33,199 nucleotides of DNA from an uncultured Oscillospiraceae bacterium. GTDB taxonomy: Bacteria; Bacillota; Clostridia; Oscillospirales; Oscillospiraceae. The DNA lies in NCBI GenBank assembly GCA_949494735.1, contig CATABD010000024.1, positions 1 to 33,199 of the forward strand. Direction: 5' to 3'. The notes beneath the pieces are model-generated. The model was given only the letters and a program-made list of their open reading frames with translations. It made no database searches and was not told where the DNA came from. Positions 1 to 33,199 of the stretch are shown here, piece by piece (positions within the stretch are counted from its first letter, which is position 1; every line of letters starts with the position of its first letter). Made by a program: the position numbers and the translations under genes.

Positions 1-607
1 CGCGCTTCTCCATAGCGGAAGCGGCAACGCCTAAATGGACGGTGGGTATCTGGTCGATGCCCTGCCGCTCATAACTGCGGTGGTCGATGCGCTGGTTGTG
101 TCCGTACTGCTCCAACGCCCGGTTGCAAAGCTGCGCCCACGCCGCCCGCCATTCCTCGGCCTTGGTCTGCTCGTTCCAGTCGGTGGCGGGGATGGCCTTG
201 CACTTGTACTGCCGCTTTTTCGGGTCATAGATTTTCTTCCCCTGCGGGTCAAGAATGTACTCCTTTTTCTGCTTCGCTCCCCATGCGCCGCCCTGCTGGA
301 TGGGGCGCATTGTCAGCATGATATGGGCGTGGGGATTGCCGCCGCCCGTGTCGTGGATGGCAAAGTCGGCGCACATTCCCGCATTGACAAACTGCTCTTT
401 CACATACTCGCGGACAAGAGAAATGCCCTGCTCCCTTGTCAATTCACGGGGCAGGGCAATTTCAATTTCTCTTGCAAGCTGGGCGTTTTTCGCTTTCTCG
501 ATTTTCTCCACCGCGTTCCACAAAACCGCCCTGTCAGAAAAGGCGGCGGGGGCGTGGCCGGGGAGTAAAATCTCGGTATGGACAACGCCGCCCTTGTGGG
601 TGTATCC
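1..607 (-). pseudogene. MobA/MobL-family relaxase, fragment
   Basis: Read on the minus strand, this is the early-middle part of a MobA/MobL relaxase, the nickase that starts conjugative transfer at oriT. The frame begins THKGGVVHTEILLP, runs through WNAVEKIEKAKNAQLARE and LTREQGISLVREYVKEQF, and has the metal-binding histidine motif GGGNPHAHIMLTMRP near base 335. It then reads WGAKQKKEYILDPQGKK and DHRSYERQGIDQIPTVH, all standard for this family in Clostridia elements. The usual N-terminus (about 40 residues with the catalytic tyrosine region) is missing: at about base 605 the frame runs into a flavin reductase gene. The other end leaves the window at base 1. The fragment may be non-functional, or translated in fusion with whatever lies upstream. 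The family call is firm; the cause of the truncation is not known. Confidence 0.85.
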
Positions 608-834
608 GCTTTGGGCAGCAGAGCCTCGTCCACAATGTTGATAGACATGGCGCGGCTGGCCTTGATACCCTGGTTGGTGTAGTGAGATTTCGCCAGACTG
701 ACCATGACCCGGTCATGGCCGATGATCCCCAGGTGTCCTACAAGGAGCCAGTTGGGTTTCCCCTCTATCATGGCACCAACAATGACCAGAGGCGTAGGAT
801 AGAGTGCCAATGTGTTTCCAATTTGTTTTTTCAT
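606..834 (-). pseudogene. Flavin reductase-like protein, N-terminal fragment
   Basis: The gene starts at ATG 834 behind a clear GGGAGG site and encodes about 76 residues typical of the flavin reductase / FMN-binding split-barrel family, with MKKQIGNTLALYPTP, LVGHLGIIGHDRVMVSLA and SINIVDEALLPKAD. Full-length members have about 190 residues. Here the family match stops at KAD and the bases from there belong to a relaxase in another frame. The fragment is the last gene of the flavodoxin operon, 16 bases beyond the gene before it, so an intact flavin reductase was probably part of that operon. Such proteins bind FMN and reduce flavins or act in flavin-dependent reductions. As it stands the protein lacks more than half of the fold and is probably inactive. 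Confidence 0.75.
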
Positions 835-849
835 TCTGAACCTCCCGTT

Positions 850-2325
850 TTACTCAAAAGAAATATTGTTTTCCTCCAGCCAAGCGGCCACATCCTCTGA
901 CAAACCGGAACCACCAGAATAGGAAACAGCCAGTCCTTCGCCCAACACAGCGTCAGGCACCATCTTTGTGATGGCCGTCAGGCTCTGTCCGAAACGTCCG
1001 CCGCCGTGACTGCAAAACGGCACGATTGTTTTGCCTGTGAAATCGTATTCCTCTAGGAAGGAGGCCACCGGCATGGGGATAGAGGCCCACCAGTTCGGAT
1101 AACCCAGGATGATGGTGTCGTACTGGCTCATGTCCTCCACATGGTTGGACAGCTCCGGGCGGTCCTGGTTGTTTTGGGCCTCCTGCGCCTGATCCAGAAC
1201 TGTGTTGTAGTCGGTGGAGTAGGGCGTCACCATCTCAATCTCAAACAGTTCCGCTCCAGTCTGGCGCTGAATTTCTTGAGCGATCCCTCTGGTGTTGCCG
1301 CCCCAGGAATAGTAAGCTATCAGGATATTGCCGCCGCTCTGCCCATTGGACTGTGTGGAGGACGATTCCACATTCCCGCTGCCGGTTCCTGCGTTCCGAA
1401 CCAGCCGCAGGCCCAGGTTATAGCTGGCGCTGTCCGGGGGAAGGGTGGCCCGGTAAGCGGAGCGGAGATTTTTGGCGAAGTCGTTCCAGCCACCGCCCCG
1501 GTACACCCGGCGTGTACCGCTGGCAGGACCGGTGGGGTCAGTCTGCTCCCCGGTTTCATAGGAGCCGTACCAGTCCCATACCCATTCTCCTACGTTGCCG
1601 TGCATATCGTACAGCCCCAAGGCGTTTGGATCAAAGCTGCCCACCGCCACGGTGGTCTGCCGGTAAACACCCGGCTTGGTTTCCAAGTTCCCCTGGGAGA
1701 AGTAGTTATCCTCGATCAGATAGGGATAGTGGCCCCAATAATTGGCTTCTTCCGCGCTGATGGAGGTCTGCGTGTTAAACGGAGTATCCGTCCCGGCGCG
1801 GCAGGCATACTCCCACTCCGCCTCCGTTGGCAGACGGTAGCCGTTGGCGCTCCGGTCCCAGGAAACGCTCTGACCGTCCACCACATAGACCGGGGTCAAT
1901 CCCTCCTGAGTGCTGCGGGCATTGCAATAGCTGATTGCGTCCATCCATGAGACATTTTCCACCGGCAGATTATCGCCGGAGAAACTGCTGGGATTTTCAC
2001 CCATGACCGCCTGATATTCAGCCTGGGTCAATTCATAACGGCTGATATAAAAATCACTGAGGGCAACGGCGTGGGCGGTTTCATCTTCCGAGCGCCATGC
2101 CTCCGATTCCAAGCTGCCCATTTGGAAGGTCCCGCCATTTATCAGCACAAAATCCTCTGGCAGTGCGATCTCGGAGGGCGTGCTTTCTGTCGGCACAGTA
2201 ACGGTCTGGTTCGGTTGCTGGGTCGATTCAGAGGGCGTGGATGGTTCCCTCTGCTCTGTGTTTCCGCATCCTGCCAGAGCAAATGTCAGCAGGATGGCCA
2301 AAAATAAGGCAGAAATTCGTTTCAT
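850..2325 (-). CDS. Lipoprotein with FGE/SUMF1-like domain fused to flavodoxin
   Basis: This is a 491-residue exported fusion protein. A lipoprotein signal (LTFALAGC, Cys about 20) anchors it to the outer face of the membrane. After a Ser/Thr/Pro linker comes a formylglycine-generating-enzyme-like domain (about 58-318) starting FVLINGGTFQMGS, with RLPTEAEWEYACRAG, LGLYDMHGNVGEWVWDWY and RRVYRGGGWN. A flavodoxin domain (about 333-491) has the FMN phosphate loop YYSWGGNTRG, then ILGYPNWWASIP and TGKTIVPFCSHGGG. The cysteine pair used by true FGE enzymes is absent: GGGWNDFAKNLRSAYR stands where family enzymes have two cysteines. The domain is therefore unlikely to make formylglycine and may be structural, binding, or a different oxidase. 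ATG 2325 was chosen because the signal peptide starts there. A related FGE-flavodoxin protein with SLH repeats is encoded two genes upstream. Function unknown; extracytoplasmic redox is inferred. Confidence 0.85.
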   Translation of the reverse strand: MKRISALFLAILLTFALAGCGNTEQREPSTPSESTQQPNQTVTVPTESTPSEIALPEDFVLINGGTFQMGSLESEAWRSEDETAHAVALSDFYISRYELTQAEYQAVMGENPSSFSGDNLPVENVSWMDAISYCNARSTQEGLTPVYVVDGQSVSWDRSANGYRLPTEAEWEYACRAGTDTPFNTQTSISAEEANYWGHYPYLIEDNYFSQGNLETKPGVYRQTTVAVGSFDPNALGLYDMHGNVGEWVWDWYGSYETGEQTDPTGPASGTRRVYRGGGWNDFAKNLRSAYRATLPPDSASYNLGLRLVRNAGTGSGNVESSSTQSNGQSGGNILIAYYSWGGNTRGIAQEIQRQTGAELFEIEMVTPYSTDYNTVLDQAQEAQNNQDRPELSNHVEDMSQYDTIILGYPNWWASIPMPVASFLEEYDFTGKTIVPFCSHGGGRFGQSLTAITKMVPDAVLGEGLAVSYSGGSGLSEDVAAWLEENNISFE

Positions 2326-2352
2326 AGTGTTTTCCAACTCCTGTTTTGGACG

Positions 2353-2386
2353 AAAAGGCCCCACCCCAGCCGGGATGGGGCCTTTT
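2353..2386 (-). terminator. Intra-operon hairpin terminator
   Basis: AAAAGGCCCCA pairs perfectly with TGGGGCCTTTT around a short GC-rich loop, and the minus strand ends in a T run. It lies between the SLH-flavodoxin gene and the FGE-flavodoxin lipoprotein gene, so it could stop or attenuate transcription into the last two genes of the operon. Confidence 0.7.
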
Positions 2387-2399
2387 CAGCATCCGATAT

Positions 2400-3563
2400 T
2401 TAGGCGGCAGGGGTCAGTGTCAGACCCAGGCCGTTTACCCAACTCTCCACCGTGGAGCGGGATGCGCTGCCGCTGAACCGCTGACCGTCCAGCCAGGTGG
2501 CGGAACCGGCGAGAGAATGAAGGTTCGTGGCGCTGGAGCCGATCCCGCTGCTGCCAGAGGTGCAGAAGGGCACGATGGTCTTACCGCTGAGATCATAACT
2601 CTCCAGGAAGGTGCTGATGATCTTCGGGGCCTGTCCCCACCAGATGGGGTAGCCCAGGAAAATCACATCATACTGCTCCATGTTATCCACGCCGCCGGAA
2701 ATGGCGGGGCGGGCGCTGGCATCGTTCTGCTCCCGATTGGCTCGGCAGTCGGTATTGTAGTTTAGATCAGCGGCGGTGTAGGGCGCTTCCGGTGTGATTT
2801 CATAGAGGTCTGCATCCAGAATGGCGTCCAGGTGGTTTGCAATGCCCTCCGTGTTGTTGGTAGCGGAGAAGTAGGCGATCAGCACCTTGGCCCCCTCGCT
2901 GGGAGCGGGGACAGGCTCGGTGGGTGTAGTGGGCGCAGTCTGCTGGCTTCTGCTATAATTCATCAGAGCGGCGGCAACGTGGGCGCGGGTAGCGTTGCTT
3001 TTCGGGGCAAACACGCCAGCAGACGCAGGAGCCACAATATTGTTGACGCTGGCCCAATCCACAGCAACGGCAGCGTAGGAAGCAATTTCGGCTTCATCAT
3101 TGTAGTTGCTGGCCCCGTCAGCCGTAGGACTGCCAGCATAACGCCAGAAGATCGTTGTCATCTGCTCCCGGCTGACAGGATCGTTAGGGCCAAACAGCCC
3201 GCCGCCGTAGCCGCTGATGAGATTCTGCTGAGACACCCACAGTACGGCGTCGCTGTACCATGCGCCGTCAGGCGTATCGGTAAAAGCGTCTGTACCTGTC
3301 ACAGCCGGGGTCCCTTCGATTCGGTAGAGGACGGTTGCGAACTGCGCCCTGGTCAGGCTGCTCTCCGGGGCAAACTGGTTGTTGCCGATTCCGGCCATCA
3401 GGTTATGCTCCCGGCAGTACATGACGGCCTCGGCATACCACGCATCGGCATCCACATCGGAAAAGCCGGTATCGTTCACGGCGGCGAAGGCCGGGACAGC
3501 CAGGGAAAACGCCAAAATCAGGGTTAAGAGCAGTGCGCTCAATCGTTTCAGATTTTTCATCAT
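2400..3563 (-). CDS. S-layer-anchored flavodoxin (3 SLH domains + flavodoxin)
   Basis: 387 residues. A signal peptide (ends AVPAFAA) is followed by three SLH domains (about 33-80, 93-140, 152-207; FSDVDADAWYAEAV, FTDTPDGAWYSDAV, and a weaker third copy). SLH domains hold proteins to pyruvylated cell-wall polymer, so this is a surface protein. After a Pro/Thr linker comes a flavodoxin domain (about 228-385) with YFSATNNTEGIA as FMN loop, IFLGYPIWWGQAPK and SGKTIVPFCTSGSS. Flavodoxins are normally cytosolic; here the domain is exported. The flavodoxin part closely resembles that of the lipoprotein at 7755-8441, while the SLH part is almost the same as in the next upstream gene, so the gene looks like a shuffled duplicate. 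AAGGAG lies six bases before ATG 3563; a second ATG follows directly. Confidence 0.88.
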   Translation of the reverse strand: MMKNLKRLSALLLTLILAFSLAVPAFAAVNDTGFSDVDADAWYAEAVMYCREHNLMAGIGNNQFAPESSLTRAQFATVLYRIEGTPAVTGTDAFTDTPDGAWYSDAVLWVSQQNLISGYGGGLFGPNDPVSREQMTTIFWRYAGSPTADGASNYNDEAEIASYAAVAVDWASVNNIVAPASAGVFAPKSNATRAHVAAALMNYSRSQQTAPTTPTEPVPAPSEGAKVLIAYFSATNNTEGIANHLDAILDADLYEITPEAPYTAADLNYNTDCRANREQNDASARPAISGGVDNMEQYDVIFLGYPIWWGQAPKIISTFLESYDLSGKTIVPFCTSGSSGIGSSATNLHSLAGSATWLDGQRFSGSASRSTVESWVNGLGLTLTPAA

Positions 3564-3588
3564 TGTTGTCTCCTTTTTTGTTTTGACT

Positions 3589-5526
3589 TTACTTCAATGA
3601 GGCATCCAACCACGCTTGAATCTCCGCCCGGTCATAGGAAGAATAGCTAACCATCAAGCCCTCTTTAATCACGCTGTTGGGTGCGAGTTTAGAGATCGCG
3701 CTGATGGTCTGACCAAACTGTCCGCCGCCCATGGAGCAGAATGGCACGATGGTCTTTCCGCTGAAATCCTCGCGTGTCAAAAGTGTGCGTACCGATGCAG
3801 GGATGGAGGACCACCAGTTGCAGTAGCCCAGGAGAATGGTGTCATATTGCTCAATATCGGGTACAGCTTTCAGTTCCGGGGTGGCCTCGGCCCGCAGCTC
3901 GTTCAGCGCCTCACCGTACAGCACCGGGCCGTTGCTGCTGGAAGCGTAGGGCGTTGCGCGTTCCAGCCGGAAAATATCCGCACCGCTCATTTCGTGGATG
4001 AGATTTGCCAAGCCCTCAGTATTTCCCGTCTGAGAGAAATAGACGATCAGGGTCCTGCCGGTATTCTGTTCAGCCTGGGCGCTGTAACTGCTCCTGGCCT
4101 GCCCGGTAGAGCTTTCCGCGTTCCGTACCGGACGTACACTGATGCTGTAAAGGGAAACATCTGCGGGGTGTGCGCCCCGGTATGCGGAGCGGATGTGCTT
4201 GGGATGGTCATTCCAGCCGCCGCCCCGGACGATCTTGGCGTTTCCGCTCTCCGGGCCGGTGGGATTGGTGGATGCCTGAGTGTTATAGGCATCGTACCAG
4301 TCCCACACCCACTCGGCGGCGTTGCCGTGCATATTGTATAGACCATAGGCATTGGCGGCATACTGATCCACCGCCACAGTCCTTCTTAAATACGCATCGG
4401 AACCATTGACCCAATTTCCGCTGGCATCGTTGTTGTAGCCGTAGGCGTTGTAGCAGTTGGCATCGCTGTTGTGAACGTAGTCGCCAAAGCTGAAGGGCGT
4501 GGTGGTATTGGCGCGGGCCGCGTACTCCCACTCCGCCTCGGTGGGCAGGCGGTAGCCATTGGCGCTTTTATCCCAAGTCACGGTTGTGCCGGAGACGGTG
4601 TAACAGGGCGTTAGCCCCTCGGCTTCACTGAGCTTGTTGCAGTATTGGATGGCGTCGTACCAAGTGATGTTCGTCACAGGCAGGTTGTCGCCCTTGGTTT
4701 CGCTGGGGTTAGTTCCCATGACTGCCTGATACTCCCTCTGAGAAATTTCCGTTTTCGCCATGTAGAAGCTGCTCACGGTTACGCTATGCTGCGTTTCGTC
4801 AGAACTGCGCTCCGGCTCACTGGCGGGGCTTCCCATCTGGAAAGTGCCGCCATTTATCAGCACAAACTGGTCATTGACAGTCACAGGAGGGACGGGCGTG
4901 GCTCCCGTTTGCTGACGGCTGTAATTCATCAGCGCGGCGGCAACGTGGGCGCGGGTGGCATTGCTTTTCGGGGCAAACACACCAGCAGACGCAGGGACCA
5001 CGATATTGTTGACGCTGGCCCAATCCACAGCGGCGGCGGCGTAGGAGGCAATCGAAGCCTCGTCCGTGTAATCACTGGCCCCGTCAGCCGCAGGACTGCC
5101 CGCATAACGCCAGAAAATCGTTGTCATCTGCTCCCGGCTCACCGGGTCGTTGGGGCCGAACAGACCACCGCCATAGCCGCTGATGAGGTCCTGTTGAGAC
5201 GCCCACAGTACGGCATCGCTGTACCATGCGCCGTCAGGCGTATCCGTGAAAGCGTCCACGCCGGTCACAGCCGGGGTCCCTTCGATCCGGTAGAGGACGG
5301 TTGCGAACTGCGCTCTGGTCAGACTGCTCTCCGGGGCAAACTGATTGTTGCCGATTCCGGCCATCAGGTTATGCTCCCGGCAGTACATGACGGCCTCGGC
5401 GTACCACGCATCGGCGTCCACATCAGAAAAGCCGGTATCGTCCACGGCGGCGAAAACCGGAACAGCTAAAGTGAACGTCAGAGCCAGCGTAAGGAACAGC
5501 GCCCCCAGCCGTTTTAGATTTCTCAT
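3589..5526 (-). CDS. Surface protein: 3 SLH domains + FGE-like domain + flavodoxin
   Basis: 645 residues in three modules. Signal peptide (ends AVPVFAA) and three SLH domains (to about residue 205); FGE-like domain (about 222-480; FVLINGGTFQMGS, RLPTEAEWEYAARA, LYNMHGNAAEWVWDWY, RGGGWNDHPKHIRSAYR); flavodoxin domain (about 497-645; VYFSQTGNTEGLA, ILLGYCNWWSSIP, SGKTIVPFCSMGGG). The two catalytic cysteines of formylglycine-generating enzymes are missing here too. It combines the SLH block of the next gene with the FGE-flavodoxin block of the gene after that, so the three are related by duplication and domain swapping. Start ATG 5526 has AAAGGA nine bases upstream; an in-frame ATG at 5544 has no good site. 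Probably a cell-surface flavoprotein; substrate unknown. Confidence 0.87.
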   Translation of the reverse strand: MRNLKRLGALFLTLALTFTLAVPVFAAVDDTGFSDVDADAWYAEAVMYCREHNLMAGIGNNQFAPESSLTRAQFATVLYRIEGTPAVTGVDAFTDTPDGAWYSDAVLWASQQDLISGYGGGLFGPNDPVSREQMTTIFWRYAGSPAADGASDYTDEASIASYAAAAVDWASVNNIVVPASAGVFAPKSNATRAHVAAALMNYSRQQTGATPVPPVTVNDQFVLINGGTFQMGSPASEPERSSDETQHSVTVSSFYMAKTEISQREYQAVMGTNPSETKGDNLPVTNITWYDAIQYCNKLSEAEGLTPCYTVSGTTVTWDKSANGYRLPTEAEWEYAARANTTTPFSFGDYVHNSDANCYNAYGYNNDASGNWVNGSDAYLRRTVAVDQYAANAYGLYNMHGNAAEWVWDWYDAYNTQASTNPTGPESGNAKIVRGGGWNDHPKHIRSAYRGAHPADVSLYSISVRPVRNAESSTGQARSSYSAQAEQNTGRTLIVYFSQTGNTEGLANLIHEMSGADIFRLERATPYASSSNGPVLYGEALNELRAEATPELKAVPDIEQYDTILLGYCNWWSSIPASVRTLLTREDFSGKTIVPFCSMGGGQFGQTISAISKLAPNSVIKEGLMVSYSSYDRAEIQAWLDASLK

Positions 5527-5547
5527 GTCCTTCGTTCCTTTCATTAC

Positions 5548-6084
5548 TTATTTGAGAGAGAGGCCCAACCGATAGGCTTCCTGCGGAAATCGTGAGCGTT
5601 CAATGTCGGAGCGGGCGCCGCATCCTACCGCCAGCACCCTGCCCGCATCCTCCCACTCCATGTACTTTGCCAGCGTTTCGTAGTGGGTGGTGAGGGCCTG
5701 CATTGTCCAGTCATTCCGGTCATAGGCGGTTGCCAGCAGGAACACCTTTTTGCCGCCTGTCAGAGCATAGGTGCGGGAGTAGAAGCGGTCGATCACCTTC
5801 TTGATCTGCGCGGAAAAGCCGAAGTAGTATAGCGGGGTAACCAGCACCACCGCCTGGGAATCCACCAGATCCGGCAGCAGTTTCCCCATGGCGTCCTTCT
5901 GCACACAGGGAGCCGAACCCATTCCGCAGCGGCCGCAGCCCAGGCAAGGGCCGAAGTCCTCAAATGCGGCGTCAAAGCGGAAGGTTTCCCATCCTGCCTC
6001 CTGTGCGCCCCGGATAAACTCGTCTGCCAGCAGAGCGGAAGTGCCTTTTTTATGGGGACTTCCGGTGATAATGGTTGCTTTCAT
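5548..6084 (-). CDS. NAD(P)H-dependent FMN reductase, iron-sulfur flavoprotein-like
   Basis: 178 residues, no signal peptide, so cytosolic. The N-terminus ATIITGSPHKKGTSALL is the FMN phosphate loop of the NADPH-dependent FMN reductase / flavodoxin_2 family, and LVTPLYYFGFSAQIK is the second flavin-contacting loop. A compact cysteine cluster, CLGCGRCGMGSAPC (about residues 48-61), matches the spacing of [4Fe-4S] binding in iron-sulfur flavoproteins, although a structural or redox-switch role is possible. It may pass electrons from a nicotinamide or ferredoxin to flavin. The second ATG (6084) was chosen because AAGGAGG is six bases before it; the first ATG (6090) directly abuts that site. It sits 12 bases upstream of the tautomerase gene's end and is part of the flavodoxin operon. 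Confidence 0.82.
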   Translation of the reverse strand: MKATIITGSPHKKGTSALLADEFIRGAQEAGWETFRFDAAFEDFGPCLGCGRCGMGSAPCVQKDAMGKLLPDLVDSQAVVLVTPLYYFGFSAQIKKVIDRFYSRTYALTGGKKVFLLATAYDRNDWTMQALTTHYETLAKYMEWEDAGRVLAVGCGARSDIERSRFPQEAYRLGLSLK

Positions 6085-6095
6085 ATCCATCCTCC

Positions 6096-6305
6096 TTAAA
6101 TGCCGGGTTTCACAAACATGATCTCATCCGGGAACTGCTCCATGGACTTGGCCCACTCGTCCTTGGGAATGTCCTGGATGGACACGGAGATGAACTTAGG
6201 GTCGATTCCCAGCTCCTGCATCAGAAACGCTTGGGTTTTCAGCGCAAGGGCCTGCTTTGTTTCATCATCCCGTCCGGGAATCATCGTAATCGCAACGTGC
6301 GGCAT
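6096..6305 (-). CDS. 4-oxalocrotonate tautomerase-like protein
   Basis: 69 residues, the normal size of 4-oxalocrotonate tautomerase subunits. It starts MPHVAITMIPGR; after removal of the initiator Met, Pro becomes residue 1, the catalytic base of this superfamily. ELGIDPKFISVSIQDIPKDEW corresponds to the conserved strand and loop of the small tautomerases. These enzymes interconvert keto and enol forms of small unsaturated acids, usually as hexamers or dimers. The physiological substrate is unknown. Its place in the operon, with an aldo/keto reductase and flavin reductases, suggests work on a conjugated carbonyl compound, but that is inference. Confidence 0.8.
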   Translation of the reverse strand: MPHVAITMIPGRDDETKQALALKTQAFLMQELGIDPKFISVSIQDIPKDEWAKSMEQFPDEIMFVKPGI

Positions 6306-6323
6306 CGTAATCTTCCTCCTTTA

Positions 6324-7067
6324 TCAAATATCCAAATCCAATCCCGCGATCCACTCCTGCACAGCAGGGCGGGAAGAATCTACATCCGGGCGATAGACAC
6401 CGATAGGGTCAAGAATGGTCACATCATCGGGGAGGGCAGCGGTCAAATCCCGGATGGTACTGGAAAGCCCGCCCGTTCCGTGGGTGCAGAAGGGAATGAT
6501 GGTTTTCCCGGAAAAATCGTACTCATCCACAAAACTGAGGACCGCCATGGGCAGAGTGTACCACCAATTCGGAAAACCGATGAATACGGTGTCGTAGTCC
6601 TCCATATTGTCAACATGATTGACCAGCGCGGGGCGGGCATTGTCCGCTTTTTCATCTGCCGCCCGGTCCAGACACTCGTCATAGTCACTGGAATACGGGT
6701 CCTCTACAACGATGGAGAACAGATCACCGCCGACCTCCTGCTGAATCCAACCGGCGATCTTTGCAGCATTTCCGGGGGGCAAGACGCTGGCCGAGGTAGT
6801 GGCGTCCACGTCCACGGCGCTTGGGTCCTCCACGATGGTGTTATCCGCCCAGGTGAAATAGGCGATCAGGATGCGGGGTATTTTCGATTCTTGCGCATCT
6901 GTCGAATCATGTGCCGAAGAAACAGGCGATTCCGGCTGGACAACAGGCGGTTGGCTGGCATCGCCTGGTGCTTCACTATCTGCTCCGGGCTGATCCACTG
7001 TCCCGTTGCATCCTGCCGTTGTTATCAGAATAGCAATGGAGAGCAAGATTGCAATCCATTTTTTCAT
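6324..7067 (-). CDS. Flavodoxin-domain lipoprotein
   Basis: 247 residues. The lipobox TTAGC (Cys about 20) and the hydrophobic leader mark a lipoprotein on the outer membrane face. A Ser/Pro-rich linker leads to a flavodoxin-like domain (about 68-247): ILIAYFTWADNTIVED, then GFPNWWYTLPMAVLSF and SGKTIIPFCTHGTGG. The FMN loop is followed by a long insertion ending in LPPGNAAKIAG, a form seen in one branch of flavodoxin_4 proteins. The start ATG overlaps the end of the DUF4405 gene by four bases, so translation of the two is coupled. Together with that membrane protein it forms the clearest candidate pair for electron transfer from the membrane to an outside flavin carrier. Confidence 0.87.
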   Translation of the reverse strand: MKKWIAILLSIAILITTAGCNGTVDQPGADSEAPGDASQPPVVQPESPVSSAHDSTDAQESKIPRILIAYFTWADNTIVEDPSAVDVDATTSASVLPPGNAAKIAGWIQQEVGGDLFSIVVEDPYSSDYDECLDRAADEKADNARPALVNHVDNMEDYDTVFIGFPNWWYTLPMAVLSFVDEYDFSGKTIIPFCTHGTGGLSSTIRDLTAALPDDVTILDPIGVYRPDVDSSRPAVQEWIAGLDLDI

Positions 7068-7762
7068 AGTGTGTTCCTCCCTTTACGCCTCCGCAACAGC
7101 TTTGTTCCGTAGTAGGCCAGGAAAATAAATGTACCCATGATGGCCAAATAATCCAGGTAAAACAGAACTTTGGATTCGCTGAAATCGAGGAAAACAAATT
7201 CCGACCGCAAAAATAGATAGGTCGTTAAATCGCGCTTGACCATCGCAGCCACACCATAGACAGCGATCAGTGCGGCAATCCACGCCGGCAAGGGGAGGTT
7301 AGCTCTACCGGAGAGCTTCGTTTTTCCTGCTTTCCGGGCCATTCCCAGCAGCATCCCCCAATGCAGGCCCAGGTGCGCCGCCATCAGAAGGAAACCCCAA
7401 TAGGATGCCGCCATGTGCAGCCTGCGGGCAAAGGCCATGTGTCCTCTGATATGAAGGAAGGCAAACACCTTGCTGGAGAGGATCACGCCGCTGGCCATCA
7501 GGCCCACCATCGCCGCCAGGGTAAGCAAGTCGATCACCGTTTGCAGGACGCGGGCGGCGGTGTATTTTCCCTTGAAAAGCCCCGTCCACCAGCGCCAGTT
7601 GAGGATATGGTGGAGAATGAACAGGAGGAACAGCCCCGCGCCCACCCACTCATGGGCGGTGTCGCCCCACAGGTGGTAGCCCATCTGGAACAGCAGGCCC
7701 AATGTCATAGCAGCGTCTACGCAGATCTTCGCAATTTGTTTTGGCTTCATAAAATCATCCAT
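7064..7762 (-). CDS. DUF4405 membrane protein, probable b-type cytochrome
   Basis: 232 residues, with about five or six predicted membrane segments. It contains many histidines in or next to the segments (MGYHLWGDTAHEW, FILHHILNWRWW, IRGHMAFARRLHMAA, AAHLGLHWGM). That pattern is that of the DUF4405 family, which resembles four-helix cytochrome b membrane subunits; heme binding is inferred from the paired histidines. The gene overlaps both neighbours: its ATG 7762 lies inside the end of the upstream lipoprotein gene (ATGGATGA) and its stop overlaps the start of the next. The tight coupling with two flavodoxin lipoproteins suggests it moves electrons across the membrane to them. An alternative start is ATG 7750. 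Confidence 0.83.
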   Translation of the reverse strand: MDDFMKPKQIAKICVDAAMTLGLLFQMGYHLWGDTAHEWVGAGLFLLFILHHILNWRWWTGLFKGKYTAARVLQTVIDLLTLAAMVGLMASGVILSSKVFAFLHIRGHMAFARRLHMAASYWGFLLMAAHLGLHWGMLLGMARKAGKTKLSGRANLPLPAWIAALIAVYGVAAMVKRDLTTYLFLRSEFVFLDFSESKVLFYLDYLAIMGTFIFLAYYGTKLLRRRKGRNTL

Positions 7763-8441
7763 TCAAATCCAGACCATCCACCCAGGACTGCACATCGGAG
7801 ACAGATGCTCCACCGCTGAACCGCTGGCCCTCCAGCCAAGTTACATCCTCTGTCAGCTCCTGGAGCATTGTGGCGCTGGACCCCAAGGGGCTGCTGGCGG
7901 AGGTGCAGAAGGGAGCAATGGTTTTCCCGCTGAGATCATAGCTCTCCAAGAAGGTATTGATAATTCTGGGAGCCTCGCCCCACCAAATGGGGTAGCCTAG
8001 GAAAATCACGTCATACTGCTCCATGTTATCCACGCTGCCGGAAATGGCGGGGCGGGCGCTGGGATCGTCCATCTCCTGGCTGGAACGGCTGGAAGAATCG
8101 TTGTAGTTCAGGTCATCGGAGGTGTAAGGCTGTTCCGGTACAATCTCGTAAAGGTCGGCGTCCAGAATATCGTTCAAGTGATTGGCAATGCCCTCCGTGT
8201 TGTTGGTAGCGGAGAAATAGGCAATCAGGATTTTCTTTCCACTGTCATCCGTTTCCGTAGGCGTCTCACCATCTGTCGAAGGGGTATCTTCCGGCTGGCT
8301 CTCCGGGGGAGTTTCCGGTGTTGTGGAAGCGGGGGTATTCTCTTCCGGCGCGGGAGTGCTGCCCTGTCCGGGCGCAGACCCGCAGGCGGTTAGGACGAAC
8401 ACCAGCGCCAGAGTTAAAAAGAGAGAAAACGTTCTTTTCAT
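7755..8441 (-). CDS. Flavodoxin-domain lipoprotein
   Basis: 228 residues. Lipobox LTACG (Cys about 19), then a low-complexity linker rich in Pro, Thr and Glu of about 45 residues, then a flavodoxin domain (about 70-228): KILIAYFSATNNTEGIA, IFLGYPIWWGEAPR, SGKTIAPFCTSASS. The linker is long enough to hold the flavin domain away from the membrane. Its flavodoxin domain is close to that of the SLH-flavodoxin at 2400-3563, pointing to duplication and re-anchoring. ATG 8441 was chosen because AAGGAGG lies eight bases before it and the signal peptide begins there. The stop overlaps the DUF4405 start. Confidence 0.88.
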   Translation of the reverse strand: MKRTFSLFLTLALVFVLTACGSAPGQGSTPAPEENTPASTTPETPPESQPEDTPSTDGETPTETDDSGKKILIAYFSATNNTEGIANHLNDILDADLYEIVPEQPYTSDDLNYNDSSSRSSQEMDDPSARPAISGSVDNMEQYDVIFLGYPIWWGEAPRIINTFLESYDLSGKTIAPFCTSASSPLGSSATMLQELTEDVTWLEGQRFSGGASVSDVQSWVDGLDLNG

Positions 8442-8454
8442 TCGATGGCCCTCC

Positions 8455-8937
8455 TTATACGGACAAGCTGTTGACCCAAGCGGCGAGGGATTCCCTGGTC
8501 TGCCGGCCATTCAGCAGTTTTCCGTCCCGGATGACCGCGCCGGAGGCGCTGGGTGTCAGATCAGCCGCCGACTTTCCCAAGCCGCTGCCGCCGGACGTGG
8601 CGAACAAGATGATCGTCTTGCCGGAAAAGTCGTAGCTTTCCAGGAAGGTGTTGACGATGGTGGGGGCCGTGTACCACCAGATGGGGAAGCCCAGGAACAC
8701 GGTGTCATAGTCCTCTACATGGGCGTCCCAGTCCGCCAGCGCCGGTCGGAAGGACTTGTCGTTCATCTCCACGCTGCTGCGGGACTTCTTGTCCTGCCAG
8801 TTCAGGTCGGCGCGGGTATAGGGCGTCTGCGGTTTGATTTCATAGAGATCAGCCTCCGCCGCCTCTGCAAGTGTCCGGGCAACAGCGGCGGTTGTACCGC
8901 TGGCCGAAAAATATGCTACTAATTTTTTGCTCATCAT
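8455..8937 (-). CDS. Flavodoxin, cytosolic
   Basis: 160 residues, the only flavodoxin of this operon without an export signal. KKLVAYFSASGTTAAVA is the FMN phosphate loop; FLGFPIWWYTAPTIV and SGKTIILFATSGGSG follow as in flavodoxin_4 proteins. The length is that of a single flavodoxin domain. It likely shuttles electrons inside the cell, for example between the iron-sulfur flavoprotein-like reductase or the aldo/keto reductase pathway and the membrane component. AAGGAGG lies just before two successive ATG codons (8937 and 8934); either may be used. It follows the aldo/keto reductase by ten bases. Confidence 0.87.
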   Translation of the reverse strand: MMSKKLVAYFSASGTTAAVARTLAEAAEADLYEIKPQTPYTRADLNWQDKKSRSSVEMNDKSFRPALADWDAHVEDYDTVFLGFPIWWYTAPTIVNTFLESYDFSGKTIILFATSGGSGLGKSAADLTPSASGAVIRDGKLLNGRQTRESLAAWVNSLSV

Positions 8938-8947
8938 GGATTCCTCC

Positions 8948-9988
8948 TTATTTGATTTCCTGGTTTCCGGTAGACCAGACGTGGGACTGCTTCGCGGCGG
9001 AGGCGGTATTCTGCGCCATCACACCCACCAGAGCATGGGGAACATAGGGTTCCTCCAGCCAGGCCAGTTCCTCCGCTGTCAGGTTCAGGTCCACCGCCTT
9101 GGCCGCGCCCTCGATATGGTGGAGTTTGGTCGCGCCCACCACCGGGGCCGTCACCTTGGTCAGCAGCCAAGCCAGGGAGATTTCCGTCATGGACACGCCC
9201 CGCCGGTCCGCCAGCTCCGCCACCCGACGAATGATCTCGCCGTCCTGTTCTGCTGTGGCATCATATTTCAACTTGGCGTAGCTGTCCTCCTTCAGCCGCT
9301 TTGAGGTCTCACCGGGGCGTTTGGACAACCGCCCGCCTGCCAATGCACTGTACGGAGTCATGGCGATATGATCCTCAGCACAAAGCTTCACCATCTCCCG
9401 CTCCTCCTCTCGGAAAATCAGGTTGTAGTGGCCCTGGATGGATACAAACTTGGCGAAGCCCTCTTGTTCCGCCAGGACGTTTGCCTTGGCAAGCTGCCAC
9501 GCGAAGCAGTTGGAGATGCCAATATACCGGGCCTTGCCCGCCTTGACCATATTGTTCAGCCCGTCCATGATCTCATAGAGGGGGGTCTGATAGTCCCACA
9601 TATGATAAATATAAAGGTCCACATAGTCCAGGCCCAGGTTGCGCAGGCTGGTATTCAGCATCCGCTCAATGTGCTGCTGGCCGGTGATTCCCGCCGTGAT
9701 CTCGTCCTCCGTTCGGGGAAGGAATTTCGTGGCGATCACCACATCCTCCCGTTTGGAGAAATCTCGGACAGCCCGCCCCACATACTGCTCACTGGTGCCG
9801 CTCTGGTAGGCGATAGCGGTGTCGAAGAAGTTCACACCCAGCTCCAGCGCCCGTTTGATGATCTCGCGGGAATGGGCCTCGTCAATGGCCCAGGAGTGCT
9901 GGCCGTTAGCCGCATCGCCAAAGCCCATACAGCCCAGGCAGATACGAGAGACAGATAGATCAGAATTGCCTAAATTTGTGTAACGCAT
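8948..9988 (-). CDS. Aldo/keto reductase
   Basis: 346 residues, full length for the AKR superfamily (Tas/YajO-like branch). MRYTNLGNSDLSVSRICLGC is followed by NFFDTAIAYQSG with the catalytic Asp and Tyr, VIATKFLP with the catalytic Lys, and DYVDLYIYHMWDY with the His. The C-terminal part (YSALAGGRLSK, GATKLHHIEGAAK) is the NADPH-binding region. It reduces aldehydes or ketones with NADPH; the substrate cannot be read from sequence. It is the first gene of the flavodoxin operon, directly behind the MerR-type promoter at 10025-10055, with GGAGGTG nine bases before ATG 9988. Regulator, AKR and flavodoxins therefore form one regulated unit. Confidence 0.92.
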   Translation of the reverse strand: MRYTNLGNSDLSVSRICLGCMGFGDAANGQHSWAIDEAHSREIIKRALELGVNFFDTAIAYQSGTSEQYVGRAVRDFSKREDVVIATKFLPRTEDEITAGITGQQHIERMLNTSLRNLGLDYVDLYIYHMWDYQTPLYEIMDGLNNMVKAGKARYIGISNCFAWQLAKANVLAEQEGFAKFVSIQGHYNLIFREEEREMVKLCAEDHIAMTPYSALAGGRLSKRPGETSKRLKEDSYAKLKYDATAEQDGEIIRRVAELADRRGVSMTEISLAWLLTKVTAPVVGATKLHHIEGAAKAVDLNLTAEELAWLEEPYVPHALVGVMAQNTASAAKQSHVWSTGNQEIK

Positions 9989-10024
9989 ATCACACCTCCA
10001 GGTGTTGATTTAAGGGAGTAATTT

Positions 10025-10055
10025 ATCCTACCTCTTGAAGTGAACTTCAAGTCAA
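10025..10055 (-). promoter_or_regulatory. MerR-type promoter/operator of the flavodoxin operon
   Basis: On the minus strand a -35 box TTGACT (10055-10050) and a -10 box TAGGAT (10030-10025) are separated by exactly 19 bases. The perfect dyad CTTGAAGT-TC-ACTTCAAG (10051-10034) covers the spacer. An over-long spacer with a central dyad is the hallmark of promoters activated by MerR proteins. The -35 box overlaps the stop codon of the merR-like gene upstream, and the aldo/keto reductase starts about 40 bases downstream. Confidence 0.85.
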
Positions 10056-10417
10056 GAGCCTTTTGGGGCGTTTGATTGTTTCCGAATCTGATGACGCAGG
10101 TAGTCCAGCCGGTCCAGCCTCCGCTCCTGAAAATGGATCTCATCCAGTGTTTTGTCACGCTGCTGCTTTAATATCCGCATCCGTTCCGCCTGGGTGGAAT
10201 CCCCCTGGAGCAAAAGGCGCATATAATGTGCGATCTCGTCATGTTCAAAGCCAATGTCGTGGAGCGTCATAATCATACTCAGACGTTCAATATCCTCATC
10301 ATCGTACTGCCAGACGCCCATGACGGTCTTTACGGTATCGCACAGTCCCCAGCTCTCGTATTCCCGCAGAATAGAGATGGGGATGTTATACTGTTCGCTT
10401 GCCTCATTGATTGTCAT
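10052..10417 (-). CDS. MerR-family transcriptional regulator
   Basis: About 121 residues. The N-terminal winged helix (MTINEASEQYNIPISILREY, then YDDEDIERLSMIMTLHDIGF) is that of MerR proteins. A long coiled-coil helix follows (about 70-118, rich in Arg, Gln, Glu and Leu), used for dimerisation. No C-terminal cysteine cluster for metal sensing is visible, so the inducer is more likely an organic or electrophilic compound, as in the AdhR/NmlR branch; that is inference. Its stop lies in the -35 box of the promoter it probably controls. ATG 10417 is the preferred start; GTG 10429 is also in frame. Confidence 0.85.
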   Translation of the reverse strand: MTINEASEQYNIPISILREYESWGLCDTVKTVMGVWQYDDEDIERLSMIMTLHDIGFEHDEIAHYMRLLLQGDSTQAERMRILKQQRDKTLDEIHFQERRLDRLDYLRHQIRKQSNAPKGS

Positions 10418-10439
10418 ACCCTGTTGCACCCCCTAAATA

Positions 10440-10476
10440 AAAATGTAGGCATCCTTCCTTTGGATGCCTACATTTT
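10440..10476 (-). terminator. Terminator behind the LysR gene
   Basis: A 15-base perfect inverted repeat (AAAATGTAGGCATCC and its complement) with a 7-base loop is followed on the minus strand by a T run. It separates the LysR gene from the MerR gene. Confidence 0.85.
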
Positions 10477-10504
10477 AGTCTGCAACGTTCAAAATGTCCA
10501 ATGC

Positions 10505-11395
10505 TTATATTTTATCGCCGGCCATACGTTCAGCGCATTTCTGAACATGGTCAAAGAAACGCGCTGCCGCTGCGGAATAACTCTGGTGTTTCTTCCAGAC
10601 TAGAACAGCCCCTGTTTCCAAGGTGGGGAGCAGCGGCACAAACCGGAGCTTTTCGTAGTTCTTGTCGTGTTCCAAGCACAGCACGATTCCTACGCCGTTC
10701 TCTGCCATAACCGCAGCATTGTATAGCAGATTATAAGTGCCCGCGATCTCCAGAGAATCATAATATGGCCCAAACCATCCCCGCAGCTCATCCCGGATCA
10801 GATTGCGTTTAGAGATAAAAAGAGGCGTCTGTGTCAAATCTACCGGGGAAACATGACTCAGTGAAGCGAGGGGAGATTCTCTTGAAACCAGTATGCCCCA
10901 GCGTTCTTTTCGCGGCATACGGATAAACTCGTATTTGGAAATGTCAACGGGTCCTACCAGAAGGCCCATATCAAGGATTCCTTTTTCAAGGCGATCCTTG
11001 ATCTCATCAGCGGTGGCGCTATATATATCGTACTGAACCATTGGATTTTCCTCACGGAAGGAGGCGATCCACTGAGAAAGGGTGTGCATACTCAATGTTT
11101 CGCCGCTGCCGATAGACAGCTCGCCGGTGAGGGAGCCTTCCGTTTTTGCAAACTCCCGTTCCGTTTTGTCTGCCAAGTCCACCAACTCCTGCGCCCGCCG
11201 TTTGAGCAGCATTCCATCGTCTGTCAGGGTAATGCTGTGCTGTCCGCGGTGAAAGAGTTTCGTCCCCAATTCCTGCTCTAACTGCATGAGCTGTCGGGAG
11301 AGCGTAGGCTGGGTGACATGGAGCAGTTCTGCGGCCCTAGTGATATTTTCTTCCCTTGCCGCCAACAAAAAATAGCGCAAAACACGAAGCTCCAT
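10505..11395 (-). CDS. LysR-family transcriptional regulator
   Basis: 296 residues, standard LysR length. The N-terminal helix-turn-helix reads MELRVLRYFLLAAREENITR then AAELLHVTQPTLSRQLMQLE. The effector-binding domain covers about residues 90-290 (GELSIGSGETLSMHTLS at its start). GGAGG lies in front of ATG 11395. It is transcribed in the same direction as the flavodoxin operon but is separated from it by a strong terminator and the merR gene, so it has its own transcript. It may regulate the operon too, but its target cannot be read from the sequence. Confidence 0.92.
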   Translation of the reverse strand: MELRVLRYFLLAAREENITRAAELLHVTQPTLSRQLMQLEQELGTKLFHRGQHSITLTDDGMLLKRRAQELVDLADKTEREFAKTEGSLTGELSIGSGETLSMHTLSQWIASFREENPMVQYDIYSATADEIKDRLEKGILDMGLLVGPVDISKYEFIRMPRKERWGILVSRESPLASLSHVSPVDLTQTPLFISKRNLIRDELRGWFGPYYDSLEIAGTYNLLYNAAVMAENGVGIVLCLEHDKNYEKLRFVPLLPTLETGAVLVWKKHQSYSAAAARFFDHVQKCAERMAGDKI

Positions 11396-11431
11396 AGGAT
11401 TCCTCCCTTCTTTGGCTATCTGTCTGTCAAA

Positions 11432-11461
11432 ATATAATAGCCGCTTTCGCGGCTATTATAT
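11432..11461 (-). terminator. Hairpin terminator behind the ptsI fragment
   Basis: ATATAATAGCCGC pairs perfectly with its complement around TTTC, and the minus strand continues into a T run. It lies 46 bases after the stop of the PtsI fragment and just upstream of the LysR gene. It could also affect the start region of LysR. Confidence 0.7.
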
Positions 11462-11506
11462 CATATCTGAAATTACTATGCCACATAAAAGAACGTCAGA
11501 AATACG

Positions 11507-12110
11507 TTATATCTTTTCTGACATCTTACTCAAATCCAACCCACGAATCAGTTTTCTCAACGGCAGCACCGCAGAGGGGGAGACGGACAGTTCATCCAGC
11601 CCCATCCGAAGGAAGGTTTCTGTCAGCGTTGTGTCAGCACCCAGCTCACCGCAGATACCGACCCAGCAACCATGCCGGTGTCCGGCCTCCACAGTATGCC
11701 GGATCATCCGCAGGACAGCGGGGTGGTGGGCATCGTAGAAGTTGTCCAGTTTGGGGTTCTGGCGGTCAATGGCAAGAGTGTATTGCGTCAAATCGTTGGT
11801 TCCGAGAGAGAAGAAATCCACTTCCTCCGCCAGTTCCTCCGCGATCATCACGGCGGCGGGGGTTTCGATCATGATGCCGATCTCAACCTCACCCACAGCC
11901 ACGCCGCGCTCCTTCAGTTCGGCCTTACATTCCTCCAGCGTCTCTTTTGCATCCCGGACTTCCCGGACAGAGATCACCATGGGGAACATGATGGAAACTG
12001 TGCCAAACGCGCTGGCCCGGAGAATGGCTCGAAGCTGGGTCTTGAATATCTCCTTCCGGGTCAGGCAGATACGAATGGCCCGGTAGCCCAGGGCAGGATT
12101 AGTCTTGGCT
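11507..12110 (-). pseudogene. ptsI: PTS Enzyme I (PtsI), C-terminal fragment
   Basis: About 200 residues match the C-terminal PEP-binding domain of Enzyme I, the first phosphocarrier of the sugar phosphotransferase system: NPALGYRAIRICLTR, TVSIMFPMVIS, EVEIGIMIETPAAVMIAEEL, DFFSLGTNDLTQYTLAIDRQ, GICGELGAD. The normal C-terminus is present, with a terminator downstream. The first two thirds are missing, including the phospho-histidine domain. At about base 12105 the sequence changes to the start of an unrelated small gene. A protein from this piece alone cannot accept phosphate from PEP and pass it to HPr in the normal way. Confidence 0.88.
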
Positions 12111-12179
12111 ATCAATATAACCCTCAAAGGCTTTGAGGATTGCATCCAGCTTCTGCCTCGTTTCGTTTGTGTAAATCAT
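12099..12179 (-). pseudogene. 5' fragment of an unrecognised gene
   Basis: A short frame begins at ATG 12179 and reads MIYTNETRQKLDAILKAFEG then YIDSQD before a stop at 12099. The amphipathic N-terminus looks like the beginning of a real protein. The frame ends exactly where the PtsI sequence takes over, so it is probably the front of a gene whose remainder was lost at the junction. An upstream GGAG is only two bases from the ATG. I cannot name the family. Confidence 0.4.
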
Positions 12180-12198
12180 AGCTCCTATATCCTTTCTG

Positions 12199-12226
12199 TT
12201 GATTCTCTGCACATGGTTAGTATAAT
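12199..12226 (+). promoter_or_regulatory. Promoter for the Xre-type regulator
   Basis: TTGATT and a perfect TATAAT are separated by 16 bases, pointing to the regulator gene that starts at 12314. The AT-rich stretch 12236-12269 between them contains a loose inverted repeat (CAAATATTA / TATAATTTG) that could be the repressor's own operator. Confidence 0.6.
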
Positions 12227-12313
12227 CCATGAAGTCAAATATTACAATACTGGTATTTTTATAATTTGAAGGTATGGCCCATAATCCTATTGTCAGGGGG
12301 AGGTGGGCCGATC

Positions 12314-12613
12314 ATGTTCGCAGTCCGCATTAAAAATCTGCGTCAGTCCAGAGAATTGAATCAGGTTCAGCTTGCGGAAAAGCTGGGAGTGAAAAAGCAG
12401 AGTATCAGTAATTGGGAAAATGATAATATCATGCCGTCCATAGATATGCTGATACGGATTGCGGACTTCTTTCACGTCACCACTGACTATCTGCTGGGAC
12501 GGGATGTGCAGGAGCCAACTGCCCCGCAGACACTTGATATAACCGGCCTAACTCCGCGCCAGATAGAACACATTCAGTTTATCGTGGATGATCTGCGGCA
12601 AAATGAGCATTAA
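12314..12613 (+). CDS. Xre/Cro-family repressor-like protein
   Basis: 99 residues. The helix-turn-helix covers about residues 1-62: FAVRIKNLRQSRELNQVQLA, EKLGVKKQSISNWENDNIMP, LIRIADFFHVTTDYLLGRD. This is the classic Xre layout found in phage and mobile-element repressors. The C-terminal 35 residues are polar and may dimerise. ATG 12314 follows GGGGAGG. The gene stands alone between its own promoter and a strong terminator, and is oriented opposite to its neighbours. Likely a DNA-binding repressor of a nearby element; target unknown. Confidence 0.87.
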   Translation: MFAVRIKNLRQSRELNQVQLAEKLGVKKQSISNWENDNIMPSIDMLIRIADFFHVTTDYLLGRDVQEPTAPQTLDITGLTPRQIEHIQFIVDDLRQNEH

Positions 12614-12650
12614 AAAATCCTCCCATGCCAGACGGCACGGGAGGATTTTT
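12613..12650 (+). terminator. Rho-independent terminator
   Basis: AAAAATCCTCCC and GGGAGGATTTTT form a 12-base stem directly after the stop codon of the Xre-type gene, with T runs on both strands. Confidence 0.9.
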
Positions 12651-12715
12651 GCAGTCACCGCTCCGGCTTATGATCTCTATTCTGCTCCTGTTCCTCCGGC
12701 ATGATACCGAGGATT

Positions 12716-13027
12716 TTATCCACATTCTGCTTCGCCGTCCGGTAGGCGATCATATGGCTGCATGACATTCATGCCATAGATTCGGATGATGCGGACATTG
12801 TGCTTCTGCGGGTAGTCCTTCACCCTCTGGCGAAAGTCCTGATGGGCCTCCTGCGGATCGCCGTGATAGCTGCCGCGATAACAGCGGAGCTTTCCGTCCT
12901 CTTGCACGAATTGTAATGTGATATAGAAATTATGGGACCGGGGATTTTTGCTCAGAATAAAGCCGTGGCCGTTACTGAACAGGACCATTCGCCATAACAT
13001 ATAAGAAGAATCCTTTTCTATAAGCAT
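12716..13027 (-). CDS. Uncharacterised mobile-element protein, possibly frameshifted
   Basis: About 103 residues, ending AECG. Aromatic and basic residues are frequent (MLWRMVLFSNGHGFILSKNP, FYITLQFVQEDGKLRCYRG). No domain is recognised. Near base 12770 a second frame on the same strand takes on coding character (MIAYRTAKQNVDKILGIMPE, ending at about 12659), which looks like the natural tail of a conjugative-element protein. Either two genes overlap or one gene has a frameshift here. AGGAGG lies right before ATG 13027, closer than usual, so the start is uncertain. It is bounded on its upstream side by a terminator hairpin. Confidence 0.45.
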   Translation of the reverse strand: MLIEKDSSYMLWRMVLFSNGHGFILSKNPRSHNFYITLQFVQEDGKLRCYRGSYHGDPQEAHQDFRQRVKDYPQKHNVRIIRIYGMNVMQPYDRLPDGEAECG

Positions 13028-13047
13028 ACCTCCTGCCAAAAATAAAG

Positions 13048-13085
13048 CCCGCCCGCAGCTTGATGCTTCGTCAAGTTGCGGGCGG
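13048..13085 (-). terminator. Terminator behind the second aldo/keto reductase
   Basis: CCGCCCGCAGCTTGA pairs with TCAAGTTGCGGGCGG (one G-T pair), and the minus strand continues CTTTATTTTT. A very similar hairpin stands at 15039-15077. Confidence 0.8.
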
Positions 13086-13099
13086 ATTTCTCTTATCCA

Positions 13100-13146
13100 A
13101 AATATTATGCGGTGGACCGCACACGGGCGTGCAGACCGTCCATGGT
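13100..13146 (-). pseudogene. 3' remnant of a DUF5348-type gene
   Basis: The minus strand reads TMDGLHARVRSTA and a stop, closely matching PMNGLRVRVRSAA and stop at the end of the DUF5348 gene at 15094-15540. The terminator next to it is also similar. It lies immediately beyond the stop of the aldo/keto reductase and has no start. This looks like a left-over tail from a second copy of that gene region. Confidence 0.5.
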
Positions 13147-13149
13147 CTG

Positions 13150-14031
<882 letters not shown>

Positions 14032-14033
14032 TT

Positions 14034-14063
14034 ATGATAGCAAAAATTTCTGAAAAAGTACAA
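14034..14063 (-). promoter_or_regulatory. Promoter of the second aldo/keto reductase gene
   Basis: On the minus strand TTGTAC (14063-14058) and TATCAT (14039-14034) are 18 bases apart in the divergent region between the reductase and LysR genes. A TATAAT for the opposite direction is at 14083-14088, so both promoters share this AT-rich control region, where a LysR protein would bind. Confidence 0.5.
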
Positions 14064-14117
14064 TATCCATTTCCAAATGTGCTATAATTGAAACGAATAC
14101 TGAGAGGGGGCAAGCCT

Positions 14118-14963
14118 ATGATTGAACTATATCTATTGGAACAACTTAAAGCCTTTTCCCGGCATGGTACGTTGTCCGGGGCGGCGGAGGAACTGCACAT
14201 CTCCCAGCCCGCTTTGAGCCAATCCATGAAAAAGCTGGAGGACGGTCTTGGGGTATCTTTGTTTGAACGTTCAAAGAACAGGATCGCTCTGAATGAGAAT
14301 GGCATCCTGGCTGCTCAGTTAGGAGAAAAACTCCTGGAGCAGAGCAGGGAGATGGAGGAACGGCTGCGCCTTTTTGACAGGAGCCGCCGCACGATCTCTT
14401 TAGGTGTCTGCGCCCCGGTGCCTCTTTGGGACTTGTCACCGCTGCTTGCTCAACTCTATCCTCAGATGACGGTTTCCACACAGATGAAAGATTCAGATGA
14501 GGAACTGATCGTTGGCCTGAATAGAGGGGTTTATCAACTCATTGCTACCCATAGCCCTCCAGATATTGACTTATATGGGCAACCATTCCGAACGGAGCGG
14601 CTATTTCTTTCGGTTCCGCTGGCACATCCGTTAGCAAACCGAAAGGAACTTGTCCCAGGGGACATTGACGGGCAAAACCTTCTCCTTTATACGGATATTG
14701 GCTTCTGGCATAACTTCTGCCGGGAAAAGCTGCCGAATGCCCACTTCCTCATGATGAATGAATGGGACGCTTTCGGAGAGGTGGCGGGAACAGGCGCATT
14801 TCCCTCTTTTATCACGGATGCTCATATGGAACGTGACGGCGTTCCTCAAAACCGTGTCGTAATTCCCATTATTGACGAACAGGCGGAGGCAACCTACTAC
14901 TGTGTATGCAGAGCAGAGAGCAAGGATAAGTATCGCCCATTATTCAACAGATTGAAAAAATAA
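14118..14963 (+). CDS. LysR-family transcriptional regulator
   Basis: 281 residues. The helix-turn-helix is at the N-terminus (LEQLKAFSRHGTLSGAAEEL then HISQPALSQSMKKLE). The effector domain follows (ISLGVCAPVPLWDLS onward) and the C-terminus ends with YYCVCRAESKDKYRP. ATG 14118 has GAGGGGG seven bases upstream; an upstream in-frame ATG at 14088 has no good site and falls in the promoter. It is divergent from the aldo/keto reductase gene, the usual arrangement of a LysR activator and its target. Confidence 0.9.
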   Translation: MIELYLLEQLKAFSRHGTLSGAAEELHISQPALSQSMKKLEDGLGVSLFERSKNRIALNENGILAAQLGEKLLEQSREMEERLRLFDRSRRTISLGVCAPVPLWDLSPLLAQLYPQMTVSTQMKDSDEELIVGLNRGVYQLIATHSPPDIDLYGQPFRTERLFLSVPLAHPLANRKELVPGDIDGQNLLLYTDIGFWHNFCREKLPNAHFLMMNEWDAFGEVAGTGAFPSFITDAHMERDGVPQNRVVIPIIDEQAEATYYCVCRAESKDKYRPLFNRLKK

Positions 14964-15038
14964 TCAGGCCGGTGCTGATAGTCACTACTCCACGCTAATG
15001 CTTTGTCCGCTTGTAGATTTGTCCGAAAACGCAAAAAG

Positions 15039-15077
15039 GCCCGCCCCCAACCGATTTTTAGTCAGTTGAGGGCGGGC
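15039..15077. terminator. Bidirectional terminator
   Basis: GCCCGCCCCCAAC and GTTGAGGGCGGGC form a strong GC stem with a mostly T loop between the LysR gene (plus) and the DUF5348 gene (minus). It is similar in sequence and context to the hairpin at 13048-13085. Confidence 0.75.
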
Positions 15078-15093
15078 TTGTCTGTTCTAATCG

Positions 15094-15540
15094 TTAGGCG
15101 GCGGATCGCACACGGACGCGCAGACCGTTCATGGGGAGATTTTTATAGCCAACGAGGTAGTAGTCCTCTCCGTTGTGTTCCACAATGGTCCGGGTCCAGT
15201 AGGGGACTTCGTGATATTCGTCCGTCACCAGGGCCTCAATGTTGCTGTGACAGTCGTAGTAGTGGCCCTTCGCCGTCCGGTACTTCCCAGCGGTCCCTTT
15301 CCGCAGGATGCTGACCTCCGTGATGGGCCGGGTCAGGTAGGAAATGCACTCCTGCACATCCGCCAGCCGGTCCGTGATGCGCCGAATTTCCTCCCAAAGA
15401 AGAAGCTGTTCGCTATCGGTACGGTCGATGTCCAGGCCGCTCAAATCGTCATAGTCCGTGTAGGTTGAGAATTTGAGGAACTGCGAAATGCTCCGGTTCA
15501 GCTTGACCGCCTCCGAGAGCGCCATTTGTAAATCGGCCAT
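15094..15540 (-). CDS. DUF5348 domain protein of integrative elements
   Basis: 148 residues. The N-terminal half is helical (ADLQMALSEAVKLNRSISQF, and WEEIRRITDRLADVQECISY). The C-terminal half (about 78-145) is the DUF5348-type beta domain with LRKGTAGKYRTAKGHYYDC, ALVTDEYHEVPYWTRT and VEHNGEDYYLVGYKNLPMNG. Proteins of this type are frequent accessory genes of conjugative elements in Clostridia; no function is established. GGAGG lies before ATG 15540 and the gene follows the upstream one by 15 bases, so they are likely co-transcribed. Confidence 0.75.
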   Translation of the reverse strand: MADLQMALSEAVKLNRSISQFLKFSTYTDYDDLSGLDIDRTDSEQLLLWEEIRRITDRLADVQECISYLTRPITEVSILRKGTAGKYRTAKGHYYDCHSNIEALVTDEYHEVPYWTRTIVEHNGEDYYLVGYKNLPMNGLRVRVRSAA

Positions 15541-15555
15541 GCCGCGCCTCCTTTC

Positions 15556-16059
15556 CTATGCGTGTTCGTTTAAGGTCTGCTGGACGGACTGGATATGCGC
15601 CAGCCACTGTTGACGGGTTTCCTCCTCGAACCAGCCCTGATAAAATTCATGCTCCGGGTTCTGAACGCTTTGCAGCTCATCCAGCAGAATCTTGAGATCA
15701 GCCGGAGTAACAACAAACTCTTTGATGTGGTGATCTACCGGGTCGTAGTTCTTGCCAACGTACTCGGTGACGGTCAGCTCTCCGGTGCGGTAGTAGTCCG
15801 CCAGACACTCCGCGATCAGGAGTGCCCCCTGCGTGAAATTCCTCGGAAAGTTCTCGCTGAAATAGAAAACCAGGCTTTCCGCAGAGCAGCCGCGATTGGC
15901 CTTTCTGATTTCCTCCATAATGTCGGCCTTGATTACTTCAAGGGCGTCTGTTACATTGAAGGTGGAGAAGTCCACTGCTTTCAGTTGAGTGGCTACGATA
16001 GTCCCCAGCAGGTCCAGCCCGTAGTCACTTTCTCTCATGGTGATGCCCCAGGAACCCAT
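15556..16059 (-). CDS. DUF4259-like accessory protein of integrative elements
   Basis: 167 residues. The start MGSWGITMRESDYGLDLLGT is characteristic of small accessory proteins of this group; similar MGxWG-type starts occur in DUF4259-like proteins. The rest is acidic and mostly helical (NFPRNFTQGALLIAECLADY, FVVTPADLKILLDELQS, FEEETRQQWLAHIQSV). No catalytic motif is visible. AAGGAGG lies seven bases before ATG 16059. It is the first gene of a two-gene unit with the DUF5348 gene. Function unknown. Confidence 0.65.
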   Translation of the reverse strand: MGSWGITMRESDYGLDLLGTIVATQLKAVDFSTFNVTDALEVIKADIMEEIRKANRGCSAESLVFYFSENFPRNFTQGALLIAECLADYYRTGELTVTEYVGKNYDPVDHHIKEFVVTPADLKILLDELQSVQNPEHEFYQGWFEEETRQQWLAHIQSVQQTLNEHA

Positions 16060-16165
16060 TTTTGACCTCCTTCGTGATCCGAAAAAATTTGTCCTTTAAG
16101 TGCAGCCCCTGGTTATCACCCCCTCCCGCAAACCCCATTTCAAGGCCGTTTTTTAGTGGAAAAAG

Positions 16166-16222
16166 AATAAGGACAAACCGCCAACTCCTTGCAACGCAAG
16201 GGTTTTCCGATTTGTCCTTATT
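16166..16222. repeat. Nested inverted repeat upstream of the recombinases
   Basis: AATAAGGACAAA (16166-16177) and TTTGTCCTTATT (16211-16222) are perfect complements. Inside them lies a second dyad, CCTTGC-AAC-GCAAGG (16187-16201). It stands about 35 bases before recombinase-coding sequence begins. It may be an attachment/recombination site, an element end, or a terminator; the sequence cannot decide. Confidence 0.6.
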
Positions 16223-16255
16223 ATGCCATAAGGGCATACATTTTGCTGCCATAAC

Positions 16256-16471
16256 ATTCAAAAGTGGGCCGAGACGGGAGCTCCCATATACAGCAAGCTG
16301 CTGATCCTTTCTCGCTATCTTGGACATTCATCCATCAGCTCGACGCAGTATTATCTTCGTTTGACCGCACAGGCATTTCCCCATATTAGGGATGTTTGTG
16401 AGAAAGAATTGGGCGGTATGTATGCTCCTTTCAGCCTCGCCATGGAAAGTGAGGGATTGCAGGATGGCTAA
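16256..16471 (+). pseudogene. Tyrosine recombinase, C-terminal fragment
   Basis: About 70 residues: KWAETGAPIYSKLLILSRYL, GHSSISSTQYYLRLTAQAFP, then VCEKELGGMYAPFS and a stop at 16471. This is the end of a tyrosine recombinase, with the GHxS box and the catalytic Tyr in STQYYLRL. The N-terminal part with the catalytic Arg and Lys is gone; a blurred trace of the HxxR region may remain just upstream in a shifted frame. The stop overlaps the start of the next recombinase (ATGGCTAA), as in multi-recombinase operons. Confidence 0.75.
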
Positions 16472-17504
16472 ACGTGGTCCCACTTCTTTTGCCAAGGCTT
16501 TATCAAGATATTTCTTTGACTATTTACCAACAGAAAGGGGACTGAGCGAGGAAACAATTCAATCCTATCGGGATGCAATTTCACTGCTGCTGGATTTCTG
16601 TGAAAAGGAACGCCATATTCGAAGGGATCAGCTGGAAGTTAATGACTTGACTCGGGAATTGGTTGAGTCTTTTCTCCGATGGCTGGAACAGGAAAAGGGG
16701 AATTCTATCTCGACGAGGAATCAGCGACGTGCAGCTATCAATGCGTTCGCTAAATTTTTACAGTATGAAGATCCGAGTTGTGTGTTGCTGTGCCAACAGA
16801 TTCGGGAAATTTCCCCAAAGAAGTGCGAACAAAGGATGATCCCACATCTTTCTATGGAGGCAGTTCAAGCTATTTTTCAACAACCCAATCTTTCAACGCG
16901 GGGAGGGCGGCGCGATTTTGCTTTTTTAAGTTTGATTTATGAATCCGCAGCCCGTGCCTCTGAAATTGCAGGTATCCGTGTTGGCGACATTCGCTTTGAG
17001 AAAAAGGGGGCGATTGTACATTTAAGAGGCAAAGGCAAGAAGTTTCGTGATGTACCACTCCTTTCAGATCCTGCTAAAATCTTGAAAAACTATTTGTCCG
17101 AGGAATCCCGATACCGCCGATGTGATATGAATGCCCCATTTTTCTGCAACAGGAGCAAAGAACCCCTGACACGGGGTGGTGTTTATTACATTGTGCAAAA
17201 ATATGTTGCCCTTGCGCAGCAAAAGACGCCAGAGTTGTTTCCGGTACAAGTGCATCCCCATGTTTTTAGACACAGCAAGGCAATGCACTGGCTGGAAGCC
17301 GGCGTAGATTTGCAGTACATCAAAGACTTACTCGGCCATTCTGATATTAAAACCACTGAGGTCTATGCGCGCCTGAACATCACAATGAAGCAGAAGCTGC
17401 TGGAAGAAGTCCACCCTCAACAGTCTGCAGGACAGCAGCCTTCATGGACTGACGATGATAATTTGATGCAATGGCTGAACAAGTTCTATATTCCAACCGA
17501 ATAA
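16464..17504 (+). CDS. Tyrosine recombinase (XerC/D-like integrase)
   Basis: 346 residues. An N-terminal SAM-like core-binding domain (about 15-110; FFDYLPTERGLSEETIQSYR) precedes the catalytic domain. The catalytic residues are visible: Arg in YESAARASEIAGIRV, Lys in RGKGKKFRDVPL, His/Arg in HPHVFRHSKAMHW, His in LLGHSDIKTTE, Tyr in VYARLN. ATG 16464 was chosen because family members begin MAKRGPTSF and the codon overlaps the stop of the recombinase before it; an in-frame ATG at 16392 lies inside that gene. Two or three overlapping recombinases are typical of 'recombinase in trio' elements; here only one is complete. Confidence 0.9.
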   Translation: MAKRGPTSFAKALSRYFFDYLPTERGLSEETIQSYRDAISLLLDFCEKERHIRRDQLEVNDLTRELVESFLRWLEQEKGNSISTRNQRRAAINAFAKFLQYEDPSCVLLCQQIREISPKKCEQRMIPHLSMEAVQAIFQQPNLSTRGGRRDFAFLSLIYESAARASEIAGIRVGDIRFEKKGAIVHLRGKGKKFRDVPLLSDPAKILKNYLSEESRYRRCDMNAPFFCNRSKEPLTRGGVYYIVQKYVALAQQKTPELFPVQVHPHVFRHSKAMHWLEAGVDLQYIKDLLGHSDIKTTEVYARLNITMKQKLLEEVHPQQSAGQQPSWTDDDNLMQWLNKFYIPTE

Positions 17505-17538
17505 AAATCCAGCTTCCTTTTTAGGAAGCTGGATTTTT
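17503..17538. terminator. Bidirectional terminator
   Basis: AAAAATCCAGCTTCC and its complement form a 15-base perfect stem with a 6-base loop and T runs on both sides. It ends both the recombinase gene (plus) and the membrane-protein operon (minus), whose stop codons lie inside it. Confidence 0.92.
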
Positions 17539-18286
17539 ATGAATCCGAGATTAGCGTAACTGCTTTTTTATAAATGTTAACGCCAATTTTACTTTCAACT
17601 AAACCACATAAAACTCCGATAGAAATTTGTATCTCAGGACTGTCTTTAATCGAAATTGTAGAAATATCTCCTATTCCAAAGCTAATCACCTGTGTACAAA
17701 GGAACAACAAAAAAACAGCAGAGCAAACGCAAATATATATAAGCCTTATCCAGGGGCTCATCATATCCTCTTCAAGTAAACTAAGCTGTTCAAATGTAAT
17801 GTTAAACTTTCTTGCTCCAAATGAAATCCATGTGCCAATGAGTGCACCAATAACAGCAAGGCAATACATTGAGAACGGCTGCAATATGTTGCAGGTTAAC
17901 GAGACTATATATACTAAAATCGTAGCAACTCCAAGGATAAGCGCTTTTATCCCAAGACTTTTCATGTATTCGTTTTTTATCCGTTGTCCTTCAATCAGTA
18001 CCATCTCATTTTGAAGCTCTGTAAGTGAGTTCAATGCAAGTTCAGGTTGAGCAGTTTCTCCAACTAGGCCTGCTTGCGAAAGAGTTAAAAGCTTATTAAA
18101 GTATTTAGTCTTGATCTCTTTTGATGTTTTGCGTAAAGACTTGATAATACTATTTGTTCGCTCCACTTTGACATAAAGTATTTGTTCTTTTTCTGGTATT
18201 GAATCCTTAGCTAATCTAGGGTGCAACTCACATTTTATATCAAATTCTTCGTTCTCATTTGAATGCACAACAAAATAACCTTGCAT
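17537..18286 (-). CDS. Unrecognised membrane protein, third gene of an AT-rich operon
   Basis: 249 residues. The first 110 are soluble and charged and probably helical (VERTNSIIKSLRKTSKEIKT). Three hydrophobic segments follow at about 118-138 (ALILGVATILVYIVSL), 141-165 (FSMYCLAVIGALIGTWISFG) and 188-212 (IYICVCSAVFLLFLCTQVIS). The C-terminus is again partly hydrophobic (ISIGVLCGLVESKIGV). No family is recognised. It starts two bases after the stop of a small CPTCG protein gene and shares its operon. Codon use is much more AT-rich than in the flanking GC-rich genes, which points to transfer. Function unknown; partnership with the two small proteins is inferred from gene order. Confidence 0.7.
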   Translation of the reverse strand: MQGYFVVHSNENEEFDIKCELHPRLAKDSIPEKEQILYVKVERTNSIIKSLRKTSKEIKTKYFNKLLTLSQAGLVGETAQPELALNSLTELQNEMVLIEGQRIKNEYMKSLGIKALILGVATILVYIVSLTCNILQPFSMYCLAVIGALIGTWISFGARKFNITFEQLSLLEEDMMSPWIRLIYICVCSAVFLLFLCTQVISFGIGDISTISIKDSPEIQISIGVLCGLVESKIGVNIYKKAVTLISDS

Positions 18287-18288
18287 TT

Positions 18289-18471
18289 TTATTTACCAAA
18301 GGCACGGCCACAAGTAGGGCAAACGCCACTAGACATTGCTAACGAGAAATCTGTATTACCAATAAGATCACCTAACGAAATAAGTTCATTTAATAGAGCG
18401 TCCTCTTTAGGATTTCGATTTTGTTTTTGCAGTAAATCTCGCTTTATCTGTTGCAAGATTGGATAACCCAT
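18289..18471 (-). CDS. Small protein with C-terminal CPTCGR motif
   Basis: 60 residues: MGYPILQQIKRDLLQKQNRN, then a helical stretch ending in SSGVCPTCGRAFGK. The CxxCGR end is half of a zinc ribbon; a complete site would need a second pair of cysteines from another chain. ATG 18471 was chosen because AAGGAGG is six bases before it; longer frames start inside the upstream gene. It lies between another small protein with the same type of tail and a membrane protein, in one operon. No known family is recognised. Confidence 0.7.
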   Translation of the reverse strand: MGYPILQQIKRDLLQKQNRNPKEDALLNELISLGDLIGNTDFSLAMSSGVCPTCGRAFGK

Positions 18472-18482
18472 AAATTTCCTCC

Positions 18483-18659
18483 TTACCATTTTCGGCCGCA
18501 AGTAGGGCAACATTCACTAGGTGCCCACAAACTTTCAAGAAGAATTTCAATATTCAATTCATCAAGGGCATTAAGCTCACGAAGCAGTTTTTCAGTATCT
18601 ATCTCTTGACGTGCACCCGCTAAATGTTCCCGTAGCTTTTGTAGTTCTGGAGTAAGCAT
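18483..18659 (-). CDS. Small protein with C-terminal CCPTCGR motif
   Basis: 58 residues, starting MLTPELQKLREHLAGARQEI and ending SECCPTCGRKW. The body is helical with Leu repeats. The tail resembles that of the next gene (CPTCGRAFGK), although the rest differs, so the two may pair to build one zinc site. AAAGGAG lies before ATG 18659, and the stop is 12 bases from the start of the next gene. It is the first gene of the operon, about 40 bases behind a good promoter. Function unknown. Confidence 0.68.
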   Translation of the reverse strand: MLTPELQKLREHLAGARQEIDTEKLLRELNALDELNIEILLESLWAPSECCPTCGRKW

Positions 18660-18694
18660 AATTCGATCTCCTTTCGCAGTTTATTGCTTCATTT

Positions 18695-18723
18695 ATAATA
18701 ACACAAATTTTTTATAGAATCAA
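18695..18723 (-). promoter_or_regulatory. Promoter of the CPTCG/membrane-protein operon
   Basis: On the minus strand TTGATT (18723-18718) and TATTAT (18700-18695) are 17 bases apart, about 40 bases before the first start codon of the three-gene operon. Confidence 0.65.
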
Positions 18724-19087
18724 TAAAAAATGGTGATAGTTAAAAATTTTGGATTGTTATATATTCAGGAGGCTTTGAGAGAAACCAGATAAAAAGGTAA
18801 TCCTATAAGCAAAATTGGAGCAAAACGAACGGAAGTATGTATGTACAGCGCCATGGTTCTTTGCTGCAGACTTCTGAAAACTTGCCTTATATCGCTTATT
18901 GAAGATCAAGTCCAGTTTTTTAACTTATACTTCAAAAAATGTATCATGTTATCTTTTACGAACACTTAGTGCGGTTCAAAAATGTTTCAACTGAATAATC
19001 TCGCAAAATAATGTGAAGCCAGCAGGAGAATTCTTGCTGGCTTTACTGCGTTTCAGGAGGTGACTTTACATTACTTTTTGCTGTACA
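18724..19087. other. AT-rich non-coding stretch with one hairpin
   Basis: No convincing gene is seen on either strand. A hairpin AAGCCAGCA / TGCTGGCTT at about 19016-19043 is followed by a short T run and could end a plus-strand transcript. After it, AGGAGGTGA (19055-19063) is a strong ribosome-binding-like sequence with no ATG at the right distance. The GC-rich methyltransferase sequence begins abruptly at about 19088. Confidence 0.5.
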
Positions 19088-19709
19088 TTAGCTCAACACT
19101 GGGGTCTCGCCCAGAGAAGGGCGCGTGTGTTCCTTATCGCGGATTTTGGAGGACTCACCGCCCCGCAAATATTATTTGAGCCGGAAAGCCTGCCTGGGTA
19201 TCCTGCGCCGAGCCCGTGAGCGGGGCAAGCCCCTGCCGCCCTAGCTGGAGATGGCGCTGAAGGCCCAGGCGGGGCTGACGGTATACCTTGTGCCGCTTCC
19301 AAAGATTGAGGCAGAAACAACCTCTACGGCGGACTGCCTGAACCCCTGGGACACCCAACAGACCCGTGTCTTTACGCCCGAGGGCACCGCGCCCACCCTG
19401 GCTGGCGCCGATGGCTGCGGCGGGCGGAATCCCGGCGGGCTGGTGTTTGACGCCGATGCTGCTGGGGATGGCGCCTGTCTCACCCCGTGGGACACCCAGC
19501 AGACCCGGATCACCACACCGGGGGGCGTGTCCCCCACCATCAACAGCGGCGAGGCCAAACCGGGCGGGCTGGTCTTCGCCGCTGGCTTCTGTGCCGGGGC
19601 AGGGCCGTCCGCGGGAAGCATTGGCTACCACGAGGAGGTGGCCCCAACTCTGAACGGATCTGCCAGTGGAAATATGATGCCATCAGTTCTCTGTATGAAC
19701 AGGCAAGAT

Positions 19710-19820
19710 GGGGCCCCCACGCAAACCCAGCGAAGCGGTTTGCGTGGGGAAAGAAGGAGCAGCGAAATGAGTGAGCCCTCGCCGTTAGGCGGGGGCGAAG
19801 GATATGGAGCTTGCGACGAC
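19710..19820 (+). repeat. 111-base palindromic element, copy A (in frame)
   Basis: Begins GGGGCCCCCACGCAAACCCA and ends GCTTGCGACGAC, exactly 37 codons long, so the host reading frame continues through it (GAPTQTQRSGLRG...YGACDD). A perfect 13-base stem, CCCCACGCAAACC / GGTTTGCGTGGGG (19715-19749), encloses the loop CAGCGAAGC. A second hairpin, CCCTCGCC-GTTA-GGCGGGGG, follows. The host protein reads MMPSVLC on both sides of the insertion, so a short host stretch appears duplicated or the repeats of the target region bracket it. Confidence 0.88.
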
Positions 19821-20273
19821 GCTATGATGCCGTCTGTGCTGTGCCTCAACGACCAGGGCGGCAGCGTCATGGAGTGTTCGGAGGATGTCTCGGGGACATT
19901 GCGCGCCCAGGAGCATGGGCACCAACCTCTCGTGTTTGAAAACCATGGGATCGATGCGAGATATACCGGCCCCCATAAAGTTGCGCCCACCCTGTCTGCC
20001 AGGGCTGGCACAGGCGGAAACAACCTCCCGTTAGTGGCCCAAGAGGAGCCGCAGGTGTTCTGCATCACGGGGAACGCCATCGACCGCCAGCCGGAGAACG
20101 GCGGAAATGGCCTCGGCATACAGGAGGACGTGGCCTATACCCTGACCGCCACCGACCACCACGCCGTATTTTCCCGTCAGCGGGTGGATCTGTTCCACGA
20201 GGGTGATGTGGCTTCCACCCGGAGCGCCAGACAGTACAAGGATGCCACCGACCTCGTGTACCAGGGGTTTATA

Positions 20274-20384
20274 GGGGCCCCCACGCAAACCCAGCGAAGC
20301 GGTTTGCGTGGGGAGAGGAGGAGCAGCGAAATGAGCGAGCCCTCGACGCAAGGCGGGGGCGAGGGATATGGAGCTTGCGACGAC
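20274..20384 (+). repeat. 111-base palindromic element, copy B (in frame)
   Basis: Same length and orientation as copy A, with about seven to nine base differences, none in the first stem. The frame again continues (GAPTQTQRSGLRG, then EPSTQGGGEGYGACDDDGP). The second hairpin has changed its loop to GCAA. It is 453 bases downstream of copy A in the same gene. Confidence 0.88.
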
Positions 20385-20756
20385 GATGGACCGCTCACTG
20401 CCAGCGACAGCAAAGGCCCCAACGCCCAGTACGTCTCGCAGGATAAGCTGATCGTAGAAGGGCCGTTGCTGATTCGCCGCCTAACCCCCCGGGAATGCGA
20501 ACGTTTACAGGGCTACCCCGATGGTTGGACCGCCCTGCCCGGCGCGGCGGACTCGCCCAGATACCGTGCCCTGGGCAACTCAGTCGCCATCCCGTGTGTG
20601 GAATATTTGATGCACGGGATGGCCTTAGTCCTCCGGGCTGGCTAACTGTTGGTATTGCTTCGTTTTCACCAAAATCTTCGTTGCTTATGGTGAATAGCTT
20701 TATTGCCCGGTTGTGGGTATACTTGCCCTTACCAAGCACGGAAAGAGGATCACATA

Positions 20757-21101
20757 ATGGCAGAGAACCAAAAAAATCTGTGCGCCATGATCCCGGCAGA
20801 GCTCCACAGCCGGGTGCGGGCGGCACAGGAGCAGGCAGGGCTGACGCTGGGCGCGTACATGACCCAACTGCTGACTGACTATTACGAAGGGAGAAAAGAA
20901 AAGATGGAAAAAGGGATGCGTACCATGGCCTTCCAGATTCCGGAGGAGATGTTCCAGCGGCTGAAGAAGCTGCTGAAACAGGAGAGCGTCTGCACCGGCA
21001 AAAAGGTGAGCCAGAAGGAGTTCGTGCTGGGCCTGATCCAGCGGGCGCTGGACGAGGCGGAGCGGAAGGAGGAGGCGGGCCATGGCGCTGACCTGGGATG
21101 A
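20757..21101 (+). CDS. Accessory protein of a conjugative element, ribbon-helix-helix-like
   Basis: 114 residues. Two similar halves are visible: LCAMIPAELHSRVRAAQEQA with LGAYMTQLLTDYY, and MAFQIPEEMFQRLKKLLKQE with SQKEFVLGLIQRALDEAE. Each looks like a ribbon-helix-helix unit, so the protein may bind DNA as a regulator or relaxosome accessory factor. ATG 20757 has AAAGAGGA upstream. The next gene starts inside its end (20-base overlap), so the two are co-translated. The family is frequent in Clostridia integrative elements; function not established. Confidence 0.65.
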   Translation: MAENQKNLCAMIPAELHSRVRAAQEQAGLTLGAYMTQLLTDYYEGRKEKMEKGMRTMAFQIPEEMFQRLKKLLKQESVCTGKKVSQKEFVLGLIQRALDEAERKEEAGHGADLG

Positions 21102-21396
21102 CAGGAGCAAAAAAGATCACTTCGGAAAGGTAGTCAGCGAGAGCTACCGGGCCGAAATCCCCCACTGGGGCGAGGCCAGCGTCCACACCCACATCCATCA
21201 CCCCGGCGAGGTGTTTCTGGAGTGTCTGGCCCTGGGCATTGAAAGGCACCCCCTGGGCCGGGTGGAGCCGCTGGACGCGCTGAACCCCGCCGAGAGGGTG
21301 CTGATGCGGACGCTGAAGGAGCACGCGGTGTGGTGCCTGGACGCCATGGCCGCCATCGGCGGCGCAGAGGATAGAGAGACTGGCAAAAGCCATTGA
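21082..21396 (+). CDS. Conserved conjugative-element protein, function unknown
   Basis: 104 residues, starting MALTWDDRSKKDHFGKVV. A His-rich stretch HTHIHHPGEVF (about 36-46) could bind metal but no enzyme family is recognised. The second half is helical (NPAERVLMRTLKEHAVWCLD). GGAGGAGG lies before ATG 21082, inside the end of the preceding gene. It belongs to the accessory genes in front of the conjugation module of this element. Confidence 0.6.
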   Translation: MALTWDDRSKKDHFGKVVSESYRAEIPHWGEASVHTHIHHPGEVFLECLALGIERHPLGRVEPLDALNPAERVLMRTLKEHAVWCLDAMAAIGGAEDRETGKSH

Positions 21397-21513
21397 CAAA
21401 GCGGCAACACACAGGTATAATCATAGCAGAAGGGCACTGCACAGCGGTTAGCCCTTACAAAACAGTGTGTATAAGCAAAGCCTATACTGACCGCTTGGGG
21501 ACCAGCCAAGCGG

Positions 21514-21609
21514 TCAGTACGCTTTTGGGGCCGTGGCTATCATCAGCAACAGCACGATGATGAACCAAAACAGGATACGCAGGGCTCGCGCCCAGCGCCC
21601 GTGTCCCAT
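21514..21609 (-). CDS. Possible 31-residue single-span membrane peptide
   Basis: Reads MGHGRWARALRILFWFIIVL then LLMIATAPKAY: a basic N-terminus and one hydrophobic helix, the general build of type I toxin or holin-like peptides. A purine-rich GGGGGTGATGG lies upstream. The stop lies in the 21486-21518 inverted repeat. It may equally be a chance frame. Confidence 0.25.
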   Translation of the reverse strand: MGHGRWARALRILFWFIIVLLLMIATAPKAY

Positions 21610-21726
21610 CAGCCATCACCCCCTTTCTCAAGGGAGTGGCCAACCGCTTTTTATGTAACAGTACCCTTCCGGCCCCTCGCGGGGCAGTCCCCATTATAAC
21701 TGACGATCAGACGATTGTCAATTTAT

Positions 21727-21752
21727 GCCGCCCATCACCGGGCGGCTTTTTT
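21727..21752 (+). terminator. Rho-independent terminator
   Basis: GCCGCCC-ATCACC-GGGCGGC followed by six T. It ends any transcript from the upstream region, so the conjugation genes behind it need read-through or their own promoter. Confidence 0.85.
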
Positions 21753-21772
21753 CATTTCCAGGAGGTGTTTTT

Positions 21773-22039
21773 ATTTATATCTATCCCAACAACCTGAAAG
21801 CGAAGCCCACCCTGTGGCTGTGGGCGCTGCGGGACGTGGCAGTGATCGGCGTGGGCTTCGTCCTGTCCGTGCTGGCGCTGGCCCAACTTGGGCTGGTGCC
21901 GCCGCTGATTGCCACGGTGCTGTACGCCTTTCTCAGCATCCGGCTGGAGGACGCCAGCATCCTGGACTTCCTGCGGTACGCCATGTGCTTCCTGTTTTTG
22001 AAACAGCAATATTTTGAATGGAGGGAAAACGAGACTTGA
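21773..22039 (+). CDS. PrgI/TcpE-like membrane protein of the conjugation machinery
   Basis: About 88 residues: IYPNNLKAKPTLWLWALRDV, then two hydrophobic stretches (VIGVGFVLSVLALAQLGL, LIATVLYAFLSI) and LRYAMCFLFLKQQYFEW. Small two-span proteins of this type stand right before VirB4 in Gram-positive conjugative elements and form part of the membrane channel. No ATG or GTG lies at the proper distance: GGAGGTG (21761-21767) is followed by ATT at 21773 in frame. The first in-frame ATG (21725) sits in the terminator stem and is an unlikely start. Initiation at ATT, or loss of the normal start codon, must be considered. The end overlaps the next gene (TTGA). Confidence 0.7.
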   Translation: MYIYPNNLKAKPTLWLWALRDVAVIGVGFVLSVLALAQLGLVPPLIATVLYAFLSIRLEDASILDFLRYAMCFLFLKQQYFEWRENET

Positions 22040-22608
22040 ACGGAAAACAGAAAAAGGAGCTGCGGGAGCGCCAGTCCACCCGCCAGCTCATGGGGATCAC
22101 CCAGCTCACCGACCACGGCGTGAAAACCGCTAAGGGGGAGCTGGTCTTTTTTATGCTCCGGCCCGATAACCTGTCCGTGCTGTCCCCGGAGGGGGTACGG
22201 GGCCGGGTCACCGCCCTGACCAACCTGCTCAGGGCCACCCCCGCGGTGCGGCTGCTGGCCCTGGACTCCCGTGAGTCCTTCCAGGCCAACCAGGACTTCT
22301 ATCACCGCCGTCTGGAGGAGGAGCAGCTCCCCGCCATCCGGGAACTGCTGCGGCGGGACGCCGCCCATCTGGATGACATCCAGGCGTCCACCGCCTCGGC
22401 CCGGGAGTTTGCGCTGGTGTACCCGGTTGAGAAGGAGAGCGCCGCAGACCCCCGGCAGACGGAGAAAAGTCTCCGGGATGGGGGCTTCCACGTCCGGCTG
22501 GCGGGGCCCCAGGACATCAAGCGCATCCTGGCAGTTTATTACCAGCGGGACATGGCCACGGAGTCCTTCCCCGATTTTGACGGTGAGGAGGCGGTGCGCC
22601 ATGGCTAA
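22036..22608 (+). CDS. Conjugation protein in front of VirB4 (VirB4 N-domain-like)
   Basis: About 190 residues, starting LNGKQKKELRERQSTRQLMG. It has the mixed alpha/beta look of the N-terminal part of VirB4/TrsE proteins (TAKGELVFFMLRPDNLSVLS, ALTNLLRATPAVRLLALDSR, SFQANQDFYHRRLEEEQLPA, FHVRLAGPQDIKRILAVYYQ). It is encoded between the PrgI-like protein and the ATPase, and its stop overlaps the ATPase start. TTG 22036, overlapping the previous stop with GGAGGG upstream, is the likely start; ATG 22018 is possible. A role in the coupling/assembly complex of the type IV secretion machine is inferred from position. Confidence 0.65.
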   Translation: MNGKQKKELRERQSTRQLMGITQLTDHGVKTAKGELVFFMLRPDNLSVLSPEGVRGRVTALTNLLRATPAVRLLALDSRESFQANQDFYHRRLEEEQLPAIRELLRRDAAHLDDIQASTASAREFALVYPVEKESAADPRQTEKSLRDGGFHVRLAGPQDIKRILAVYYQRDMATESFPDFDGEEAVRHG

Positions 22609-23943
22609 GAAAATACAGAAGAAGAAACCTGCGCCCAAGCCTGCCGCCGTCCCGCGTCCCAAGGATTTTCTGGACATGGTGGCTCCTTCGGCGGTGAAGT
22701 TCAACACGGACTGCTCCATCATCGGCGGGGCGTACCACGCCTTCCTGTCCCTGCGGGGCTATGCCGCCTCCACCGAGGAGCTGGCTCTGCTCAGCCGCCT
22801 GGGGGCCAAGGACGGGGTGAACCTCTCCCTCTACGCCCGGCAGGTCACCGCCGCCGAGGAAAAGCAGATCATCCAGAACGCCAGCAACAAAAACCGCCTG
22901 ACCCGGTCCAACACCAACGACCTCCAGCAGTCCGTGGCGGCGGAGAGCGACCTCCAGGACGTGGCCGCCCTGGTCACCCAGATGCACCGCAGCCGGGAGC
23001 CCCTGATCCACTGCGCGGTGTTTATCGACATCAGCGCCCCGGATATGGCGAAGCTGTCCACCCTGAAGGATTTTGTCACCGCCGAGCTGGCCCGCTCCAA
23101 GATCACCCCTGATCCCCTTCTGCTGCGCCAGCGGGAGGGCTTCCAGGCCGCCAACCCCGCGGGCTTCAACGCCTTCGGCCCCCAGTTTGAACGGGTGCTG
23201 CCAGCCGGGTCGGTGGCGAACCTGTACTTCTTCAACTACTCCGGCAAGACCGACCCCCTGGGCTTCTACGTGGGCCGGGACCGCTACGGCTCCAACGTCA
23301 TCGTGGATCTGGACCGCCGCGCCGAGGACAAGACCACCGCCAGCGTCCTGATTTTGGGCAATTCCGGTCAGGGCAAGAGCTACCTGCTGAAGTTGCTGCT
23401 CTGCAACATCCTGGAGAGCGGGAAATCCGCGATTTGTTTGGATCCTGAACATGAGCTGACCGACCTGTGCGCCAACCTGGGCGGCTGCTTCGTGGACTTG
23501 ATGGACGGGCGGTACCGTATCAATCCGCTGGAGCCCAAGGCGTGGGATGTAGGGGCCCCCATCGAAGCCCAGCGAAGCGGGTTCGATGGGGAGAGGAGCC
23601 GCAGCGGAATGAGCAAGCTCCCCCGCCGTCAGGCGGGAGTGAGGGATATGAAGCTTGCGGCGACGATGAGGATGATGAAGCGCCGGAAACGTTCCGCCAG
23701 CGGACGCTATTGAGCCAGCACATCAGCTTTTTGAAGGATTTCTTCCGCGCCTACAAGAATTTCTCCGACGCCCACATCGATACCATTGAGCTGATGCTGG
23801 GGCGGCTGTACGCCAAGTGGGGCATGGACGACTCCACCGACTTCGCCGCCCTGTCCCCCGGCCAGTTCCCCATCCTCTCCGACCTCTACGACGTGATCGA
23901 GGAGGCATACGAGGGGTACGGGGACGAGGCCAGCCCCCTCTAG
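22601..23943 (+). pseudogene. VirB4/TrsE-like conjugation ATPase, broken by element copy C
   Basis: The N-terminal part (about 315 residues from ATG 22601) is a VirB4-type ATPase: Walker A in LILGNSGQGKSYLLKLLLCN, and ICLDPEHELTDLCANLGGCF then INPLEPKAWD. At 23552 the 113-base copy C of the palindromic element enters; because its length is not a multiple of three, the frame shifts and stops at 23713. The natural continuation is found in another frame from 23662 (DDEDDEAPETFRQRTLLSQH, FLKDFFRAYKNFSDAHID) up to a stop at 23943, after which the C-terminal half with Walker B is missing. VirB4 ATPases power type IV secretion, so this element can hardly transfer by itself. Its start overlaps the previous gene by eight bases. 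Confidence 0.82.
23552..23664 (+). repeat. Palindromic element, copy C (113 bases, frameshifting)
   Basis: Aligns over its whole length with copies A and B but is two bases longer. The stem sequence is different (CCCCATCGAAGCC / GGGTTCGATGGGG, 23557-23591) yet still pairs, with a single G-G mismatch, while the loop CAGCGAAGC is unchanged. The second hairpin (CCCGCC-GTCA-GGCGGG) is kept as well. Conserved pairing with changed bases points to selection on structure. Confidence 0.85.
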
Positions 23944-23947
23944 CGCA

Positions 23948-24184
23948 ATGAAGCGCCGGAACTACAAGGGCCGTGACCTGCTGCCGCTGGCGGTGAGCGA
24001 TGCGGCCCAGGCTGGGGACGCTGACGCTGTGGAACAGGTCTTACGCTACTATGAGGGCTACATAAACAAGCTCTGTACCCGGACGGTCTACGACGAAAGC
24101 GGTTGTCCCCATGTCTGCCTGGATGAGTACATGAAAAGCCGTCTGGAAAACAAACTGATCCGCGCCATTTTCGGCGTGAACTGA
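23948..24184 (+). CDS. Helix-turn-helix regulator of Tn916/Tn1549-type elements
   Basis: 78 residues. YKGRDLLPLAVSDAAQAGDA and VEQVLRYYEGYINKLCTRTV with CLDEYMKSRLENKLIRAIF match the short sigma-like helix-turn-helix proteins found directly before xis and int in these elements. They are thought to regulate excision or transfer genes. The gene begins four bases after the stop of the broken VirB4 frame. It appears intact. Confidence 0.85.
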   Translation: MKRRNYKGRDLLPLAVSDAAQAGDADAVEQVLRYYEGYINKLCTRTVYDESGCPHVCLDEYMKSRLENKLIRAIFGVN

Positions 24185-24273
24185 TAACCGACCCCGGCTG
24201 GGGGGAGCAGCTTACCCTTTCCCTGTTCCTCCCGCCTGTGGGCCTGGGCATTTCAAAGAAAGGCTGGTGAACT

Positions 24274-24480
24274 ATGGTCGAGGAAATCGGCATTTCGGTA
24301 AAGGACAAATTTTGCCTCACCATTGAAGAAGCCTCCCGCTATTTCGGGATCGGCGAAAAGAAGCTGCGCAGGCTGGTAAACAGCAACCTGGACGCTGGCT
24401 TTGTCATTCAGAACGGCGTAAAAATCCTAATCAAACGTCAGCGGTTTGAGCAGTTTTTGGATAAGCTGTCGTCGATTTAA
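24274..24480 (+). CDS. xis: Excisionase (Tn916 Xis-like)
   Basis: 68 residues. FCLTIEEASRYFGIGEKKLR and FVIQNGVKILIKRQRFEQFL show the winged helix-turn-helix of Tn916-type excisionases, at the normal length. Xis bends DNA at the element ends and directs the integrase to excise. GAAAGGCTGG lies upstream of ATG 24274. It precedes int by 120 bases, the standard order of the family. Basic residues (KKLRR, KRQR) fit DNA binding. Confidence 0.9.
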   Translation: MVEEIGISVKDKFCLTIEEASRYFGIGEKKLRRLVNSNLDAGFVIQNGVKILIKRQRFEQFLDKLSSI

Positions 24481-24533
24481 GCGCCGCACTTTGCGAAAAG
24501 TTTCAAGAAAGCGGTCAGATTGATATGGAAAAT

Positions 24534-24581
24534 GAGCCTCGGCTATGGTATAATATGATTATATCGTGCCGAGGCTCTTTT
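24534..24581 (+). terminator. Hairpin between xis and int
   Basis: GAGCCTCGGC and GCCGAGGCTC form a 10-base stem followed by TTTT. The 24-base loop is AT-rich and contains TATAAT (24549-24554). It probably limits transcription from xis into int. Confidence 0.75.
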
Positions 24582-24600
24582 CACAGAAAGGAGCATAGAC

Positions 24601-25800
24601 GTGAGCGAAAAGCGACGTGACAGCAAGAACCGCATTCTTCGCAGCGGAGAGAGCCAACGCAAAGGCGGACGATATGCGTACAAATACATCGACGCCACAG
24701 GCAAGCCCCAGTTTGTTTACAGTTGGAAGCTGGAAGCCACAGACAGCACGCCCCAGGGCAAACGGGACGGGCTTTCCCTGCGGGAAAAGGAGAAGCAAAT
24801 CCGGCGGGACATTGAGGATGCCATTATTCCCCGCGGCGGAGAGATGACCGTTCTGGATTTGGTGAAAAAGTACCTCTCCCAGAAAACCGGCGTCCGGCAC
24901 AACACAGAAGCCAACTATAACTTTGTCCTCAATATCATCAAGAAAGAGGACTTCGGGAGACAGCGCATTGACCGGGTGAAGCTGTCCGACGCCAAACGCT
25001 GGCTGATTAAGTTGCAGCAGGACGGCAGGGGGTACAGCTCCATCCACTCCATTCGGGGCGTTGTCCGGCCTGCGTTTCAGATGGCTGTGGACGATGATTT
25101 GATACGCAAAAATCCGTTTGAGTTTCAGCTTGCCACCGTTGTTGTCAACGACAGCGTGACAAGGGAAGCGATCACAAGGAAACAGGAACGGGCATTTCTG
25201 GAATTTGTAAAGGGTGACAAGCACTTTTCCCGGTACTATGACGGCATCTATATCCTGTTCAAGACGGGGCTTCGTATCTCGGAGTTTGTAGGGCTGACCC
25301 TGGCTGACCTGGACATGAAGAACCGCAAAATCAGCGTCAACCACCAACTTCAGCGGAAGCGGAACATGGAGTACATCATTGAAGACACAAAAACCGCCAG
25401 CGGGTCACGGGAAATCCCTATGACGGACGATGTGTACCAGTGTTTCCAGCGCATTATCGCCAGCAGGCCGAAGCCCAAAACCGAGCCGATGATCGGCGGA
25501 AGGTGCGGCTTTCTGTATTTGGATAAAGGCGGCAAGCCGATGGTAGCGCTTCACTGGGAGCATTACTTCAAGCACATCTGCCAGAAGTATAACAGCATCT
25601 ACAAGGTGCAGATGCCCAAAGTCACCCCGCACGTTTGCAGGCACACATTCTGTTCCAACATGGCAAAGAGCGGTATGAACCCCAAGACGCTGCAATACCT
25701 CATGGGCCACTCGGATATTGGCGTCACGCTGAACACCTACACCCATCTGGGCTTCGAGGACGCGCAGGCGGAGCTGAAACGGGTCGCCAGCGGCGGGTAG
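24601..25800 (+). CDS. int: Tn916/Tn1549-family integrase (tyrosine recombinase)
   Basis: 399 residues, the family's usual length. An N-terminal AT-rich-DNA-binding domain (about 1-75; KNRILRSGESQRKGGRYAYK) is followed by the core-binding domain and the catalytic domain. Catalytic residues: Arg in FKTGLRISEFVGL, Lys in EDTKTASGSREIP, His/Arg in TPHVCRHTFCSNM, His in LMGHSDIGVTL, Tyr in NTYTHLG. The start is GTG 24601 with AAAGGAG seven bases upstream. With xis it forms the recombination module at one end of the integrative element; the element boundary should lie shortly after the stop. Confidence 0.95.
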   Translation: MSEKRRDSKNRILRSGESQRKGGRYAYKYIDATGKPQFVYSWKLEATDSTPQGKRDGLSLREKEKQIRRDIEDAIIPRGGEMTVLDLVKKYLSQKTGVRHNTEANYNFVLNIIKKEDFGRQRIDRVKLSDAKRWLIKLQQDGRGYSSIHSIRGVVRPAFQMAVDDDLIRKNPFEFQLATVVVNDSVTREAITRKQERAFLEFVKGDKHFSRYYDGIYILFKTGLRISEFVGLTLADLDMKNRKISVNHQLQRKRNMEYIIEDTKTASGSREIPMTDDVYQCFQRIIASRPKPKTEPMIGGRCGFLYLDKGGKPMVALHWEHYFKHICQKYNSIYKVQMPKVTPHVCRHTFCSNMAKSGMNPKTLQYLMGHSDIGVTLNTYTHLGFEDAQAELKRVASGG

Positions 25801-25832
25801 TAAAACGGGATAAGCCCCCTTAATTTACTACC
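25796..25832. repeat. Inverted repeat at the end of int, possible element end
   Basis: GGTAGTAAA (25796-25804) and TTTACTACC (25824-25832) are perfect complements and overlap the int stop codon. CCTACTACTTT follows. Tn916-like elements have their attachment end just behind int, so the right junction is expected around 25830-25860. The matching left end was not found in this window. Confidence 0.5.
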
Positions 25833-25961
25833 GTTCCTACTACTTTCAGGGTCAAAAATGTGCTATTTTATGCCGGGATATGCCAGGAGAATGAACGGAA
25901 GAAAATGCCGCAAAACACCTGCAAAGCCCGAAATATCAATACATTCAAGAGGTTTCAGGAT

Positions 25962-26411
25962 ATGACAAGAATTTTATTCGTCTGCCACGGCAATATCTGC
26001 CGCAGCCCGATGGCCGAATTTGTGATGAAAGACTTGGTGAAAAAAGCCGGACTGGAAGCCCAGTTCCACATCGAGTCCGCCGCCACCAGCACCGAGGAGC
26101 TCGGCAACCCGGTCTATCCCCCGGCTCGGCGCAAGCTGGCCGAGCACGGCATCGACTGTGCGGGCAAAACCGCGCGGCAGCTTAAGAACAGCGACTATGA
26201 CGCCTTTGACCTGCTGATCGGGATGGATCGGGCCAACCTGCGCAATATGCACCGCATCTGCGGCGGCGACTTCGCCGGAAAGCTGCACCTGCTGATGGAC
26301 TACACGGATCACCTCGGCGATGTGGCAGACCCGTGGTACACGGACGACTTCGAGGTGACCTGGCGGGATGTGCTGGCTGGGTGTCAGGGACTGCTGAAAC
26401 ATCTGCAATGA
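25962..26411 (+). CDS. Low-molecular-weight protein-tyrosine phosphatase
   Basis: 149 residues, full length. RILFVCHGNICRSPMAEFVM contains the signature loop C-x5-R-S with the nucleophilic Cys near residue 8; ADPWYTDDFEVTW holds the catalytic Asp of the DPW motif. It removes phosphate from phosphotyrosine, often in regulation of capsule or kinase activity. ATG 25962 was chosen because the motif starts right after it; an in-frame ATG at 25860 adds a non-conserved stretch. This is chromosome-like sequence behind the element end. Confidence 0.93.
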   Translation: MTRILFVCHGNICRSPMAEFVMKDLVKKAGLEAQFHIESAATSTEELGNPVYPPARRKLAEHGIDCAGKTARQLKNSDYDAFDLLIGMDRANLRNMHRICGGDFAGKLHLLMDYTDHLGDVADPWYTDDFEVTWRDVLAGCQGLLKHLQ

Positions 26412-26421
26412 TGCACGTAAT

Positions 26422-27147
26422 ATGGGGCGCCTCATGTTGAATTGCTGCGACTATGACGCGATAACACTTTACCATTCGGGCGAATTAAATTCCCGATATA
26501 AAACCGATCTGTCCGGCAAGCTGGAATGCATGGAGCGTATTCCATACGGAGCTCAGATAACGGACAGTTTCCAAGACGGCGCATATCAAACATTCCGCAC
26601 CATGGAGCCAATCGTACTCTACCGTGTGTTTGGACAGTACCGGGGCAGCGAGCCCGCCCCGAAGGGCGCAAGGCTGAACGGCGGTTTTGCGTCAACGGAG
26701 TTCGCAGAGTCCATCATCGACGCCAAGCTGCGGCTGGCCCTGAACCCCGCCTGGGCCAACACGAAAATGTATGAGGCAAGGCTCACTGTTCCCGCGGGCG
26801 TCACGATCAGCATCGGCACCGTGGCAAGCGTAGTTTTGAAAACGGGGACAGTTCTTCCCGGCGGCGCGGATCAAGTCCTTCTGCCGCAGGGATGGCCGGA
26901 AAGCTGGATCACAGGCTACCGCCGTTTGACTGCCAGACAGCTGCAATCGCCACCCTATTTCTCTCCCCAAAAGCCTCCCGAATACGACAGCAAAGAAAAC
27001 CTGTACCGCATGATATGTCCGGCCTGTGGGTGCGGGGAGTGCCGGAAGCTGCCGGAGGGGGAACAGTTCACCATCACAGGCAGCAAAGGGAATCCGTATG
27101 TGATGCAATATGCCTGTCTGAATCCAGACTGCCAATATTATTGGTGA
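26422..27147 (+). CDS. Unrecognised protein, faintly ADP-ribosyltransferase-like, with cysteine tail
   Basis: 241 residues. The middle part is weakly like the R-S-E fold of ADP-ribosyltransferases: VLYRVFGQYRG, then GGFASTEFAES, then LPGGADQVLLP. Where active enzymes have a catalytic Glu this protein has Asp-Gln, so activity is doubtful. The C-terminal 50 residues contain two cysteine pairs (MICPACGCGECRK and ACLNPDCQYYW) that could bind zinc. No signal peptide. It lies ten bases after the phosphatase gene and before a flavin reductase. No clear ribosome site; ATG 26434 is an alternative start. Function unknown. Confidence 0.5.
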   Translation: MGRLMLNCCDYDAITLYHSGELNSRYKTDLSGKLECMERIPYGAQITDSFQDGAYQTFRTMEPIVLYRVFGQYRGSEPAPKGARLNGGFASTEFAESIIDAKLRLALNPAWANTKMYEARLTVPAGVTISIGTVASVVLKTGTVLPGGADQVLLPQGWPESWITGYRRLTARQLQSPPYFSPQKPPEYDSKENLYRMICPACGCGECRKLPEGEQFTITGSKGNPYVMQYACLNPDCQYYW

Positions 27148-27184
27148 GTATAGTATTTACAATGAAGATCAGGAGGGAAACTTG

Positions 27185-27745
27185 ATGCGGAAAAATTTTG
27201 GGGCCAAGCCCTACACCTACCCCCAGCCGGTATTCATCGTGGCCGCCTACGGCCCGGACGGAACTCCCAACGCCATGAACGCCGCCTGGGGCGGCATCAG
27301 CGACACCACCGAGCTGTCCCTGTGCCTGAGCGCGGGGCACAAGACCACCAAGAACATCCTGGAGTGCAAGGCGTTCACCGTCAGCATGGCGGACGCCGCC
27401 CACGTGACGGAATGCGACTATCTGGGCGTGGTGTCGGCCAACGATGTGCCCGACAAGCTGGCGCGGGCCGGGTTCCACACCACGAAAAGCGGGTTTGTGG
27501 ACGCGCCGCTGATCGACGAGCTGGCCATGGCGGTGGAGTGCAGGCTGGTGAGCTACGATCCGGATACCGGGCATTTGGTGGGCGAGATCGTGAACGTCAG
27601 CGTGGACGAGTCCGTCCTCACTTCGGACGGGAAGGTAGATGTGTCCAAGCTGGATCCCATCACCTTTGACCCCGTCAACAATGCCTACCACCGATTGGGC
27701 GAAAAAGTCGGGAACGCCTTCGCGGACGGGCTGAAGCTGAAATGA
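27185..27745 (+). CDS. Flavin reductase family protein
   Basis: 186 residues, full length for the split-barrel flavoprotein family. KNFGAKPYTYPQPVFIVAAY and NAMNAAWGGISDTTELSLCL with GHKTTKNILECKAFTVSMAD are the FMN-binding core. It binds FMN and probably reduces a small molecule or another flavin with a nicotinamide cofactor. GGAGGG lies seven bases before ATG 27185; a TTG directly before it is not needed. The last codon overlaps the start of the MsrC-type gene (ATGA), so the two are made together. Confidence 0.9.
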   Translation: MRKNFGAKPYTYPQPVFIVAAYGPDGTPNAMNAAWGGISDTTELSLCLSAGHKTTKNILECKAFTVSMADAAHVTECDYLGVVSANDVPDKLARAGFHTTKSGFVDAPLIDELAMAVECRLVSYDPDTGHLVGEIVNVSVDESVLTSDGKVDVSKLDPITFDPVNNAYHRLGEKVGNAFADGLKLK

Positions 27746-28206
27746 CGGACTATCCGACGCTGAACGCCCAGCTTTCGGCGCTGATCCGCGGGATGCCCCA
27801 CCGCGTCGCCAACCTGGCCAACGCCGCGGCGCTGCTCTACCACACGCTGGACGGCCTCAACTGGGCAGGGTTCTATCTTTTAGAGGGCGATACCCTGGTG
27901 CTGGGCCCCTTCCAGGGCAGGCCCGCCTGCATCGAGATCCCGGTGGGAAGGGGCGTGTGCGGAACCGCCGTGGCGGAGGGCAAAACTCAATTGGTTCCGG
28001 ACGTCCACCAGTTCCCCGGACACATCGCCTGCGACAGCGCGTCCAACTCCGAGATCGTGGTGCCCATTCGGGCAGATGGGAAAATCGTGGGGGTGTTGGA
28101 TCTGGACAGCTCCTACGTTGGGCGCTTCACTGAGGCGGATCAGGCGGGGCTGGAGACGTTCGTGAGGGTGCTGGAGACAGAGCTATGGGCCGAAAACAAA
28201 AGCTGA
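27742..28206 (+). CDS. msrC: Free methionine-R-sulfoxide reductase (GAF domain)
   Basis: 154 residues, a single GAF domain as in fRMsr enzymes. The three active-site cysteines are present: GRPACIEIPVGRGVCGTAVA (about Cys 76 and 86) and HIACDSASNSEIVVPI (about Cys 110). NWAGFYLLEGDTLVLGPFQG is the usual front. It reduces free methionine-R-sulfoxide back to methionine, a repair step under oxidative stress. It is translationally coupled to the flavin reductase upstream and overlaps the chitinase gene by about 20 bases. Confidence 0.93.
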   Translation: MTDYPTLNAQLSALIRGMPHRVANLANAAALLYHTLDGLNWAGFYLLEGDTLVLGPFQGRPACIEIPVGRGVCGTAVAEGKTQLVPDVHQFPGHIACDSASNSEIVVPIRADGKIVGVLDLDSSYVGRFTEADQAGLETFVRVLETELWAENKS

Positions 28207-28940
28207 CCTATGCCTTGGGCGGCTTTGCCTTGGGGGTACTGCTGACCTGTGTGATATGGCTGCTGGCGGGCAGAGCCGGTTCCGGCACCGCTTTGGAGAG
28301 CGCCCCGCCGGAAGCCGCGTCCACTCTCCCCAGCGCGGAACCGGGCGAAGCCACCCCGCCCGGGACGGGCACGGCAGCCCCGGAAAGCACCGCCACCGCC
28401 CCATCGGAGAACCTGGCTAACACCTGGGACAGCGCCGCCGTCTACACCGGGGGCGACACCGTCAGCTACGGGGGCCGCCGCTACCGGGCCAAGTGGTGGA
28501 CCCAGGGGGAGACCCCCGGCAGCGCCTATGTGTGGGAGGACTTGGGCATCGTGGACGGTGAGCCAGCCCAGCCCCAGGGGGTGGGAAACGTCCCCATTGA
28601 CGCCTCCACGCCCCAGAACACGGAGCTCACGGACTTCAAGGTGGTGGGCTACTACCCCAGCTGGAAGCCGGACAAGCTTCAACGTGTGGATTTCGGGGTG
28701 GTGACCCATGTGTGCTACGCTTTCGCCATCCCCACGGCGGAGGGCGGGCTGCGGCCGCTGGAAAACCCGGACACCGCCCGGACGCTGATCCGCGCCGCCC
28801 ATCAGAACGGGGCCAAGGCGCTGCTGTCCGTGGGCGGCTGGAGCTACAACGATACGCCACTGGAGGGCGTTTTTATGGAAGCCGCCGCCACCGGTGCGGG
28901 GGTGGAACGGCTGGTTCAAAGCATCCTGTCCATGTGTGAT
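28185..28940 (+). pseudogene. GH18 chitinase-like exported protein, truncated before the active site
   Basis: About 252 residues of a family 18 glycoside hydrolase. A membrane anchor (LGGFALGVLLTCVIWLLAG) is followed by a Pro/Thr/Ala linker, a carbohydrate-binding module type 5/12 (TWDSAAVYTGGDTVSYGG, AKWWTQGETPG) and the first strands of the GH18 barrel (DFKVVGYYPSWKPD, VTHVCYAFAI, AKALLSVGGWS). At SILSMCDE the match ends, right before the expected DGxDIDWE catalytic motif. The frame stops at 28967 after a few foreign residues. The remaining sequence belongs to a serine recombinase. No hydrolytic activity is expected. Confidence 0.8.
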
Positions 28941-29391
28941 GAAAGGTTTCCAGGATGGCACTTCTAAAATGGCCCTCCGCAAATGTTATGGCTATGATGT
29001 TGGAGCCGATGGTGAGTTAGTGGTCGATCCCGATGAATCTACTATCGTCCGCTGGATTTTTGAATCCTATCTCAACGGTGACAGCTTGGGCAAAATTGCT
29101 GCCGGACTGGAGGAGCGAGGTATTCCATCCCCCACAGGCAAGCCCAAGTGGAGCAGAGAAGCCCTAAACAAGCTATTGTCCAACGAAAAATATACGGGCC
29201 GAGTGCTGCTCCAGAAAACCGTCAGCGCGGGTGGTTCCCAATTCAAAAACAATGGCTTTATGGCCCGGTATCTGATTTCAGATGCCCATGACTCGATTAT
29301 TTCTGATGAGATGTTCAAATCAGTTCAGCAAGAAAAAATGAAACGAACAAATTCTCCTGGATCCAAACTTTCCATGCAGATACTTTTTTAA
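28940..29391 (+). pseudogene. Large serine recombinase, internal fragment
   Basis: About 150 residues of the 'Recombinase' domain of large serine recombinases (TndX/TnpX type): GFQDGTSKMALRKCYGYDVG, WIFESYLNGDSLGKIAAGLE, GIPSPTGKPKWSREALNKLL, SNEKYTGRVLLQKT. The N-terminal resolvase domain with the catalytic Ser is missing: the chitinase sequence precedes it directly. The C-terminus is also short, ending SPGSKLSMQILF where relatives continue with a zinc ribbon and coiled coil. It cannot recombine DNA alone. Confidence 0.85.
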
Positions 29392-29476
29392 AAGAGTGCA
29401 CCATTTCATACAACTGCTTAGGTGTTTCTTGTCAGGGCTAAGAGCAAATTCAGTTTTGATGAGGGGTGCATGGCCT

Positions 29477-30871
29477 ATGACGGAAGAAAACTACCTGTAT
29501 CGAACAAGTCCGCTAACACTTAGGAACCAGTTCCTCGGCACAGGGTATTGGAGAATTCCAGTGATTCCCAAAGCTCGCTTTACCGATGATGAATTCCAAG
29601 ACTTACGTCTGATTGGCTATGACCGGACAAAACCCGACGATGAGCGGCATCTGGAGAGAATGGTGCATTTCTTCCTCTATGATTACAAGTTTGAACGTGT
29701 GTGGAAGCGTCCAGATCAAGATGTGGAGAAACTGAAGCGATATCGGGCCATTTTATCTCCCGATTTCAGTATGTATCTTGAAATGGCTCCTGTCATGCAG
29801 CTATACAATGTGTTCCGCAACCGATGGTGCGGGGCGTACTTTGCCAGCAAGGGTATCCGTGTTGTGCCGACTGTTAGCTGGGGCAGTGAGGCTACCTTTA
29901 ATTTTTGCTTTGACGGGATACCAAAAGGAAGCACTGTGGCAGTGTCCACCTACATGGTAAGCGCCCATGGAAATCACGCTGATCAAAAAGAGTTTTTTAT
30001 GAAAGGATACTGGGAAATGCTCCGGCGTATTGAACCGGAACGCATCATATGCTATAATGAACCATTCCCTGAGATGGAGGGAAATATCGTATTCGTTGAT
30101 TACGAGCTGTCTTCTTGGAAATATCAGAACGAGAGCTATACTCCATCTAAATATTTGGCCTATATCCTTGGAGAGCAGCCTTTACCCATAGGCAGCAAGA
30201 TCCATATCAAGTCCGGCTGTGTGCTGCGGGAAAACCAAATTGAGAAAGGTATGGGAAGTGCTCAAGGCGGGCCATGGAAACCAGCCAAACCGGCAGATGA
30301 ACGATTCATGGGTGAACCCGGAACAACAAAGGAAACTTGGGTGCCTACATCAAAGGGCGGATATCGAGCTATTACCAAAATTGGTTCAGATGGACGGGCA
30401 ACCGAGGAGTGGCACTTTACCGATCATGGAAGTCCTGGGTCGCATTCAGTTCCACATAGCCATAGCATCGGCTGGCCTAATGGTTTTCCCATTCCAGGTT
30501 CACCTAATAACAATCCAGGTGCAGCGCCTGAAATGAAGCAATATGGAGGAACATATAAAATGAATTACTATCCGACGCCGGAAAGTATTGAGTTGAACCG
30601 ATTTAAAACGATCAGCGATTTCAAATGGTGTGTGAATTGCGGCGGAGAGGTTGAATTCGAGTGGAATGGAAAACTATTCGGGATCTGCCCCAAGCTCCGA
30701 AAAACACCTGATGCCCCGCTCCAGATGATGATTTCTCAAATATATGTGGATGATGCAGACCGGGCCGAAAAGTGGTGCGATAATGCGGATGAGGTGCTGG
30801 AGTATGTCATTGACGGAGACCGGCTGCGGGATATCATCACTAAGGTAGATGTGACCAGCCGCACCATTTGA
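29477..30871 (+). CDS. DUF4417 protein of mobile elements with C-terminal extension
   Basis: 464 residues. The N-terminal part (about 1-235) is DUF4417: VFRNRWCGAYFASKGIRVVP, TVSWGSEATFNFCFDGIPKG, STVAVSTYMVS, ICYNEPFPEMEGNIVFVDYE. The middle has a His/Gly-rich stretch (EEWHFTDHGSPGSHSVPHSH) that could hold metal, and a tail starting FKWCVNCGGEVEFEWNGKLF, ending DADEVLEYVIDGDRLRDIIT, seen as a small separate domain in mobile-element proteins. The function of none of these parts is known. ATG 29477 follows GAGGGG; ATG 29459 is possible. It lies 85 bases after a recombinase fragment. Likely element cargo. Confidence 0.75.
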   Translation: MTEENYLYRTSPLTLRNQFLGTGYWRIPVIPKARFTDDEFQDLRLIGYDRTKPDDERHLERMVHFFLYDYKFERVWKRPDQDVEKLKRYRAILSPDFSMYLEMAPVMQLYNVFRNRWCGAYFASKGIRVVPTVSWGSEATFNFCFDGIPKGSTVAVSTYMVSAHGNHADQKEFFMKGYWEMLRRIEPERIICYNEPFPEMEGNIVFVDYELSSWKYQNESYTPSKYLAYILGEQPLPIGSKIHIKSGCVLRENQIEKGMGSAQGGPWKPAKPADERFMGEPGTTKETWVPTSKGGYRAITKIGSDGRATEEWHFTDHGSPGSHSVPHSHSIGWPNGFPIPGSPNNNPGAAPEMKQYGGTYKMNYYPTPESIELNRFKTISDFKWCVNCGGEVEFEWNGKLFGICPKLRKTPDAPLQMMISQIYVDDADRAEKWCDNADEVLEYVIDGDRLRDIITKVDVTSRTI

Positions 30872-30984
30872 TTTGGTTTTTTCCGTTGGGGCTGAGATTG
30901 AAACAGAGAAACTGTTTTGCTGCAACCTGTTGCACCGCAACGAGTTTCGGAAATAGTAGTTTTGCCACATGGAGCCAAACCCAT

Positions 30985-31026
30985 ATAATCCGAACCTGTT
31001 TCCGATAGGGGATGGGTTCGGATTAT
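30985..31026 (+). terminator. Terminator-like inverted repeat
   Basis: ATAATCCGAACC and GGTTCGGATTAT form a 12-base stem with an 18-base loop, followed by TTTTCTTT. It probably ends the DUF4417 transcript. The 110 bases between the gene and the hairpin hold nothing I recognise. Confidence 0.65.
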
Positions 31027-31137
31027 TGGTTTTCTTTGACCGATATGAAAGCACCCACTTCCGAAACGGGGTGGAACGGAAGCCCACCTCAAAGCCGAGA
31101 GGCCCACGGAAGAAGAAGCAAACCCCATAAACGCAAA

Positions 31138-31175
31138 CAGGGCGGGCGCAGCCGTTTCACGGTGCGCCCGCCCTG
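31138..31175. terminator. GC-rich hairpin, probable bidirectional terminator
   Basis: CAGGGCGGGCGCA and TGCGCCCGCCCTG pair perfectly (13 bases) around a 12-base loop, with TTTG on both sides. It lies where the minus-strand lipoprotein region ends. Confidence 0.65.
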
Positions 31176-31182
31176 TTTGTCC

Positions 31183-31961
31183 TTACCCTCTGTTGTCCTC
31201 CTGTCCCTCGACTTCCCGCCGCTGATTCCATTCGGCAAACTCCCGCTGGCCCTCCTCGCTCTCGTAAAAAGCGAGGATAGCCATTCACGGTTTGCGTTTT
31301 GGCAATAGGATATTTCCTGCTCCGGCGAGTAGCGGCACTCAATCTCGTATTGAAGAAAAGGAAAATCCTTGTGGTGCATAATCAAAGAGCCGCGCACCCA
31401 ATCCTCGCCAGTTAGTTTTTGGGTGTTATCGCCGTTTAATGCCTCCAGCAAGGCGGCAATCATAGCGGGGTCATCCACCTGGGCCGAAGTGCTATCCTCG
31501 TTTTCAAAACCAAGTGTGACGGAAGATACCATTTCCGCCGTGGGCGTTCCCAGCGTTACCCCGTCCTGCATCCAAAGGCGGGTTTCCACACCGCCAGTAT
31601 AAAATTTCCGGGGAGCGGTATATAAGAATGTCCGGGCCTCGTCACCTGCTATCTCATAGATGGCAAGCCCGCCGCCCTTGTCCGCATCCTTGCCGCAAAC
31701 GCCTATCTGTTCACCGATACCCTCCGCAGGCGTCCAGACATATTGATTGCCGTCACTGTAATAGTGGGCTTGTTCATCCCAGCCGCCGCTCAAATCCCTT
31801 TGATACTGTATGCCGTCTATGTAGAGAATTTCAGTATCGTCCTCCCGTGTCTCCATCTGATAAACGGGAAAATCCTCCCCGGACTGGCATCCGGCCAACG
31901 GAACAGCCACCAGCACCAACAGGGACAGCAGAAAAGCCCCGCGCTTTTTCCTCTTGCTCAT
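31183..31961 (-). CDS. Lipoprotein with disturbed C-terminus
   Basis: The lipobox VPLAGC (Cys about 25) marks an exported lipoprotein. The body (about 225 residues) is acidic: LYIDGIQYQRDLSGGWDE, VETRLWMQDGVTLGTPTAEM, FPFLQYEIECRYSPEQEIS. No domain is recognised. After CQNANREWL (about base 31280) the frame turns into low-quality Arg/Ser/Pro sequence running to 31089. A different frame with coding character begins there (MAILAFYESEEGQREFAEWN, stop at 31183), resembling the end of another mobile-element protein. A frameshift or a gene join near 31282 is likely. The gene starts a few bases behind the VirB4-fusion gene and probably shares its transcript. Confidence 0.6.
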
Positions 31962-31965
31962 GTGA

Positions 31966-33199
31966 TTATCCCTTTTCTTTTTTCAGCCAAACGACCACAC
32001 ACCACGCCGCCGCATACAGTACCACATAGGCCCCCGCCAGCACAAGGGCGGTGATGTACTTTTGCCGAAGTCCGGTGGTGTAGCTTTCGGCGGTCTGGCC
32101 CGGCTCCACGGTGATATAGGAGCGGTCAGCGGGGACGGACAGCACCCGCCGCTCCACAGCGGCCCCCGCGTCCACGATCTCCTGGCCCCGCTCGCGGGTG
32201 AGGGCCTGCTGGCTCCACTGATAGCCGCTCCCGCTGGTGTCCCGGTAGTAGACCATGTAGGCGGTTTTGGTAGGGTTCACGCGGCGGTCGCGTCCGCTGG
32301 CCACCGTGTTCTGCACCTGGACGGGCAGGACTTGATAGGGGGAAAAGGTATAAACGCCTTTGTCCTCGTAGCTGTCGGCGGGGAGGATAGCGGCCAGATA
32401 GAACAGCAGCCCCTCGCCGGAGTTGCTGTGGGTGATATAGGAAAGCTGGTGCTCGGAAATGCCGAGCTGTTTTGCGATGATGGCCCGGTCGCTCTGGGCC
32501 TGGGAGAGCAGAACAAGAAAATCGGTGTTATCCAGTATGTTCTCGATCTCCCGGCTGGCCAAAAGGTCTTTCACGTTCTGCGTGAGGGCCGAGGGCACAC
32601 AGCCCTTTTTGCGGAGCATCTTCCACACCGCCACAAAGTAGCTGGCGGTCAGCGGGTCGCGCAGGAGGATGTGGAACTCGTCAAAGTAGCACCATGTCGC
32701 CGCCCCGTTCTGGTAGTTGGTATTCACCGCCGAGGTGACAAACTCGTTGGTGACGTGCATCGCAATCTTGCGGAGGTTCTCCCCCAGCCCTTTCAGCACG
32801 ATGCACACCACCCGGGAGCTCAAGTCCACGTTGGTCGGGTGGTTGAAAAGATTGAGGGAGCCCGTACAGTAGAGCTCCAGCGCAGTCGCCACACGTTTCG
32901 CCTCCGGCTCCGGCTGTTTGAGTAATTCCTCGTACAAGCTCTGGAGCAAAGGCATCTTTGCGCCCTCCAGCCCCAGCGCAAGCTCCCGGTACACCAGCCG
33001 CACACAGCGGTCAATCACGGTTTTCTCTATGGGTTGCAGGCCGTCCTTGCCGCCCACCACCAGCTCACACAGCGAAAGCAGAAAATCCGCTTTCATGGAC
33101 AGCGGGCTGTCCTCGTCATTCATGCCCATTTCAATATCCATCGGGTTGATATGGTGGGGGCTGTCCGGGGCGATCTCGATGACCTGCCCGCCCAGCCGC
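31966..33199 (-). CDS. VirB4-like conjugation ATPase, C-terminal part fused to a membrane-protein tail (partial)
   Basis: The frame enters from beyond the window end (GGQVIEIAPDSPHHINPMDI) and continues through the ATPase: NPTNVDLSSRVVCIVLK-like HPTNVDLSSRVVCIV, Walker B in ATWCYFDEFHILL, and ALTQNVKDLLASREIENIL, SQAQSDRAIIAKQLGISEHQ, ITHSNSGEGLLFY. VirB4 proteins of Tn1549-type elements normally continue for about 30 more residues and stop. Here about 140 other residues follow (VQNTVASGRDRRVNPTKTAY onward) with one hydrophobic helix near the end (ALVLAGAYVVLYAAAWCVVV). The join is near 32398. The ATPase powers the type IV secretion channel; this fusion is of uncertain function. Confidence 0.75.
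   Translation of the reverse strand, partial: RLGGQVIEIAPDSPHHINPMDIEMGMNDEDSPLSMKADFLLSLCELVVGGKDGLQPIEKTVIDRCVRLVYRELALGLEGAKMPLLQSLYEELLKQPEPEAKRVATALELYCTGSLNLFNHPTNVDLSSRVVCIVLKGLGENLRKIAMHVTNEFVTSAVNTNYQNGAATWCYFDEFHILLRDPLTASYFVAVWKMLRKKGCVPSALTQNVKDLLASREIENILDNTDFLVLLSQAQSDRAIIAKQLGISEHQLSYITHSNSGEGLLFYLAAILPADSYEDKGVYTFSPYQVLPVQVQNTVASGRDRRVNPTKTAYMVYYRDTSGSGYQWSQQALTRERGQEIVDAGAAVERRVLSVPADRSYITVEPGQTAESYTTGLRQKYITALVLAGAYVVLYAAAWCVVVWLKKEKG

Follow-up and report, generated by a model that had tools for sequence, protein, structure and literature searches.

A dispersed family of small, one-strand-folded elements in Clostridia, probably mobile, with two in-frame copies in a methyltransferase gene

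We identified three copies (A, B and C) of a small hairpin-forming element in a 33,199-nt stretch of DNA from an uncultured Oscillospiraceae bacterium (the whole stretch analysed, hereafter the window). The combined evidence makes it reasonably probable that these copies belong to a dispersed, non-autonomous family of mobile elements of Clostridia that would act as a folded strand, depend on an enzyme provided in trans and insert at two nicks. The element codes for no transposase, as an earlier note on this DNA had recognised, and it must therefore be mobilised in trans if it moves.

Copies in the window and their host genes

As the earlier note had described, copies A and B lie in the same orientation and reading frame within one methyltransferase gene (Table 1); they share 94% identity over 112 nt. 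Copy C is an addition to the two copies that the note had listed. Both add the peptide GAPTQTQRSGLRGERRSSEMSEPS...GACDD, and the frame is kept through both. The exact 111-nt, 37-codon coding unit that was claimed there is not supported, since the covariance-model ends of copies A–C give a unit of 113–115 nt and lengths across the family range from about 102 to 129 nt and more, between a 5′ end GGGGYCCC... and a 3′ end ...GACGACGA. Downstream of copy C, reading seems to go on in another frame (ORF 23467–23943). The covariance model found no fourth copy in the window at E ≤ 0.1.

Table 1 Positions of the element copies, the host gene of copies A and B, and the duplicated target at site A (window coordinates).
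Feature	Position	Strand	Remarks
Element copy A	19710..19822	+	Full length, in frame in methyltransferase ORF; covariance model 128.7 bits
Element copy B	20274..20386	+	Full length, same frame as copy A; covariance model 122 bits
Element copy C	23552..23666	+	In TraG/HerA-like ATPase gene; BLAST, Pfam, covariance model
Host ORF, C-terminal part of C5-cytosine DNA methyltransferase-like protein	19251..20645	+	Pfam DNA_methylase, 270–319 of 324
Left copy of duplicated target, site A	19673..19700	+	28 nt aligned, encodes MMPSVLCMN; score 14.7
Right copy of duplicated target, site A	19823..19850	+	Directly after element; encodes MMPSVLCLN, same as empty homologues

The methyltransferase frame has a stop codon at 19242–19244, where homologues (e.g., L219–L223) keep an open frame, so that copies A and B may lie downstream of a break in the gene. 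Two tyrosine integrases (16392–17504 and 24601–25800, of which the latter carries a DNA-binding domain of the Tn916 type) flank the methyltransferase and ATPase genes, and the window copies thus probably ride on an integrative element. Elsewhere in the window (2420–8230), large direct repeats among minus-strand genes (300 nt at 87%, 244 nt at 80% and 128 nt at 82% identity) look like a duplicated gene family.

Empty sites and target duplications

Twelve of 25 listed methyltransferase loci, i.e., the window's own and 11 others, were aligned. Of the 11 homologues, one (L220, genome G022) carries the element at site A as the window does, and ten lack it; nine of these are plainly empty and read GNMMPSVLCLNDQGG without interruption, and L222 carries a different segment. 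Site B is occupied in the window only and is empty in all ten homologues that have the region, which L227 lacks. Compared with an empty homologue, the protein is longer by 50 residues at site A, where a second MMPSVLC stretch adds to the 37 residues contributed by the element, and by about 38 at site B. Phage record MT838034.1 matches the joined, element-free query in one piece over 97% coverage at 78% identity. These empty sites, together with the dispersal of the family, bear out the view of a foreign in-frame insert and contradict the alternative that the earlier note had named as its refutation, a normal domain in every homologue. At site A the target is doubled, with MMPSVLC on both sides of the element in differing codons, at a score below the cut of 16 used in the count that follows; no target duplication is visible at site B.

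For that count we used 210 distinct full copies with flanks, scoring as a duplication any direct repeat with a score ≥16 whose right copy starts 0–6 nt after the element. Such repeats occurred at 35 of the 210 copies, compared with 0.6 expected from swapped flanks. Seven were set aside by eye (L126, L270, two in L161 and L136 (tandem copies), L211, which consists of two similar tRNAs, and L047, a simple repeat). In all 28 retained cases the right repeat begins 0–1 nt after the element, while 0–55 extra bases separate the left repeat from it, and aligned lengths range from 24 to 103 nt (over-extended in L060 and L082). Recent-looking duplications measure 103 nt (98% identity, L049), 91 nt (99%, L268) and 81 nt (99%, L191). 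Since L049, L060 and L082 come from genomes of named strains (isolates), their duplications are not metagenome misassemblies. The other 182 copies, copy B included, show no duplication at this cut, so that a second mode of insertion or a loss of repeats is possible. A target duplication, for which the earlier note had proposed to look, is thus present, though a long and variable one.

Overall, the direct repeats have the appearance of target duplications that are long and vary in length, and most of them involve the 3′ end of a same-strand gene. Across 30 duplications (the 28 plus L001 and L030), a same-strand gene ends 0–77 nt before the element in 26; in the remaining four, such a gene runs past the element start in three and there is no such gene in one. 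From inspection by eye, we take the genes with duplicated ends to include those for phosphoglycerate kinase, enolase, ketol-acid reductoisomerase, GroEL, aspartyl-tRNA synthetase and a ComM-like protein. Two successive insertions are seen at one gene end in L268 (1416–1723), the newer with the 91-nt duplication at 99% identity and the older with one at 78%.

The two copies of a duplicated target differ in an unexpected way. In the 30 duplications, 102, 29 and 19 mismatches fall on codon positions 3, 1 and 2, respectively, and 92 of the differing codons are synonymous and 30 non-synonymous. A right copy that lost its coding role on insertion would be expected to drift at all codon positions, so simple duplication does not explain the mainly synonymous differences. 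In L030, the gene-side copy of the phosphoglycerate kinase gene (pgk) end is recoded almost throughout and the gene just upstream has its usual codons; L178 and L217 show a similar pattern. In contrast to the impression given by these three loci, any general tendency of the left copy towards AT is weak (45 vs. 28, p 0.06, 28 duplications). A search of 394 genomes of the order, allowing up to three mismatches, revealed no donor of the L030 pgk tail. Ideas that could account for the pattern are a left copy imported from another lineage, a retention bias against identical repeats, and recombination between lineages; exchange between lineages after insertion is our guess. The region 3′ of pgk is a hot spot (L171, L178, L184, L185 and L189) with several unlike hairpin inserts, among them a variant ending in GCGGACTTTGCGACGACG and a longer unrelated one, and with a doubled pgk end; the window's genome has only a 3′-end footprint there.

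Conservation of a fold on one strand

From 5′ to 3′, the element consists of GGGGY, a 5′ hairpin, GGAGGAGCAGC, an inner hairpin and the closing strand GCTTGCGACGACGA; the stems of both hairpins vary between copies. Instead of the single palindrome described in the earlier note, the predicted fold has two domains, the 5′ hairpin plus an imperfect helix of greater length, and the terminal pairs of this helix form the 3′ end of the element. The two ends, GGGGYCCCC and GCTTGCGACGACGA, are not complementary, i.e., there is no terminal inverted repeat. On the opposite strand the 3′ end reads TCGTCGTC, which contains CGTC, yet this stretch is paired in the plus-strand fold.

None of 200 dinucleotide shuffles folds as strongly as copy A (z −4.5). 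In an alignment made from sequence alone, without structure, 24 of 30 consensus pairs are altered on both sides; doubly changed cells number 163, compared with 41 (sd 5) in shuffles, and 96.7% of cells are paired, compared with 36–49% when the partners are slid. Wobble cells comprise 103 G.T and 10 A.C, in each of the 32 members the given strand yields a better fold than the complementary one, and columns 56–57 with 121–122 form tandem G.A/G.A in 20 of the 32 and Watson-Crick pairs in 11 of the other 12. Given this covariation, the G.U wobbles and the swaps between G.A and Watson-Crick pairs, the working form is probably RNA (or one DNA strand), and such a pattern marks a structure that functions on a single strand, for which RNA is the simplest form. 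Conservation resides in the folded strand and not in the peptide. We rejected a reading of the element as protein-coding because its length modulo 3 is not kept (classes of 60, 50 and 36 among 146 copies) and most copies are intergenic.

Distribution of the family

A search of the genome and its relatives for the hairpin, as the earlier note had advised, uncovered a dispersed family. BLAST with copy A gives 15 matches in the window's own genome, in which a covariance model (built from 32 diverse members; 113 positions) detects 47 copies at E ≤ 1e-4. BLAST of copy A gave matches in 29 of 36 relatives of the same genus and in 0 of 23 genomes of other families. By the covariance model, six same-genus relatives hold 28–53 copies and G003 holds two, and G012, G025 and G013, of the same genus, have none. 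More widely, the model matched 76 of 392 genomes and 50 of 219 genera in a Clostridia sample, with only nine candidates scored per genome, and eight of 398 genomes in a phylum sample, four of the eight lying outside the class with 1–2 copies each.

Twenty-one conserved bases from the 3′ end, used as a pattern, match at least 119 stretches of the genome collection, including named Pseudoflavonifractor, Flavonifractor and Anaerotruncus strains, and also seven viral contigs; copy A had no blastn match among phage or plasmid records. Copies are present in five single-contig genomes (G494, G561, G565, G626 and G672), and matches truncated at the 3′ end as well as at the 5′ end occur. In two genomes of another family (G601 and G726; L376–L391) the element forms the centre of a longer repeat that has been amplified; in G601, ~130 shared bases to its left belong to this longer repeat, and in G726 the element is nested in another palindromic repeat.

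The window has no gathering-level match in Rfam, and a permissive Rfam search near elements returned only chance-level matches plus an unrelated tmRNA in L372. Our literature search found no description of the element; most subscription journals were outside its reach, and this result is therefore not proof of novelty.

Genomic position

Gene context was called with a home-made dicodon gene finder, not a standard caller, which replaced a codon-bias scan that was too weak. Only 34 of the 210 copies lie inside predicted genes (24 sense, 10 antisense), compared with 72% of random points. By contrast with about 4.7% of random points, 60 copies lie ≤120 nt behind a same-strand gene, and 27 lie behind an opposite-strand gene (about 5% of random points).

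The copies within genes include one in a TadA-like deaminase gene, occupied in three of 30 relatives (L316 in G028, L317 in G060 and L339 in G021) and empty in 27, where the insert sits between CLS/CLT and VPVGCVIV. The best NCBIfam match of this protein is tRNA adenosine(34) deaminase TadA, below the cut-off both with and without the insert. Another copy lies within the Topoisom_bac match of a topoisomerase in the window's genome (L009), and one within the MobL match of a relaxase (L096).

At 11 of 14 loci picked by eye (L061, L062, L064, L074, L088, L121, L130, L140, L146, L148 and L152), the 3′ end of the element, or of its 3′ part, abuts the tRNA/tmRNA 3′ end on the opposite strand without a gap; read from the tRNA strand, the element resembles a terminator in many loci, with a hairpin followed by T's. 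Copies also lie between adjacent phage genes (L354, L360, L352 and L433), the same HK97-type capsid gene adjoins copies in three genomes of two families, and one copy immediately precedes a DUF2800 gene in a genome that does not belong to the class.

Proposed mode of movement and alternative explanations

No mobilising enzyme was found; neither Y1 transposases nor reverse transcriptases (RVT_1) track copy number in the genus. Y1_Tnp matches occur in 16 of 42 genus genomes but not in G000, G022, G060, G002 and G015, each with 33–53 copies, although several of these assemblies are incomplete; the most matches were found in G012 (10) and G025 (12), both without the element. RVT_1 is present in 25 of 42 genus genomes, with none in G019 (40 copies, 96% completeness) and four matches in the element-free G012. 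Among 21 reverse-transcriptase loci, a copy accompanies only two, neither placed as the gene's own end. Because old copies may outlive their enzyme and assemblies are incomplete, these data weaken, rather than refute, the links to Y1 and RVT_1.

The explanation that we favour envisages a working form that is a folded strand, either an RNA copy or single-stranded DNA, with the enzyme supplied in trans. Insertion at two nicks ~25–100 nt apart would leave long direct target repeats in part of the insertions, the 3′ junction being precise and the 5′ one less so; a long, variable duplication combined with such a 3′ junction would be expected if the nicks were far apart and priming started from the element's 3′ terminus. 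Insertions would be tolerated mostly behind same-strand stop codons, a position in which duplication of the gene end may preserve the gene, and occasionally inside genes where frame and stops permit, copies A and B presumably being such passengers. Phages and conjugative-type elements may transport copies between families. Evidence that sits less well with this explanation comprises the 182 copies lacking a duplication, the truncated matches, the larger repeats in G601 and G726, the mainly synonymous differences between duplicated targets and the negative search for an enzyme. A bolder version, which we consider rather doubtful, would make the family a bacterial counterpart of SINEs: a gene-less structured RNA inserted by target-primed reverse transcription from its base-paired 3′ end at nicks 25–100 nt apart, and spread behind transcribed genes of Clostridia and phages.

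Several other explanations were weighed against this one. The element could instead be a useful cis-acting RNA (a 3′ end stabiliser, a processing site or a tRNA terminator) that is spread by recombination and kept by selection rather than selfish. Such a role would suit the strong fold conservation on one strand, the sense bias behind genes (60 vs. 27), the tight fit between phage genes and the abutment on tRNA/tmRNA 3′ ends in 11 of the 14 eye-picked loci, but it is hard to reconcile with 20–60 copies in some genomes and zero in three of the genus, with copies in coding regions in both orientations, or with scattered, non-orthologous sites and target duplications, and we judge it unlikely. 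We are still more sceptical of a REP/IS200-type miniature element, whose hairpin DNA a Y1 transposase (of the RAYT or IS200/IS605 type) from elsewhere in the genome would move. Y1 elements are known to insert without target duplication, whereas duplications are seen here, and Y1_Tnp is missing from the five copy-rich genomes, several of them incomplete, and present in the element-free G012 and G025. In favour of a Y1 mechanism are the hairpins near both ends of the element and the other-strand 3′ end TCGTCGTC, which recalls CGTC-tagged repeats, including two Rickettsia RPE families (PMC3733652).

Two further explanations appear highly improbable. An ordinary repeat within the methyltransferase protein family would agree with the two in-frame copies and with the variable repeated middles that this family does show, but it is refuted by the empty sites at A and B, and the same DNA recurs both in intergenic regions and in unrelated genes. 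Chimeric assembly of metagenome bins might yield repeats and odd flanks, given that the window's genome is a draft in 214 contigs and that many of the fetched records are MAGs; this is scarcely credible in view of the same anatomy and duplications in the strain genomes (L049, L060 and L082) and the copies in single-contig genomes.

Relation to known elements and significance

Our favoured explanation, a mobile family acting as a folded strand, invites comparison with known small elements. SINE-type retroposons, which occur in eukaryotes, are, to our knowledge, not known in bacteria. The Clostridia element resembles them in its structured, RNA-like body, precise 3′ and looser 5′ junctions and variable target duplications, and differs in that no reverse transcriptase partner was found and that there is no tail repeat. 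The target duplications of MITEs are short, and those seen here are variable and 24–103 nt long; the Clostridia element also lacks the terminal inverted repeat and TA ends of MITEs. It is nevertheless similarly small and non-autonomous and adds in-frame peptides, as bacterial MITEs (ERIC, RUP and Correia/NEMIS) can do (PMC2229807). With GTAG- and CGTC-tagged REP/BIME/REPIN sequences, which are associated with RAYT, it shares dispersed hairpins and a CGTC-like end, but REPs measure 20–40 bp, whereas this element has 113 nt, two domains and a base-paired CGTC-like end, and, in assemblies that are partly incomplete, no link to Y1 transposases. CGTC-tagged repeats likewise lack a known transposase, and a word search of that source for Firmicutes and Clostridi- returned no mention (PMC3733652).

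In behaviour the element resembles the Rickettsia palindromic elements (RPE), to which the earlier note had likened it. RPE and the Wolbachia WPE are ~100–150 bp, hairpin-forming, multi-copy and found both between genes and in frame in conserved protein genes (PMC2229807, PMC10969869), and RPEs have terminal inverted repeats of ~12 bp, their target duplication being given as a question mark in a table (PMC2229807). The Clostridia element likewise falls in the ~105–146 bp range, forms hairpins, occurs in many copies and lies in frame in conserved genes (TadA-like, topoisomerase, relaxase and methyltransferase). Unlike RPEs, it occurs in another bacterial class and lacks a 12-bp terminal inverted repeat, and it has long target duplications, strand-specific RNA-like covariation and most of its copies outside genes. 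We read it as working like Rickettsia palindromic elements with a different anatomy.

Selfish, palindrome-like inserts in bacterial proteins are accordingly not peculiar to Rickettsiales, and such an insert can occupy even a TadA-like tRNA-editing gene. A compact, strongly covarying RNA-like fold is spread across many genera of gut Clostridia and is absent from Rfam. Target duplications of such length and variability set the element apart from familiar small bacterial elements and make its mechanism directly testable. If movement is RNA-mediated, the family would represent a new way in which DNA moves in bacteria.
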